NCBI GenBank assembly: GCA_012514895.1
Contig: JAAYZK010000188.1
Location: forward strand, 24,785-88,784
DNA length: 64,000 nucleotides
Origin: Planctomycetota bacterium
Lineage (GTDB): Bacteria > Planctomycetota > Phycisphaerae > SM23-33 > FEN-1343
Reading direction: 5' to 3'
The first letter of the stretch is position 1, and every line of letters begins with the position of its first letter. The notes below the pieces were generated by a model. The model was not told the origin of the DNA and did not search any database. It saw nothing but the letters and a program-made list of their open reading frames with translations. Below are positions 1-64,000 of the stretch, piece by piece. A program made the position numbers and the translations under genes.

Positions 1-1781
1 TACTGCCCCCGTTCGCCCAGCGCGGCGGTCAGGCCCTGCAGCGATGCCGTCGCGTTCGGATTCGCCGCGACGGCCTTCTTCCAGTACTCGATCGCCCCGT
101 CGACGTCCCCCCGCTGCTTGGCCAGGTACCCCAGGCCGTTCCAGGCGCCCGCCGTCTTGGGGTCGAGGGCGACGGCTTTCTCGAAAGCCTCCTGGGCGTC
201 GAGGCGCTTGCCCTGGTTGAACTGAGCCCAGCCCAGGCCGTTCCAGGCGTCGGCATAGGCGGGATCGGCCTGGACGGCCTGGCGGAAGCGGGCCTCGGCC
301 TGGGGCAGTTGCTGTTGCTGCCAGAGCTGCCAGCCCTCGGCGTGGAGACTCTCCGCCTGCCGCCTGCCGGCCGCGGGCCTTGACGAAGGCGCCGTGCTCC
401 CGGCGCCGGCCGGGGCGAGGATCGCGGTGACGGCGTGCGTCGTCTCGGGCGTGACGTCGCGCTGGAAGCAGTAAATGTCGTACCCGCCGGCCGAGCTCTT
501 CGAGTCCGGCGGCACGGAGGTCTCGATCACCCGGCGCCCCGCGGGCACGACGAGGTAGAACTGCTGAATGCCGTGCGCGCCGAGGCGGTTGCCCATGCGG
601 ACCTGCAGGCCCTCGGGCGTGTGCGGCAGGGGCCCGGCGGCGGGGCTCTGCCAGACGAACATCTGGGAGTCGCCGGGGTTGAGGGGATACCTGGGCGTCC
701 ACATCAGGGCGTGGGATCCGCCGCCGCCGGTCTTCTTGACGAGGCGGTAGTCCGGACGCGGCCCGGCGGGGTCCTTGGCGTCGAACAGGAGCACGTCGTC
801 GCCGTCCATGGACGTGATCCTCACTTCGTCCGTCCACGGCTTGCCGGTGGCGTTGTAGACGGCGATCAGCCCCGCCAGCACGCGGCGGTCCTGGTCGGTC
901 ACCAGGTGGATCTGCGCGCCGGCCTCCTGACCGCGCTGCCAGTAGGGCATGGCCGCGGCAAGGAAGCCGCCGAGCACCTGGTAGAGCGCCGCGTGGGGGA
1001 TCGCCAGCGTGTTGAGGCGCTGCGGCCCGCGGCCGGCGTTGATCTCCCTGGCCTGTTGAACCAGGGCCTCGGGCAGGGGCGTGGGGCTCCCGTCGGCGGC
1101 CCGTGTGGCGAAGAGGATCACGTACGGCGGGGCCGGCGTGCCGTCGGCGGCCTGGAAGCCGTCGTGGCCCGGGGCGTTCACGCCCACCCAGTACACCGTC
1201 CCGCTCTGGAGTTTCACCGGCAGCGTGCAGGTCGTGCCCGCCTTGTCGTAGCTGATCGGGCCGCTCCGCTCCGGGAACATCCCGCCGCTGCGGATGAACG
1301 CCCACCGATCCGTCAGCATCGGCCGGTCGAACGTGACGCTGACGGCCTCCAGCGACGGGTCGACGTCGTCGGCGAAGGCCTTCGGCACGGTGGCCGCCAC
1401 GCGCGGGGCGGCGTCAGCGGCCGGCCCATCCGCCCTGAGCTTCGCCAGCTCCCGCTGCGCCAGCTTCACCACTCCGGTCTCCTGCGGATACGCCGTCAGC
1501 ACGGCGTTCAGCTCCGCCGCGGCCCTGGCGGCGTCGCCCTTCCTGGCGTAGCACATCGCCAGCCGGTACTGCGCCTGAGCGGCGCACGACTGGCCCGCCG
1601 CGGCCTCCTTGACGACCTGCCGGTAGATCACAATGGCCGCGTCGAGGTCCCCGACCGTCTCTTCCGTGTAGATGCCCCGTTCCAGCAGCATCGCCGGCGT
1701 CTGGGCCGTCTGGGCCCGCCCCGCGCAGGGCCACGCCGCCGCCGCCATCCACAACGCCATCACCATCATCCTGCGTTTCAT
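1..1781 (-). CDS. Secreted tetratricopeptide-repeat protein with Ig-like domain (3' end outside window)
   Basis: Reading from ATG at 1781: MKRRMMVMALWMAAAAWPCAGRAQ (signal peptide), TPR-type repeats AYADAWNGLGWAQFNQGKRLDAQEAFEKAVALDPKTAGAWNGLGYLAKQRGDVDGAIEYWKKAVAANPNATASLQGL; frame is open to the window edge. Confidence 0.8.
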   Translation of the reverse strand, partial: MKRRMMVMALWMAAAAWPCAGRAQTAQTPAMLLERGIYTEETVGDLDAAIVIYRQVVKEAAAGQSCAAQAQYRLAMCYARKGDAARAAAELNAVLTAYPQETGVVKLAQRELAKLRADGPAADAAPRVAATVPKAFADDVDPSLEAVSVTFDRPMLTDRWAFIRSGGMFPERSGPISYDKAGTTCTLPVKLQSGTVYWVGVNAPGHDGFQAADGTPAPPYVILFATRAADGSPTPLPEALVQQAREINAGRGPQRLNTLAIPHAALYQVLGGFLAAAMPYWQRGQEAGAQIHLVTDQDRRVLAGLIAVYNATGKPWTDEVRITSMDGDDVLLFDAKDPAGPRPDYRLVKKTGGGGSHALMWTPRYPLNPGDSQMFVWQSPAAGPLPHTPEGLQVRMGNRLGAHGIQQFYLVVPAGRRVIETSVPPDSKSSAGGYDIYCFQRDVTPETTHAVTAILAPAGAGSTAPSSRPAAGRRQAESLHAEGWQLWQQQQLPQAEARFRQAVQADPAYADAWNGLGWAQFNQGKRLDAQEAFEKAVALDPKTAGAWNGLGYLAKQRGDVDGAIEYWKKAVAANPNATASLQGLTAALGERGQ

Positions 1782-1923
1782 CGTCGCTCCCTTTCCCAAA
1801 GAGGATACACTGAACGCATTGCCACTGCAGCGGGATTATCGGGCGCGACTGTCACGCTTGTGTCACGGCCCCGTCCTTTTCCGGTCCGATCCGCGGCGGG
1901 GGCGGACGGCCTTCCGCGGGCGC

Positions 1924-3837
1924 CTACACGGTGCGCCGGCCGTGGCGGCGGATGGTATCCAGGAGGAGGTCGGTCGAGCCGCTCTTGGTGAGGTAGGCGA
2001 CGGCACCGGCGTCGGTCATGGCGCCGGCGCGGTCGGCCTCGACGTACATGGACAGGCCGATGATGCGGATGTCGGGGTGGTCGGCGAGGATGAGGCGGGT
2101 GGCGGCCACGCCGTCCAGGCGGGGCATGGAGAAGTCCATGAGGACCACGTCGGGATGGAGCCGCCGCGCCAGGTCGACGGCCTCCTGGCCGTCGGCGGCC
2201 TGGCCGATGACGGCGATGTCGTCCTCCATGCCCAGGAACTGCGCCAGCCCCTCGCGCATGACGCTGTGGTCGTCGGCCAGCAGGACGGTGATCCGGCCGG
2301 CGGGGGCCGGCGGGATCTCGTGCGCCTCGCCGGCCGGTATCGCCCTGGCCGCCGGCGCCTCGGACGTCTCGCACGGCGCCAGCAGCGTGACGGCGGCGCC
2401 GCCGCCGGGGACGGCGGCGATCTCCATGCAGCCGCCGAGCATCTGCAGGCGCTCGCGGATGCTGAACAGGCCGAACCCGCCGGCCGACACGCCCCCCTTG
2501 GGGGAGGAGTCGACCGCCTCGGTGTCGAAGCCGGCGCCGCGGTCGCTGACGGTCAGGCGGATGCGGCCCTCCTCATCGGCGGCCAGGTCCACGCGGGCCT
2601 CGTTGACGCCGGCGTGCTTGATGACGTTGAACAGCAGTTCCCTGGCCGCCTGGAAAAGCAGCACCTTGCGGTCCTCCCGCAGCGGCGGGATGTCGCCGGC
2701 GACCTCCACCTCGACCGCCAGCCGGTACCGCTGCCGCATGAACCGCCCCAGCCACTCCAGCGCCGCCGGCAGGTCGGCCTCGTAGAGGATCGGCGGGGAC
2801 AGTTCGGCCGTCAGCGAGCGGGCGGCCTCGATCGCCTCGTCGAGCAGATCGTGGACCTGGTGGACGGAGGCGGCGTGTTCGTCGCCCACGCGGGAGGCCA
2901 GCATGTCCAGGGCGAAGCGGCCGGCGGCCAGCAGTTGCTGAAGATGGTCGTGCAGCACCTGGGCCAGCCGCTGGCGCTCCCGCTGCTCGGTCAGCGTCAG
3001 CTCCGACGTCAGGCGCGCCAACTGCCCGGCCCGCCGCTCCAGTTCGGCGGTGCGGTCGGCGACCCGCTGCTCGAGTTCGTCGCGGGCCTGCTGGAGCCGC
3101 TGCTCGGCGCGCTTCCGCTTGGTCACGTCGCGCCCGTAGATGTTCACGTACGCCTCGCCGGGGGGCTGGACGGCCGACACCCAGAGCGTCAGGTCGTCGG
3201 CGCCGGTGATCTCGGCCTCGACCACCCCGCAGTGCCGGTGCACGTCGGCGGCGACGTCGCGGACGGCCGCCGGGAGCGGCCCGCCGGGCGACCAGCCCAG
3301 GGCGGCCAGCCAGCGGCGGGCGGGGGCGTTGGCGTAGCCCAGGCTGCCGTCCGGGTCCAGCCGCATCACAGGGTTGGGGTTCTCCTCGGGGAACTGCGAC
3401 AGCCGCCGCAGGGCCTCCTCGGTCGCCTTGAGGTCGGTGATGTCCTGCACGATGCCGAAGCCGCTCTGGACCGCGCCGCCGGCGTCGAACTCCATGTAGG
3501 CCTTCTCGCGGACCCAGCGGACGGCGCCGTCGACGAGGATGCGGTGTTCGATGTCGTAGGGCTCGCCCCGCAGGCACGCCTGCCACATCGCCTGGACGTA
3601 CGTCCGGTCGTCGGGGTGGACCGATTCCAGAAACCGCTCGTACGTCAGGGGCGTGCCCTCGGGGATGCCGAAGATGCGGTAGGTCTCGGCCGACCAGGTC
3701 AGCACGTTCCGCCGGGTGTCGAGCCGCCAGTTCCCCAAGCGGCCGACGGCCTGGGCGCGCTGCAGGTCCTGCCGGGTCGCCAGGTGGCGATCCGTAGACC
3801 GGTCGTCATGCGATTCTGCTGGAATGCGGTCGGTCAT
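1924..3837 (-). CDS. PAS domain hybrid sensor histidine kinase (HisKA_3 type) with C-terminal receiver
   Basis: PAS-like N-terminus, HisKA_3-like ERQRLAQVLHDHLQQLLAAGR, HATPase motifs (DRGAGFD, GGFGLFSIRERLQMLGG), receiver VLLADDHSVMREGL...PDVVLMDFSMPRLDG...YLTKSG. Confidence 0.9.
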   Translation of the reverse strand: MTDRIPAESHDDRSTDRHLATRQDLQRAQAVGRLGNWRLDTRRNVLTWSAETYRIFGIPEGTPLTYERFLESVHPDDRTYVQAMWQACLRGEPYDIEHRILVDGAVRWVREKAYMEFDAGGAVQSGFGIVQDITDLKATEEALRRLSQFPEENPNPVMRLDPDGSLGYANAPARRWLAALGWSPGGPLPAAVRDVAADVHRHCGVVEAEITGADDLTLWVSAVQPPGEAYVNIYGRDVTKRKRAEQRLQQARDELEQRVADRTAELERRAGQLARLTSELTLTEQRERQRLAQVLHDHLQQLLAAGRFALDMLASRVGDEHAASVHQVHDLLDEAIEAARSLTAELSPPILYEADLPAALEWLGRFMRQRYRLAVEVEVAGDIPPLREDRKVLLFQAARELLFNVIKHAGVNEARVDLAADEEGRIRLTVSDRGAGFDTEAVDSSPKGGVSAGGFGLFSIRERLQMLGGCMEIAAVPGGGAAVTLLAPCETSEAPAARAIPAGEAHEIPPAPAGRITVLLADDHSVMREGLAQFLGMEDDIAVIGQAADGQEAVDLARRLHPDVVLMDFSMPRLDGVAATRLILADHPDIRIIGLSMYVEADRAGAMTDAGAVAYLTKSGSTDLLLDTIRRHGRRTV

Positions 3838-4019
3838 GGTGTCCCGTATCCAGAACTATGAAACTATAGTACACTACGCCCCATCGGACCGCCACGATCG
3901 ACAGTTTCGTAAGATGTTCGGCGTCCCGGCCTTGGGCGCCCCTGCCCGAGGCGGCCTTCCCGCCGCGGCGGGGGAGCCGGCCGGGCGGACGGTCGAGGGG
4001 GCCGCGGGTATAATGGGGC

Positions 4020-4664
4020 ATGGCGACGATACGGGACCAGGCGACGTCGGCGATCGCGGTGCTGCTGGTGGAAGACAGCGAGATCTTCGCCAGGGTGCTC
4101 AAGCAGGCCCTTGCCGAGACGGACTTCGCCGACTTCGAGATCACCCACGCCGTCTCGCTGGCCCAGGCGGAGGCTCGCCTGGGCGAGGCGCCCTTCGACG
4201 TCCTGCTGCTGGACCTGTCGCTGCCGGACAGCCGGGGGATGCGGACGCTGGATGCGGTTCACGCCGCGTCGCCGCAGACGCCGATCGTCGTGCTGACGGC
4301 CAGCGACGACGAGATGCTCGGGCGCGAGGCAGTCCGCCGGGGGGCGCAGGACTTCCTCATCAAGGGCCAGGCCGACGATCGGCTGGTCGCCCGCGCGATC
4401 CGCTACGCCATTGAACGCCGCGAGATCCTCCAGGAGCGCGACCGGCTCATCGGCGAACTGCAGTCGGCCCTCGACCGCGTCAAGCAGCTCAGCGGGCTGC
4501 TGCCGATCTGCAGCAACTGCAAGAAGGTCCGCGACGACCGGGGGTACTGGAGCCAGATCGAGTCGTACATCCGCGAGCACTCCGAGGCGGAGTTCAGCCA
4601 CGGCCTGTGCCCCGAGTGCGCCGCCAAGCTCTACCCGGAGATCTTCTCCGAGGAAGAGGCGTGA
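4020..4664 (+). CDS. Response regulator with C-terminal CxxC...CxxC module
   Basis: Receiver VLLVEDSEIFARVLKQ...FDVLLLDLSLPDSRGM...FLIKGQ; C-terminal GLLPICSNCKKVRDDRGYWSQIESYIREHSEAEFSHGLCPECAAKLYPEI. Confidence 0.88.
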   Translation: MATIRDQATSAIAVLLVEDSEIFARVLKQALAETDFADFEITHAVSLAQAEARLGEAPFDVLLLDLSLPDSRGMRTLDAVHAASPQTPIVVLTASDDEMLGREAVRRGAQDFLIKGQADDRLVARAIRYAIERREILQERDRLIGELQSALDRVKQLSGLLPICSNCKKVRDDRGYWSQIESYIREHSEAEFSHGLCPECAAKLYPEIFSEEEA

Positions 4665-4800
4665 GGCCTGAGCTACGGCGAATGGCTTCCTGCGGTTGGG
4701 GACGTTTGCGTTCCCGGCGCCCCGCGCTTCAAGCTTCGAGCCTTCCCTGGCGCGTATGATTCTGCTGGGACGGCTGTTCGGTCGGCAAGGAAGGCGGAGG

Positions 4801-6912
4801 ATGCCGCGGGACGCATTAGTCACGCTTGCCCAACTGTTCGGGGTGCAGACATCCTACTTCGACACCCGGGGCAGACTCGTCGAGGCGGGGATCGAGCCGC
4901 TGCTGGCGGTGCTGCGCGAGCTGGGGGCCGAGTTGGCGCATCCGGGCGAGGCGGCCGACGCCTGCCGCCGGCGGCGCCAGGGGCTGTGGCGGGAGGTGCT
5001 GCCGAAGGCGCAGGTCCGCTGGCGGGAGGCGCCGGGGGGTGTCCGGCTGCGTCTGGCGGCCGACGAGGCGGCCGGGGCCTTCGCCTGCCGTCTGCACAGC
5101 GAGGACGGGCAGGAGCGCCGCTGGACGGGCCGCCTGGAGGACCTGCCGGTGCGGCGGGGCGCGTCGGTGGAGGGCGTGCCGTACGTCCGCACGGCGCTGC
5201 CGCTTCCGGATGATCTGCCGGCTGGCTACCACCACCTGGACGTCGACTGCGGGGGCCGCACGCACGGCACGATGGTCATCGTCGCCCCCGGCCGCGCGTT
5301 CGCCCCGCCGCCGCGCCGGGTCTGGGGGCTGTTCCTGCCGGTCCACGCCCTGCACCGCCAGGGCAGTTGGGGCGCCGGCGACCTGGGGGACTTCAAGGCC
5401 CTGCTGGACTGGACGGCCGACCACGGCGGGTCGGTCGTGGGCTGCCTGCCGCTGCTGGCGCGGGCGTGGGAGCTGGGGGGGGACGTCAGCCCGTATTCGC
5501 CGATGAGCCGCCTGTTCTTCGACGAGTTTTACATCGACGTTGCCGTCGCCGCCGAGATGAGCGAATGCCGCGCGGCCCTGGAGCTGATGCGGTCGGACGA
5601 GTTCCAGGCGGCCGTCCGTGGGCTGTGGTCGGCCGACCTGGTGGACTACCGCCGGCAGATGACCCTCAAGCGGCGGGTCCTGGAGATCCTGTCGGACTGG
5701 TTCTTCGCCGAGGCGCCGGACCGGTCGGATTTCGAGCGTTTTCTGCGGGAGGTGCCCGACGCCGAGCGTTTCGCCCGGTTTCGGGCCGTCTGTCGCCGCC
5801 AGGGCCGTCCGTGGGGTCAGTGGCCCGAGGCGCTGCGGAACGGGCACCTGCGGCCGGAGGACTACAGCCAGCGGGACGTGCGGTACTTCCTGTTCACGCA
5901 GTGGCAGGTCCGCCGCCAGCTTCAGGCCGTCGCCCGCCGCGCCGACGAGCGGGGCGTGTCGGTGTACCTGGACCTGCCGCTGGGGTCCAGCCCGGACGGC
6001 TACGACCTGTGGGCGTGGCGGGACAGCTTCGCCGCGGGCATGGCGATGGGGGCCCCGCCGGACGATTTCCACCCCGGCGGTCAGAACTGGGGGCTGGCCC
6101 CGCTGCACCCGCGACGGCTGCGGGACCACCAGTACGCGTATTTCCGGGCGATCGTCGCCGCCCAGCTCGACCTGGCGGGGATGCTCCGGCTGGACCACGT
6201 GATGGGGCTGCACCGGCTGTTCTGGATCCCCTCGGGGATGGCGGCGGCCCAGGGCGTGTACGTCCACTCGTGCGCCGAGGAGCTGCTGGCGGTGCTGACG
6301 GTGGAGAGCCACCGCCGGCAGGTGGTCCTGGTGGGGGAGAACCTCGGCACCGTGCCCGACACGGTGGGCCGCTCGATGGACCGTCACGGCCTGATGGGGA
6401 TGTACGTGCTGCCCTTCGAGATCCGCCCCGGCGCCGACCCGCCGGTGCGGCCGCCGCGGGCCGATCATCTGGCGTCGCTGAACACGCACGACATGCCCCC
6501 CTTCGCCGGCTTCTGGCAGGACGCCGACGTCGAGGCCCGTCGCGCCGCCGGCGAGCTGGCCGACGACAACGTCGGCGCCGAGCACGACCGGCGGGACAGC
6601 CTCCGCCGGGCGCTGCTGGAGGCGCTGGGCGGCCTGGGCCTGCACCCGGCGGCCGACGACCTGTCGGCGGTGCTGGACGCGTGCCTGGAACTGCTGGGAC
6701 GCAGCGCCGCCCGGGTAGTGCTGGTGAACGTGGAGGACCTGTGGCTGGAGACGCAGGAGCAGAACCGGCCCGGCGTGGACGATCCGGCCAACTGGCGCAG
6801 TCGAGCGCGCCATCGCCTGGAGGAGTTCGACGCCCTGGACGCGGTGGCGGGGCGCCTGCGGCGGCTGGCGGCGGCGAGGGACGCCCCGGTCGCCCGGCGG
6901 GGCGGGGGATGA
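4801..6912 (+). CDS. malQ: 4-alpha-glucanotransferase (GH77)
   Basis: VWGLFLPVHALHRQGSWGAGDLGDFKALLDW, LDLPLGSSPDGYDLWAW, LDHVMGLHRLFWIP, LVGENLGTVPDTV, SLNTHDMPPFAGFW. ATG at 4801 is the likely start (ORF opens at 4696). Confidence 0.9.
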   Translation: MPRDALVTLAQLFGVQTSYFDTRGRLVEAGIEPLLAVLRELGAELAHPGEAADACRRRRQGLWREVLPKAQVRWREAPGGVRLRLAADEAAGAFACRLHSEDGQERRWTGRLEDLPVRRGASVEGVPYVRTALPLPDDLPAGYHHLDVDCGGRTHGTMVIVAPGRAFAPPPRRVWGLFLPVHALHRQGSWGAGDLGDFKALLDWTADHGGSVVGCLPLLARAWELGGDVSPYSPMSRLFFDEFYIDVAVAAEMSECRAALELMRSDEFQAAVRGLWSADLVDYRRQMTLKRRVLEILSDWFFAEAPDRSDFERFLREVPDAERFARFRAVCRRQGRPWGQWPEALRNGHLRPEDYSQRDVRYFLFTQWQVRRQLQAVARRADERGVSVYLDLPLGSSPDGYDLWAWRDSFAAGMAMGAPPDDFHPGGQNWGLAPLHPRRLRDHQYAYFRAIVAAQLDLAGMLRLDHVMGLHRLFWIPSGMAAAQGVYVHSCAEELLAVLTVESHRRQVVLVGENLGTVPDTVGRSMDRHGLMGMYVLPFEIRPGADPPVRPPRADHLASLNTHDMPPFAGFWQDADVEARRAAGELADDNVGAEHDRRDSLRRALLEALGGLGLHPAADDLSAVLDACLELLGRSAARVVLVNVEDLWLETQEQNRPGVDDPANWRSRARHRLEEFDALDAVAGRLRRLAAARDAPVARRGGG

Positions 6913-6916
6913 AGGC

Positions 6917-8999
<2,083 letters not shown>

Positions 9000-9010
<11 letters not shown>

Positions 9011-11423
9011 CGCAATGTCCCAACCCGTCGCGACCTACCGCCTGCAGCTTCAGGCCGGCTTCGGTTTCGACGACGCCGCCGCGGTCGCCGGCTACCTGGC
9101 GGCGCTGGGCGTCAGCCACGTGTACCTCTCGCCCGTCCTGGCGGCGCGGCCCGGCAGCACGCACGGCTACGACGTGATCGACCCCACGCGGGTCAGTCCC
9201 GAGCTGGGGGGCGAGGCGGGCTTCAGACGGATGGTCGGCGTCTTCCGGGAGCACGGCCTGGGCGTCGTGCTGGACATCGTGCCCAACCACATGGCCGTCT
9301 GGCCGGCCAACCACCTGTGGCTCGACGTGCTCGCCCGCGGCCGCGACAGCCGCTGGGCCGGCTTCTTCGACATCGACTGGGACCCGCCCTGGGAGGAACT
9401 GCGGGGCAAGGTCCTCCTGCCCATCCTGGGCGACCACTACGGGGCGATGCTCGCCGACGGGCGGATCGCGCCGGTCCTGAAGGACGGCCGCCTCGTCCTG
9501 CGGTGCGGCGAGCTGGAACTGCCGCTGAGCGGCGCCGAGGCGACGGCCGAAACGGTCGAGGCCCTCGCCCGCGATCCCCAGCGCCTCCACCGCCTGCTGG
9601 GCGAACAGCACTACCTCCTGGCGTACTGGCCCGCCGCCGCCAGCATGATCAACTACCGCCGGTTCTTCGACATCACCCACCTGGTCGGCCTGTGCGTCGA
9701 ACGGCCGGAGGTCTTCCAGCACATCCATCAGCTCCCGCTGGCGTGGATCGCCGAGGGCCTCGTCCAGGGCCTCCGCGTCGATCACCCGGACGGCCTGCGG
9801 GACCCGAAGGCGTACTTCGACCACCTGCGCTCAGCGGCGCCGGAGGCGTGGATCGTCGCCGAGAAGATCCTCACCGGCCAGGAGCGCCTCCCCGCCTGGG
9901 CCGTGGACGGCACGACCGGCTATGACTTCGCCAACGCCGTCGGGGGGCTTTTCATCGATCCCTGCGCCGAGCGGCCCCTGACCGACTTCTACGCCGAGTT
10001 CACCGGGGCGACGGACGGCTTCGCCGACGTCGCCCGGCGCGGCAAGCGCGAGATGCTCGACGCCCTGTTCGGCGGGGACCTCGACCGCCTCGTGGAGCGC
10101 CTCGTGCGGATCGCCCAGCGCCGGCCCGCCTGGCGGGATCTCACCCGGCGGCAGCTCCGCGGCGCCCTGCGGGAACTGGCCGCCTGCCTGCCGACCTACC
10201 GCACCTACGTCGACGACGGTCCGGCGGGCCCCTTGGCCGCCGACGCCGCCCGCATCGGCCGCGCGGTCGCCGAGGCGCGGGGCGACGGCGACGACCCGTT
10301 GGTCTGGGACTACCTGGCGGCGGTGCTGAGCAAGCGGGTGGACGACCCCGAGGCCATGGAGGTCGTCGCGCGATTCCAGCAGCTCACCGGGGCGGCGGCG
10401 GCCAAGGGCGTCGAGGACACGGCCCTGTACCGCTACCTCCGCCTGGCGTCGCTCAACGAGGTCGGCGGCGACCCGGGGCGTTTCGGGGTGCCGGTCGAGG
10501 CGTTCCACCGCTTCTGCCTGGACCGCCAGTGCCGCTGGCCGTCGAGCCTGCTGGGCACCTCGACGCACGACACGAAGCGCAGCGAGGATGTCCGCCTGCG
10601 AATCAGCGCGCTTACGGAGATGCCCGACGCGTGGATCGACGCCGTCCGCCGCTGGGGAGGCGTCGGGCGCGGGGTCCGGCCGGGCCGCAATGACGAGTAC
10701 CTGCTCTACCAGACGCTCATCGGTGCCTGGCCGCTCGAACGCGAGAGGCTGGACGCCTACGCTGTCAAGGCCGCCCGCGAGGCCAAGGTGCACACCTCCT
10801 GGACGTCGCCTAGCGAGGCATACGAGGATGCGCTGAAGGGGTTCATCGCGGCCCTGCTGGCCGACGCGGCCTTCCTGGATGACCTGAAGCGCCTCGTGGA
10901 TCGGCTGGCCCCCGCGGCCCGCATTCACTCGCTCGCCCAGACGCTGCTCAAGTGCACCTGCCCGGGCGTGCCGGACTTCTACCAGGGCAGCGAGCTGTGG
11001 ACCAACAGCCTGGTCGATCCGGACAACCGCCGTCCGGTCGACTTCGACGCGCGCCGGCGCCTCCTGGCCGAGGCGCCGCCCGCCATGGACACGGCGGCGC
11101 CCAAGCTGAGGGTCATCCACACGGCCCTCCGGGTCCGCCGGGGCTGCCCCGAGGCGTTCGGGCCGCAGGGCCGGTACGAGCCGCTCCAGACCGAGGGCGC
11201 CGCCGCCGACCACCTGGTCGCCTTCGCCCGCGGCGATAGGGTCGTGACCGTCGTCCCCCGCCTCGTGCTGCACCTGGACGGGTGCTGGGGCGGCACGGCG
11301 TTCCGCCTGCCGGCAGGGCGCTACCGCGATGCCTTTACGGACCGCGTCTTCCAGGGCGGCTGGGTCCGCGTCCGAGACGTTTTTGGCACCTTGTGCGCAG
11401 GACTTCTGGTGAAAGAGGGGTGA
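9000..11423 (+). CDS. treY: Malto-oligosyltrehalose synthase
   Basis: ATYRLQLQAGFGFDDAAAVAGYLAALGVSHVYLSPVLAARPGSTHGYDVIDPTRVSPELGG; IVPNHMAV; GLRVDHPDGLRDPKAYFDHL; TSTHDTKRSEDVRLRI; CPGVPDFYQGSELW. Start could be 9000 (GTG) or 9015 (ATG). Confidence 0.95.
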
Positions 11424-11427
11424 GAGC

Positions 11428-13194
11428 ATGGAACGGTTGACCCTGTGGGCGCCGTACTGCCGGTCGGTGGCGGCGCTGATCGGCGACGCGGCGCATCCGC
11501 TGGAGCCGGCCGGGCACGGCTGGTGGGCCGCCGACGTCCCGGACACGGTCCGCGAGCACGGCTACCTGTTCAGCCTGGACGGGGCCGCGGGCATCCCCGA
11601 CCCCCGGTCGCCCTGGCAGCCCTGGGGCGTGCACGGGCCGTCCCATCCGCTCGACCACGGCGCCTTCCTCTGGCACGACGACGGCTGGCGGGCGCCGCCG
11701 CTGTCGGCCGCCGTGATCTACGAGCTTCACGTCGGCACCTTCACGCCGGACGGCACGTTCGAGGCGGCGGCCGACTACCTGGACAACCTGGTGGACCTGG
11801 GCGTCACGCACGTCGAACTGATGCCGGTGGCCGAGTTCGCCGGCGACCGGGGCTGGGGCTACGACGGGGTGGCCCTCTTCGCCCCGCACCACGCCTACGG
11901 CGGGCCGGCGGGGTTGAAGTACCTGGTGGACGCCTGCCACCGCGCGGGCCTGGGGGTGATCCTCGACGTGGTGTACAACCATCTCGGCCCCGAGGGCGCC
12001 TACGCCCCCCGGGCCGCGCCCTACCTGACGGGGCACCACCGCACCAACTGGGGCGCCGCGGTCAACTTCGACGGCGCCGACAGCGACGAGGTCCGCCGCT
12101 TCGTCCTGGACAACGCCGTCATGTGGCTGAGGGACTACCACGTCGACGGCCTTCGCCTCGACGGGACGCACGCCATCGCGGATCAGTCCGCCACGCCCAT
12201 CCTCGAAGCCCTGGCCGAGCGGGTCGAGCGGCTGGCGGCCGAGCTGGGCCGTCCCCTGGTGCTGATCGCCGAGAACGACCGGAACGATCCCCGCCTGGTC
12301 CGTTCCCGCCAGGCCGGCGGGTCCGGCCTGGACGGCGTCTGGGCCGACGACCTCCACCACGCCCTCCACGCGGTGCTGACCGGCGAGCGGCGGGGCTATT
12401 ACCGCGACTTCGGCACGCTGGCCGACGTGGCCAAGGCCTGCCGCTGCGCCCTGGTCTACGATGGGCAGTACTCCGCCCATCGCCGCCGCCTCCACGGGCG
12501 CCCGGCGACGGGACTGTCCGGCCACCGGTTCGTCGTGTGCCTGCAGAACCACGATCAGGTCGGCAACCGCGCCGCCGGCGACCGCATCGGCCAGCAGGCC
12601 GGGGCCGACATGCAGATGATCGGCGCCGCCGTGATCTTCTTCAGCCCCTTCGTGCCGCTGCTGCTGGCGGGTGAGGAGTGGGGGGCGTCCAGCCCGTTCC
12701 AGTACTTCACCTCCGTGGAGGATGAGCGCCTGGCCCGCCAGATCGTCGAAGGCCGCCGCCGCGAGTTCGCCGCCTTCGGCTGGCCGCCGGAAGAGGTGCC
12801 CGACCCGCAGGATCCCGCCACGTTCGCCCGCTCCAAGCTTCCCTGGGCCCAACGCCCCGAGGGCCCCCACGGGCGGATGCTCGACTGGTACCGGCGGCTC
12901 ATCCACCTGCGCCGCTCGGCGCCCGCCCTGTGCGACGGGGACATGTCGGGGGTGCGGACCGCCTGGGATGAACAGGCGCGGTGGCTCGAGATCCGCCGCG
13001 GCGACCTCGTCCTCCTGGCCAACCTCGCCGACCACGGACTGGACCGCCCGCTCGCCGACGGCCTGGACGACGCGGCGATCCTGCTGGCGTCCAAGGACGG
13101 CTGTGCGATCCGCGACGGGGCCGTGAGCCTGCCCCACCGCAGCGCGGCCGTCTACGGCTGCTCGATCCGCAGGCGGGGCAGGGCGTCGGGGTAG
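11428..13194 (+). CDS. treZ: Malto-oligosyltrehalose trehalohydrolase
   Basis: VIYELHVGTFTPDGTFEAAADYLDNLVDLGVTHVELMPVAEFAGDRGWGYDGVALFAPHHAYGGP; DVVYNHLGPEGAY; LRLDGTHAI; QNHDQVGNRAAGDR. Confidence 0.95.
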   Translation: MERLTLWAPYCRSVAALIGDAAHPLEPAGHGWWAADVPDTVREHGYLFSLDGAAGIPDPRSPWQPWGVHGPSHPLDHGAFLWHDDGWRAPPLSAAVIYELHVGTFTPDGTFEAAADYLDNLVDLGVTHVELMPVAEFAGDRGWGYDGVALFAPHHAYGGPAGLKYLVDACHRAGLGVILDVVYNHLGPEGAYAPRAAPYLTGHHRTNWGAAVNFDGADSDEVRRFVLDNAVMWLRDYHVDGLRLDGTHAIADQSATPILEALAERVERLAAELGRPLVLIAENDRNDPRLVRSRQAGGSGLDGVWADDLHHALHAVLTGERRGYYRDFGTLADVAKACRCALVYDGQYSAHRRRLHGRPATGLSGHRFVVCLQNHDQVGNRAAGDRIGQQAGADMQMIGAAVIFFSPFVPLLLAGEEWGASSPFQYFTSVEDERLARQIVEGRRREFAAFGWPPEEVPDPQDPATFARSKLPWAQRPEGPHGRMLDWYRRLIHLRRSAPALCDGDMSGVRTAWDEQARWLEIRRGDLVLLANLADHGLDRPLADGLDDAAILLASKDGCAIRDGAVSLPHRSAAVYGCSIRRRGRASG

Positions 13195-14201
13195 TTCTGC
13201 TGGACGAAGGTCAGGAGCTTCTCGCGGACCTCGCAGCGGAGGGCCCAGGCGGCCGAAGCGTCGTCGGCGCTCATGATGGCGCGGATCTCCATGGTGCGGT
13301 CCGTCGCGTCGGTGACCTGCAGGGAGCTGACCCGGCGGTTCCAGTGCGCCGAACCCTGGAGGATCCGGTCCAGTTCCTCGCGGAGGGCCTGGACGGGGAC
13401 CGTGTAGTCCACGTGGATCTTGACGGCGCCGATGATCTCGCTGGTCGCGCGGGTCCAGTTCTGGAAGGGCTTGTCGATGAAGTAGGTGATCGGCAGCACG
13501 AGCCGCCGCAGGTCCCAGATCCGCACGACCACGTAGGTCAGCGTGATCTCCTCGATGCGCCCCCATTCGCCCTCGACGATGACCACGTCGTCGATGCGGA
13601 TGGGCTGGGCCAGGGCGATCTGGATGCCCGCCAGCAGGTTGCCCAGCGTCTTCTGGGCGGCGAAGCCCGCGACGATGCCGATGATGCCCGCCGACGCCAG
13701 CAGGCTGACGCCCAACTGGCGGACGGCGTCGAACGTCGTCAGCGCCGTGGCGAACGCCACGACGATGACGGTGACCGCGGCGATGCGGCCCAGGACGCGC
13801 AGGTGGGTGTGGATCTTCCGCGCGTGGAGGTTGTCGGCGACGTCGACGCGGAAACGCTGGTTGGCCAGGTCCATCAGGGCCCGGACCAGGGCCAGCAGGG
13901 CCCAGGCCGACACGGCGATCATCGCCAGGGCCCAGAAGTGTTCGAGCGTGAAGTCGGCCCCCGGGGTCTCGGACGTCACGTCCGGCATGCCCAGGCGGGC
14001 GAACAGCAGGACCACCCCGGCCGCGACCGGGGCGCCGCAGCAGCGCAGCACCGTGTGGCCGACGCGGCTGCGGCGTTCGGTCAGCACGCGGCGCAGCACG
14101 GCCCAGCCGACCAGGGCGACCAGGGCCCCGGCCGCCGACCACGCCGCCACGGGCCCGAAGGTCCCGGCGATCCACGGCCGTAGGTGGAGCAGCGCGTTCA
14201 T
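13152..14201 (-). CDS. MscS-family mechanosensitive ion channel
   Basis: LGVSLLASAGIIGIVAGFAAQKTLGNLLAGIQIALAQPIRIDDVVIVEGEWGRIEEITLTYVVVRIWDLRRLVLPITYFIDKPFQNWT. Confidence 0.93.
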   Translation of the reverse strand: MNALLHLRPWIAGTFGPVAAWSAAGALVALVGWAVLRRVLTERRSRVGHTVLRCCGAPVAAGVVLLFARLGMPDVTSETPGADFTLEHFWALAMIAVSAWALLALVRALMDLANQRFRVDVADNLHARKIHTHLRVLGRIAAVTVIVVAFATALTTFDAVRQLGVSLLASAGIIGIVAGFAAQKTLGNLLAGIQIALAQPIRIDDVVIVEGEWGRIEEITLTYVVVRIWDLRRLVLPITYFIDKPFQNWTRATSEIIGAVKIHVDYTVPVQALREELDRILQGSAHWNRRVSSLQVTDATDRTMEIRAIMSADDASAAWALRCEVREKLLTFVQQNYPDALPRLRIEQP

Positions 14202-14213
14202 GGGGTGGCGGGG

Positions 14214-15482
14214 CTACTTGTGAGGCCGGGCGATGGCTTCGACCTCCGGATCGGGTTCCAGCATCGCCTGCTCGATCTGGTGGTTCTCGCGCACGTGGAA
14301 GTGCACCTCGAACGAGTTGAGCAGGTCGATGTACTGTTCCAGCAGGCGGGTCAGCAGGAACTTCCTGCGGACCGTTTCCCGGGCGGCCTCGCCCATGCGG
14401 GCGCGCAGGCCGTCGTCCTTGAGCAGTTGGACGATCCGGCCGGCGGCCTCGGTCGTCGAGGCCACCAGATAGCCGTTGATCCCGTCGCGGATCTGGTAGC
14501 GGATGCCGCCGACCTTTCCGCCGATGACGGGCGTGCCCTTCCACATGGCCTCGGCGACCGTCAGGCCGAACCCTTCGCGCAGGGACTTCTGCAGCACCAC
14601 CGCCGCCCGCCGCTGCAGGGCGTTGACCAGCAGGCTGTTCTCCTGGTGGATGATGAGGATGCGTTCGGACTGCTGGCTGAGCAGCGACTCGTAGATCGCC
14701 TGGCCTTCCGGGTCGTCGGTCGCCGGCGCGCCGACGAGCACCAGCGTGGCGTCCACGTCCCGCTGGGCGATGCGGAACGCCTCGATCACCCCGTTGGGGT
14801 CCTTCCACCGGTCGAACCGCGACACCTGCGCCACCAGGGGCAGGTCGGTGGGGATGTTGTACTTGGCCAGGATCGCGTCGATGTGCTCTTCGCCCAGCGG
14901 CACGTTGGTCATGCTGAACGGATCGATCGCCGGCATGAAGAAGAACTGCGGGGGATGGATGTCCTGCTCGTAGTCCGGGATCGACACGATGACCGCCTGG
15001 TACTGGTCGATGAACCGCCGCAGGTACTTCCACAGGGCCATGTTCGGGCTGGTGAGGTCGATGTGGCACCGCCAGATCCACGGCCGCGACTGCGGGTACG
15101 ACTCGATCAGCGGCAACGGCTGGGGGTCGTGCACGACCACGAAGTCGTGGTGCAGGTGGTTGCGGACGGCGTTCTCGCGGTTGACCTGCTCGTAGACCCA
15201 CTTGGGGTGTTCCAGCAGCTCGATCTCCGCGCCCTGGATGGCGTTGTGGACCGACTTGGTGAACGCGAAGAAGTCCGGGTTGCCCTGGATGATCCGCCAC
15301 TCGGTCTTGATCTCCAGGTTGTTCATCAGGATGCTCAGGGGCGCCAGCATCGTCGCGACGCCCCCGCCGTAGTACGTCGAACTCATGTGCACGACCTCGC
15401 GGTCGTGCAGCGGCCTGGCCTTCTTCCAGATCCGCTCGATGGTCTCCTCGCCGACGAACTGGGCGTATTCTTCGAAAGCCAT
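14214..15482 (-). CDS. Trehalose synthase/glycosyltransferase, TreT-like (GT4)
   Basis: HDREVVHMSSTYYGGGVATMLAPLSILMNNLEIKTEWRIIQGNPDFFAFTKSVHNAIQG; QVSRFDRWKDPNGVIEAF; LREGFGLTVAEAMWKGTPVIGGKVGGIRYQI. Resembles the TreT family and sits next to treYZ. Confidence 0.85.
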   Translation of the reverse strand: MAFEEYAQFVGEETIERIWKKARPLHDREVVHMSSTYYGGGVATMLAPLSILMNNLEIKTEWRIIQGNPDFFAFTKSVHNAIQGAEIELLEHPKWVYEQVNRENAVRNHLHHDFVVVHDPQPLPLIESYPQSRPWIWRCHIDLTSPNMALWKYLRRFIDQYQAVIVSIPDYEQDIHPPQFFFMPAIDPFSMTNVPLGEEHIDAILAKYNIPTDLPLVAQVSRFDRWKDPNGVIEAFRIAQRDVDATLVLVGAPATDDPEGQAIYESLLSQQSERILIIHQENSLLVNALQRRAAVVLQKSLREGFGLTVAEAMWKGTPVIGGKVGGIRYQIRDGINGYLVASTTEAAGRIVQLLKDDGLRARMGEAARETVRRKFLLTRLLEQYIDLLNSFEVHFHVRENHQIEQAMLEPDPEVEAIARPHK

Positions 15483-15577
15483 GAAACCTCCTCCGCCCGC
15501 GGCGCGGGCCCGCGATGCCCTGTCCGAACTGCCTGTTCCGTTGGAATTCTAGACAGGGACGCCGGGCGGGCCGATGG

Positions 15578-16813
15578 CTATCGCCGGCCGGCGAGGCGCT
15601 GGTGGGGGCGGAGGCGGGGCGGGTCGGCGGTCTGGCCGGCCCAGAATCTCAGCAGGTCGGGATCGACCGTCACGAACGCCGGCACGTGGGCCGCCACGCA
15701 GTGCAGGGCGCCGCCCAGGCGGATGAGGGAGTCGACGTTGATCGGAACGATCTGCCACGTCGGAAGCAGCCGCCTGTACAGGTCCAGCACCTGCCGCTCG
15801 ACGGCCGGGTCGACGTCGGAGTAGGAGGGGACCAGCAGGACGCCGTTGGCGAAGATGACGTTGGTGTAGCTGCGCCACACGCCGTCACCGTTGGCAGGCA
15901 TGGGGACGCGGTAGACCTTCAGGGGCCCTTTGCTGGTGGGCAGCCCGCTGAGCCGTTCGGCCGCCTGCTCGAGGATGAAGGCGTTGATGGGGTCCTCGGC
16001 GGCGTCGCACTGGGCGACGACGGCGACGTCGGGGGCCGTGAACGTCACGAACATGTCGGCGTGCTCGGTCTCCTCCCCGTCCAGCGGGCGCAGGTTGACC
16101 CAGGTCCTGACGCGGAAGAGGTACTGCAGCAGGACGCGGATGTGTTCCTCGCCGTAGCCGCGGTCGATGTTGGAGTCGACCAGGGCGCTGGTGGTGACGC
16201 ACAGCCCGTCGCCGTTGTTGATGAAGTTGCCCCCGTCCAGGCGGAGCGGCACCGGCGTGGCGTCCAGGCCGAACTGCCAGCCCAGCCACGCCGGGGCGAT
16301 GTCCTCGGCCGCCGCCTCGGTGTCGTAGATGCCCTGGGCGTACTCGGTGTCGATGATCTCGACGGTCCCGTCGTCCTGGCGGACGAACAGGGGGCCGAAG
16401 TCCCGGGCCCACATCGTCCGCGCCGGGCTGATCACGAAGGTCACGGCATCGGCGGGGACGCCCTTGTCGCTGAGCAGCTTGCGGGCGATCTGGCGGTGCA
16501 GGTCGCCGGGCACCAGCACGATCAGGCGCACGCGGGTGTGGGTCGCGGCGACCAGCGTGGCGAAGACCTCCCCGTGCTGGGCGATCAGTTCGCCCCCGCC
16601 GAGGATGAGGGCCGACTGCGGCTGGAACTCGCCGGCCACGCCGGCGACCGGATCGAGAGGGGCGATCGCCTCGCGTGCGGCGGCGCCCGCGACGGGGCCG
16701 CCGGTGCGATCCGCGTCGGCCGCGAAGACCGCAAGGGCCATGCACACCGGCACAGCCAGCGCCGCCCCCAGCCGGCGCCGTCTTCCAAGGCTCATCCTGT
16801 CAGGCGTATCCAT
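15578..16813 (-). CDS. Agmatine deiminase-family (PAD_porph) enzyme with apparent N-terminal signal sequence
   Basis: ATG at 16813: MDTPDRMSLGRRRRLGAALAVPVCMALAVFAADADR; LDGGNFINNGDGLCVTTSALVDSN; EHADMFVTF; C-terminal GGALHCVAAHVP corresponding to the active-site Cys motif of the guanidine-group-modifying family. Confidence 0.85.
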   Translation of the reverse strand: MDTPDRMSLGRRRRLGAALAVPVCMALAVFAADADRTGGPVAGAAAREAIAPLDPVAGVAGEFQPQSALILGGGELIAQHGEVFATLVAATHTRVRLIVLVPGDLHRQIARKLLSDKGVPADAVTFVISPARTMWARDFGPLFVRQDDGTVEIIDTEYAQGIYDTEAAAEDIAPAWLGWQFGLDATPVPLRLDGGNFINNGDGLCVTTSALVDSNIDRGYGEEHIRVLLQYLFRVRTWVNLRPLDGEETEHADMFVTFTAPDVAVVAQCDAAEDPINAFILEQAAERLSGLPTSKGPLKVYRVPMPANGDGVWRSYTNVIFANGVLLVPSYSDVDPAVERQVLDLYRRLLPTWQIVPINVDSLIRLGGALHCVAAHVPAFVTVDPDLLRFWAGQTADPPRLRPHQRLAGRR

Positions 16814-16874
16814 GGGTGTTCCTTCGGCTCCCGCCGGGCCGCGGCCCGCCGGCGCGGACGCCGCGGCCGCTCCG

Positions 16875-18191
16875 TCATTCCGCCGCGTCGAGCGGGACGA
16901 CCGGCGGAATCGGCTTGATGAAGTCCTGGCGAAGGCTGTACGTGTACGCGCCCTGGCTGGGCACCAGCAGCACGTCGCCCGGCGCGATGCTTTCGCCCCA
17001 GTAGGCATACCCCCAGATGTCGTGCGGCGTGCACAGGCAGCCGTGGACGTCGCAGGCCTGCTCGGCGAGGGCCGGGCGGGTCAGGTTGACCACGGGGAAG
17101 AAGTCGGTCTCGAACCGCTCCCAGCCGACGGCGTTGGTGCCGGCGTCGGTGATGACCAGGTCCGGCGCCTTGCGGTCGACCACGCGCATCAGCAGGTGCA
17201 TCCCGTCGTTGCACAGCCAGCGGCCCGGCTCCAGGCAGATCGTCGCGCCCTCCAGCGGCAGGTGCTCGGCCGCAGCGGCGGCCAGCGCCGCCGCGAAATC
17301 CTCGATGGGCGTGCCCGCCTTCCACCATCGCCGCGGGTCGGGCAGGGCGTCGGCCGACAGCATGTGCCGCAGCGTCCCGGCGGGCGTAGCGGCGGTCTGG
17401 AGCCACTCGCCCGACTCGGGCCAGTAGCCGCCGCCGATGTCCACGAATTCCAGGGCCGACACCTGCCGGGCGGGCAGCGCCCGCAGCGTGCGGCCCAACT
17501 GGCCGAGGAAGTCCGTCTGGGCGGACGGCCGGAGGTTCCAGCTCGTGTGGAACTGCAGCCCCCGCAGGTCCACGTGTCCGCAGCGGTCCGCCTCGTCGAA
17601 GAAGCGTCCCAGGTCGGCCAGGGGGATGCCGAACTTCCGCCAGAACCCCCGCGGGTCGACCGTCAGGCGCACGCCGGCACGGACCGTCGCCCCGCGGGCG
17701 GACGCCAGGGCCTCCAGCCGGGCCAGCTCGGAGAAACTGTCGATGAGGATCGTCACCCGCCCGGCGTGCCCGACCGCCAGGGCCAGTTCCGCGTCGGTCT
17801 TGCCCGGACCGCTGAAGATGATCGACTCGGCCGGGAGGTCCAGGGCCACCTGCAGTTCGCGCCCGCTGGAGACGTCCAGCCCCAGCCCGCACGCCACCAT
17901 GACAGCGGCGACGTCCGGGCAGTTGTTGCTCTTCATCGCGTAGTAGACGCGGGTCGGGCGGCCCATCGCGGCGGCGAACGCGTCGCTGAACCGCCGCGCC
18001 CGGTCGCGAAGGGCCTGGCGGTCCAGGACGTACAGCGGCGAGCCGTGGCGGCGCACCAGGGCCAGGTACGACTCGGCGCGGGCGACGTGGCGGGCCACCA
18101 TCGACGCGATGGCCTCCGCCGGCACCTCCGGCAGCGGCTCGTTCATCGCAGCGGCCGCCTTGGCGAGCAGCGCGGCATGGGGATCGTTCAC
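16875..18191 (-). CDS. Fold-type III PLP-dependent decarboxylase (ornithine/diaminopimelate decarboxylase-like)
   Basis: YVLDRQALRDRARRFSDAFAAAMGRPTRVYYAMKSNNCPDVAAVMVACGLGLDVSSGRELQVAL; FVDIGGGYWPESG; LEPGRWLCNDG; HGCLCTPHDIWGYAYWGESIAPGDVLLVPSQGAYTYS. GTG start at 18191 overlaps the upstream stop. Confidence 0.87.
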   Translation of the reverse strand: MNDPHAALLAKAAAAMNEPLPEVPAEAIASMVARHVARAESYLALVRRHGSPLYVLDRQALRDRARRFSDAFAAAMGRPTRVYYAMKSNNCPDVAAVMVACGLGLDVSSGRELQVALDLPAESIIFSGPGKTDAELALAVGHAGRVTILIDSFSELARLEALASARGATVRAGVRLTVDPRGFWRKFGIPLADLGRFFDEADRCGHVDLRGLQFHTSWNLRPSAQTDFLGQLGRTLRALPARQVSALEFVDIGGGYWPESGEWLQTAATPAGTLRHMLSADALPDPRRWWKAGTPIEDFAAALAAAAAEHLPLEGATICLEPGRWLCNDGMHLLMRVVDRKAPDLVITDAGTNAVGWERFETDFFPVVNLTRPALAEQACDVHGCLCTPHDIWGYAYWGESIAPGDVLLVPSQGAYTYSLRQDFIKPIPPVVPLDAAE

Positions 18192-19501
18192 GCCGCGTCC
18201 TCCATGACCACCTGGACGCCGGCCAGCAGTTCCTCGCACTGGACCGCCACGGCGCGCTTGGGGTCCGGGCGGAAGATGATGAATCCCAGGACCCACAGGT
18301 CGTAATGCTCGGGCGGCAGGATGACGCGATGGCCCTTCTGGCGGATCAGCGTCACCTGGCAGACGCGGGGGTCGGCGGCGGCCTTGCGGGTGTCGATGTG
18401 GTGGATCGTGCCGCTCTGCGTGGCATGGATCCGGACAGCGACGTGGCGTTTCCACCGGTTGGCGGGCGGCAGGTGGATGGGGCGTCCTTCGGCGACGTCC
18501 AGCGCCAGGCCGATCATGTCCACGTCGCCGGCGCGGAGGATCAGGTCCGGCAGGCAGTCCCCGCCCGGGCGAGGGGCCAGTTCGAGCATCATCGGGCCTT
18601 CGGGCGTGACGATGAAGTCCGCCATGCACACCGAGCGGCTCAGCCCCACGGCGCGGGCGGCGCGCTGGAGGACATCGGTCAGGCGGGTGCGGCCCAGGCC
18701 GCTGGGCAGGCCGGCGGGAACCTCATAGCCGTGAATCGTGCCGAACGGGCCGCGCCGCAGGCGAACCTTCTTGGCCAGCCGCACGATCCGCAGCCCCTGT
18801 TCCTCCAGCAGGAAATCGCAGCTGTACTCGTCGCCGACGGCGTACTGCTCGGCGACGATCCGCTCGCGGGCGCCGGCGTACATGCGGTTGCCCGCCTGGC
18901 GGACCATCGCCTGCTGGATCGACGTGACGCCCGCCGCCGCCTCGTCGGGGCCGTTGCACAGGAAGACGTACTCGCTGCCCGAGCCGGTGGGGGGCTTCAG
19001 GACGCAGACGCCGCCGACGCGCTGTTGGAAGGCGACCGCCTCGGCGGCGGTGTGGATGATGGCGCCGTCGGGGCAGGGAACATCCGCCGCCCGCCAGACG
19101 CTCTTGCACTCGAACTTGTCGCGGCACAGCTCGACGGTGTCGAGGGAGGGGTAGGGAAGCTCCAGCGCCTGGGCGAGCTTGGCCGCCAGGGCGAGGGCTT
19201 CGCAGTCGTAGCAGGTGATGCCCCCCAGGCGGATGTCGTGGCGGCGCAGATGTGCGGTCAGGGCCCGGCGGACCCGCTGGGAGTTGCGCAGATCCTCCAG
19301 CAGTTCGGTCCGCTCATCCGGCGCCGGTTCGATCCCGCGGCTTCGCTCGGCCGGGTCGGTGACAAAGAGAGCACGCCCGGGCCACGTCCGGTCGATCCAA
19401 TGGACGTAGTCCGTGGTGGTGCCGACCACGAGCACGCGCGTGTCAGGCACGGCCGCGGAGGACCTCAGTCCGGTCGGAGGCGGTGTCGGCGCCGGCGTCA
19501 T
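18188..19501 (-). CDS. ATP-grasp domain ligase
   Basis: LALAAKLAQALELPYPSLDTVELCRDKFECKSVWRAADVPCPDGAIIHT...GGVCVLKPPTGSGSEYVFLC...RIVAEQYAVGDEYSCDFLLEEQ...MLELAPRPGGDCLPDLI. Start may be internal because it overlaps the upstream gene by about 59 nt. Confidence 0.85.
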   Translation of the reverse strand: MTPAPTPPPTGLRSSAAVPDTRVLVVGTTTDYVHWIDRTWPGRALFVTDPAERSRGIEPAPDERTELLEDLRNSQRVRRALTAHLRRHDIRLGGITCYDCEALALAAKLAQALELPYPSLDTVELCRDKFECKSVWRAADVPCPDGAIIHTAAEAVAFQQRVGGVCVLKPPTGSGSEYVFLCNGPDEAAAGVTSIQQAMVRQAGNRMYAGARERIVAEQYAVGDEYSCDFLLEEQGLRIVRLAKKVRLRRGPFGTIHGYEVPAGLPSGLGRTRLTDVLQRAARAVGLSRSVCMADFIVTPEGPMMLELAPRPGGDCLPDLILRAGDVDMIGLALDVAEGRPIHLPPANRWKRHVAVRIHATQSGTIHHIDTRKAAADPRVCQVTLIRQKGHRVILPPEHYDLWVLGFIIFRPDPKRAVAVQCEELLAGVQVVMEDAA

Positions 19502-20402
19502 CGTTTCGCACCTGATACAGAGGGCGAGGCGTCAGGTGGAACCGCTCTTTCCACCCGAAGTCGCCGCAGAGGAAATCCACCAGGTCAAAGCGCTGATGGC
19601 ACGCCCAGTCCATGTGATGGAAGTTGATTACCTTGGCGATCCCGGGCAGGGCCGGATCGGTTCCCCCGGCCAGGACCGTGTACGTGTTGCGGTACACCGC
19701 ACCGATGTCGACGGCCGCGACGCGATCGCCGGCCAGGACCGTCGTGACCCGCAGCCAGCCCCGCTCGTGCAGAAAGGCCACCAGCGCCCGGAAGGACTCC
19801 AGGAACCGCCCGTCGGCGAAATACGATCGTTCCCCCAGCGACGCCAGGTTCATCTCGAAGACCCTGTCGGCGTCGCGCAGGTCGTCGTGGCGGAAGCTCA
19901 GGCCGCCGCAGGCCAGCGCATCCATCTCGCGCTGAAGTTTCTTGCGGCTCTTGCCGGAGAAGCACTCGAAGTACCTGTCGAAGCTGTAGTTGTAGTCCGG
20001 CGGTCGGAACAGATACCCGATTTCGTCGACCGCCTCGTTCGCCGGCGCGGCGGGGAAGGACCCGGCCGTCAGGTAGCGCAGGTGCGCCGGTCGGGGGCAA
20101 CCGGCGAGCAGGGCCTCGGTGACGTCGGGCGAGGCCGCGACGATGCGGTTCTGTTCCAGCCAAGTCTTGCCGTGGTAGGTCTCGCCTGGGAAGCAGCCCC
20201 AGTAGCCGTGATCCTCGATGTCGCTCAGCGCCAGCAGTCCCTGGGGGGCCGACGGGCCGCCCGGGACGATGAACAGCGGGCGGTAGCGGTAGTGCCGATG
20301 AAAGCACAGCCGCACCTCCCACAGGTCGAACAACGTGGCCGTACCCACCAGGTGCTGCCACAGACGACCGCACGTCTCGATGTTGTCAATGACAGCGACC
20401 AT
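19443..20402 (-). CDS. GNAT/BioF2-like (FemAB-like) acyltransferase
   Basis: CFSGKSRKKLQREMDALACGGLSFRHDDLRDADRVFEMNLASLGERSYFADGRFLESFRALVAFLHERGWLRVTTVLAGDRVAAVDIGAVYRNTYTVLAGGTDPALPGIAKVINFHHMDWAC. Confidence 0.7.
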   Translation of the reverse strand: MVAVIDNIETCGRLWQHLVGTATLFDLWEVRLCFHRHYRYRPLFIVPGGPSAPQGLLALSDIEDHGYWGCFPGETYHGKTWLEQNRIVAASPDVTEALLAGCPRPAHLRYLTAGSFPAAPANEAVDEIGYLFRPPDYNYSFDRYFECFSGKSRKKLQREMDALACGGLSFRHDDLRDADRVFEMNLASLGERSYFADGRFLESFRALVAFLHERGWLRVTTVLAGDRVAAVDIGAVYRNTYTVLAGGTDPALPGIAKVINFHHMDWACHQRFDLVDFLCGDFGWKERFHLTPRPLYQVRNDDAGADTASDRTEVLRGRA

Positions 20403-20406
20403 GAAG

Positions 20407-20796
20407 CTACTTCCTCAGCGTCACATGCATTGTGCTGGACCGGCCGGCGAAGTACCGCTGGGCGAAGTCCCGGACGACGTCGGGGTCGTAGGGCTTGCAG
20501 CTGAACACGTCCAGGTAGGTGGCGTTGGTCAGGTTGGCGAAGTGGGCCGAGATCAGCGAGGTCTCGATCAACTGCACCATCGAGAAGCCGGCGACCTTCT
20601 CGTCTTCGCCGAAGTGGACCACCTGGGTCTCACCGAACCGCTTCATTTCGATGAGTTCGCACAGGTCGACCACGAACTGCTTGATGTAGTCGGCCGAGCG
20701 GATCAGGTCCGGATCGCAATCATAGATGTCGATGCTGGACGCCACTCCCCAGACGCCCTGTTCGATGGCACTCTCCTTCACGGCTTGTCCATTCAT
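20407..20796 (-). CDS. S-adenosylmethionine decarboxylase (SpeD/AdoMetDC-fold) proenzyme-like protein
   Basis: KQFVVDLCELIEMKRFGETQVVHFGEDEKVAGFSMVQLIETSLISAHFANLTNATYLDVFSCKPYDPDVVRDFAQRYFAGRSSTMHVTLRK. The Ser, His (+5) and Cys (+20) spacing matches the AdoMetDC Ser63/His68/Cys83 arrangement as I recall it for the Thermotoga enzyme. Confidence 0.85.
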   Translation of the reverse strand: MNGQAVKESAIEQGVWGVASSIDIYDCDPDLIRSADYIKQFVVDLCELIEMKRFGETQVVHFGEDEKVAGFSMVQLIETSLISAHFANLTNATYLDVFSCKPYDPDVVRDFAQRYFAGRSSTMHVTLRK

Positions 20797-20947
20797 CGCT
20801 ACACTCCTCTGTCAGACGGATTTGGCCCGCCTGATCTACCTGTGGGTCCGCCGTCGGCGTCCCCGGGTCTCCGTATCCCGCAGCCAGTGGCCGTCACAGG
20901 GGCGGCACACCCGGCGTGGTATACGCCGCGCCGTTAGGGGGGCGTAT

Positions 20948-20963
20948 CGCACACTGCGTGCCA
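20948..20963 (-). promoter_or_regulatory. Sigma-54 (-24/-12) promoter candidate for the speD-like operon
   Basis: Minus strand TGGCACG-CAGT-GTGCG against consensus TGGCACG-N4-TTGCW; GG and GC dinucleotides at the correct spacing; about 150 nt upstream of the speD-like ATG. Confidence 0.55.
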
Positions 20964-21078
20964 GAGAAATGCCAGAGGCCCGAAGAAATTCGATGCGGCG
21001 GTTTCTGGGCGATCTGCGCAAAAAATGCCGACCGGTTTCCGCAGACCGGCCACCTGAACCACCCCCGAAGGGCGATCT

Positions 21079-21249
21079 TCGGTATGCAGATACCGATTGT
21101 GGAGCGGCTTGGGAACCTCCACAATCCCTTGCAGTCCCGCCGGAGGAGCAGCCACGAAAAAACTGCTCAGGAAAGAGGAAAAGTCGCTTCCGTCCTCATG
21201 GTGTCGGTACGATAATGCCGAAATCTGCGGTCAGGTATCAGCGTACCGA
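21079..21249. promoter_or_regulatory. Cluster of palindromes, candidate enhancer/operator sites
   Basis: TCGGTAT-gcag-ATACCGA (21079-21096); GATTGTGGAG-N12-CTCCACAATC (21095-21126); TCGGTACG (21204-21211) ... CGTACCGA (21242-21249). Confidence 0.5.
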
Positions 21250-21269
21250 TTTGATGGACTGGAGAGCTC

Positions 21270-22682
21270 ATGCTTCTGCGAACGATCGTGGCCGTCCGCG
21301 GCGGTCGCCTGCTTCGCTGCCTGTCGGAGCGGCTGCCGGCGCCGGACGTCGTCGTCGAGCGCGTCCGCCCCTCGGAGGGCGCGTGGGACCGGATCCTCCG
21401 CAAGGGCGGGGATGTCATCGTGGTCAGCGAATCGCTGATCCCCGACCCGCTGGAGCGCAGCATCAGTCTCCTCAACGACTTGCCGGAGATCCCCACGTCG
21501 GTCGTCATCACCCAGAGCTCCTCGCCCCAGACGCACGCGGACCTGCTGGCGTGCGGGTGCGACACGGTCCTGTACGCCGCCCTGCCCGAGGACCAGCTCG
21601 TGGACGCCATCGACGCGACGATCGAGAATCGCCGCCAACTGGTCAGCCGCACGCTGGTCGATCACGGGGCCGGCCACCGCCCCAAGCTGGCCGATTTCGT
21701 CTCGGAAGGGCCCACGATGCAGATGTTCATGCAGGTCGTCCGCCGCGTGGTGCCCAGCAGCGCCACGTTGCTGCTGCTGGGGGAGACCGGTGTGGGCAAG
21801 GAGCACCTGGCCCGGGCGATCCACGCCGAGAGCCCCCGTTCGGGCGGCCCCTTCGTGGCCATCAACTGTGCGGCCCTGCCCGAGCAACTGCTGGAGAGCG
21901 AGCTGTTCGGCCACGAGGAGGGGGCTTTTACGGGCGCGACCCGCAGCCGGCGGGGGGCCTTCGAGCTGGCCCACGGCGGGACGCTCTTCCTCGATGAGAT
22001 CGGCGAGATGCCTTTGCACCTGCAGGCCAAGCTGCTGCGGGTCCTCCAGGACTTCGAGGTCCGCCGCGTGGGCAGCGAGCGCGGCGTCGAGGTCGACGTG
22101 CGGGTGATGGCGGCCTCCAACCGCAGCCTGAAGGATGAATCCGAGGCCCACCGATTCCGCCAGGACCTCTACTACCGGCTCAGCGTCATCGAACTGGTCG
22201 TCCCGCCCCTGCGGGACCGCCCCGAGGACATTCCCGCGCTGGCCGGCGGATTCCTCGCACGCATCGGCCCCAAGATCGGCATCGACGTCCGGTCCATCGC
22301 CGCCGACGCCATGGAGAAGCTCTGCCAGTACGACTGGCCCGGCAACGTCCGCGAGCTGTCGAATGTCCTGGAGCGGGCCATGCTTCTGTGCGAAGGCGAC
22401 CAGATCACCCTGGACGATCTGCCCGTGAGCATCACCGGCGCGCGGCCCAACTCCCACGCGTCGTCGGCCCCCTTCACCGCCGATCAGTGGCGGGGCAAGA
22501 CGCTCCACGAGGTCACCGCCGCGGCGATCGAGCAGGTCGAGCGAGCCTACCTCGAGATGCTCCTGGGCGAGACCGGCGGACGGGTCGGCGACACCGCCCG
22601 GCGGGCGGGCATCCACCCGCGGGGCCTCTACAACAAGATGCGCAGGCACCGGCTGCGGAAAGAGGACTTCCGCCGGCGATAG
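21270..22682 (+). CDS. Sigma-54-dependent transcriptional activator (NtrC type) with degenerate receiver
   Basis: [78 protein letters not shown]-terminal Fis-type HTH ([27 protein letters not shown]). Confidence 0.95.
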
Positions 22683-22700
22683 ACGCCCGGCCTGCCGTCC

Positions 22701-23150
22701 TCAGTGCGCCGCCCCGCGCCTCCGCTCCAGTTGCCTGGCGTAGTCGATGCAGTACTTCGCCCAGGGCCGTGCACGCAACCTGCTGATCGAAATGGGCTTG
22801 CCCGTCGCCAAGCAGATGCCGTACGTCCCGTCCTCGATGCGGGCCAGCGCCTCTTCGACCTCGCGGAGTTCCGCCCGCTGGCTGCTGTAGAGCCCGGCGT
22901 TCAACTCGATGTGCTCGGTATCGATGGCCTGTTCGGGCAGCTCGGAATTGTCGCGGCTGCCCTCCATCGAACGGCTGACCGCCGAACTGATGTCCGTGAT
23001 ATGGCCCAGCAGTTCCCGTCGCTTCTCGATCAGGCGCTCGCGCAACTCCTCGAGGTCCCCGGGAGCCAGTTCCGTTTCGACTGCCGCCTTGCGACCGGAC
23101 CGGGACGCCCGCGATGCTGACGCGCTGCTGTCTGACAACTTCGAAGTCAT
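22701..23150 (-). CDS. TraR/DksA-family protein with incomplete zinc finger
   Basis: LREVEEALARIEDGTYGICLATGKPISISRLRARPWAKYCIDYARQLERR. Confidence 0.88.
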   Translation of the reverse strand: MTSKLSDSSASASRASRSGRKAAVETELAPGDLEELRERLIEKRRELLGHITDISSAVSRSMEGSRDNSELPEQAIDTEHIELNAGLYSSQRAELREVEEALARIEDGTYGICLATGKPISISRLRARPWAKYCIDYARQLERRRGAAH

Positions 23151-23379
23151 GCTTCCCTCACCTTGACTGAAGGGACCAACTCTTTTCCGATACGCCGCTC
23201 AAGGGGGAGACGCTGCTGACGCCCCCCCTGCGTCGGCCCTCCGACACACGGCAGGTTCTCTGCCTGAGGCTATTCTAGCGCGGTGGCCGTTGCGAATTGG
23301 TCTTTCCCGGATTTCTCCCCCCCCCGGCCGTCCGCGCCGGCCGCCGACGGGGAGGAACGCTTCGCGGTTACGTTGACTC

Positions 23380-23395
23380 TGGCACAGGTTATGCT
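23380..23395 (+). promoter_or_regulatory. Sigma-54 (-24/-12) promoter candidate for the downstream metallolyase gene
   Basis: TGGCAC-AGGTT-ATGCT with correct GG...GC spacing, about 107 nt upstream of ATG 23502. Confidence 0.5.
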
Positions 23396-23501
23396 TACTC
23401 CATTGCTCTGCCGCTCCCATGGTGCGGAGCGGGACAGCCGTGACAACCCCATTGACGCAGACGCCCCGGCGTGCGCGCCGGGTGCGCCAGGAGTTGCCCA
23501 G

Positions 23502-24887
23502 ATGGCCCTGCATTACGACAAGGCGACGCGTTCGTTCTACACCAACCTGCGGCCCCCGGCCCTGCAGGACGTCGATGAACCCAACCTGTACCGGGACATC
23601 TTCCCGTACAGCCAGTTTCCCAAGATCCCCTTCAGCCACGAGCGGGTGCCGACGACCATCCCCGAAGAGACCTGGCTGACCGACACGACCTTCCGCGACG
23701 GCCAGCAGGCGCGGGCGCCGTACACAGTCGAACAGACCGTGCAGTTGTTCACCTTCCTGCACCGGCTGGCCGGCCCGGCGGGGCTGATCCGCCAGAGCGA
23801 GTTCTTCCTGTATTCCCAGAAGGACCGCCAGGCGGTGGAAAAGTGCATGGAACTGGGGTTCGAGTACCCCCAGATCACCGGCTGGATCCGCGCCGTCAAG
23901 AGCGACTTCGCCCTGGTCAAGGACATGGGGCTGAAGGAAACCGGCATCCTGACGTCCTGCAGCGATTACCACATCTTCCTGAAGCTCCGCCGCAACCGTC
24001 GCGAGGCCATGGAGATGTACCTGGACATCGTCCGGACCGCCCTGGACAGCGGCATCGCGCCGCGCTGCCATTTCGAGGACATCACCCGGGCCGACTTCGA
24101 CGGCTTCGTCATCCCCTATGCCGCCGAGCTGATGAAGCTGGCCGAGCAGTACGACACGCCGGTCAAGATCCGCATGTGCGACACGCTGGGCTTCGGCGTC
24201 CCCTACGTCGGGGCCGACCTGCCCCGCTCGGTCGCCAAGATCACCTACTACCTCCACCAGCAGGCCGGCGTGCCCAGCGAGTGGCTGGAGTGGCACGGGC
24301 ACAACGACTTCCACAAGGTGCTCGCCAACGCCACCACCGCCTGGCTGCACGGCTGCTGCGCCGCCAACGGCACGCTGCTGTCGATCGGCGAGCGGACCGG
24401 CAACCCGCCCATCGAGGGTCTGCTGGTCGAGCACGCGATGCTGTGGGGCGAGGGCAAGGGCGTCGACTACGCCGCGATCACCGAACTGGCCGATTACTAC
24501 CGCGTCGAGATCGGCTACGACATCCCCCCGCTCTACCCGCTGGTCGGCAGGGACTTCAACGTCACCCGCGCCGGCATCCACGCCGACGGCATGCTCAAGA
24601 ACGAGGAGATCTACAACCCCTTCGACACCGAGCGGATCCTGCGCCGGCCGCCCCGCGTCGCGCTGACCGACAAGAGCGGCGTCGGCGGGGTCTGCCTGTG
24701 GGTCCAGGAGAACTACGAACTCGACGGGGAACTGGCCAAGGCCGATCCGCGGGTGCAGGCCATTGCCGCCTGGATCGACGCGCAGTACGCCGCCGGCCGC
24801 ATTGCCGCGATGAGCGACGAGGAAATGGCCGATAAGGTAACCGAGGTCTTCGGCGAGGAAGCCCGCCGCAGGCCTGAGACGCTGTAG
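23502..24887 (+). CDS. DRE-TIM metallolyase (2-isopropylmalate/homocitrate/Re-citrate synthase superfamily)
   Basis: TDTTFRDGQQARAPYTVEQTVQLFTFLHRLAG; HFEDITRADFDGFV; RMCDTLGFGVPY; EWHGHNDFHKVLANA; RAGIHADGMLKNEEIYNPFD. ATG 23502 is preceded by CAGGAG. Confidence 0.83.
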   Translation: MALHYDKATRSFYTNLRPPALQDVDEPNLYRDIFPYSQFPKIPFSHERVPTTIPEETWLTDTTFRDGQQARAPYTVEQTVQLFTFLHRLAGPAGLIRQSEFFLYSQKDRQAVEKCMELGFEYPQITGWIRAVKSDFALVKDMGLKETGILTSCSDYHIFLKLRRNRREAMEMYLDIVRTALDSGIAPRCHFEDITRADFDGFVIPYAAELMKLAEQYDTPVKIRMCDTLGFGVPYVGADLPRSVAKITYYLHQQAGVPSEWLEWHGHNDFHKVLANATTAWLHGCCAANGTLLSIGERTGNPPIEGLLVEHAMLWGEGKGVDYAAITELADYYRVEIGYDIPPLYPLVGRDFNVTRAGIHADGMLKNEEIYNPFDTERILRRPPRVALTDKSGVGGVCLWVQENYELDGELAKADPRVQAIAAWIDAQYAAGRIAAMSDEEMADKVTEVFGEEARRRPETL

Positions 24888-24910
24888 GCGGCAGGACGAA
24901 CGGCAACAGG

Positions 24911-25017
24911 GAATATCGAACAAGGAACGTCGAATGTCGAAGTGAACGGCCAACGACCGCCGGCAGACCCTGCGGCACCCGCTTGCTTCGAGATTCGATG
25001 TTCCTTGTTCAGTATTC
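24911..25017. repeat. REPIN/MITE-like imperfect inverted repeat
   Basis: Left arm 24911-24945 GAATATCGAACAAGGAACGTCGAATGTCGAAGTGA; reverse complement of right arm 24983-25017 GAATACTGAACAAGGAACATCGAATCTCGAAGCAA (29/35 identical). Confidence 0.8.
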
Positions 25018-25115
25018 GATAGTCGTCGCTGCCAGCGTGAGTTAGGGGGTATTCGACGATCAGGGGGGACAGCAACCATCTTCGCCACGGATATCCGGGG
25101 CAGGCGGCGCTTGTC

Positions 25116-25703
25116 GTGGTCGCCCACCCGGATGATGAAACCATCTGGTGCGGCGGGCTGATCCTGCGCCGCCCGGACTGGCAGTGGACTGTCCTGAGCC
25201 TCTGCCGCGCCGACGACGACGACCGGCGGGAGAGGTTCGGCCGCGCCTGCCGTCGCCTGGGGGCGCGGGCCATCATCTCCGACCTCGACGACGGCGCCCC
25301 CCTGGCGCCCCTGGACGGGCCCAGGGACATCGGCCGGCGGATCCTCCGCCATGCGGGCGGCCGGAGGTGGGGGCTGGTCCTCACCCACGGCGCCAACGGG
25401 GAGTACGGCCACCAGCGCCACCGGGAGGTTCACGACGAGGTCCTGCGCCTCGCCGCCGGCGGCGAACTGCCCCACGAGGACCTGTGGACCTTCGCCTACG
25501 ACTGCGCCGCGGCGACCGGCCGGTGCGTCCCGCAGGCCGATGCGACCGTCCGCATCGACCTGACCGAAGCCCAGCTCGCCGGCAAGCGCCGCATCATCCA
25601 CGACACGTACGGATTCGGGGAGGAAGCCTTCGAGTGCCGCGCCTGTATCAGCCCGGAGGCCTTCCGCCGCCACAGCCCCGGTCCGCAGGGGGAACTGCCA
25701 TGA
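25116..25703 (+). CDS. PIG-L family deacetylase (N-terminus uncertain)
   Basis: (ALVV)VAHPDDETIWCGGLILRRPDWQWTVLSLCRADDDDRRERF...THGANGEYGHQRHREVHDEV. The only ATG/GTG start in frame after the preceding in-frame stop is GTG 25116. Confidence 0.8.
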   Translation: MVAHPDDETIWCGGLILRRPDWQWTVLSLCRADDDDRRERFGRACRRLGARAIISDLDDGAPLAPLDGPRDIGRRILRHAGGRRWGLVLTHGANGEYGHQRHREVHDEVLRLAAGGELPHEDLWTFAYDCAAATGRCVPQADATVRIDLTEAQLAGKRRIIHDTYGFGEEAFECRACISPEAFRRHSPGPQGELP

Positions 25704-26902
25704 AGGTTCTCGTGCTCTATGACTATCCACCCGCCCCGGGCGGCCTGGCCACCCAGGGGGACCTGCTCTACCGGGGACTGCGGGAGATCGGCGTCGATGC
25801 CCATCCCGCCCACTACGAGTCGCCGCAGGAGAAGGAGTGGTACTACCGCTGGCTGGCCCCCGACGTCGTCGTCGGCGTCGGCTACTGGGGCCACGCGCCC
25901 CACATCATCCTGCACCCGCAGCGCTTCGGCGTGCGGGCCGTGCCGTGGGTCGTTGCCGACGGGTACGTCGCCAACTACCAGGAGGTGTTCAACAAGCTGC
26001 CGCTCATCCTGGCGACCTCCAACTGGGTCCGCGACGTCTACAAGCGGGACGGCCTGGACGTGTCGAACTTCAAGATCCTGCCGGTCGGCTGCGACACAGA
26101 CGCGTTCGTCCCTCGCGACCGCGACGACCCGAAGGTCAGGACCATCCGCGAGTCGCTGGGCATCGCCCCCGACGAGATCATGATCCTCACCGTCGGCGGC
26201 GACGCCGCCAGCAAGGGCGGGCAGGAGGTCATGCAGGCCCTGGCGATGATCGACCACAAGGCGCCGGACTGGAAGTACGTCTGCAAGGTCTGGCCCCAGG
26301 TCCGCACCGAGCACCAGAACCTCGCCGACATGCAACTGGCGGCCCAACTGGGGATCGACAAGAAGGTGATCTTCGCCACCAGCCGCATCAGCCGCGGGTT
26401 CATGCCCTACCTGATGGCGGCCTGCGACATCTACGCCGCCCCGTCGCGGCTGGAGGGGTTCGGCATGATCCAGGTCGAGGCCAACGCCTGCGGCAAGCCC
26501 GTCATCGGCATCAAGGCGATGGGCCTGCTGGACACCATGGTCCACGGCGAAACCGCCTTCCTGGCCGACGTCGCCCAGGAGATCCGCGCCCGCGAGACGA
26601 TCGTCGGGGCCGACCAGGGCTACAAGGAAGGCCACCGCGTGATCTTCAAGCGGCCGCGGACCGTGGACTTCCGCGCCAGCATCCATGACATCGCCAACTA
26701 CCTGATGGACCTGATGACCGACGCGGCCCTGCGGAAGACCATGGGCGAGGCGGGGCGAAAGCGCGTCGTCGAACTGTTCGACTACCGCGCGGTCGCCAGG
26801 CAGTTCGTGGACATCACCACCAGGACACTGGGCAGGCGGAAGCGAAGCAATGGCACTCAACGACAACGGCCAGGTCGAACGGGCGAAACGCGCGGCGATT
26901 GA
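25700..26902 (+). CDS. Glycosyltransferase (GT4-like)
   Basis: ATG 25700 MKVLVLYDYPPAPGGLATQGDLLYRGL; ILTVGGDAASKGGQEVMQAL; APSRLEGFGMIQVEANACGKPVIGIKAMGLLDTM. Confidence 0.88.
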   Translation: MKVLVLYDYPPAPGGLATQGDLLYRGLREIGVDAHPAHYESPQEKEWYYRWLAPDVVVGVGYWGHAPHIILHPQRFGVRAVPWVVADGYVANYQEVFNKLPLILATSNWVRDVYKRDGLDVSNFKILPVGCDTDAFVPRDRDDPKVRTIRESLGIAPDEIMILTVGGDAASKGGQEVMQALAMIDHKAPDWKYVCKVWPQVRTEHQNLADMQLAAQLGIDKKVIFATSRISRGFMPYLMAACDIYAAPSRLEGFGMIQVEANACGKPVIGIKAMGLLDTMVHGETAFLADVAQEIRARETIVGADQGYKEGHRVIFKRPRTVDFRASIHDIANYLMDLMTDAALRKTMGEAGRKRVVELFDYRAVARQFVDITTRTLGRRKRSNGTQRQRPGRTGETRGD

Positions 26903-28046
26903 GGTGCTCCTGAGCAACCTGCACGGGCCTTACCGCGGGCTGCCCCGCACCGCCGGGTGGGGCTACCCCGAACCCTACACGCGGGACCTGCTCATCTCCG
27001 GCCTGGGGTTCCTTGTCTCCGGCGAGCAGCGGCTGATCGCGTCGCTGCGGCGGGTCCTGGAGACCCTGGCGGCCAACCAGACCCCGCGGGGGCACATCCC
27101 TTCCCTGGTCCACGATCCCGAGGACCGCGGCGCCAGCGACACGACCCCGCTGTTCCTGCTGATTCTGGCGATCTACCGCCGGGCCGCCGGCGAGGGCGAT
27201 TTCCTCGCCGACGCCGCCGCCAGGGCCCTGACGTGGATGGAGTACGCCAGCCCCGCCGACCGGGCGCTGGTCGCCCAGCTTCCCACGACCGACTGGCGCG
27301 ACGAGCAGGCTGTCACGGGCTTCGGCCTGTACGTCAACGCGCTGACGTACGCCTTCCTCCGCCTGCACGGCCGCCGTGAGCGTGCCGACCAACTGGCCGA
27401 GATGATGTGCCGCTTCACGATCACCGCCGAGGACGAGGCCAGCCGGCGGGTGCACGAGGGGCTGACGCTCAAGCGCAAGCCCTATTACGCGATGTGCTCG
27501 TTCAAGATCTTCTCCAGCGAGCGGTTCGACCTGCTGGGCAACAGCCTGGCCATCCTGACGGGCATCGCGCCGCTGTCGCGGGCCAAGGCGATCCTCGCCT
27601 GGATCGAACGGGAATGCCAGGTGATGCGGGCCCGCGGGGACCTGGCGGTGGACCTGTCGCCGAACTTCTTCCCCTTCGTCCGCCCCGGCGACCCCGAGTG
27701 GTCCCGCCGCTACGAACTGCACAACCGCCCGGGGATCTACCATAACGGGGGCGTCTGGCCCTTCGTCAGCGGCTTCCACATCGCCGCCATGGTCGCCGCC
27801 GGCCGCATGCACCTGGCCCGCCGCAAGCTGGCCGTCCTGACTGAACTGGTCCGGCGCCCCAAAGACCCCAGCCTCGACTACGGTTTCAACGAGTACCTCC
27901 AGGCCCAGGACGGCCACCCCCGCGGGCAGGACTGGCAGACCTGGTCGGCCGCCATGTACCTCTACGCCGCCGCCTGCGTCCAGCAGGGGCGCACGCCCTT
28001 CTTCGACGAGGTCCGGGCGATCGGGGGGCCGGGCAACCCGTGCTGA
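26850..28046 (+). CDS. Six-hairpin glycosidase-like protein (GH100/amylo-alpha-1,6-glucosidase-like)
   Basis: WGYPEPYTRDLLISGLGFLVSGEQRLIASLRRVLETLAANQTPRGHIPSLVHDPEDRGASDTTPLFLLILAIY...NRPGIYHNGGVWPFVSGFHIAAMV. Confidence 0.65.
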   Translation: MALNDNGQVERAKRAAIEVLLSNLHGPYRGLPRTAGWGYPEPYTRDLLISGLGFLVSGEQRLIASLRRVLETLAANQTPRGHIPSLVHDPEDRGASDTTPLFLLILAIYRRAAGEGDFLADAAARALTWMEYASPADRALVAQLPTTDWRDEQAVTGFGLYVNALTYAFLRLHGRRERADQLAEMMCRFTITAEDEASRRVHEGLTLKRKPYYAMCSFKIFSSERFDLLGNSLAILTGIAPLSRAKAILAWIERECQVMRARGDLAVDLSPNFFPFVRPGDPEWSRRYELHNRPGIYHNGGVWPFVSGFHIAAMVAAGRMHLARRKLAVLTELVRRPKDPSLDYGFNEYLQAQDGHPRGQDWQTWSAAMYLYAAACVQQGRTPFFDEVRAIGGPGNPC

Positions 28047-28207
28047 GCGCGGCCCCGCATCGTGTCCGTCGGTCGTCTCGCCACCGCCCGGCCCGCATCT
28101 GTGCTCTTGCGGGACGCGTTGGGATCCGGCACTATGGCGGGGCATCGCCGCGCCGGCAGAGTCGTTTCGGGCCAGGAGCGCCGGCGGCAGACCCGGAAGG
28201 AGCGACC

Positions 28208-29440
28208 ATGGTTGGCAGCAAGGGCAGGAGCACTGCGTCGGAGGCCGCACGGGCGTTGGACCAGGGGCGGGGCATCCTTCGCCTGGCGCCGGCGTGGGTG
28301 CCGCGGTCGTTCTGCGTGCCGGGCCGGCGGATCAAGTTGCACCCGGACGACTACTACGCGTACGGCGGCGTGCGGGGGGGGATCGACGAGCGGTGGTTCG
28401 CCTCGACCACGCCGGCCGACAACGGGCCGCTGACCAGCGAAAACGAGGGGCTCAGCCAGATCGTCGTCGAGGACGGCCGGACTGTCCGGCGGGTGCTGCT
28501 CCGCGACGCGGCGGCCGAACTGAAAGGGGCGCTGATCGGCGATCGGTTGTGGAACCAGTACGGCCGCTGGCCGATGTACTCCAAGTTCTTCGACAACATG
28601 GGCGCGCTGCCGCACCACGTGCACCATCGCGACGAGCACGCCGCCGCGACCGGCCAACTCGGCAAGCCCGAGGCGTATTACTTTCCGCCGCAGGTCAACA
28701 ATCACGGCGGCGATTTCCCCTACACCTTCTTCGGCCTGGAGCCCGGCACGACGCGCGAGCAGGTGCGCGAATGCCTGGTGAACTTCTCCAAGGGCGACAA
28801 CCGGCTGACCAACCTGTCCCGCGCCTACCGCCTGCGGCCGGGAACCGGGTGGAACGTGCCCCCGGGCGTCCTGCACGCGCCGGGCAGCCTGTGCACGTAC
28901 GAGCCCCAGAAGGCCTCCGACGTCTTCGCAATGTACCAGTCGCTGGTGGGCGACCAGGTCATCCCCGAGGAACTGCTGTGGAAGAACACCCCGCCGGAGA
29001 AGGTCGGCGACGTCGACCACCTGCTGGAGGTGCTGGACTGGGAGGAGAACGTCGATCCGCGTTTCGTCGAGCGCCACTTCATGGCGCCCCGGCCGGTGCG
29101 GGACGTGGCCGAGATGGAGGCCCAAGGGTATGTCGAGCACTGGATCTGCTACCTCTGCAACGCCTTCAGCGCCAAGGAACTGACGGTCCTGCCGGGCCGC
29201 ACCGTCACGATCCGCGACGGCGGGGCGTACGGGATGATCATGATGCAGGGGCACGGCACGATGGGCGTCTGGCCGATCGAGACGCCGGCCCTGATCCGTT
29301 TCGGCCAGTTGACGCACGATGAGTACTTCGTGTCCGAGCAGGCCGCCCGGGAGGGCGTGACGATCGTGAACCTTTCGCCGAGCGATCCGATCGTGATGCT
29401 CAAGCACTTCGGACCGGAGAATCCCGAGCTGGCGGTATAG
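28208..29440 (+). CDS. Cupin-superfamily protein (phosphomannose-isomerase-like)
   Basis: MGALPHHVHHRDEHAAATGQLGKPEAYYFPPQVNNHGGDFPYTFFGLEPGTTREQVRECLVNF; GWNVPPGVLHAPGSLCTYEPQ. Confidence 0.7.
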   Translation: MVGSKGRSTASEAARALDQGRGILRLAPAWVPRSFCVPGRRIKLHPDDYYAYGGVRGGIDERWFASTTPADNGPLTSENEGLSQIVVEDGRTVRRVLLRDAAAELKGALIGDRLWNQYGRWPMYSKFFDNMGALPHHVHHRDEHAAATGQLGKPEAYYFPPQVNNHGGDFPYTFFGLEPGTTREQVRECLVNFSKGDNRLTNLSRAYRLRPGTGWNVPPGVLHAPGSLCTYEPQKASDVFAMYQSLVGDQVIPEELLWKNTPPEKVGDVDHLLEVLDWEENVDPRFVERHFMAPRPVRDVAEMEAQGYVEHWICYLCNAFSAKELTVLPGRTVTIRDGGAYGMIMMQGHGTMGVWPIETPALIRFGQLTHDEYFVSEQAAREGVTIVNLSPSDPIVMLKHFGPENPELAV

Positions 29441-29467
29441 GCAACGCCGGAAAGAGGCGGCAGAACC

Positions 29468-31579
29468 ATGGAACGTCCCTGGTACCAGCGCGGCTACCGC
29501 CGCATGCTCGTGGACATGCACATCCCGGACGGGGATCCGGCGTTTCTGGCCAGGTACGACCCGGCCGAGATGGTCGGCCTGTACAAGGCCGCGGGCCTGA
29601 CGTCGGTGATGTTCTACACGCAGTCGCACGTCGGGCTGTGCTACTGGCCGACGGCCACCGGCAGGATGCACGAGGGCCTCCGCGGCCGCGACGTCGTCGG
29701 CCGGACCGTCGGCCTGCTGGCCGAGGCCGGCATCGCGAGCTGCGCGTACTACAGCGTGATCTTCAACAACTGGGCGTGGCTGGAGCACCCCGACTGGCGG
29801 ATGGTCGCGGCGAGCCCCTCCTCGGAACTGGCCACCGCCGGCCGTTACGGGCACGTCTGCCCGAACAACCCCGGCTACCGCGCGTTCTGCCGCGACCAGA
29901 CGGCCGAGCTGCTGACGGCGTATCGCTTCGACGGCCTGTTCTACGACATGACCTTCTGGCCGGGCGTCTGCACGTGCGAGCACTGCCGCCGGCGGCTCGG
30001 CGAGGAGACCGGGGGGGAGATTCCCGACGCGGTCAACTGGTTCGACCCCGCCTGGTGCCGCTTCCAGGAGGCCCGCGAGCGGTGGATGCTCGATTTCGCC
30101 GAGTTCCTCAACGCCGCCGCGCGGCAGGCGCAGCCGGGGATCACGGTCTACCACAATTTCGCCAGCGCCCTGGCCGACTGGATGGGCGTCGGCTTCCGCA
30201 ACGCCGCCGCCAACGATTTCCTGGGCGCCGACTTCTACGGCGATCCGGTCGAGCAGCTCACCGTCAGCAAGCTGATGGTCAACCTCTCGGAGAACCAGCC
30301 GGTCGAGTTCATGACCAGCCGCTGCCTGAACCTGGTCGAGCACGAGAGCACCAAGGACGAAGAGACGGTCCGCATGCAGGCCCTGGCCACGGCGCTGTTC
30401 GGCGGGGCGATGCTCTTCATCGACGCGATCCACCCCGACGGGACCGTCAACCCGGCCCCGTACGCGATGATCCGCCGCGTCTACGACGAGATGAGCCGCT
30501 ACGAGCCGTACCTGGGCGGCCGGGCGGTCGAGGACGTGGGAGTCTACTTCAGCAGCGATTCGCGGATGGACTTCGCCGAGAACGGCACGCCGCTGGGCGA
30601 GGCCCACTTCCGCCGCAGCTACCCCCACCTGCGGGCCGTGCGCGGCGTGTGCCGTACGCTCGCCGAGGCCCACGTGCCCTTCGGCGTCATCACCCGCCGG
30701 CAACTGGACGAGCTGGACCGCTACAAGGTGATCGTCCTGCCCAACGTGCTGCGGATGGACCGCCGGGACGTCGACGCCCTGCGGCAGTACGTCCGGAGCG
30801 GCGGGTGCCTGTACGCCAGCCGCAGCACGTCGCTGACCGACAGCAGCGGCATCCGCCACGAGGACTTCATGCTGGCCGACGTCTTCGGCTGCCACCTGGC
30901 CGACGACGATCTCGGCCGCGTCGCGTACCTCAAACCGGCCTCGGCGGCGCTGCGCGACGCGATCGCCCCGCAGGACTGCCTCGGCCACATGAGCCTGCCG
31001 TCGGGCCCCAACGCCGGCGCCGGGATGGTGCGCCTGGCCGAGCGGACCGAAGGCCGGGTCCTGGCCACGCTCACCGAGCCGTACGGCCGCGAGTGGGGGA
31101 CGATCCAGACGCGGAACTGGGCGAGCATCCACAGCGCCCCGCCCTGGCGCGACACCGACGTCCCGGCCATCGTCGAACACGCCTTCGGCGAAGGCCGCGC
31201 GATCTACTGCGCCGCCGACATGGAAGTCATCGACTGCGCCGCCGACCGCCGGACGCTGCTGGCGCTGATCGGCGACCTCCTGGCCGGCCGGGCCGGGGCC
31301 TCCGCCGAGGCGCATCCCTGCGTGTGGATGTCCGTGGCCGACCAGCCGGACCGCCGGCGGATGGTCGCGGGCTTCCTCAACTACCAGCCCCATCTGCCCG
31401 CCGTCCCCATCGCGGCCATCCCCTTCACCCTCCGGCCCCCGGCCGGCCGGCGCTTCGTCGCCCTGCGGTCGGCGCCCGATGGTGGCGAGGTGCCGTTCAC
31501 CACCGGCGACGACGGCGTGCTGAGGGCGACCGTCCGCGATCTCGAGGCGCTTCAGATGCTCGTCGCCGACTACGGATAG
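29468..31579 (+). CDS. GH29/GH42-like glycoside hydrolase with beta-galactosidase-trimerisation-like domain
   Basis: YDPAEMVGLYKAAGLTSVMFYTQSHVGLCYWPT; FDGLFYDMTFWPGVCTCEHCRRRLGEETG; C-terminal GVYFSSDSRMDFAENG...KVIVLPNVLRMDRRDVDALRQYVRSGGCLYASR. Confidence 0.65.
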   Translation: MERPWYQRGYRRMLVDMHIPDGDPAFLARYDPAEMVGLYKAAGLTSVMFYTQSHVGLCYWPTATGRMHEGLRGRDVVGRTVGLLAEAGIASCAYYSVIFNNWAWLEHPDWRMVAASPSSELATAGRYGHVCPNNPGYRAFCRDQTAELLTAYRFDGLFYDMTFWPGVCTCEHCRRRLGEETGGEIPDAVNWFDPAWCRFQEARERWMLDFAEFLNAAARQAQPGITVYHNFASALADWMGVGFRNAAANDFLGADFYGDPVEQLTVSKLMVNLSENQPVEFMTSRCLNLVEHESTKDEETVRMQALATALFGGAMLFIDAIHPDGTVNPAPYAMIRRVYDEMSRYEPYLGGRAVEDVGVYFSSDSRMDFAENGTPLGEAHFRRSYPHLRAVRGVCRTLAEAHVPFGVITRRQLDELDRYKVIVLPNVLRMDRRDVDALRQYVRSGGCLYASRSTSLTDSSGIRHEDFMLADVFGCHLADDDLGRVAYLKPASAALRDAIAPQDCLGHMSLPSGPNAGAGMVRLAERTEGRVLATLTEPYGREWGTIQTRNWASIHSAPPWRDTDVPAIVEHAFGEGRAIYCAADMEVIDCAADRRTLLALIGDLLAGRAGASAEAHPCVWMSVADQPDRRRMVAGFLNYQPHLPAVPIAAIPFTLRPPAGRRFVALRSAPDGGEVPFTTGDDGVLRATVRDLEALQMLVADYG

Positions 31580-31681
31580 ACCGCCGCCAGATGCGCAGAA
31601 ACCCATTACGACATCGGGTGCGGGGGCTGTTGCCTGGATGTTCCGATCTGCCGGGCGGAGGCCGGTGAAGGGAGGTCGCTG

Positions 31682-32710
31682 ATGGGTGGTCGCCTGCGGT
31701 TGGCCGTCATGGGGCCTGGGATCTACTGGAACAAGGCGCATCGTCCGGCGCTGGCCCGGCGGGACGACGTGGAGGTCGTCGCGTTCTGCGCCTCCAGCGA
31801 CCGCCGGCGTGCGGAGGTGGCGGCGGCCTTCCCGGGCCGCCCGTTCTACACGGACGCCGACGCCTTCCTGGCCGAGGTCGCCGCCGATGCGGTGCTGCTG
31901 ACCCTGCCGCTGCCGCTGAACGGCCCGATGGCCGCGCGGGCCCTGGAGGCCGGGCATGACGTCATCGTGGAGAAGCCCCTGGCCCGGTCGGCCGCCGAAG
32001 CCTTCGCCCTGGCCAGCCGGGCCGAGGCGGAGGGGCGCCAGTTGATGGTGGCCGAGCAGTTGGCCTATGCGCCGATCCTGGCGGAGATCCGGGCGAGGCT
32101 CGACGCCGGGGCGATCGGCCGGCCCGTCGTGTTCGACATGGTCACCCACATCCGCCTGGACGCCTCCCACCCCGACGGGTACGGCCGCGGCTGGCGGAAG
32201 GAGGCCGACTTCCCCCTGGGCGCCCTGTTCGACGGGGGCGTTCACCAGATCGCCATCCAGTCCCGCCTGTTCGGGCCGCACCGCCGGGTGTACGCCAGGG
32301 GGACCTCCCTGCGCGAGGGGTTCGGCGAGTTCGACCACGTCCTGATGCACTTCGCGTTCGACGGCGGCTTCTGCGGCACGTTCAGCCACGCCGGCAGCAT
32401 CGACGGGCCGCGCAACCACTTCCACATCCACGGGACCGAAGGGCTGATCGACGTCGAGGGCGACGCCTTCACCCTCCTTCGCCCGTCCGCCGCGCCGCAG
32501 CGCGTCGTCGTCGAGGGCGACGACGCCCGCACCACGATGTGGACCCACCTGCTGGCGCGCCTCCGCGACGGCGCCCCGCCGGCCTACTCTGCCTTCGACG
32601 CCGCCGGCGACGTCGCGACGCTCGAGGCGGTGGCCGCATCGTGCCGCACGGGCCGGTCCGTGGACATCGGGCCGGGCGAGGCGCCAGGCCCCGCCGATCG
32701 CCCGTGCTGA
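31682..32710 (+). CDS. Gfo/Idh/MocA family oxidoreductase
   Basis: DAVLLTLPLPLNGPMAARALEAGHDVIVEKPLARSAAEAFALASRAEAEGRQLMVAEQLAYAP. Confidence 0.9.
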   Translation: MGGRLRLAVMGPGIYWNKAHRPALARRDDVEVVAFCASSDRRRAEVAAAFPGRPFYTDADAFLAEVAADAVLLTLPLPLNGPMAARALEAGHDVIVEKPLARSAAEAFALASRAEAEGRQLMVAEQLAYAPILAEIRARLDAGAIGRPVVFDMVTHIRLDASHPDGYGRGWRKEADFPLGALFDGGVHQIAIQSRLFGPHRRVYARGTSLREGFGEFDHVLMHFAFDGGFCGTFSHAGSIDGPRNHFHIHGTEGLIDVEGDAFTLLRPSAAPQRVVVEGDDARTTMWTHLLARLRDGAPPAYSAFDAAGDVATLEAVAASCRTGRSVDIGPGEAPGPADRPC

Positions 32711-32730
32711 GGGCGCGGCCGGGCCGCCGA

Positions 32731-33759
32731 TCAGTACTGGACGCCGAAGTTGTTCTTCAGCAGGACGAAGTCGTCGAGGTCGACGTCGCCGTCGTCGTCG
32801 AAGTCGCCCTGGGCGCAGGTGGCGCCGGTGGCCGTGCCGAAGTTATTCTTGAGGATGACGAAGTCGTCGAGGTCCACGTCCCCGTCGCCGTCGGCGTCGC
32901 CGGGATTGCAGGCGGTGCCGATGTCCTCGATGCGGTCGAGGGTGAACCCGTCAGGGTCGATGGCGATGGTGTCGATCCAGGCGGTGCGATCGAAATCGGC
33001 GCCGCCGTGGAAGAACTTCAGGTTGAGCACGCCGTTGTTGTCGTGGTTTCTGTTGTAATGGTCCCACCACGCCTGGCCGCCGCTGTGGGTCATCTGGATG
33101 GGCGTGCCGCCGTCGGGGGCGACCCAGATCTGCATCGTGTCGTTGGGATTGTCGATCCACAGCCACAGTTCGTACCACTGGCCGGCCTGGATGGTGAGAT
33201 CCTGGGGCTCATGCCAGGTGTAGGAGCCCGACGCGTACGAGCCGCTGGCGGCGCGGAAGTACTGCCCGTCGCCGCTGAGGCGAACGCGGGCGCCCTGGGA
33301 GGCGTAGTTGGTGGTGCCCTGGTACTGCGGGTCGTTGGCGTCGCCGCCCAAGGTGTTGTAGCCGCCCCACAGGTCGTTGGTGCCCAGGATGAGGTCGTTG
33401 GCCACGGTGGGCTTCCACCGCAGGTAGACGGTGGTTTCCGACCCGGCCAGCATCCGGTCGTAGCCGAAGTACAGGGCGGTGTAGACGGTGCTGAACGTGC
33501 CGGTGCGGTTGAGGTTGGTCATGCGGAGGGCCTTGTCGCCGTCCTCGACGACGACGACGGACCCCGGATGCTCCGCGATGGTGGCCGCGTTCGCCTGGGT
33601 GTACCACATGGGCATGCCCTCGTCGGCGATCAGCCCCTGGCCGTGAATGCTGCTGCCGGCCTCGTAGCTCTCGAAATCGTCGATCAGCGTCAGTGCCGCC
33701 GGGGCGCCGGCGGCCGCCGTCAGAACAGTGAGGGTCATCGCAAGGAGGGTCCGTTTCAT
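32731..33759 (-). CDS. Secreted LamG-like protein with C-terminal dockerin/EF-hand-type repeats
   Basis: MKRTLLAMTLTVLTAAAGAPAALTLIDDFESYE...CNPGDADGDGDVDLDDFVILKNNFG...CAQGDFDDDGDVDLDDFVLLKNNFGVQY. Confidence 0.85.
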   Translation of the reverse strand: MKRTLLAMTLTVLTAAAGAPAALTLIDDFESYEAGSSIHGQGLIADEGMPMWYTQANAATIAEHPGSVVVVEDGDKALRMTNLNRTGTFSTVYTALYFGYDRMLAGSETTVYLRWKPTVANDLILGTNDLWGGYNTLGGDANDPQYQGTTNYASQGARVRLSGDGQYFRAASGSYASGSYTWHEPQDLTIQAGQWYELWLWIDNPNDTMQIWVAPDGGTPIQMTHSGGQAWWDHYNRNHDNNGVLNLKFFHGGADFDRTAWIDTIAIDPDGFTLDRIEDIGTACNPGDADGDGDVDLDDFVILKNNFGTATGATCAQGDFDDDGDVDLDDFVLLKNNFGVQY

Positions 33760-33886
33760 CGCTGCACCTTCTCAAGGAGTAAAAAGAACAACGCGGGGTT
33801 GCAGGCATCGCATCCGTCTTCTCAACTGCTCCCGACAGCCGAGGTCGGTCCGAGAGCGGTCGCCGGAACGCGAGAGACTGGAGATT

Positions 33887-33915
33887 CTTGTAACGCGCCG
33901 TGGCGATTGCGTCAA
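33887..33915 (-). promoter_or_regulatory. Sigma-70-type promoter candidate
   Basis: Minus strand TTGACG-17 nt-TACAAG, about 130 nt upstream of the gene starting at 33759. Confidence 0.45.
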
Positions 33916-34009
33916 GCCTTCTGTCGGCGAACCGGTGTCTCCGCGGCGCTGGTGGCCGCGCATGGGCGCCCCTGCCGGCCCTGGGGGGCCTTAAGGAGCA
34001 GGAGAGCGA

Positions 34010-34999
34010 TCAGATGCCCCCGCGCCGGCGGCGCAGGATCGGCGCCGCCAGTGCCAGCAAGGCGGCCGTCGCGGGTTCCGGCACGGCACACTGGTCCCAG
34101 AAGCAGCGCTTCAGCAGGGCGAAGTCGTCGAGGTCCACGGCGCCGTCGTCGTTGAAGTCGCCTTCGGCCCAGCCCCCCCAGACGCCGGTACGGCCGAAGT
34201 TGTTCTTGAGGAGGGCGAAGTCGTCGAGGTCGACGTCATAGGGGCAACGCGGGTCGCGATGGGCGATCACGTCGGCCAGAGCGGTGATCTCAACGCCCAG
34301 GCCGTTCGGCAGCGTCGTGGCGGGATCGTCCCATTCCGGCAGCACACTGATGTCGCCGGCCCCGTGGGCGACCCACATGCCGACATACGTCAGAATGGGC
34401 GGTAACGGCGGGTCGGTGTCTGCGGGGTTCCCGACATACCGGTGCATCGCCGTCAGGCCCGTGATGGGCGCCTCGCTGATGTACCGTGCCTGGCCCCCCG
34501 GGGTGGACGGGTATGGCGCGAGGCCCACCAGGCACGGGCTGAGTGAATCCGCGATCCAGGTCCGCCCCGGGGTGCAGGCCAGGCCCGCCACGTCGCCGGC
34601 GGTCTGCCATTGGGGCCCGAGATAGTCTCCGTTCATCGTGTGCCGCGTGACCGTCCTGTCCGCGCCGACCCACAGTTCGTTCTCCGCCTGCGCGATGGCG
34701 GTGATCCGGCTGGAGACATGCTCGATGTGCCGTTCCCCCACGACGTTGCCGTCCAGGTCCAGGACCGTCACCATGCCGCCCGGGGCGCCGGCGACCCAGA
34801 CCTCCTCATCGACCTGCGTCATGGCATAGATCGGGTGGGACAGCCCCGGGTCGAAGGACGCCAGGGGCGTGGCGTCCTCCGGATCGAGCAGGTGAATCTG
34901 CCCCGTATCATCCGCCGCCCACACGCCGTAATACCCCGCCGGCGCCGCGACGGCCCACAACCCCACGACCGCGACCGCGATGATGCATGCCCTGTTCAT
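34010..34999 (-). CDS. PEP-CTERM protein with dockerin/EF-hand-like repeats
   Basis: MNRACIIAVAVVGLWAVAAPAGYYGVWAADDTGQIHLLD; VDLDDFALLKNNFG; GDFNDDGAVDLDDFALLKRCFW; VPEPATAALLALAAPILRRRRGGI. Confidence 0.87.
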   Translation of the reverse strand: MNRACIIAVAVVGLWAVAAPAGYYGVWAADDTGQIHLLDPEDATPLASFDPGLSHPIYAMTQVDEEVWVAGAPGGMVTVLDLDGNVVGERHIEHVSSRITAIAQAENELWVGADRTVTRHTMNGDYLGPQWQTAGDVAGLACTPGRTWIADSLSPCLVGLAPYPSTPGGQARYISEAPITGLTAMHRYVGNPADTDPPLPPILTYVGMWVAHGAGDISVLPEWDDPATTLPNGLGVEITALADVIAHRDPRCPYDVDLDDFALLKNNFGRTGVWGGWAEGDFNDDGAVDLDDFALLKRCFWDQCAVPEPATAALLALAAPILRRRRGGI

Positions 35000-35055
35000 G
35001 ATTGCGATCTCCCCAAGAAGGTACCCGCTGAAGCCCGGGAACAACCCACGGCCCT

Positions 35056-35084
35056 AATATACGGCGATAGATATTTTCCGTCAA
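35056..35084 (-). promoter_or_regulatory. Sigma-70-type promoter for the PEP-CTERM gene
   Basis: Minus strand TTGACG-17 nt-TATATT. Confidence 0.65.
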
Positions 35085-35143
35085 GGCCCGATCCAGCCGC
35101 CTCTTGCACTCGTCCCGCCCGGCCGGTATGACTGGCGGAGCCC

Positions 35144-35992
35144 ATGTGTGCAACGACCGCCTTCTTCGCCCTGACGTTCATCCCGCCGACGGCCGACGAC
35201 CCGGTGCGCTTCATGCTGCTGGCGTCGCTGGCGGCGGCGATCTTCGGGGCGACCAAGGCGGGATTCGGCGGGGGGCTGGGGATGGTGTCGACGCCGCTGA
35301 TGATCTACGCGTGCGGGGATCCCCCCACGGCCCTGGCGATCATGCTGCCGCTGCTGATCACGGCCGACTACGTGACGGCGGCGATGTGGTGGCGGCAGTG
35401 GGACGGGCGTAACGTCCTGGCCCTGCTGCCGGGGGCCCTGGCGGGGATCGCCGCCGGCGGGGCGGTCCTGGCGCTGTTCCGCCACCTGGGAGCCGAGGCG
35501 GGCAAGGAGCTGACCGGCGCCGCCCTCGCCCTGGCCATCGGCCTGCTGGCGACGGGCTTCGTCGCCCTGCACGTCGTCCGCGCTGTCCGCGGCGGTATCG
35601 CCGTTTTCCGACCCGGCCGAGCCCACGCCCTGGGCTTCGGCGCCGCCGCCGGCCTGTCCAGCACACTGGCCCACGCCGCCGGGCCCGTCACGCAGATGTA
35701 CCTGCTGCCCCAGCAGATGCCCAAGGGCCGCTACGTGGCCACGACGGTCCTGTTCTACTGGATCATCAACCAGGCCAAGCTCGTGCCCTACTTCGCCCTG
35801 AAGATGGTCTCCACCGGGACCCTCGGCGCGGACCTGGTCCTCCTGCCCGCCGTCGTCGTCGGCGCCCTGGCGGGGCTGGCGCTGCACCGGCGGATCAATA
35901 CCGTCTGGTTCAACCGCCTCGTGTACGGCCTGCTGGGAGTGATCGGCCTGCACCTGGCGATCACCAGCGCGATGGCGCTGTTCGGTGGCTGA
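35144..35992 (+). CDS. TSUP family (TauE/SafE) sulfite/anion exporter
   Basis: LLASLAAAIFGATKAGFGGGLGMVSTPLMIYACGDPPTALAIMLPLLITADYVTAAMWW; multiple TM segments. Confidence 0.87.
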   Translation: MCATTAFFALTFIPPTADDPVRFMLLASLAAAIFGATKAGFGGGLGMVSTPLMIYACGDPPTALAIMLPLLITADYVTAAMWWRQWDGRNVLALLPGALAGIAAGGAVLALFRHLGAEAGKELTGAALALAIGLLATGFVALHVVRAVRGGIAVFRPGRAHALGFGAAAGLSSTLAHAAGPVTQMYLLPQQMPKGRYVATTVLFYWIINQAKLVPYFALKMVSTGTLGADLVLLPAVVVGALAGLALHRRINTVWFNRLVYGLLGVIGLHLAITSAMALFGG

Positions 35993-36128
35993 GCGGATCG
36001 GCGAAGCAGGAGACAGGATCGGGGCCGCGGCCTGCAAAGCCGTGCCGTCGGCCGCCGGTCATCGACCTGGGGGGTGGAACTCCGCAGATCGCGGAACCCT
36101 TTGGGGCACCGTTTCCCGCGACCTCCGC

Positions 36129-36761
36129 TCAGCCCCCGGCCTGCCGCCTGCCGTTAGCCAGGCGGGTGGCGATCGTTGCGACGTGGCGGCCCTGGTAGGC
36201 GGCGATGGCCAGCTCGTTCTCCGTGGGCAGGCGAGAACCGTCCGCGCCGGACATCGTCGTGGCGCCGTAGGGCGTGCCGCCGGTGACTTCCTCCATGTTC
36301 AGAAGACGTTTCTCAGCATAGGGCACGCCGACGATGATCATCCCCAGGTGCAGCAGTGTCGTGTGGAAGCTCGTGATCGTCGTTTCCTGCCCCCCGTGCT
36401 GCGACGCCGTGGAGGCGAACACGCTGGCGACCTTGCCGACCAGCGCCCCGGCCAGCCAGAGCCCGCCGGTCTGGTCGAGGAAGTTGCGCATCTGGGCGGC
36501 CATGTTCCCGTAGCGGGTGGGGGTGCCGAAGATCAGGGCGTCGGCCTCGGCCAGGCGGTCCACCCTGGCGACAGGGATGTGGCCAAACGCCTCGCGGGCC
36601 TTCTTGGCGCCCGACCTGGCCAGGGCTTCCTCCGGCACCAGCTCGGGGACCTGGTAGAGCGACACCTCCGCGCCGCTGACCTCCCGGGCGCCGGCGGCAA
36701 CCGCCTCGGCCATCCGGTAGATGTGGCCGTACATGCTGTAGAAGATGATCTGGATGTTCAT
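36129..36761 (-). CDS. wrbA: NAD(P)H:quinone oxidoreductase, WrbA family
   Basis: [92 protein letters not shown]. Confidence 0.93.
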
Positions 36762-36937
36762 GGTTGTCTCTCCCGCGGCCTGCAAAGTCCCTCCGCGCCG
36801 GGCGGCACGTGAAGGCCCAATCATTGAAGTATAGTCCCCGACCCCGGGATTGTCGGCAGGAAGGCCCCGCCGGCCTGGAGGCCCTGCTTATAATGAAGTA
36901 ACGCAAGGGGCGCGATTTCGCTTGCTGGAGAGGGTCC

Positions 36938-38221
36938 ATGTCCACGTCTGAGATGCCGCCGGGGTTCGACGCGCTGCGGGGGTTCGGTCTGATCGACGCC
37001 CTGATGGGGCGGCGGTCGCGGCGGGTGTTCCGGGGGGCCGAGATTCCCGACGGGGTCCTGGCGTTCCGGTCGGCCCACGCGCCGATGCCGCTGTCGGAGC
37101 TGGAGACGCTGCTGGTGGTCGCCGCCTGCGGGGCCAATACCGGCTGGCACCACCTGATCTACCGCGCCGAGCGTTACGCGCCGCACCTGTCGAACTATGC
37201 GGGGGCGGCGGGGGGGCGGACGTTCCCGTCGGCGGCGGGATTCCACACCTCCAAGACGTTCTACACGGACGACACCGGCCTGTACGTCCTGGACGACCGC
37301 GACGCGCCGGCCTTCGCCGAGCGGCGAGCCGACGGCGGGCTGGACTTCGACGAGGTCCTCTCGGCCCTGCGCGGCTGCGTCCGCCGGGTCCATCCGGGCC
37401 GTCTGCGTCTGCCGCCCAGGACGCCCCAGGTCGAGCCGCACAACACGTGGGTGGTCAACCATCCCGGGACGCTGCTGGTCATCCCCGTGGGAGACCTGGC
37501 CCAGCAGGTCCTGCTGGCCCTGTGCTACATGCTGCAGAACGGGCTGGTGATCACCGACGACGTCCACCGGCGGCCGGTGCCGGGGATCGAGCAGTTCGCC
37601 GACATCGTCGACGTGGAGAACACCTGGACGCTGACGTTCCTGGAGCAGTTCGCCCTGGGCGAGCTTGCGGTCGAACTGGGCGCGAGCTGCTACGCCGGGG
37701 CGCTGACGCTTCAGGCGATGGGGCTGGGCGGGTGGATGTTCAGCGGCATCGACCCCTTCGCCCTGCTGGGGGCGTCGGAGGACCCGGAGGTTCCGGGCAT
37801 GGGCTTCCGCTGCGACAGGGACGACCGCTGGCCGTACCCCAACCCCACGGGTCTGGCGGGGGTCATGGAGGGGTTCTGCCCGCCGCACCACGCGACGATG
37901 CGGGATGCCGTCGAGGCGGTCTGCCGGCGGAAGTTCGGTCCCGGCGGCCCGTTCCACCCGCAGACGCCGGGGCCGTGGAAGGACACGCCGGCCGTCCGCG
38001 GCGCCGCCGAGGTGCACGGCGAGCGCTTCCGCCGGTGCGTGGCGCACCAGGCGCAGTACGTCTACGACGCGTTCGGCAAGTTCCCCGGGACCGTCCCGTC
38101 CATCTACGCGCTGATGTACCTGCAGGCCCAGCACCTGGACCTGGACTTCTACGACCGGTTCTTCGCGCCCGGGGCGTACCTGGCGACGCACGCCGAGCAC
38201 ATGCGTCAGTGGCATCCGTGA
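36938..38221 (+). CDS. Nitroreductase-like conserved protein
   Basis: LIDALMGRRSRRVFRGAEIPDGVLAFRSAHAPMPLSELETLLVVAACGANTGWHHLIY...LQNGLVITDD...LGASCYAGALTLQAMGLGGWMFSGIDPFALLG. Confidence 0.5.
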   Translation: MSTSEMPPGFDALRGFGLIDALMGRRSRRVFRGAEIPDGVLAFRSAHAPMPLSELETLLVVAACGANTGWHHLIYRAERYAPHLSNYAGAAGGRTFPSAAGFHTSKTFYTDDTGLYVLDDRDAPAFAERRADGGLDFDEVLSALRGCVRRVHPGRLRLPPRTPQVEPHNTWVVNHPGTLLVIPVGDLAQQVLLALCYMLQNGLVITDDVHRRPVPGIEQFADIVDVENTWTLTFLEQFALGELAVELGASCYAGALTLQAMGLGGWMFSGIDPFALLGASEDPEVPGMGFRCDRDDRWPYPNPTGLAGVMEGFCPPHHATMRDAVEAVCRRKFGPGGPFHPQTPGPWKDTPAVRGAAEVHGERFRRCVAHQAQYVYDAFGKFPGTVPSIYALMYLQAQHLDLDFYDRFFAPGAYLATHAEHMRQWHP

Positions 38222-38268
38222 CGATTCCTGTTGAGCCGGTGCCCGCCGGGGCGTAGACTCCGCTTCCC

Positions 38269-39642
38269 GTGGATGAGCCTCGCCCCCGACATGATCCGTA
38301 CGCCGCCTTCCGCGTCCCCGCGTTCCGCCGCCTGCTGATCGGCGGGCAGATCGTGCGCATCGGCACCAGCGGGCAGGCCCTGGCGATCAGTTGGGAGATG
38401 TTCCAGCGGACGAGGGATCCGATGGCCCTGGGGCTGGTCGGGCTGGTGCAGGCGATCCCGATGCTCCTGCTGACCCTGCCGGCCGGCTACCTGGCCGACG
38501 TGCTGGACCGTCGCAGGCTGATGGTGGCGGGCATGCTGCTGACCAGCGCCACCAGCTTGGGTCTTGCGGCATTCAGTTGGATGGAAGGCTCGATCGCGAT
38601 CATGTACGTCCTGCTGTTCATCGACCGGGCGGCCCTGCAGTTGGCGTGGCCGGCTTCGGCGTCGCTGCTGCCGCTGATCGTCCCGGCCGAGACGTTCGAG
38701 AACGCCATGAAGTGGCGGACGAGCCTGGGGCAGATCTCCAACGTGATCGGCCCGGTGGTGGGGGGGTTCCTCATTGCCTGGTCGATTCCGGCGGCGTACC
38801 TGCTCAGCGCCGCCTCGACGCTGGCGAACATCGTCCTGCTGCTGTCGATCGACATCCCCGACGCGCCGCGGGCGGTCCGGGGGCGGATGATCCGCCAGGT
38901 CGCCGAGGGCGTGGCGTTCGTGTGGCGCCGCAAGGTGCTGCTGGGGGCGATCTCGCTGGACCTGTTCGGCGTCCTGCTGGGCGGGGCGGTCTACCTGCTG
39001 CCGATGTACGTGGACGGCATCATCGACCTGTCGGGCACCGGCCTGTCGCCCGAGAAGGCCCTGGGCTGGCTGCGGTTCGCCCCGGCCGCCGGGGCGCTGG
39101 TCATGGCCCTGATCCTCACCCACGCCCCGCCCTTCCGCCGGGCCGGCCGCACCATGCTGCTGGCCGTCGCCAGCTTCGGGGCCGCGACCATCGTGTTCGG
39201 CTTCTCGCGGAATTTCTGGCTGTCGATGGCGATGCTCGCCCTGACCGGCGCGCTGGACAACATCTCCGTCGTCGTCCGCCACATCCTCGTGCAGATGTCC
39301 ACGCCCAACGAGATGCGCGGCCGCGTCTCCGCCGTCAACGCCATGTTCATCTCCAGCTCCAACGAACTGGGCGGCTTCGTGAGCGGCACCGTCGCGCGCC
39401 TCTGCGGCGCCGTCGCCAGCGTCGTCTCCGGCGGCATCGGCACGATCCTGGTCGTCTGCGCCTGGACGGGCCTGTTTCCCGCCCTCCGCAAGGTCGGCCG
39501 CCTCGCCGAGACCGTTGCGGATGTCCAGCCCCCCCCTCGCCCCCGGGGCTTCGCCGTCTCCCTGCCCGCCCCGATCGCCGGGGACGCCCCCCCGACGCAG
39601 GCGGCGGGCGAGCAGGGCAGCGGCCGGTCGCCCAGGCGGTGA
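38269..39642 (+). CDS. MFS transporter (EntS/TMS1-like)
   Basis: FRVPAFRRLLIGGQIVRIGTSGQALAISWEMFQRTRDPMALGLVGLVQAIPMLLLTLPAGYLADVLDRRRLMVAGM; MSTPNEMRGRVSAVNAMFISSSNELGGF. Confidence 0.9.
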   Translation: MDEPRPRHDPYAAFRVPAFRRLLIGGQIVRIGTSGQALAISWEMFQRTRDPMALGLVGLVQAIPMLLLTLPAGYLADVLDRRRLMVAGMLLTSATSLGLAAFSWMEGSIAIMYVLLFIDRAALQLAWPASASLLPLIVPAETFENAMKWRTSLGQISNVIGPVVGGFLIAWSIPAAYLLSAASTLANIVLLLSIDIPDAPRAVRGRMIRQVAEGVAFVWRRKVLLGAISLDLFGVLLGGAVYLLPMYVDGIIDLSGTGLSPEKALGWLRFAPAAGALVMALILTHAPPFRRAGRTMLLAVASFGAATIVFGFSRNFWLSMAMLALTGALDNISVVVRHILVQMSTPNEMRGRVSAVNAMFISSSNELGGFVSGTVARLCGAVASVVSGGIGTILVVCAWTGLFPALRKVGRLAETVADVQPPPRPRGFAVSLPAPIAGDAPPTQAAGEQGSGRSPRR

Positions 39643-39673
39643 CGGCGCCTGGCAGCCCGCCCCGCCGTGGCGG

Positions 39674-40726
39674 TCAACGGCGGCCGCGGCGCCGCAGGAG
39701 CGCCAGGCCGCCCAGGCCCAGCAGTGTCAGGCCGGCCGGCTCGGGGGTGACCTCCCAGCCGATCTGCACGCCCTGGACGGTGGGGTCGACGGCGAAGGCG
39801 AAGGTGTTGTAGAAGTCGGCCGAGGCCTGGGCGTCGTGATTGGCGTTGACGTAGGTTTCGAGGTAGGCGCTGACGTCCAGGGTGTGGCCGACGATAGCCT
39901 CGAACTCGATGGTGAGCGTGCCGGTGTCGAAGGAGCGGCTGCTGGTGAACAGCATGCCCTGGGTGTTCTCCTTCTGCGTGTGGGCGAAGTCGTAGGACTG
40001 ATCGGCGGCGGCGTTGGATTCCAGGTTCCACCACGCCTCCCAGGGGCTGGCGTAGGCGTAGCCCCAGTACGGGAACGACACGTGGTACGCCTCCAGTTCG
40101 CAGGTGGCGCCGAACGACGCGACCGACGGCGTGTACCACCCCTCGCCCGTGTCGATCCGGTTGCCCTGGTCGATGATCTCGAAGCTCGCGTCCATGTCGG
40201 CGTGGGCCCAGCTCGACGCCGGGTAGGACCGCGCCTCCGTGTGCATCGAGCCGTCCAGGCGGAGCGTGAGGGTCAGCAGGGTCGTGTCGCCTTCGGCCAG
40301 GCCCGACGTGCCCGGCAGGACGGTGAAGCGGTTGGACGCCTCGGTGTAGACCCGCACATCGCTGAAACGCCCGTTCTGGGGCGTCGAGAGGGCCGTCGCG
40401 CGCACGCCCAGGTCCAGGGCGGCGGCGTCGGCGCGGCCATGGGCCCAGCAGTAGGATTCGCCGTCGAGGATGGAGAAGCCCAGCCCGCCGCCCGGGGGCA
40501 CCACGACCCCGACGGAGCTGTAGCTCACGCGGATGTCGTCCTCGCCCTCGGCCTCCACCGACTGCGTCTGTCCGTCGCGGTAGTAGTTCAGGTACACGTC
40601 ATACGCCGCCGCCCCCCTCGCCCCGTCGGGATGGCCCGCCAGCGCCGTCAGAACCGCCAGCACGACACACATCGATCCACTCGGCCACACGGCCCGGCCG
40701 TTCGGGCGCAGCGATACCGCGTTCAT
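39674..40726 (-). CDS. PEP-CTERM sorting domain protein
   Basis: MNAVSLRPNGRAVWPSGSMCVVLAVLTALAGHPDGARGAAAYDVYL...VTPEPAGLTLLGLGGLALLRRRGRR. Start approximate; ORF opens at 40804. Confidence 0.8.
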   Translation of the reverse strand: MNAVSLRPNGRAVWPSGSMCVVLAVLTALAGHPDGARGAAAYDVYLNYYRDGQTQSVEAEGEDDIRVSYSSVGVVVPPGGGLGFSILDGESYCWAHGRADAAALDLGVRATALSTPQNGRFSDVRVYTEASNRFTVLPGTSGLAEGDTTLLTLTLRLDGSMHTEARSYPASSWAHADMDASFEIIDQGNRIDTGEGWYTPSVASFGATCELEAYHVSFPYWGYAYASPWEAWWNLESNAAADQSYDFAHTQKENTQGMLFTSSRSFDTGTLTIEFEAIVGHTLDVSAYLETYVNANHDAQASADFYNTFAFAVDPTVQGVQIGWEVTPEPAGLTLLGLGGLALLRRRGRR

Positions 40727-40945
40727 GTTTCGGATATCCAATGAGCACGCCTGCCGCCCGTCCGGGCGCCGGAGCGCACGCCCCGCAGCCACGCGCTCGT
40801 CCAATCCGGCAGGATGCGCCTATTGTACCACGGACCGGCCAGACGGCAAGGGGCGCAGCGGCCTGGGAGTTACGATTCTCAATGGGAGGGTCGTCCGGTC
40901 CAGGCGGTCCAGACGTCGCGATCCCGGCGTGCGAGAAGCCGTGCT

Positions 40946-41686
40946 TCAGTCCCGGTCGCGCGGCATGTTCGCGAGGATCCGCTCCATCATCCCCGCGAAG
41001 GGCATGCTCTGGATCCACACGCGTCCCGGGCCGCGGAGGGTGGCCAGGAAGAGCCCCTCGCCGCCGAAAACCATGCTCTTGAGGCCGCCGGCCTGCTGGA
41101 TGTTGTAGTCGACCCCGCGGGTGAAGGCGGCCAGGCAGCCGGTGTCGACGCGGAGCATCTGGCCCTCGGCCAGGTCGCGCTGGATGACCGTGCCGCCGAC
41201 GTGGATGAAGGCCAGCCCGTCCCCGCGCAGCGCCTGGAGGATGAAGCCCTCCCCGCCGAACAGGCCCGCCCCCAGCCGGCGGTTGAACGTGATGCTCACC
41301 TCCGTGCCCAGGGCCGCGCACAGGAAGGCGTCCTTCTGGCAGATCACTTCCCCGCCCAGCTCGGACAGGTCCAGCGGGACGATTTTTCCGGGGTAGGGCG
41401 CCGCGAAGGCCACGCGGCTTCTGCCGGGGCCGCGGTTGGTGAAGTGCGTCATGAAGACCGACTCGCCCGTCAGCGCCCGCTTGCCGGCGCTGACCAGCTT
41501 GCCCAGCAGACCCTGCTCGGCCTGGCTGCCGTCGCCCATCCGCGCCTCGAAGACGATCCCGTCCTCCATGAAATTGAGCGCCCCGGCCTCGGCGACCACC
41601 GCCTCGCCCGGATCCAGTTCGATCTCCACCGCCTGCATGTCGTCGCCGAGAATCTGGTAGTCCACCTCATGGGAATGACGGGCCAC
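40946..41686 (-). CDS. AIM24/TIGR00266 family protein
   Basis: [53 protein letters not shown]...[25 protein letters not shown]...[30 protein letters not shown]. Confidence 0.9.
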
Positions 41687-41796
41687 GGTCGCTCCTTTCG
41701 CATGTCTGTCCGGTCCGGCCGGCATTATGACCTGCGGCGGGGCCCGCGACAAGACGGCGCCGGCGGGAGGGCGGGGCGCCGAGGCCCGGCGGCGGA

Positions 41797-43182
41797 TCAG
41801 CGGTTCGCGGCGTCGGCGACGGCGTCGGCGACCCGGCGGTGAACGTCGCGGTCGAGGATGTTCGGCAGCAGGTCGTCGCCCTCGGCCAGTTCCGCCAGGG
41901 TCGCGGCGGCGGCGAGCCGCATCTGGAAGGTGATGGCCGCCGCCCGCACATCCAACGCTCCGCGGAACAGGCCGGGATAGGCCAGGGCGTTGTTGATCGT
42001 GCGGCCGTCGGCGGCGATGGCGGCGCCCGCGTCGATCGCCTCGCGGACGCTGATCTCGCCGACGGGGTTGCTCAGGGGGAAGACCAGCGGCGACGGGGCC
42101 ATCGCACGGATCATCGACGGACTGACCACGTTGGGGCGCGCCACCCCGATGAAGACGTCCCTGCCCGCGAACCCCTCGGCCAGCGGGCAGGCGAGGTTCC
42201 GCCGGTTGGTGATCTCCGCGACGGCCTGCTTGTAGGGGTTCATCCGCGCGGTCCGACCGCGGTAGAGCGGGCCGGTCGAGTCGTAGACGATCACGTCGCC
42301 CAGGCCGAACTCCACCAAGGCCCGGGCGATCGCGCAGCCGGCCGCCCCGGCCCCGAGGATCAGCGCCGAGCAGTCCTCGCGCCTGCGACCGCTCTGGGCC
42401 AGGGCGTTGATCAGCGCCGCCACCAGGACCGTGGCCGTGCCGTGCTGGTCGTCGTGCAGGACGGGAATGGCCAGGCGGTCCTGCAGGGCCTGCTCGATCT
42501 GGAAACACGCGGGGGCGGCAATGTCCTCCAGTTGAATGGCGCCGAAGCCGGCCGCCAGCCGCGCGACCGTGTCGACCACCACGGCAGGATCTTCGCTGTC
42601 GATGAGGATCGGCACGGCGCTGATGTCGGCGAACTCGGCGAAGATGGCGGCCTTGCCCTCCATCACCGGAAGCGAGGGCAGCACGCCCGTCCGCCCCAGC
42701 CCCAGCACCGCCGTGCCGTTGGTCACGATGGCGACGCGGTCGCACACGCCGGTGACCTCCCACGCCGCCGACGGGTCGGCCTGGAGGCGGGCGACCATCG
42801 CCGCCACGCCGGGCGTGTAGAGCATCCGCAGGTCCGTCAGCGTGCGGATCGGGAGGCGGCTGACCGTCCGGATCGCCCCGCGCCGGTGGACTTCCAGCAC
42901 CTCGTCCCGCGTGGCGACGACCTCCACGCCCTCGCAGGCGTTGGCCGCCTGGAGCACCAACGCCAGGTGTGCGCGGTCCTTGCAGTAGACGGTGACCTCG
43001 CGGATCTTGAAGCGGCTGTCCAGCCCGACGACGCTGATTGTGCCGACGTGGGCGCCGGCGTGGCCGATCGCCGTGATCAGGTCCCCCAGCATGCCGGGCT
43101 GGTCGAGCACGCGGCAGCGCAGCGTGTAGACCTCCGAGGCGCTGTACCGCTCCATCCAACTGGTGTTTCTCACGTCCCCCAT
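41797..43182 (-). CDS. NAD-dependent malic enzyme with N-terminal ACT domain
   Basis: [126 protein letters not shown]. Confidence 0.92.
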
Positions 43183-43813
43183 CTCGACGCTCCTTGACGG
43201 GCCGCCGGTCTGCGGCCCCCCAGCATCATACAGCCTCTCCGCCGCCGCCGGCAAGCGGGCCCTTCCGGCGCCGGTCGGCGCTTGGCAGAACAACCAGGTG
43301 ACAGTCTACTATCCCGCCTACGCGTACGGCCACGTCGGTGCGGGCCAGGGCGCCGAGCCGACCGTCATCAATCTGGCGCACGACGGCCAGATCAGCGTCT
43401 GGTTCAGGGACGACACGCCGCCGTCCGGAACGATGTCCTTCGACCTCAAGGGCGGGCGCCTGCACGTGTTCATCGGCGAATGGCAGGACGACGACGGCCC
43501 CGGCGGCGCGCCGCCCGTCTACACGTTCTACCTGTCGGCCCAGCCGCTGTCCCTCGCGGTCACGACGAAGTGGCAGCAGGCCTCGATCGACGTCTTCCAG
43601 CCGTCCGCCTGGACGCTCTGGGTGGACGAGGGGCTCGGCAAGCCGCTGGGTCTCCTGATGGACACGCCGCAGCAGTGGGGCTTCGCCCTCGTCGGCGCCT
43701 CGGGCGTCCCGACCGGCCTGCTCGGCGTCGACACGTTCCGGGCCGTGCCCGAACCGGCGACGGCGGCCCTTCTGGCGGCCGCGGCGCTCCTGGCGAGGCG
43801 GCGGAGACGCTGA
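43163..43813 (+). pseudogene. N-terminally truncated PEP-CTERM protein fragment (or short PEP-CTERM CDS)
   Basis: No obvious signal peptide; C-terminus VPEPATAALLAAAALLARRRRR; 5' end overlaps the divergent malic enzyme start. Confidence 0.5.
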
Positions 43814-43832
43814 CCGGCGGGCCCGGGCGGAG

Positions 43833-45002
43833 CTACCGCCCGGGCGGCCCGCCGGGGGCGCAGTCGACGGGCATCCCCGCGGCGGCCGAGCGGAGGGCGG
43901 CGTCGAAGATGCGGTGGCTGATTGCCACCTCCTCGGGGCGGACGCAGCCGGCGAACAGCCCCGGGGTCCGGCCGGTGGCCAGTTCGCAGGTGAACGCGGC
44001 CCACATCTGCTGGACGGCGTCGGTGAAGCCGAACTCGAAGATCGACCCGGTGATCGTGGGGTAGGTCGTCTCGAATCCCGCTTCGATCGTCTGCCAGTTC
44101 TGCTCCCCGCCGTCGTAGCGCATCACCTGCAGCGAGCCCGGCGAGCGGGTGTCGAAGCGGACGCTCGTCCGGTCGGCGAGGATCTCGACGTACCAGGCGT
44201 TCCGGTGGCCCGGGGCGATCCGCCAGGTCCGCAGCGTCCAGGGGAAGCTCCCGCCGGCCGGGTCGACCGCGTCGATCAGCAGCGTCGCGTTGTCCCAGGT
44301 CTCGCAGGGCACGCGCTGGGCGGAGCCCTTGGACGCCGGGCGCGTGGGCACCAGTTTGCTCAGCACGGCGCTGACCGTCCGCGGCCGCCAGCCGGCGCGG
44401 AGGGGCACGTGGCAGGCGTGCATGCCCAGGTCGGCCATCACGCCGTACACGCCGTTGGTGTCGACCTGGCGTTTCCAGTTGATCGGCTTGTCGGCGTCCA
44501 GGTCGGAGCTGTGGAGGAACCCGCTGCTGACGCCGATGATGCGCCCGAACTGCCCGCTCTCGATCATCCGGCCGATCCGCTGGACGGCGGGGAAGAACGG
44601 GAACTGCGAGACGCACCGCACGAACACGTCCGGGCGGGCCTCGATGCCCCGGTTGATCTCGCTGTTGGCGGCCAGGTCGATCCCGAAGGGCTTCTCGCCC
44701 ATCAGGTGCTTGCCGGCGGCAATGACGTCCAGGTAGACCTGCCGGTGCAGGTGGTGGGGCAGCGCGACGTAGACGGCGTCGACCTGCCCGTTGGCCAGGA
44801 GCCGGCGGTAATCGTCCGTGCGCTGGGCGACGCTGGGGAAGTTCCGCGCGAACCAGTCCATCGCGCGGTCCGACGTGTCGCACACCGCCACGATCTGCGG
44901 CCGCGCGGGCGGATCGACCAGGTGGCACCAGCGCGCGGCGGCACTGGCGAACTCGCGGCCCATCAGCCCGCAGCCGATGATGCCGAAGCGGATCGTCTTC
45001 AT
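43833..45002 (-). CDS. Gfo/Idh/MocA family oxidoreductase
   Basis: MKTIRFGIIGCGLMGREFASAAARWC; VDAVYVALPHHLHRQVYLDVIAAGKHLMGEKPFGIDLAANSEIN. Confidence 0.93.
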   Translation of the reverse strand: MKTIRFGIIGCGLMGREFASAAARWCHLVDPPARPQIVAVCDTSDRAMDWFARNFPSVAQRTDDYRRLLANGQVDAVYVALPHHLHRQVYLDVIAAGKHLMGEKPFGIDLAANSEINRGIEARPDVFVRCVSQFPFFPAVQRIGRMIESGQFGRIIGVSSGFLHSSDLDADKPINWKRQVDTNGVYGVMADLGMHACHVPLRAGWRPRTVSAVLSKLVPTRPASKGSAQRVPCETWDNATLLIDAVDPAGGSFPWTLRTWRIAPGHRNAWYVEILADRTSVRFDTRSPGSLQVMRYDGGEQNWQTIEAGFETTYPTITGSIFEFGFTDAVQQMWAAFTCELATGRTPGLFAGCVRPEEVAISHRIFDAALRSAAAGMPVDCAPGGPPGR

Positions 45003-46399
45003 GATGCGTATCCCAATTCCTTCTCGGTCTGGCCGATGGCCTCGTCGATGATGTCCAGACCCTTGAGCAGCGTCCGCTCATCCATCACGATCGGCGGGCT
45101 CATGCGGAGGATGTGGCCGGCGGGGATCCACGCCAGGCCCCGGGCGAACGCCTTCTGGTAGACCAGACGCCCGGCCTCCTCCAGCGGGCGGCGGGTGGCC
45201 TTGTCCTGAACCAGCTCGATGCCCATCAGGCAGCCCTTGGCCCGCACGTCGCCGACGATCGGGTGCTCGTCGCGCATCCGGCGCATCCGCTTGAGCGCCA
45301 CCTCCCCCAGGTGCAGGGCGTGGGCCAGCAGGTTGTCCTGCTCGATCACCTCCGTCGACGCCAGCGCCGCGGCGCAGGCCATCGGGTTGCCGCCGTAGCT
45401 GGAGCTGGCGCTGATCTTCTCGAAGCTCTCCTTGTGCGGCTCGCGCACCGCGACGGCGGTGACGGGGAACCCGTTGCCGAAGCCCTTACCGATCGTCACG
45501 ACGTCCGGCACGATGCCCCAGTGCTCCGAGCAGAGCCACTTGCCCGTCCGGCCCCAGGAGGCGAGCACCTCGTCCATCATCAGCAGGAGCTTGCGCTCGT
45601 CGCAGAACTGTCGCAACTTGGGGAAGAAGTCCTCCGGGGGCATGATCGTTCCGCCCCAGCCCTGGATGGGTTCCAGGCAGAAGCCCGCCACGTCGCCGAC
45701 CGTCGCGCGGTCGAGGTACTCGTCGTAGAACCGCAGGTAGGCGTCGGTGTCGATCGTGCCGTCGTCCTTCGTCCACAGCGGCCGGTAGGCGTCCGGCCGC
45801 GGAACCATGTGCATGCCCGCGGCACGGACGCGGCCGTAGACCTGGCTGCGGATGTGGCCCAGCGACACGGCGCCGTAGGTCTTGCCGTGGAAGTCGTAGT
45901 AGCACGAGACGATCTCGTTGCGGCCGCTGGCCGCCCGAAGCACCCGCAGGCCGGCCTCGACCGCCGTCGTGCCCGAGTCGTAGAACTGGAACCCGTTCAG
46001 GTCGCCCGGCAGGATCTCGGCGAGCTTCTCGCACAGGCGGGTCTTGATCGGCGTGGTGAAGTCGTGGGCGTTCATCAGCGTGGAGGCGTAGCGGGCGATC
46101 GCCTCGCTGACCTTCGGATGGCAGTGGCCCAGCGTGGTCACGTAGATGCCCGACGAGAAGTCGATGTAGCGGTTGCCGTCCACGTCGGTCAGGACGCACC
46201 CGGCGCCCTCGCTGAAGGCCACCGGAAACAGCTTCACCTGCCCGGAAAGCCCCTTGAAGTACCGCGTGCAGCGGTCGTGGTACTCGCGGCTGCGGGGTCC
46301 CGGCGGCGGGGCGACGATGTGGGGGACCTGGTCGAGGTCCACGCGGCCCCAGTCGAGGCTGGAAAACGACGGAGAAGCGTCGGCGGTTACGGTCATCAC
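44999..46399 (-). CDS. Class III aminotransferase
   Basis: GAGCVLTDVDGNRYIDFSSGIYVTTLGHCHPKVSEAI; FYDSGTTAVEAGLRVLRAASGRNEIVSCYYDFHGKTYGAVSLG; LMMDEVLASWGRTGKWLCSEHWGIVPDVVTIGKGFGNGFPVTAV. Confidence 0.93.
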   Translation of the reverse strand: MMTVTADASPSFSSLDWGRVDLDQVPHIVAPPPGPRSREYHDRCTRYFKGLSGQVKLFPVAFSEGAGCVLTDVDGNRYIDFSSGIYVTTLGHCHPKVSEAIARYASTLMNAHDFTTPIKTRLCEKLAEILPGDLNGFQFYDSGTTAVEAGLRVLRAASGRNEIVSCYYDFHGKTYGAVSLGHIRSQVYGRVRAAGMHMVPRPDAYRPLWTKDDGTIDTDAYLRFYDEYLDRATVGDVAGFCLEPIQGWGGTIMPPEDFFPKLRQFCDERKLLLMMDEVLASWGRTGKWLCSEHWGIVPDVVTIGKGFGNGFPVTAVAVREPHKESFEKISASSSYGGNPMACAAALASTEVIEQDNLLAHALHLGEVALKRMRRMRDEHPIVGDVRAKGCLMGIELVQDKATRRPLEEAGRLVYQKAFARGLAWIPAGHILRMSPPIVMDERTLLKGLDIIDEAIGQTEKELGYAS

Positions 46400-46411
46400 G
46401 GATTCCTTCCT

Positions 46412-47356
46412 TCAGTACCCCACGGACCAGTCGGACCGGATGTCGGCGGCGACCGATTCGGTGATCATGCAGTCGGTGCGAAGCGTCTGGTGGAGGCTGG
46501 ACGGCAGGCGCGGCGTGACGGGCCCGTGGTAGCACAGCCTCGCGATCATCCGCTGCCAGCTATGGCCGGTGCCCGCGACGGTGATGGAGGCCATCTCCCA
46601 GCGGTGGCGGGCGGCGATGATCTCCCGTGGGCCGATCGTGCAGGCCTTGGGCGGAACCGCCGCCAGGTCGCCGCTGGCCCCGAAGCAGCCGTGCAGCGAG
46701 TTCTGAGCGATCGTGAACGGGCTGAGCGTGCACACCCGCGCCCCCATGTCGCGCCATTCGGCCAGCGAAACATCGCGGCCGCCGCCGAACTCGGGGGCGT
46801 CCGGCTCGCAGAACGCCAGGTGGCCGGTCCACCCCGGCCCGGTGTAGCTGATGTCCAGCCCCCCGGCGTCCTCCATCAGCCCCAGGTAGTGGTCCACGTT
46901 CCCGTGGCTGGGCGCGACAACCTGCCGGCGGGGCGGGCGCAGCGCCGGGTCGATCGGTTCCCACAGAAACGTCAGCATCGCGTGGAGGAAGCCGTACGGC
47001 CAGTCGTCCGGGGCCGCCCGGCCGTCCTGGTCGGCGTACTCGTCCATCGCGAACATCCACACGTGCCGGCAGTCCAGCCGCGACTCGTTGATCCGCCGCG
47101 CCAGCTCCCGGTAGCCCGGCCAGGGGTTGGGCAGCAGCATCACGCACGGGCGGCCGGATTCCCGCGCCAGGCGGATCCGCTCGAACATGTCGTCCAGCCA
47201 CAGGCCCATCAGCGCCTCGTCGGCCACCACGCGGATGCGGAAATCCCCGTTGGGGTGCTCGGCGATGTGGCTGCGCGGGATGCGGCGGCACCGCTCGATC
47301 GCCTGGCGGTCGCGGAAGGGCACCCATGGGGAAGGCTCGAACTCGAACGTGCTCAT
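46412..47356 (-). CDS. Glucosamine-6-phosphate deaminase-like (NagB-type) protein
   Basis: RLDCRHVWMFAMDEYADQDGRAAPDDWPYGFLHAML; ISYTGPGWTGHLAFCEPDAPEF (compare NagB GHIAFNEP). Confidence 0.75.
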   Translation of the reverse strand: MSTFEFEPSPWVPFRDRQAIERCRRIPRSHIAEHPNGDFRIRVVADEALMGLWLDDMFERIRLARESGRPCVMLLPNPWPGYRELARRINESRLDCRHVWMFAMDEYADQDGRAAPDDWPYGFLHAMLTFLWEPIDPALRPPRRQVVAPSHGNVDHYLGLMEDAGGLDISYTGPGWTGHLAFCEPDAPEFGGGRDVSLAEWRDMGARVCTLSPFTIAQNSLHGCFGASGDLAAVPPKACTIGPREIIAARHRWEMASITVAGTGHSWQRMIARLCYHGPVTPRLPSSLHQTLRTDCMITESVAADIRSDWSVGY

Positions 47357-48561
47357 GGCGTCGTCTCCAGCGGGGCGGCAGTGCGGTGGACGCGGACGCC
47401 GCCGATCCACGTGCTCAACGCAGCCGGCGCGTCCCCGGAGGTGTCCCACAGCACCAGGTCGGCGTCGGCGCCGCAGCGCAGGTCTCCCTTGGACGTCAGG
47501 CCGAACCGGTCGGCCACGTAGCGGCTGGCCATGGCCCACACCTCGTGGGCGGGCAGGTCCACCCATCGCATCACGTTGGCCACGGCCTGGTTCATTGTCA
47601 GGCAGCTCCCGGCCAGCATGCCGTGATCGGCCGCCCCGGGCCGATGGATCCGCGCGGCCGTCGCCGGGGCGGTCCGCACGTCGAACCCCCACGGCGTCGC
47701 GTGGATCCCCGCCGGCAAACCGGCGCCCACGTTGGCATCGGAGATCAGCAGGACGCCGCGCGGCCCCTTGGCGGCCAGGGCCGCCCGGATGGCCGCCGGG
47801 TGCACGTGCACCCCGTCGGCGATGAAGTCCACGCTCACCGACGGATCGGCAAGGATCGCCTCGACCGCGCCGGCCGGACGAACCCCCGCGTCGCCCTCGG
47901 GCGGGGGGGCGAACACGTCGTAGAAGTGCGTGGCGTGGCAGGCCCCGGCGGCGATGGCGGCGTCGGTCTGCTCGGCCGTCGCCCGCGTGTGCGTGATCAC
48001 CGGCCGCACGCCGGCGGCGACCAGACGCTCGATCACGGGCAGGATCCCCGGCGTGTCCGGGCTGATCGACATGGCCGACACCCGCCCGCCGGCGGCGTCC
48101 AGGAGGCGGTCGAGCCACCGGCGGTCGCCGGCACGCACCGCCGCCCCGGCGCCCGGCAGGGCCAGGAACGGCCCCTCCAGGTGCAGCCCGGCGGCGACGG
48201 CGCCGGCCGACTCCCCCAACGCCGCGGCCAGGTCGGCCAGGTCGGCCAACCGATCCTCCCCGTCCATGCACCGGTAGAGCGTCGGCAGGACGCACGTCAC
48301 GCCCCAGCGCGGCAGCAGCGCCAGCCCGTCCAGCAGGGCCCGCGGCCCCGACTCGAAGCAGTGCCCGCCGATGCCGTGGATGTGGACGTCGATCAGTCCG
48401 GGCGTCAGCAGATGCCCGCCCCCGTCGACCCGCTCGGCGCCGGCCGGCGCCCCGGGCGGATCGATGGCGGCGATGCGGCCGTCGCGGATCAGGACGGATA
48501 GGCCGACCGGGCCTTCCCCCGGGCGCAGCGCGCGGACGTTCTCGATCAGCGTGGCGGTCAT
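47353..48561 (-). CDS. nagA: N-acetylglucosamine-6-phosphate deacetylase
   Basis: HLLTPGLIDVHIHGIGGHCFESG; GLHLEGPFLALPGAG; ITHTRATAEQTDAAIAAGACHATHFYDVF; VDFIADGVHVHPAAI; LISDANVGAG. Confidence 0.87.
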   Translation of the reverse strand: MTATLIENVRALRPGEGPVGLSVLIRDGRIAAIDPPGAPAGAERVDGGGHLLTPGLIDVHIHGIGGHCFESGPRALLDGLALLPRWGVTCVLPTLYRCMDGEDRLADLADLAAALGESAGAVAAGLHLEGPFLALPGAGAAVRAGDRRWLDRLLDAAGGRVSAMSISPDTPGILPVIERLVAAGVRPVITHTRATAEQTDAAIAAGACHATHFYDVFAPPPEGDAGVRPAGAVEAILADPSVSVDFIADGVHVHPAAIRAALAAKGPRGVLLISDANVGAGLPAGIHATPWGFDVRTAPATAARIHRPGAADHGMLAGSCLTMNQAVANVMRWVDLPAHEVWAMASRYVADRFGLTSKGDLRCGADADLVLWDTSGDAPAALSTWIGGVRVHRTAAPLETTP

Positions 48562-49361
48562 ACCGCTGTCGCCCCGGCGGCGGTCATCACGCGCACGCCC
48601 GCCTCTTCCAGCGACCGCCGGGCGGCGGCCGAGATGCCGTCGTCGGTGATCAGCCCCGTCCAGTCGCGCAGGTGGCCCAGGCGGACCAGTTGGTGGCCGC
48701 CGATCTTGTCGTGGTCGGCCACGATGAAGCGGCGCGGCGCCGCGCGGCCCATCCGCTCGAGCATCCCGGCCACCTCGGCCGAGGCGTAGTAGACCCACCC
48801 GTCGTAGCCGATCGCGTCGGCGCCGATGAACGCGACGTCCGCCCGCAGCCGCTCCAGCGTGTGCTCGGTGAGCGCGCCGAACAGGTCCGGCGTGTCCTTC
48901 CGCAGCATCCCGCCCAGCAGCAGCGTGTCGATCTCCGGCTGGCCGAACATCTCGGCGGCAATCGCCAGCGAGGTCGTGACGATCGTCAGCGGCCGCGTCG
49001 ATCGCAACTGCCGGGCGATCGCCAGCGTGGTGGTGGAGGAGTCCAGCAGAACCGACGCCCCCGGGGCCACCAGGCCGGCGGCAACGGCGCCGATCTGCCG
49101 CTTCTCCCGCACGTTGTGCCGCGAACGTTCGAGGAAGCGGAACTCGAAGCTCACCCGCGCCGTTGTGACGGCCCCCCCGTGCGTGCGGAGAACCTTGCCT
49201 TCGTCCGACAGGAGCTGCAGATCGCGGCGGATCGTCATCCCGCTCACGCCGCACACCTCCGCCAATTCGCCCACCGCCAACTCCCCCCGCTCCTGGAGCA
49301 GATCGAGAATGCGGGTCCGGCGACCGTCCGGAGAACATGTTGACCAGGGGTGTTCATTCAT
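48558..49361 (-). CDS. DeoR-family transcriptional regulator
   Basis: RRTRILDLLQERGELAVGELAEVCGVSGMTIRRDLQLLSDEGKVLRTHGGAV; VAPGASVLLDSSTTTLAIARQL. Confidence 0.93.
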   Translation of the reverse strand: MNEHPWSTCSPDGRRTRILDLLQERGELAVGELAEVCGVSGMTIRRDLQLLSDEGKVLRTHGGAVTTARVSFEFRFLERSRHNVREKRQIGAVAAGLVAPGASVLLDSSTTTLAIARQLRSTRPLTIVTTSLAIAAEMFGQPEIDTLLLGGMLRKDTPDLFGALTEHTLERLRADVAFIGADAIGYDGWVYYASAEVAGMLERMGRAAPRRFIVADHDKIGGHQLVRLGHLRDWTGLITDDGISAAARRSLEEAGVRVMTAAGATAV

Positions 49362-49387
49362 GTTAATTTGTTATCATAATGAACACC
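49349..49387. promoter_or_regulatory. Palindromic operator GGTGTTCATT-N19-AATGAACACC between divergent genes
   Basis: Perfect 10-nt inverted repeat arms at 49349-49358 and 49378-49387. Confidence 0.7.
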
Positions 49388-49402
49388 ACAAGGGACTGTC
49401 AA
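49373..49402 (-). promoter_or_regulatory. Sigma-70 promoter for the deoR-nagA operon
   Basis: Minus strand TTGACA-18 nt-TATGAT, ending 11 nt before ATG 49361. Confidence 0.75.
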
Positions 49403-50761
49403 GCGGAATCGAACACCTCCACCCAGCCAGGTTGGCGTGTGGGCGCCGCCGAGCGAGACATCACGCCGGCCGGATCGGTCTTCCTGTACGGCTACCCTCA
49501 CGTACCGCGGATGAGCACAGGCGTGCACGATCCGCTGCTGGCTTCGGCGATCTTCCTGGACGACGGGCGGTGCCCGGTGGTCTTCGTCGCCTGCGACCTG
49601 ATCTGGCTGCCGCGCGATCTGACGATCCGCGCCGCCGGGCGGATCGAGCAACTCACTGGCGTCCCGGCCGGCCACGTGATCGTCACCGCCACGCACACGC
49701 ATTCCGGGCCGGTGACCACGCGGATGATCAGCAACGAGGCCGATCCCGTCGTGCCGGCCCCCGACGGGGCTTACCTGGACCGGCTGGAAGAGTGCATCGT
49801 CGAGGCGGCCCGGCTCGCCCACGCCGACGCGCGGCCTGCGACGGTCCGCCTCGGCCGCGCCGACGCCGCGGGCGTTGGCACGAACCGGCGCGATCCGGCC
49901 GGGCCGGCCGACCTGGAGCTGCCGGTCCTGGTCGCCCGCGCCCGGTCCGACGGGGCCGTCCTGGCCGTCATGACCGTCTGCGCCATGCACCCGACGGTGC
50001 TGCACGAGGACTCTACGCTGATCAGCGGCGACTTTCCCGGCCTGGCCCGCCGCCGCCTGCGCGGCCGCGTGCTGGAGCCGGGGCGGCCGCTGGTCTACCA
50101 CACCGGCGCTGCCGGCGACCAGAGCCCGCGCCACGTCACCGCCGCCAACACGCCGGCCGAGGCCGAGCGGCTGGGGGGGCTGCTGGCCGACGCGATCGTC
50201 GCCGGCCTGGCCGCCGCCGAGCCGGTCGCCCCCTCGCTGTCGGTGGAGTCGCTGGACGTGGAGCTTCCCCTGCGCGAACTGCCAGGGGTCCCGGAGGCCG
50301 AGGACCGCGTCCGCCGCGCCGCGGCGCGGGTGCGGGAACTGGCCGCCTCCGGCGCGCCGGCGGCGGCGGTGCGGACGGCGGAGGTCGATGCGTTCGGCGC
50401 AGAGGAGACCCTGGCCCTGGCCCGCGCCGCCCGGACGGGCCGCCTGCGGGAGGCCGCCGACCGCTGCCGCCCGATCCGCGTGACGCTCGTGCGGATTGGG
50501 CCGCTGGCGCTGGTGTGCTGGCCGGGCGAGGTTTTCGTCGAGTTCGCCCTGCAGGTGCGGCGGCGGCACCCCGAGGCGCACGTGATCGCCCTGGCCGGCG
50601 GGGAGCTTCAGGGTTATCTTGTGACGCAGCAGGCCGTCGACCAGGGCGCCTACGAGGCGGGCAACGCGATCTTCGCCGGTCCGCCCTCCGGCCGGCGCCT
50701 GGTGGAGGCCGCGCTGGCACTGCTGGAACGGGCGGGCGGGACCGCCGGGCGGACCCCATGA
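49379..50761 (+). CDS. Neutral/alkaline non-lysosomal ceramidase-like protein
   Basis: WRVGAAERDITPAGSVFLYGYPHVPRMSTGVHDPLLASAIFLDDGRCPVVFVACDLIWLP; VIVTATHTHSGPVT; PVVYHTGAAGDQSPRH-like segment (LVYHTGAAGDQSPRH). Confidence 0.75.
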   Translation: MNTTRDCQAESNTSTQPGWRVGAAERDITPAGSVFLYGYPHVPRMSTGVHDPLLASAIFLDDGRCPVVFVACDLIWLPRDLTIRAAGRIEQLTGVPAGHVIVTATHTHSGPVTTRMISNEADPVVPAPDGAYLDRLEECIVEAARLAHADARPATVRLGRADAAGVGTNRRDPAGPADLELPVLVARARSDGAVLAVMTVCAMHPTVLHEDSTLISGDFPGLARRRLRGRVLEPGRPLVYHTGAAGDQSPRHVTAANTPAEAERLGGLLADAIVAGLAAAEPVAPSLSVESLDVELPLRELPGVPEAEDRVRRAAARVRELAASGAPAAAVRTAEVDAFGAEETLALARAARTGRLREAADRCRPIRVTLVRIGPLALVCWPGEVFVEFALQVRRRHPEAHVIALAGGELQGYLVTQQAVDQGAYEAGNAIFAGPPSGRRLVEAALALLERAGGTAGRTP

Positions 50762-52107
50762 GCACCTTCCTGATCTTCGACCTGGGCACGACGCTGTTCA
50801 AGGCCTGCCTGTTCGACGCCGCCGGCGGGACGGTCGCCTCGGCCTCCGTCGCCGCCCCCGTCGAGCGTCCGCGGGAAGGCTGGTCGCAGATCGACCCGGC
50901 GGCCTTCCGGGCGGCGATCGCCCATCTGGCCGGACGACTGCGCGCAGCCGAGCCGGCGGCGATGGATCGGGTCCGGCGCGTCAGCTACGCCACGCAGACC
51001 AACAGCTTCCTCCTGCTGGACGGACGGGGCGAGCCGGTGTCGCCGATCCTGCTCTGGAACGACGTGCGGGCCGACGACGGCGGCGCCCTGCGCGACCTGG
51101 CCGGCGAGGCGGACTTCGCCGGTCGGACCGGCCTGGCGTCCCTCGACCGTCAGTTCGCCGTCGCCAAGCTCGACTGGCTGCGGCGGGCCGACCCGCCGCT
51201 GTGGGCCAGCGCGCGGCGGCTGTGCCTGATCGGCGATTACCTGGCGTGGTGGCTGACCGGCGCGCACGTCACCGAGGCCGCCGCGGCGGGCCTGACCGGC
51301 CTGGTCGACATCCACCGCCTCGCCTGGCGCGACGGGCCCGTGCGGCGGCTGGGCCTGGAGCGCCTGGCCCTGCCCGCCATCGGCCGCGCGGGCGAGCCGG
51401 TCGCCCCCCTCGCCCCGGACGTCGCGGGGCGGCTGGGCCTGCCGCCGGGCGCGCACCTGCACCTGGGGTGCCTGGACCAGTTGGCCGGCGCCGTCGGCGC
51501 CGGGGCCGTCCATCCCGGCGACGTCTGCCAGACCACCGGCACGGTCCTGTCCACCGTCTGCCTGGCCGACCGCTTCGACCCCGCGCTGGCCGCCCGGGGC
51601 GTCGTCCAGGGACCGGCGATCCGTCCGGGCCTGTACTACCGCATGGCCTTCACCCTCTCGGCGAACCTGCTCGATGCCTACCGGCGCGAGCACGCCGGCG
51701 ACCGGACGACCGCGGACCTCACCGACGCGGCCGCCGCCGTCGCCGACGACAACCTGCCCGAACTGGACGCCCCGGCGTCCGAGGCGGCCGGTCGGCCGGT
51801 CTTCCGCGGCGTGCGGCCCCATCACGCGCACGGCCACTTCGTCCGGGCCATTCTGTACGGCGCGGCGGCGTCGCTGCGCGACCAGGTCGACCGCGTCTGC
51901 CCGGACGGGCGGCCCCGCGAGATCCGCTGTGCCGGCGGCGGCGCACGGAACCTCCAGTGGCTGGCCATCGCGGCCGACACGCTGGGCATCCCCATGATCC
52001 AGGTCGACTGCGACCAGCCCACCAGCCGCGGGGCCGCCTGGCTGGCCTGCCCCCCCCAGACCGCCTGGCCGCCGCCCCGCACCGCCGCCCTCCTCCGCCC
52101 CCGCTGA
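50758..52107 (+). CDS. FGGY-family carbohydrate kinase
   Basis: MSTFLIFDLGTTLFKACLFDAAGGTV; SPILLWNDVRADDGG; HLHLGCLDQLAGAVGAGAVHPGDVCQTTGTVLSTV; IRCAGGGARNLQWLAIAADTLGIPM. Confidence 0.9.
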   Translation: MSTFLIFDLGTTLFKACLFDAAGGTVASASVAAPVERPREGWSQIDPAAFRAAIAHLAGRLRAAEPAAMDRVRRVSYATQTNSFLLLDGRGEPVSPILLWNDVRADDGGALRDLAGEADFAGRTGLASLDRQFAVAKLDWLRRADPPLWASARRLCLIGDYLAWWLTGAHVTEAAAAGLTGLVDIHRLAWRDGPVRRLGLERLALPAIGRAGEPVAPLAPDVAGRLGLPPGAHLHLGCLDQLAGAVGAGAVHPGDVCQTTGTVLSTVCLADRFDPALAARGVVQGPAIRPGLYYRMAFTLSANLLDAYRREHAGDRTTADLTDAAAAVADDNLPELDAPASEAAGRPVFRGVRPHHAHGHFVRAILYGAAASLRDQVDRVCPDGRPREIRCAGGGARNLQWLAIAADTLGIPMIQVDCDQPTSRGAAWLACPPQTAWPPPRTAALLRPR

Positions 52108-52194
52108 GCGGCTGCGGGGGCAGCGGAGGTCCGGGGCCTGGAAAACGGCCTAACGATACTCCAATCGAGCCGTTCGGCTGGACGGCGGGGGGGC

Positions 52195-52223
52195 TTGACG
52201 GCCCCGCCGCCGGGTGCTAAAGT
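52195..52223 (+). promoter_or_regulatory. Sigma-70 promoter upstream of leader ORF/attenuator
   Basis: TTGACG-17 nt-TAAAGT. Confidence 0.7.
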
Positions 52224-52231
52224 GATAGTGT

Positions 52232-52327
52232 CATGGCCAAGGTCGCTGTCATCGCCGCCGGTGTCGCCGCGGCCGTCCTGCGGGGCGGGCTACCGTTGCC
52301 GCGCGCCGGCTGCGGCGGAGACGGCTG
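52232..52327 (+). CDS. Putative 31-aa leader peptide
   Basis: ATG 8 nt after the -10 element: MAKVAVIAAGVAAAVLRGGLPLPRAGCGGDG; followed by an intrinsic terminator before the next gene. Confidence 0.4.
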
Positions 52328-52359
52328 AGACCTGACCTGACAACGCGTCACGACTCTTC

Positions 52360-52397
52360 GAGCCCGTTTCCCCCTGGAAACGGGCTCTTCTTTTTTG
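52360..52397 (+). terminator. Rho-independent terminator (possible attenuator)
   Basis: GAGCCCGTTTCC-ccct-GGAAACGGGCTC followed by TTCTTTTTT; perfect 12-bp stem. Confidence 0.9.
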
Positions 52398-52436
52398 TGG
52401 AACGCCGGTTGGCTTGAATGGCAGAGGAGACACGCG

Positions 52437-53210
52437 ATGACCCAGATCGACAAGGAGCGCTGGTCGTCCATGGCCGACTGCTACGACCGGATGGCCGATT
52501 ACCTCGTGCCGCGGTACCACCTGCTGCAGGACGAGGTGCTCGCGCTGCTGCTGGCCGAGGGTGAGCCGGGCCTGGTGGTCGATCTGGGCGCCGGCAGCGG
52601 GATCTTCCTGGAGAAGGTGCTGAAGGCCGCGCCGGCGGCGCGGGCCGTCTGGGTGGACGCCTCGGCCGATTTCCGCCGCGTCGCCGGCGAGCGGTTGGCC
52701 CCGTACGCCGACCGCGTCACGTTCGTCCTGTGCCCCTTCGACGAGGCGTGGGAGGCCGCCCTGCCGGCGGCGCCGGAGGCGATCTGCTCGATGTCGGCGA
52801 TCCACCACCTGGACGGGCCGGGCAAGCGGGCGCTGTACGGCCGCTGCTTCGACGCCCTGCGGCCGGGAGGATGGTTCTACAACATCGACGAGATGTCCAC
52901 CCTCTACGACGACGCCTACCGCCGCACGCTGGCCTACTGGGTCGGCCACGTCGACCGCGCCCGCCGCGGCGTGCCGGCCGAACTGCAGCCCTATGCCCGC
53001 GCCTGGTGCGACAGGTTCGAGGGCTGGAAGCGGCGGAACGTGGAGGGCGCCGGCGGCCCCAAGCAGCCCGGCGACGACATCCACGAGAGCTTCGTCGCGC
53101 AGATGCAATGGTTGCACGACGCCGGCTTCGTCGACGTCGACCTGTTCGCCAAGTTCCAGCTCTGGTCGGCGATCGGGGGCAGGAAGCCGCCGGCGGGTGG
53201 AACGGATTGA
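52437..53210 (+). CDS. Class I SAM-dependent methyltransferase
   Basis: LVVDLGAGSGIFLEKVLKAAPAARAVWVDASADFRRVAGERL; ICSMSAIHHLDGPGKRALYGRCFDALRPGGWFYNIDEM; ATG 52437 preceded by AGAGGAG. Confidence 0.9.
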   Translation: MTQIDKERWSSMADCYDRMADYLVPRYHLLQDEVLALLLAEGEPGLVVDLGAGSGIFLEKVLKAAPAARAVWVDASADFRRVAGERLAPYADRVTFVLCPFDEAWEAALPAAPEAICSMSAIHHLDGPGKRALYGRCFDALRPGGWFYNIDEMSTLYDDAYRRTLAYWVGHVDRARRGVPAELQPYARAWCDRFEGWKRRNVEGAGGPKQPGDDIHESFVAQMQWLHDAGFVDVDLFAKFQLWSAIGGRKPPAGGTD

Positions 53211-53241
53211 TGTCCGCGGTCCCGGCCGCTGCCATGGGAGC

Positions 53242-53433
53242 ATGGATCGCAAGCGGCTGAAGATCGTCAAGATGAAGCAGGCCCACGACGACGGGCCCGT
53301 CCCGGGCACGCCGGCCGAGCGGATCGCCATGGTCTGGCCGCTGACCGTCCAGGCGTGCCTGTTGAGCAAGCGGTATGATCCTGAACGAAGACTACAGAGA
53401 CATATTACGGTCCTTCGACGACGAGGGGGTTGA
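53242..53433 (+). CDS. Small conserved protein, putative partner of a nucleotidyltransferase module
   Basis: MDRKRLKIVKMKQAHDDGPVPGTPAERIAMVWPLTVQACLLSKRYDPERRLQRHITVLRRRGG; overlaps the next small ORF. Confidence 0.6.
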   Translation: MDRKRLKIVKMKQAHDDGPVPGTPAERIAMVWPLTVQACLLSKRYDPERRLQRHITVLRRRGG

Positions 53434-53521
53434 GTTCCTGCTGGTCGGCGCGTATGCCATGGCCGCGCATGGATACGTTCGCGCGACGATGGACATGGAC
53501 CTCCGGGTCCGCCGTCGTTGA
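53375..53521 (+). pseudogene. Truncated nucleotidyltransferase (toxin-like) N-terminus
   Basis: MILNEDYRDILRSFDDEGVEFLLVGAYAMAAHGYVRATMDMDLRVRRR*; stop directly after the DxD-like catalytic region. Confidence 0.65.
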
Positions 53522-53574
53522 CGGCGTGGTTTCCCGTCGTCGGCGCGGGAGTTCTGCCGCAGGCCCCCGCGGGA

Positions 53575-55809
53575 TCAAGGGGAGGGGCGGGGCTCTTCGA
53601 GCAGCGTTTCCCCGCCCCCGGCCAGTTCCCGCCGCCGGCCCGAGAAGGGCAGGATCGCCGTGGCGGCCGTGCCGGCCGGGAGGGCGACGGTCCAGCGGAA
53701 GCGGTCGGCGTCCATCCGCCAGGCGCTGGCGATGCGGCCGTGCGGGCTGTCGTGGTAGGCGCTGACCCAGTCCAGGCCGGCGATGGGGTGGGGCTGAAGG
53801 AGTGTGTGGCGGAAGCCCGGCGCGTCGGGATCGGGGCGGATGCCGGCCAGCGTGGTGTAGAACCAGTTGTCGTAGCCGCCCATCATGGGGTGGTTGAGCG
53901 AGCGCGGGCCGTGGCGGTCGTCGACCTCGGCCTCGCCCCAGTACTCCCACAGCGTGGTGGCCCCGCGGGCGATGAGGTGGCCCAGGCCGGGGTAGGTGTC
54001 CTGGTGCATCAGGGCCAGGGCAAGCTGCCCGTACCCGTGGCGGGTGAGGGCATCGAAGAGGACCCGCAGGCCCATGATGCCGACGGTGAGGTGGGTGTCG
54101 TGCCGTCGGACGTCGGCGGCGAGGCTCGCGGCGACGGCGGCGGCGGCGCCGGGAGGGACCAGTCCGAACTGCAGGGCCATCGCGTCGGCGGTCTGCGAGC
54201 CGAACGTGTGATGCTCGGCGTCGTAGAACCGTGCGACAAACGCCCGGGCGATCCGCTCGGCCTGCGCGGCATGGCGTTCGGCGGCGGACCCGCGCCCCAG
54301 GTGCGCGGCCATGCGGGCCGCGACGTCCGTGCAGCGGTAGTACCAGACCGTCGTGGTCAGTTCCTCGGGCGTGAATCGCGGGTAGGCGCTGACGCCGGGG
54401 TCGAACCAGTCGCCGTACCCGCCGGCGAGGATTCCGCCGTCGGCCAGGCGGTCGAAGTGGGCCAGGACCGTTTCGATGGCGTCCCAGTGCCGGCGCATGG
54501 CGTCGTCGTCGCCGTAGTAGAGCCAGAGGTACCAGGGGATGAGGACGGCCGCGGCCATCCAGTCGGGCCGCGCGGTGCCGCAGGCGCGTTTGCCCGGCGC
54601 GACGTTGCAGGGCAGGCCGCTGTTGCCGGCGCGGGTGGTGTCGATGTCGTCGAGGTACTTCTGCCAGAACGTCCTCGACCGGTAGTTGAGGATCGCGTAC
54701 TCGCAGACGATGTGGGCGTCGCCCAGCCAGCCGCACCGTTCGCGGGCGGGGCAGTCGGTGGGCAGGCCGTGGATGTTCGAGCGGAGGGTCCACAGGGCCA
54801 TGCGGTGCAGGCGGTTGAGCCGCTCGTCGGAGCAGGCGAAGGCCCCCGCGGCCGGCAGATCGGTGTGGACGGCCACGCCGGTGACGTCGTCGGCCGTCGG
54901 TGCCCCCGGCCAGCCGCGGATCTCGGCGTAGCGGAAGCCGTGGTAGGTTAATCGCGGCTCCCACGTCTCGGCGCCGCCGCCGCGGCAGGTGTAGACGTCC
55001 TCCTGCTCGACGCCGGTATGCTTGACGCCCGTGCTGGCGGTGTCGATCATCCCGTCGGGGCCGGTCGTCTCGGCAAAGCGCAGGCGGATCGTCGTGCCGG
55101 CGGGGGCTTCGGTGCGGATCCGCAGCCACCCGGCGAGATTCTGCCCCAGGTCGACCACGAAGCATCCCGGCCGCGGCTCGGTGATGGCGGCGGGGCGGAG
55201 GTCCTGGATCCTGCGGATCGGCGGGAGCGTCTGCGGCTCGAGCCTGCCGCCGGGGCCGGGGACGCTCTGGACGGGCAGCCATGCGGCGTCGTCGAAGCCC
55301 GGGGCGTCCCAGCCGCGCTGTTCGAGGCGGGCGTCGTAGTGCTCGCCGGCGTAGACGTTGGCGGCGGTGACGGGCCCTGCGGCGCAGCGCCACGCCGCGT
55401 CGGTCGCCACGAGCACGCGCGAGCCGTCGGCCAGCGTGATGTCCAGTTCGGCCAGCAGGCGGGGCGACCCGTAGCTCAGCCCGCCCCAGACGAGCGTCTG
55501 GTTGAACCACCCATCGCCGAGCATGGCGCCCAGGACGTTGTCGCCGCGCCGCAGCAGCGGGGCGACGTCGTAGCTCACGACCAGGCACCGCCGGTCATAG
55601 TCGGTCTGGGCCGGGTCGAGCACGTGGTCGCCCACGCGCCGGCCGTTGAGGAACGCCTCGCAGTATCCCAGGCCGCAGATCCGCAGGCGGGCCGCCGCCA
55701 CGTCCGCCGCCAGCGAGAACGCCCGCCGCAGCAGCGGCGCCGCACGGCCGCGCGGCCCGTCGGGCATGGCGATCCAGGCGGCCTGGAGGGTGAGTGCATC
55801 GGTGTTCAT
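53575..55809 (-). CDS. Alpha-L-rhamnosidase (GH78)
   Basis: AAWIAMPDGPRGRAAPLLRRAFSLAADVAAARLRICGLGYCEAFLNGRRVGDHVLDPAQTDYDRRCLVVSYDV; GLPTDCPARERCGWLGDAHI; GATTLWEYWGEA; SLNHPMMGGYDNWFYTTLAGI. Confidence 0.92.
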   Translation of the reverse strand: MNTDALTLQAAWIAMPDGPRGRAAPLLRRAFSLAADVAAARLRICGLGYCEAFLNGRRVGDHVLDPAQTDYDRRCLVVSYDVAPLLRRGDNVLGAMLGDGWFNQTLVWGGLSYGSPRLLAELDITLADGSRVLVATDAAWRCAAGPVTAANVYAGEHYDARLEQRGWDAPGFDDAAWLPVQSVPGPGGRLEPQTLPPIRRIQDLRPAAITEPRPGCFVVDLGQNLAGWLRIRTEAPAGTTIRLRFAETTGPDGMIDTASTGVKHTGVEQEDVYTCRGGGAETWEPRLTYHGFRYAEIRGWPGAPTADDVTGVAVHTDLPAAGAFACSDERLNRLHRMALWTLRSNIHGLPTDCPARERCGWLGDAHIVCEYAILNYRSRTFWQKYLDDIDTTRAGNSGLPCNVAPGKRACGTARPDWMAAAVLIPWYLWLYYGDDDAMRRHWDAIETVLAHFDRLADGGILAGGYGDWFDPGVSAYPRFTPEELTTTVWYYRCTDVAARMAAHLGRGSAAERHAAQAERIARAFVARFYDAEHHTFGSQTADAMALQFGLVPPGAAAAVAASLAADVRRHDTHLTVGIMGLRVLFDALTRHGYGQLALALMHQDTYPGLGHLIARGATTLWEYWGEAEVDDRHGPRSLNHPMMGGYDNWFYTTLAGIRPDPDAPGFRHTLLQPHPIAGLDWVSAYHDSPHGRIASAWRMDADRFRWTVALPAGTAATAILPFSGRRRELAGGGETLLEEPRPSP

Positions 55810-55951
55810 GGGTGCTCCGTCCGTTCGGGTTCGCCCGCAGGTATGGCGGGGCGGACGGCGGATGTCAAGGGGCACAGAGGCTTGGCGGCGGCGCCTGCGG
55901 TCCGGTATAGTGTTCTTCCGGCCGTCTGGCGGCCAACGGAAGGAGAGCGCG

Positions 55952-57769
55952 ATGACCCGCCTGCTGGTGGCTGTGTCGGCAGTGACGATGGCTTCCCTGC
56001 TTTTCGGTGTGGGCCGCTCGGCCGCCGGGGCGGTGTATTACGTCGACTATGACGGCGGCCGCGACACCAACGCCGGGACCTCGCCCGACGCGCCGTTCAA
56101 GCACGCCCCCGGCGACCCGCAGGCCGCCGCGCGGGCGAAGGCGACGGCCCCGGCGGCCGGGGATACGGTGATCTTCAAGGGCGGCGTCCACTATCGAGGG
56201 TCGCTGACCCTCACCGGCTCGGGGACCGAGGGACGCCCGATCGTCTACGACGGTAACACCGCCGGAACCTTCGGCCAGGGGCGGGCCGTCCTCGAAGGCG
56301 GGCATCGCCTCACCGGCTGGCGGCGATGCGCCTCGGCCGACGACTGCGGCGGCAACCCCCACTGGCGGCACCTCTGGAAGACCGAGGCGCCCGCCGGCGT
56401 GACGGCCCTGTCGGCCAACCTCGTCCAGGACGGCACGCTGGGCGTCCTCGCCCAGTACCCCAATCCCGCCGATCCCCTGTTCACCGACGACACCCGCGAG
56501 TACCTCCGCACGCCCGCCGCCGAGCGGCCCGGCGAGCGGATCGTCGACCCGCGCCTGGCCGACCTGGGCGGCGAGGCGCTGGTGGGGGCATACGCCTACG
56601 TCTGGTACCGGACCAACCAGATCGGTACGCAGGCCATCCGGGCGTTCGATCCCCAGGCCGGGGCAATCGACATCGAGCCGCTGAAGGGTCGGCCCTACGA
56701 GGAGGTCCGCTACGCCCTGGCCAACGCCCTGGCCGGGCCGGTCTTCGACCGGCCAGGGGAGTACGTCGTGGTCGAGCCCTCCGAGCCCGGCGGGCGGGCG
56801 ACGGTCTATCTCTGGCCGCTGAACGACGCCGACCCGTCGGCCGCCGACGTGACCGTGACGATGCGGTCGCGGGCGATCGAGATGCGGGGTCCTGGCCACT
56901 TCATCACGATCCAGGGCTTCAAGATCCGCAACTGGCGCTATGTCCTGCACCGCCCGCATGGCCAGCAGACGGCCCGGGGGATCGTGATCCTCGACAACGA
57001 GATCACGCAGATCAAGGCCGGCGACTACGCCAACGCCATCGAGTTGTACGACACCGCCGACCTGCTCGTCGAGGACAACTACCTCCACGAATGCCCCAAG
57101 ATGCGGGGCATCGTCGCCCACACCGGCACCGGCGCCGTCATCCGCAACAACCGCCTCGTCCGCATGGGGCGCACGCCGATCGTCATGTACTACATGACCG
57201 GCGGGAAACTGCTGGACAACACCGTCATCCACTGCCGCGGCATGCACTCCAACGGCATGAGCGTCTACCTCCACTGCCGCGACGTGCTCATCGAGGGCAA
57301 CCGCATCTATGACGCCAACGTCCCGCTGACGATCAACGACAGCGTCAACATCACGATCCGCAACAACGTCTTCGACGGCTCCGGCTCACACCAGCCGATC
57401 TCCTTCTGGCAGAACGTCGACGGCCGCGTCGTCGTCGAGAACAACATCCTCATCGGCGGGCCCCAGGCCTCCGGCCTGTGCCTGGGCGGGCTGGGCGACA
57501 CCACCGGCGAGACCTTCGCCATCGAGCTGATCGTCCGCGACAACATCATGGACGGCCCGCCCAGGAACATCATGAAAGGACGTCCCTGGCCCACCGACGT
57601 CCACACCGGCAACCTCTATCTCGCCGTTGCGGATGGCTTCGCCCTCGGCGACGGCGAACGCGTCCTGGACAGCCTGGACGCCGTCCTCCCCGGCGCGGCC
57701 CGGCACGACTACCGGCCCGCCGCGGGCATCAGCGCAGGCCCGCGGACGGAGACGGCACTGCGCCCCTGA
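55952..57769 (+). CDS. Secreted right-handed parallel beta-helix protein
   Basis: MTRLLVAVSAVTMASLLFGVGRSAAGAVYYVDYDGGRDTNAGTSPDAPFKHAPGDP; repeats of IRNNRLV, IEGNRIYD, IRNNVFDG, VENNILIGG. Confidence 0.87.
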   Translation: MTRLLVAVSAVTMASLLFGVGRSAAGAVYYVDYDGGRDTNAGTSPDAPFKHAPGDPQAAARAKATAPAAGDTVIFKGGVHYRGSLTLTGSGTEGRPIVYDGNTAGTFGQGRAVLEGGHRLTGWRRCASADDCGGNPHWRHLWKTEAPAGVTALSANLVQDGTLGVLAQYPNPADPLFTDDTREYLRTPAAERPGERIVDPRLADLGGEALVGAYAYVWYRTNQIGTQAIRAFDPQAGAIDIEPLKGRPYEEVRYALANALAGPVFDRPGEYVVVEPSEPGGRATVYLWPLNDADPSAADVTVTMRSRAIEMRGPGHFITIQGFKIRNWRYVLHRPHGQQTARGIVILDNEITQIKAGDYANAIELYDTADLLVEDNYLHECPKMRGIVAHTGTGAVIRNNRLVRMGRTPIVMYYMTGGKLLDNTVIHCRGMHSNGMSVYLHCRDVLIEGNRIYDANVPLTINDSVNITIRNNVFDGSGSHQPISFWQNVDGRVVVENNILIGGPQASGLCLGGLGDTTGETFAIELIVRDNIMDGPPRNIMKGRPWPTDVHTGNLYLAVADGFALGDGERVLDSLDAVLPGAARHDYRPAAGISAGPRTETALRP

Positions 57770-57791
57770 CGCTCAGCAACCGGAGGACCGC

Positions 57792-58535
57792 ATGGCCCTG
57801 GAATGGCGCGCCGAGGACGTTGACAGCTACAGGATGGACATCCGCGATCCGCACCGGGTGCTCGAACCGCTCGAGAAGGAGATCAGGACCGTCGACGCCG
57901 CCCTCGGCGCGCTGCGGGCGGCCGGGATCCTTGCCGGGACCGACTACGACCGCAGGCGTTTCGACACCCACCGCGCCGCCGTCGCCGAGCGGTTCGAGAT
58001 CCCCTGGACGGCTATCACCCCGCGGATGCAGCGGCTGCTGTACGCGATCAACGCCATCCGCCGCCCGCGGGCGATGCTGGCGGCGGGGGTCTTCTGCGGC
58101 AACACCTTCATCTCCAATGCCGGCGCCGCCGTGGGCCCGGGGGCCTGCTATGACGCCCGGGACTGCCTGGGCGTCGAGATCAAGCCCGACGAGGCCGCCC
58201 GGGCCGAGCGGAACGTCCGGGCGATCGACCCGACCGGCGTGGCGAGGGTCGTCGCGGCCGACGCGGTGGACATCGCGCGCGGCCACGCCGGCCCGATCGA
58301 CCTGCTCTACCTCGACGCCGACGGCGACGCGACCACCGGCAAGGGCATCTACCTGGCCATCCTCCAGGCCTGCCTGGACCGCCTGAGCCCCGACGCCCTG
58401 GTCCTCGCCCACAACAGCGTCAACTGCGCCGAACGCCTCAAGCACTACCTCGCCTTCGTCCGCGAGGGCGGCGCCATGCGCGCTTCCATGAACGTCGTCC
58501 TCGACGGCGAAGGCCTCGAAGTCTCCGTGAGATGA
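57792..58535 (+). CDS. SAM-dependent O-methyltransferase-like protein
   Basis: MLAAGVFCGNTFISNAGAAVGPGACYDARDCLGVEIKPDEAARAERNVRAI; IDLLYLDADGDATTGKGIYLAILQACLDRLSPDALVLAHNSVN. Confidence 0.72.
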   Translation: MALEWRAEDVDSYRMDIRDPHRVLEPLEKEIRTVDAALGALRAAGILAGTDYDRRRFDTHRAAVAERFEIPWTAITPRMQRLLYAINAIRRPRAMLAAGVFCGNTFISNAGAAVGPGACYDARDCLGVEIKPDEAARAERNVRAIDPTGVARVVAADAVDIARGHAGPIDLLYLDADGDATTGKGIYLAILQACLDRLSPDALVLAHNSVNCAERLKHYLAFVREGGAMRASMNVVLDGEGLEVSVR

Positions 58536-58638
58536 CATGGCATGCAGGAAGGACCTTGGAAGACCGTCCCTTGAAGGCCATTCTGGCCGTTATCGAGCCA
58601 GACTTGTGGCCCTGGAAGGTCTTGTACGACTCAGTAGA

Positions 58639-59592
58639 TCAGGGACGTCTCTCGGCGGGACGCTCCTGGCCCCGCATGATCGCCTTGCACCGTTCCGTCA
58701 GGTGTCGCTTGCGCCCCAGGGGGATGGGGCAGATGCGGATGCAGTCGCCGCGGGTGGGCCAGGTGTCGCGGCCGGCGGTGCGGGACATGCACAGGACCGG
58801 GTCGCTCTTGGAGGGCGTGTCGATGAAGATCGCCGTGGGGTCCACCTTGTCGACTGAACGGTAGTCGGTCACCTCCGCGTCGTCCCGCAGCGTCACGGCG
58901 CGCTGGAAGCAGGCCTTCAGGCACAGACGGCACTTGTCCCGCAGGCACAGCGGCTCGGCCAGCAGCGGGTCGGCCGTCAGATCCGCGTCGGTGACGATGG
59001 AGTTGAACCGCTGTCGCGGCCCGAACTGGGGGGTCAGCACGACGTTGTTGTACCCGAACTCGCCCAGCCCAGCCCGCGTCGCCGCGTGGCGGTGGCTGAA
59101 CGGCCCGTAGTGGTACCGGAAGGGCGACGCCGGCTTGCCGCGCGCTCCCTCCCACATGTCCGCCTGGGTCCAGCCGTCCATCCGCGGGTTGATGCCCGTC
59201 GTCGGGAAGATCATCACCTGGTGGCCCCGGGCCATCAGGAACTGGCCGACCGCCTGGGCGACGAACTCCAGCATGCAGTCGTGCAGGTGGTGGCCCACGC
59301 GGCTGTACACCGCGTCGGCGTACGCCGACGCGACATGCTCGGGGATCATCTCCGTCGGCCGCTCCTGCAGCCTCGCCGTCGCGTCCAGCACGCCGTCCAG
59401 GATCGGCATCGCGATGCTGATCACCGACCGGGCGCCCTGCAGGAAGTCCCTGGGATCATGTCCCCGCGGGGCGGCGTCCGCCAGCGGCGGCATCTGGTCG
59501 AACCGTTCCACGTTCGCCACGCCGACCAAGGCGGCCCCGGCGCGTGTAGCGACGTCCTTGACCTGGCGGGTGAATTCTTCGCTGGACGGCAT
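58639..59592 (-). CDS. Epoxyqueuosine-reductase (QueG)-like iron-sulfur protein
   Basis: TRAGLGEFGYNNVVLTPQFGPRQRFNSIVTDADL; CLRDKCRLCLKACFQRAVTL; ATG 59592. Confidence 0.75.
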   Translation of the reverse strand: MPSSEEFTRQVKDVATRAGAALVGVANVERFDQMPPLADAAPRGHDPRDFLQGARSVISIAMPILDGVLDATARLQERPTEMIPEHVASAYADAVYSRVGHHLHDCMLEFVAQAVGQFLMARGHQVMIFPTTGINPRMDGWTQADMWEGARGKPASPFRYHYGPFSHRHAATRAGLGEFGYNNVVLTPQFGPRQRFNSIVTDADLTADPLLAEPLCLRDKCRLCLKACFQRAVTLRDDAEVTDYRSVDKVDPTAIFIDTPSKSDPVLCMSRTAGRDTWPTRGDCIRICPIPLGRKRHLTERCKAIMRGQERPAERRP

Positions 59593-59779
59593 GGTCGGCG
59601 TCCTCCTCGAGCATGGGTGTCCACGGGCCGCGATTATCGCAGAGGTGCCGCGGACACGCAACAGCGCCTCCCGGGGGGTCGGCGAGCGTTTCGGCGGACT
59701 GGCGTGCGCCCGTGCCATCGCGTAGGATCGTGGGCTGTCCGGCGCGGCGCCGGACGGGGCGGACTGTGAGGTTGCCCTT

Positions 59780-60827
59780 CGTGCTGAAAGGACCAGGCGT
59801 GTTTTCCCTTCCGCTTCTGGCCGCACCGTCGGTTCCCCTGGCTCGGGTCCTGCCCGTGCTCGCCTGGATGGGCCTGCCCGTGCTGGCGGGTTTCCTGGCC
59901 TGGCAATGGGGGCTGAGGCGGCGGCCGGGCGGGGCGGCGCTCGCCGCGGCCGCGACGGGCGTGTTGAGCCGCGCGGTGCTGGTGGTCCTCACCCCGCTGC
60001 TGATGGTGGTGCTGTTCTGGCCCGCCCGGATCCCCCTGTCGCTGCCGCTGATCGGCCTGTTCGCGCACCTGTTCGGCGGGGCGGTCGGGTACGGCCTGGG
60101 GCGGTTCGGGCGGCTCGACCGTGGCGGGCGGGGGGCGTTCTTCCTGTGCGGGGCGTGCAGCAACATTCTCAGCTTCGGCGGAATCACGACGCTGTTCCTG
60201 GTGGGCCCGCACCATCCGGGCGGCCCCGACGGCGCGCTGTCAGACCTGGCGCTGTACCGCGTGTTCGAGACGCCCCTGTACTTCCTGTTCGCCTGGCCCG
60301 TCTTCGCCCTGTTCGCCCCGCGCGACGACAACGTCCCCCGGCGGCGGGGGGCCGCCTTCCGACAGGCCGTCCGCCCGGCCGCGATGATGCCCGTCGCGGG
60401 CATCGTCGTCGGGTGCCTGCTGAACGTCTCCGGCGCGCCCATGCCCGCCTGGCTCGCCGGAGCGGCGGCGCCCCTGGTCAAGCTCACCACGCTGACGATC
60501 GGCGCGACCGTCGGGCTCACCCTGCGGGCCGCCTCCCCGAGAAGGTACCTGGGGACCTGCCTGACGCTCGCCGCCGTCAAGTTCATCATCGTCCCTGCGG
60601 CGACCGTCTCGCTGGCCTGGGCCCTGGGCATCCGGGGGCCGACACTCGCGGTGGTCATGGTCTGCGCCGCCATGCCTTTGGCCAACTTCGCCGTCGTCGG
60701 CGCCGCCTACTACCGCCTCGAAGAGGACCGCGTCGCGGCGGTCTGGATCTTCACCATGGCCCTCATGCCCCTGGTCGTCTCCCTCCTGGCGGTCCTGGTC
60801 GAGGCCGGCCAGTGGGGGCGGCCCTGA
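59780..60827 (+). CDS. AEC-family (auxin efflux carrier-like) permease
   Basis: Start approximate (ORF opens at 59613). Hydrophobic, about 10 TM; FLCGACSNILSFGGITTLFLVG; MVCAAMPLANFAVVGAAYYRLEEDRVAAVWIFTMALMPLVV. Confidence 0.7.
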
Positions 60828-60906
60828 GGGCGAGACGCGCCCCTGGACGGCCGTCGTCTCCGTCGCGCGAGGCAGGAGGGGCTGTCGTCCGCGGCCGGGG
60901 GGGGCG

Positions 60907-62019
60907 TCAGAGGGCGTCCAGTTCGGCGACGAGGTCGTTGAGCATGGCCCAGCCGGTCGGGAGGGAGCCTGTCTCGATGTACTCGTCGGCGCGGTGGCCG
61001 TTGCCGCCCTCGACGATGCCGACGCAGATGGCCCGCCAGCCGCGGGTGAGGGGGACGTTGATGTTCGTCGAGGCCACCGACGGGGCGACCTCCACCGCGT
61101 GCCGCTGCCAGACCCGCCGGACGGCCCCCAGGAGCGTCCCGTCGTCGACCGGGTCGGCCGCCGGGCGCAGGCCGACGATCTCCAGGTCCAGGGCGATCGA
61201 GGAGGCGGCGGACATCCGGTGAACCACGCCGCACACGCCCACGTCGATCTCGCGGAGCGCGTCGGGGCTCTCGGAGCGGAACTCGAAGGTCGCCTCGCCG
61301 TGGCGGGAGATGCAGTTGATCCCTTCACCGCCGGCCAGCGTGCCGATGTTGAACGACACCAGCCGGTCGAACTGGCGCGCGACGTGGCGGCGGATGCGCC
61401 GGATCCGCGCCAGGGCGTCGACGACGGTCTGGGTGGCGCTGGGCGTGCCCCAGGCCGACCACGAATGCCCGCCCTCGCCGCGGGCGACGAGGCGGTAGCG
61501 GTTGGAGCCGAGGCCGGCGACGTGGCACTTGTGGCGGCTGCCGTCCAGGGACACCAGGGCGAAGGGGGCGTCGGCGTGGTCGTCGGCCACCTGGCGGATG
61601 CCCCGCAGGTTGCCCAGGCCCTCTTCCCCGACGGTCAGGACGATGCGGAGCGGACGTCGGAGCCGGATGCCGCCGTCGCGGGCGTGGCGGGCAAAGACCG
61701 CCAGCAGGGCGACCGCCGCCAGGTCGTCGGCGACGCCTGCACCGACGAGGCGCCCGTCCTGTTCGACGAGCCGCTCGGCGACGCCGGCGCCGACGACGTC
61801 GACGTGGGCGTCCAGCAGGATCGACTCGGCCCAGGGGCCTTCGCCCCCGACGTCCAGCCAGACGTTGCCCGCCGCGTCGCTTCGGGCCGGCACGCCCGCT
61901 TGCTGCGCCCACTGGCGGATGGCCGCCAGGCGCGGCGCTTCTCCCCCGGTCGGTCCCGGCGTGGTGACGAGCCGTTCGAGCAGGTCGCGGACGTCCGGTA
62001 TCGGTTCATGTCCATCCAT
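60907..62019 (-). CDS. M20-family metallopeptidase
   Basis: SILLDAHVDVVGAGVAERLVEQDGRLVGAGVADDLAAVALLAVFA; IVLTVGEEGLGNLRGIRQ; GEGGHSWSAWGTPSATQTVVDALARI. Confidence 0.87.
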   Translation of the reverse strand: MDGHEPIPDVRDLLERLVTTPGPTGGEAPRLAAIRQWAQQAGVPARSDAAGNVWLDVGGEGPWAESILLDAHVDVVGAGVAERLVEQDGRLVGAGVADDLAAVALLAVFARHARDGGIRLRRPLRIVLTVGEEGLGNLRGIRQVADDHADAPFALVSLDGSRHKCHVAGLGSNRYRLVARGEGGHSWSAWGTPSATQTVVDALARIRRIRRHVARQFDRLVSFNIGTLAGGEGINCISRHGEATFEFRSESPDALREIDVGVCGVVHRMSAASSIALDLEIVGLRPAADPVDDGTLLGAVRRVWQRHAVEVAPSVASTNINVPLTRGWRAICVGIVEGGNGHRADEYIETGSLPTGWAMLNDLVAELDAL

Positions 62020-62091
62020 CGCATCGGCTCCCGCGTAAGGGGGGATGTCTCTGTGTATCGTACGGTCCGCGGATCGCGTCGCGTTGTGCGC

Positions 62092-62123
62092 AAAAAAAGG
62101 CACGGCGTCGGGGAACGCCGTGC
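62092..62123 (-). terminator. Rho-independent terminator
   Basis: Minus strand GCACGGCG-ttccccga-CGCCGTGC followed by TTTTTTT. Confidence 0.85.
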
Positions 62124-62173
62124 GGTTTCGCCCGCCCAAGAGGGGGCGGGCTATCGGGATCCATGGCAAACGT

Positions 62174-62482
62174 CTACATCGGCTTGTCCTCTTCGCCCTC
62201 CGGCTCCCCTCCGAAGCTGGAGTTCGGCGGGCGGGACTCGAGCATCTTGCGGAGGTAGCGGTTCTCGCGGCGAGTCGCCTCCAGGTCGAACACCAGGTAC
62301 TTGATGTGCAGCCGGAGGTAGTCCAGCGCCTCGGCGACACTCTTGGCGGTGGCGGCCAGCTTCCTGTGCTGCTCCTGCGTCTGCGTCGCCAGATCCTTCA
62401 GCACCTGCTGCTGCGGCGCCGGCAGCCGTTCGATCTCACCAATCAGCTCGTGAAGCTTCTGCTTGAAAGTCGTTTCGTCCAT
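62174..62482 (-). CDS. Small coiled-coil protein
   Basis: MDETTFKQKLHELIGEIERLPAPQQQVLKDLATQTQEQHRKLAATAKSVAEALDYLRLHIKYLVFDLEATRRENRYLRKMLESRPPNSSF; good upstream -10 and downstream terminator. Confidence 0.75.
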   Translation of the reverse strand: MDETTFKQKLHELIGEIERLPAPQQQVLKDLATQTQEQHRKLAATAKSVAEALDYLRLHIKYLVFDLEATRRENRYLRKMLESRPPNSSFGGEPEGEEDKPM

Positions 62483-62618
62483 GCCGCATACCGCCTTTCC
62501 GTCAGGGCTCCTGTGGCTCGTGCGGGCTCCGCGACCCGCTGATGCTCCTGGAAAAGAGCAATGACGATGCCAGCCGACGACGGGGGGCATGAATTCGAAG
62601 TTATCCCATAAGCCACTT

Positions 62619-62624
62619 ATTATA
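62619..62624 (-). promoter_or_regulatory. -10 element for the coiled-coil gene
   Basis: Minus strand TATAAT; the -35 is poorly defined. Confidence 0.4.
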
Positions 62625-62994
62625 CACGAGTTACAGACTTAATGTTCCGGATGTCAAGATGGGAGGGTTTTACGGCCTGCGCGGGGATGTTGCCTGGGGG
62701 CAACAGCCGGCCGCGTGGAGTGTAAGGTGGGGTATCTGTATGGCTTATCGGCCGTCCCCCGGGGCCTGGGGCGGTGTTGCCGAAAAGCAACACGTTGATC
62801 TCACGCAACACCTGACCGGTTGGGCGGCCGAGCGGGACGAGGTCCTTGGATGGGTGACCCGTTCCCGCCGATGGGGCGGCGCGACGTACGGCATGCTTTT
62901 CAGGGGCTGAGGGCTGTTCACCGACGTTCAGCCGCCGTGCAGGCGGGCGTCTTGTCGGCCTCGGGGCCACTCAGCCGCGTCAACCGGTCGTCCA

Positions 62995-63864
62995 TCAGGC
63001 GAAGACGACCGAAGTGTAGCCCACCGCGTGGCTGGTGTCGTTGGGGCTATACGCCTTAAGTGTCTCGTAGCTGTTGGTATGCTGAAGGACCGTCGCCGAC
63101 GTCGCCCCCAGCGCCTGGCAGGCGGTCATTGTCGCCGCGATCGCCCCGCCGCCGCACGCCGAGTGGGTGCGACGGGTGTGCTCGACGACGGGGACGGCGT
63201 CCATCGCTTCGATTAACTTCAGCAATTCCCGATCGTTAGCCATCGCCCATTCAATGCCCTGCATCCCGACGCCCGCCGGGGTGACCCCGTACCGCGGGCC
63301 GTAGTGCGTCAGGTCCGTGCTGCCGATCACGACCGGCCGGGGCGTCCACCCGGCCAGGACCGCGCCGATCTGCCGTCCCATCTCCGCCGCCTCCGCCACC
63401 GGGGGCGCCAGAATCGGCACGATGCGGGCATTCGGCCTAAGCACCTGAATGAACGGGAGTTGGACCTCCAAGCTGTGTTCACGCCCGTGGGCACGGCAAT
63501 CCACCTGGACACCTGGGCACCCGCGCGCCACCGCCGCGGCCAGTTCGCCATCGACCGCCACCTCCCCCAGTGGCGTCTCCCACGTCCCCTGGTCGAACAG
63601 CAGCCCCGACCGGCCCGTCGGTGCGTGAGATGCGCCCAGCAGGACGAAGCTCGATTCGGCCGCGTCACGGACCAGGGCCAGGAACGTCAGGGCCGCCACG
63701 GTCCCGCTGCAGACCCACCCGGCATGGGGCACCAGGCCTCCGACGCAGCCGGTCGGCGTGCTCTCCGGCAGGTGGGTGGCGGCGAGCATGGAACGCACCA
63801 TCCGCTCGCACGCCTGGGGCGATGCATCATAGAACGTGCCGGCCACGATGGGCGAACGGATCAT
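62995..63864 (-). CDS. amrB: AmmeMemoRadiSam system protein B (MEMO1 family)
   Basis: SPIVAGTFYDASPQACERMVRSM; GLVPHAGWVCSGTVAALTF; LLGASHAP; HSLEVQLPFIQVL; VVIGSTDLTHYGPRYG. Confidence 0.93.
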   Translation of the reverse strand: MIRSPIVAGTFYDASPQACERMVRSMLAATHLPESTPTGCVGGLVPHAGWVCSGTVAALTFLALVRDAAESSFVLLGASHAPTGRSGLLFDQGTWETPLGEVAVDGELAAAVARGCPGVQVDCRAHGREHSLEVQLPFIQVLRPNARIVPILAPPVAEAAEMGRQIGAVLAGWTPRPVVIGSTDLTHYGPRYGVTPAGVGMQGIEWAMANDRELLKLIEAMDAVPVVEHTRRTHSACGGGAIAATMTACQALGATSATVLQHTNSYETLKAYSPNDTSHAVGYTSVVFA

Positions 63865-63887
63865 CGGTCAGGCCTCCTTCCGCGCGA

Positions 63888-63916
63888 TTGTCCCGTATGC
63901 GATACCAACCTATAAT
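63888..63916 (+). promoter_or_regulatory. Sigma-70 promoter, likely leaderless downstream gene
   Basis: TTGTCC-17 nt-TATAAT, ATG 8 nt after the -10. Confidence 0.7.
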
Positions 63917-63923
63917 CCTACCC

Positions 63924-64000
63924 ATGGATGAGAGAAATCAACAGGGACGCCTCGCCTTCTCCGGCCGCAGATTCGACGTGCGGATCGTGGAGACCCCCGC
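63924..64000 (+). CDS. Partial CDS, possible NUDIX hydrolase N-terminus
   Basis: MDERNQQGRLAFSGRRFDVRIVETP, truncated by the window end. Confidence 0.4.
   Translation, partial: MDERNQQGRLAFSGRRFDVRIVETP

Follow-up and report, generated by a model that had tools for sequence, protein, structure and literature searches.

A candidate transcription attenuator with a leader open reading frame upstream of a methyltransferase gene in Planctomycetota

The region ahead of a methyltransferase gene in a Planctomycetota bacterium is, judged from its sequence, probably (at a rough probability of 0.7) a transcription attenuator acting in cis on that gene. It lies in a stretch of 64,000 nucleotides, here called the window, from a genome of 4.9 Mb in 504 contigs. 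A promoter, a short leader open reading frame (ORF), a terminator and the gene follow each other, and sequence comparison and computation brought out these parts, their conservation together with the gene, a conserved fold and pairings that exclude one another. The entire arrangement is seen again ahead of the closest orthologue found, and the layout is thus more than a product of chance. The original prediction had offered two options, attenuation in cis or a discrete small RNA (sRNA). The former is favoured because leader, terminator and methyltransferase recur as a unit in an unrelated gene neighbourhood, with an antiterminator pairing in both copies.

Results

The gene proposed to be regulated encodes a class I SAM-dependent methyltransferase of 257 aa (52437 to 53210, on the forward strand, as are the promoter, the leader ORF, the RNA regions and the terminator described below). 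Its ATG has its own AGGAG Shine-Dalgarno sequence. The best Pfam match of the protein was Methyltransf_25 (E = 1.2e-10), and the family searches gave no assignment to RlmA or Erm. The upstream gene, which ends at 52107, encodes an FGGY carbohydrate kinase, and downstream an alpha-L-rhamnosidase gene on the opposite strand is convergent with the methyltransferase. Beside the rhamnosidase gene there is a 48-aa ORF that is cut short (53375-53521; MILNEDYRDILRSFDDEGVEFLLVGAYAMAAHGYVRATMDMDLRV...); a Pfam search of it gave no match, and by eye it looks like an N-terminal piece of a nucleotidyltransferase.

The promoter (52195-52223) is of the sigma-70 type. Its -35 box TTGACG (52195-52200) is followed by a 17-nt spacer and an extended -10 element (TGcTAAAGT, ending at 52223), from which we infer that transcription starts at about 52230. 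It is the sole promoter-like site within 50000-55000, where shuffles gave an expectation of 0.1. The terminator (52360-52387) has a perfect 12-bp stem with a 4-nt loop (z = -6.35), the longest stem among all terminator-like sites in the 60 kb scanned. It consists of a 5' arm (region 3, 52360-52371) and a 3' arm (region 4, 52376-52387) and is followed by the T tract TTCTTTTTT (52388-52396), the predicted 3' end of a terminated RNA of ~167 nt (from about 52230 to 52396). These findings agree with the original prediction, which had named a TTGACG-17-TAAAGT promoter with a start at about 52230, a perfect 12-bp terminator with a T tract, an RNA of ~165 nt and the methyltransferase ATG at 52437; the extension of the -10 element comes in addition. 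An 11-bp inverted repeat with one internal mismatch (52184-52211; of the type GGCGG-GGGGGC / GCCCC-GCCGCC, RNA fold z = -4.2) has its centre on the -35 box. This repeat may serve as an operator or mark where the kinase transcript ends, and no clear counterpart of it was seen in the second copy of the region.

This second copy was found in a search of 397 genomes of the class, which gave one close orthologue of the methyltransferase, with 68% protein identity, in a Phycisphaerae MAG from another family of the same class (JAFGKA010000122.1; L010/L025, G354). The order of elements in L010 is that of the window: a promoter (TTGACA-18-TATACA, 1262-1291), a 34-codon ORF with its ATG at 1302, 10 nt past the -10 element (9 nt in the window), a GC-rich terminator (AAAGCCCGCTTCCGCGTGGAGACGGGCTTT, its tail rich in T) and the methyltransferase gene, which starts with an ATG at 1501. 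The original prediction had counted a lack of terminator conservation as evidence against itself, and the terminator does recur upstream of this methyltransferase gene. In L025 the neighbour upstream is transcribed divergently and the one downstream convergently, leaving promoter, leader and methyltransferase isolated. That the terminator might close the kinase operon was also considered and rejected, as the homologous terminator has no upstream gene pointing toward it, and since the upstream neighbour there is divergent, the terminator cannot close an upstream gene. A conserved pattern derived from the leader had a single occurrence in each of the two genomes and was absent from the remaining 395, and a search with the leader DNA across the class found nothing beyond short GC-rich chance matches. 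The covariance model R1, run on 12 genomes, returned the two known copies and weak matches, of which the four inspected (L036-L039) lacked the promoter-ORF-terminator layout. Viral contigs gave no match.

A separate sRNA of ~167 nt (52230-52396) could alternatively act in trans, with the methyltransferase being expressed from a weak promoter of its own. The RNA does have a strong promoter at one end and a strong terminator at the other, and terminated products of attenuators are able to work in trans, peTrpL being a reported case (PMC7298713). However, initiation of the methyltransferase from its own promoter, which the original prediction had listed as the case against attenuation, finds no promoter-like site between the terminator and the gene. 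In addition, the RNA precedes the methyltransferase gene, with its orientation unchanged, in two unrelated gene neighbourhoods, and was found nowhere else. We regard the separate sRNA as improbable; a terminated RNA of this length is expected under either reading, and the sRNA probably arises as a by-product when attenuation terminates transcription.

The leader ORF (52233-52328, 31 codons) is near-leaderless. Its ATG (52233-52235) lies ~3 nt past the predicted transcription start, without a Shine-Dalgarno sequence, and aligns with the ATG of the L010 leader. The length and the peptide sequence given in the original prediction hold, and the start codon is at 52233 instead of 52232. Frame 0 had the top coding score in both leaders (0.22 per codon in the window and 0.09 in L010, the references being 0.33 for true genes and -0.27 for off-frames), with one other frame scoring almost equal to it in L010. 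The similarity of the two peptides had p = 0.11 in column shuffles, and the clearest stretch common to them is LxGGLxLPR (codons 16-24, 52278-52304), with synonymous changes at Gly19, Leu20 and Leu22. Toward the C-terminus of the peptide, conservation is seen at Leu16, Gly18, Gly19, Leu20, Leu22, Pro23 and Arg24. The original suggestion of sensing by Val/Ala codons is therefore not upheld, as Val is not conserved in the relative and the conserved residues of codons 16-24 form a Leu/Gly/Pro/Arg set. At the 3' end of the ORF the frame differs between the leaders, yet region 2 of the RNA (see below) is conserved there as nucleotides, which fits with selection on the RNA and the position of the ORF more than on the C-terminus of the peptide.

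RNAalifold gave a common structure for the two leaders. Its pre-terminator part had z = -4.0, none of the 500 column shuffles preserving the conservation class being as good, and it beat 99.8% of local shuffles; the structure was derived from those two leaders themselves, for which refolding shuffles are the fairer test. The outer stem pairs 52241-52245 with 52351-52355, and four of its five pairs have changed on both sides between the leaders. Region 1 (52248-52258), the putative anti-antiterminator, pairs with region 2 (at 52315-52325), with nine of nine pairs kept in both leaders. Region 2 (52315-52326) extends to the first nucleotide of the stop codon of the leader ORF and can pair with region 3 instead. 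It is the best aligned partner of the terminator 5' arm, with 10 pairs in the window and nine in L010 (19/20 cells; p = 0.02 with global and 0.037 with local shuffles); the single-sequence energies of the 2:3 duplexes alone were not significant (p = 0.15 and 0.18). The mutually exclusive 1:2, 2:3 and 3:4 pairings are thus conserved in the two sequences. The antiterminator pairing that the original prediction had proposed to look for is present in both copies, and the covariation looked for in the leader amounts to eight pairs changed on both sides, seven of them outside the terminator, which is thin as it comes from two leaders. The fold of the whole RNA (z = -4.6) owes most to the terminator, the value being -1.9 without it. 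The energies of terminator and antiterminator were similar, at -21.8 and -21.1 in the window and -16.8 and -19.1 in L010.

The fold at 52241-52355 could in itself bind a ligand or a protein that decides between terminator and antiterminator, as in a riboswitch-like or protein-binding leader, with the ORF being incidental. The better conservation of the fold (z = -4.0) than of the peptide (p = 0.11) and the pairs of the outer stem changed on both sides are in line with this. However, no Rfam family matched the leader at the gathering score, the structure was obtained from the same two sequences, and an incidental ORF is at odds with both ATGs lying 9-10 nt past the -10 element, with both frames being open and with region 2 lying at the leader stop codon. 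We therefore consider a ligand- or protein-binding leader unlikely.

The effect of a ribosome on the pairings was simulated by masking, for the transcript before region 4 is made. Pairing of regions 2 and 3 was near zero when the leader was untranslated and also when the ribosome was on the stop codon. With the ribosome at most sites in codons 3-24, ~8-13 pairs formed, the exceptions being codon 12 in the window (two pairs) and codon 3 in L010 (five pairs); these counts also take in pairs immediately flanking regions 2 and 3, a point most relevant for L010. In the full transcript at equilibrium the terminator won with every ribosome position, and a kinetic choice must hence be assumed, as it generally is for attenuators in the choice between terminator and antiterminator. 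A stricter switch index, compared with dinucleotide shuffles, had p = 0.005 in the window and p = 0.56, not significant, in L010.

Discussion

According to the attenuation model, RNA polymerase would start at about 52230 and the leader ORF would begin almost at the 5' end of the transcript. Without translation regions 1 and 2 would pair, the terminator (3:4) would form and the ~167-nt RNA would be released. A ribosome that is slow or arrested in codons 3-24 would cover region 1, so that regions 2 and 3 pair and the polymerase continues into the methyltransferase gene, and a ribosome at the stop codon would cover region 2 and the terminator would form again. We infer that the ORF is translated, and that its translation is the sensing step has, in our view, slightly better than even odds. 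The logic of the 1:2, 2:3 and 3:4 pairings is that of classical leuL and other amino-acid attenuators of Proteobacteria. The leucine attenuators are similar also in the Leu codons that precede region 2, a feature more marked in L010, but the run of control codons is not significant in the window and the regulated gene is for a methyltransferase, not a biosynthetic enzyme.

A close parallel in layout is ilvBNC of C. glutamicum (PMC11857589), where transcription starts one nucleotide from the start codon of a near-leaderless ORF, followed by antiantiterminator, antiterminator and terminator, and where a short terminated transcript (~200 nt) is also made. In the 15-aa ilvBNC leader, however, Val/Ile/Leu codons form an evident run, and this leader precedes a biosynthetic operon and has been tested by mutations, whereas the planctomycete leader, predicted from sequence, has 31 aa without a clear run and precedes a single methyltransferase gene. 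In tlrB (yxjB) of B. subtilis (PMC6851288) a leader peptide and a conditional terminator precede a methyltransferase gene; this system has a 9-aa leader with an RYR arrest motif and a Shine-Dalgarno sequence, responds to tylosin, encodes RlmA(II) and has a hairpin that sequesters the Shine-Dalgarno sequence. With this precedent for a methyltransferase under leader-peptide attenuation, the signal could be a drug that targets the ribosome, sensed when the nascent peptide arrests near codon 24, and the methyltransferase would modify a component of the translation machinery as in tlrB. The LxGGLxLPR stretch does end at codon 24, near the last simulated stall site that leaves region 2 free. In contrast to tlrB, the planctomycete system has neither the RYR motif nor a Shine-Dalgarno sequence for the leader, the window leader is devoid of any R/K-X-R/K motif, and the enzyme was not placed in RlmA or Erm by family search, which makes a drug signal very improbable.

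Our best guess for the signal, a tentative one, is instead that charged leucine tRNA runs short at Leu codons 16, 20 and 22. The supply of leucine or branched-chain amino acids is the leading guess because these codons are conserved in both leaders (L010 has LLGGLLL) and because distant orthologues of the enzyme stand beside leuB (L027, 4001-5904), ilvC and leuA (L028, 1296-7354), asd (L030, 3950-5871) and aroE (L011, 700-2256); both comparisons were made after seeing the data. The window leader uses the rare codons CTA and TTG, which make up 1.8% and 1.2% of the Leu codons in neighbouring genes. The Leu content is 3/31 in the window (p = 0.52) and 8/34 in L010 (p = 0.015), and no clear run of one control codon is seen in the window leader. 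It is rather doubtful that, in planctomycetes, a leader peptide with a GGLxLPR arrest motif on a near-leaderless mRNA attenuates an uncharacterised methyltransferase family. If this were true, the GGLxLPR leader would be a nascent-peptide or leucine sensor and would suggest that the enzyme acts in amino-acid or translation stress.

Leader-peptide attenuators are known mainly from Proteobacteria, Actinobacteria and Firmicutes (PMC2965389, PMC1262725), the candidates in actinobacteria including amino-acid attenuators (PMC1262725). In the part of the literature on Planctomycetes that was covered, no title or abstract described such an attenuator, and a case in Planctomycetota backed by comparison would add a further phylum to those with this mechanism. 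The attenuator would also offer a testable handle on an uncharacterised methyltransferase, and the amino-acid biosynthesis genes next to its distant orthologues may hint at the role of the enzyme. A search for relatives with the single protein as the query found none and an alignment query found six. The distant orthologues (45-49% identity) are from MAGs labelled Anaerolineae, 'bacterium' and Planctomycetota, and the upstream sequence read had no comparable leader; for the L012 orthologue, the aroE neighbourhood was assigned from the likeness of its upstream DNA. Divergent genes for HTH regulators adjoin the methyltransferase in leaderless orthologues, MmyB-like in L027 (3055-3879) and HTH-cupin in L030 (3140-3766), which suggests that the methyltransferase gene is regulated differently from lineage to lineage.
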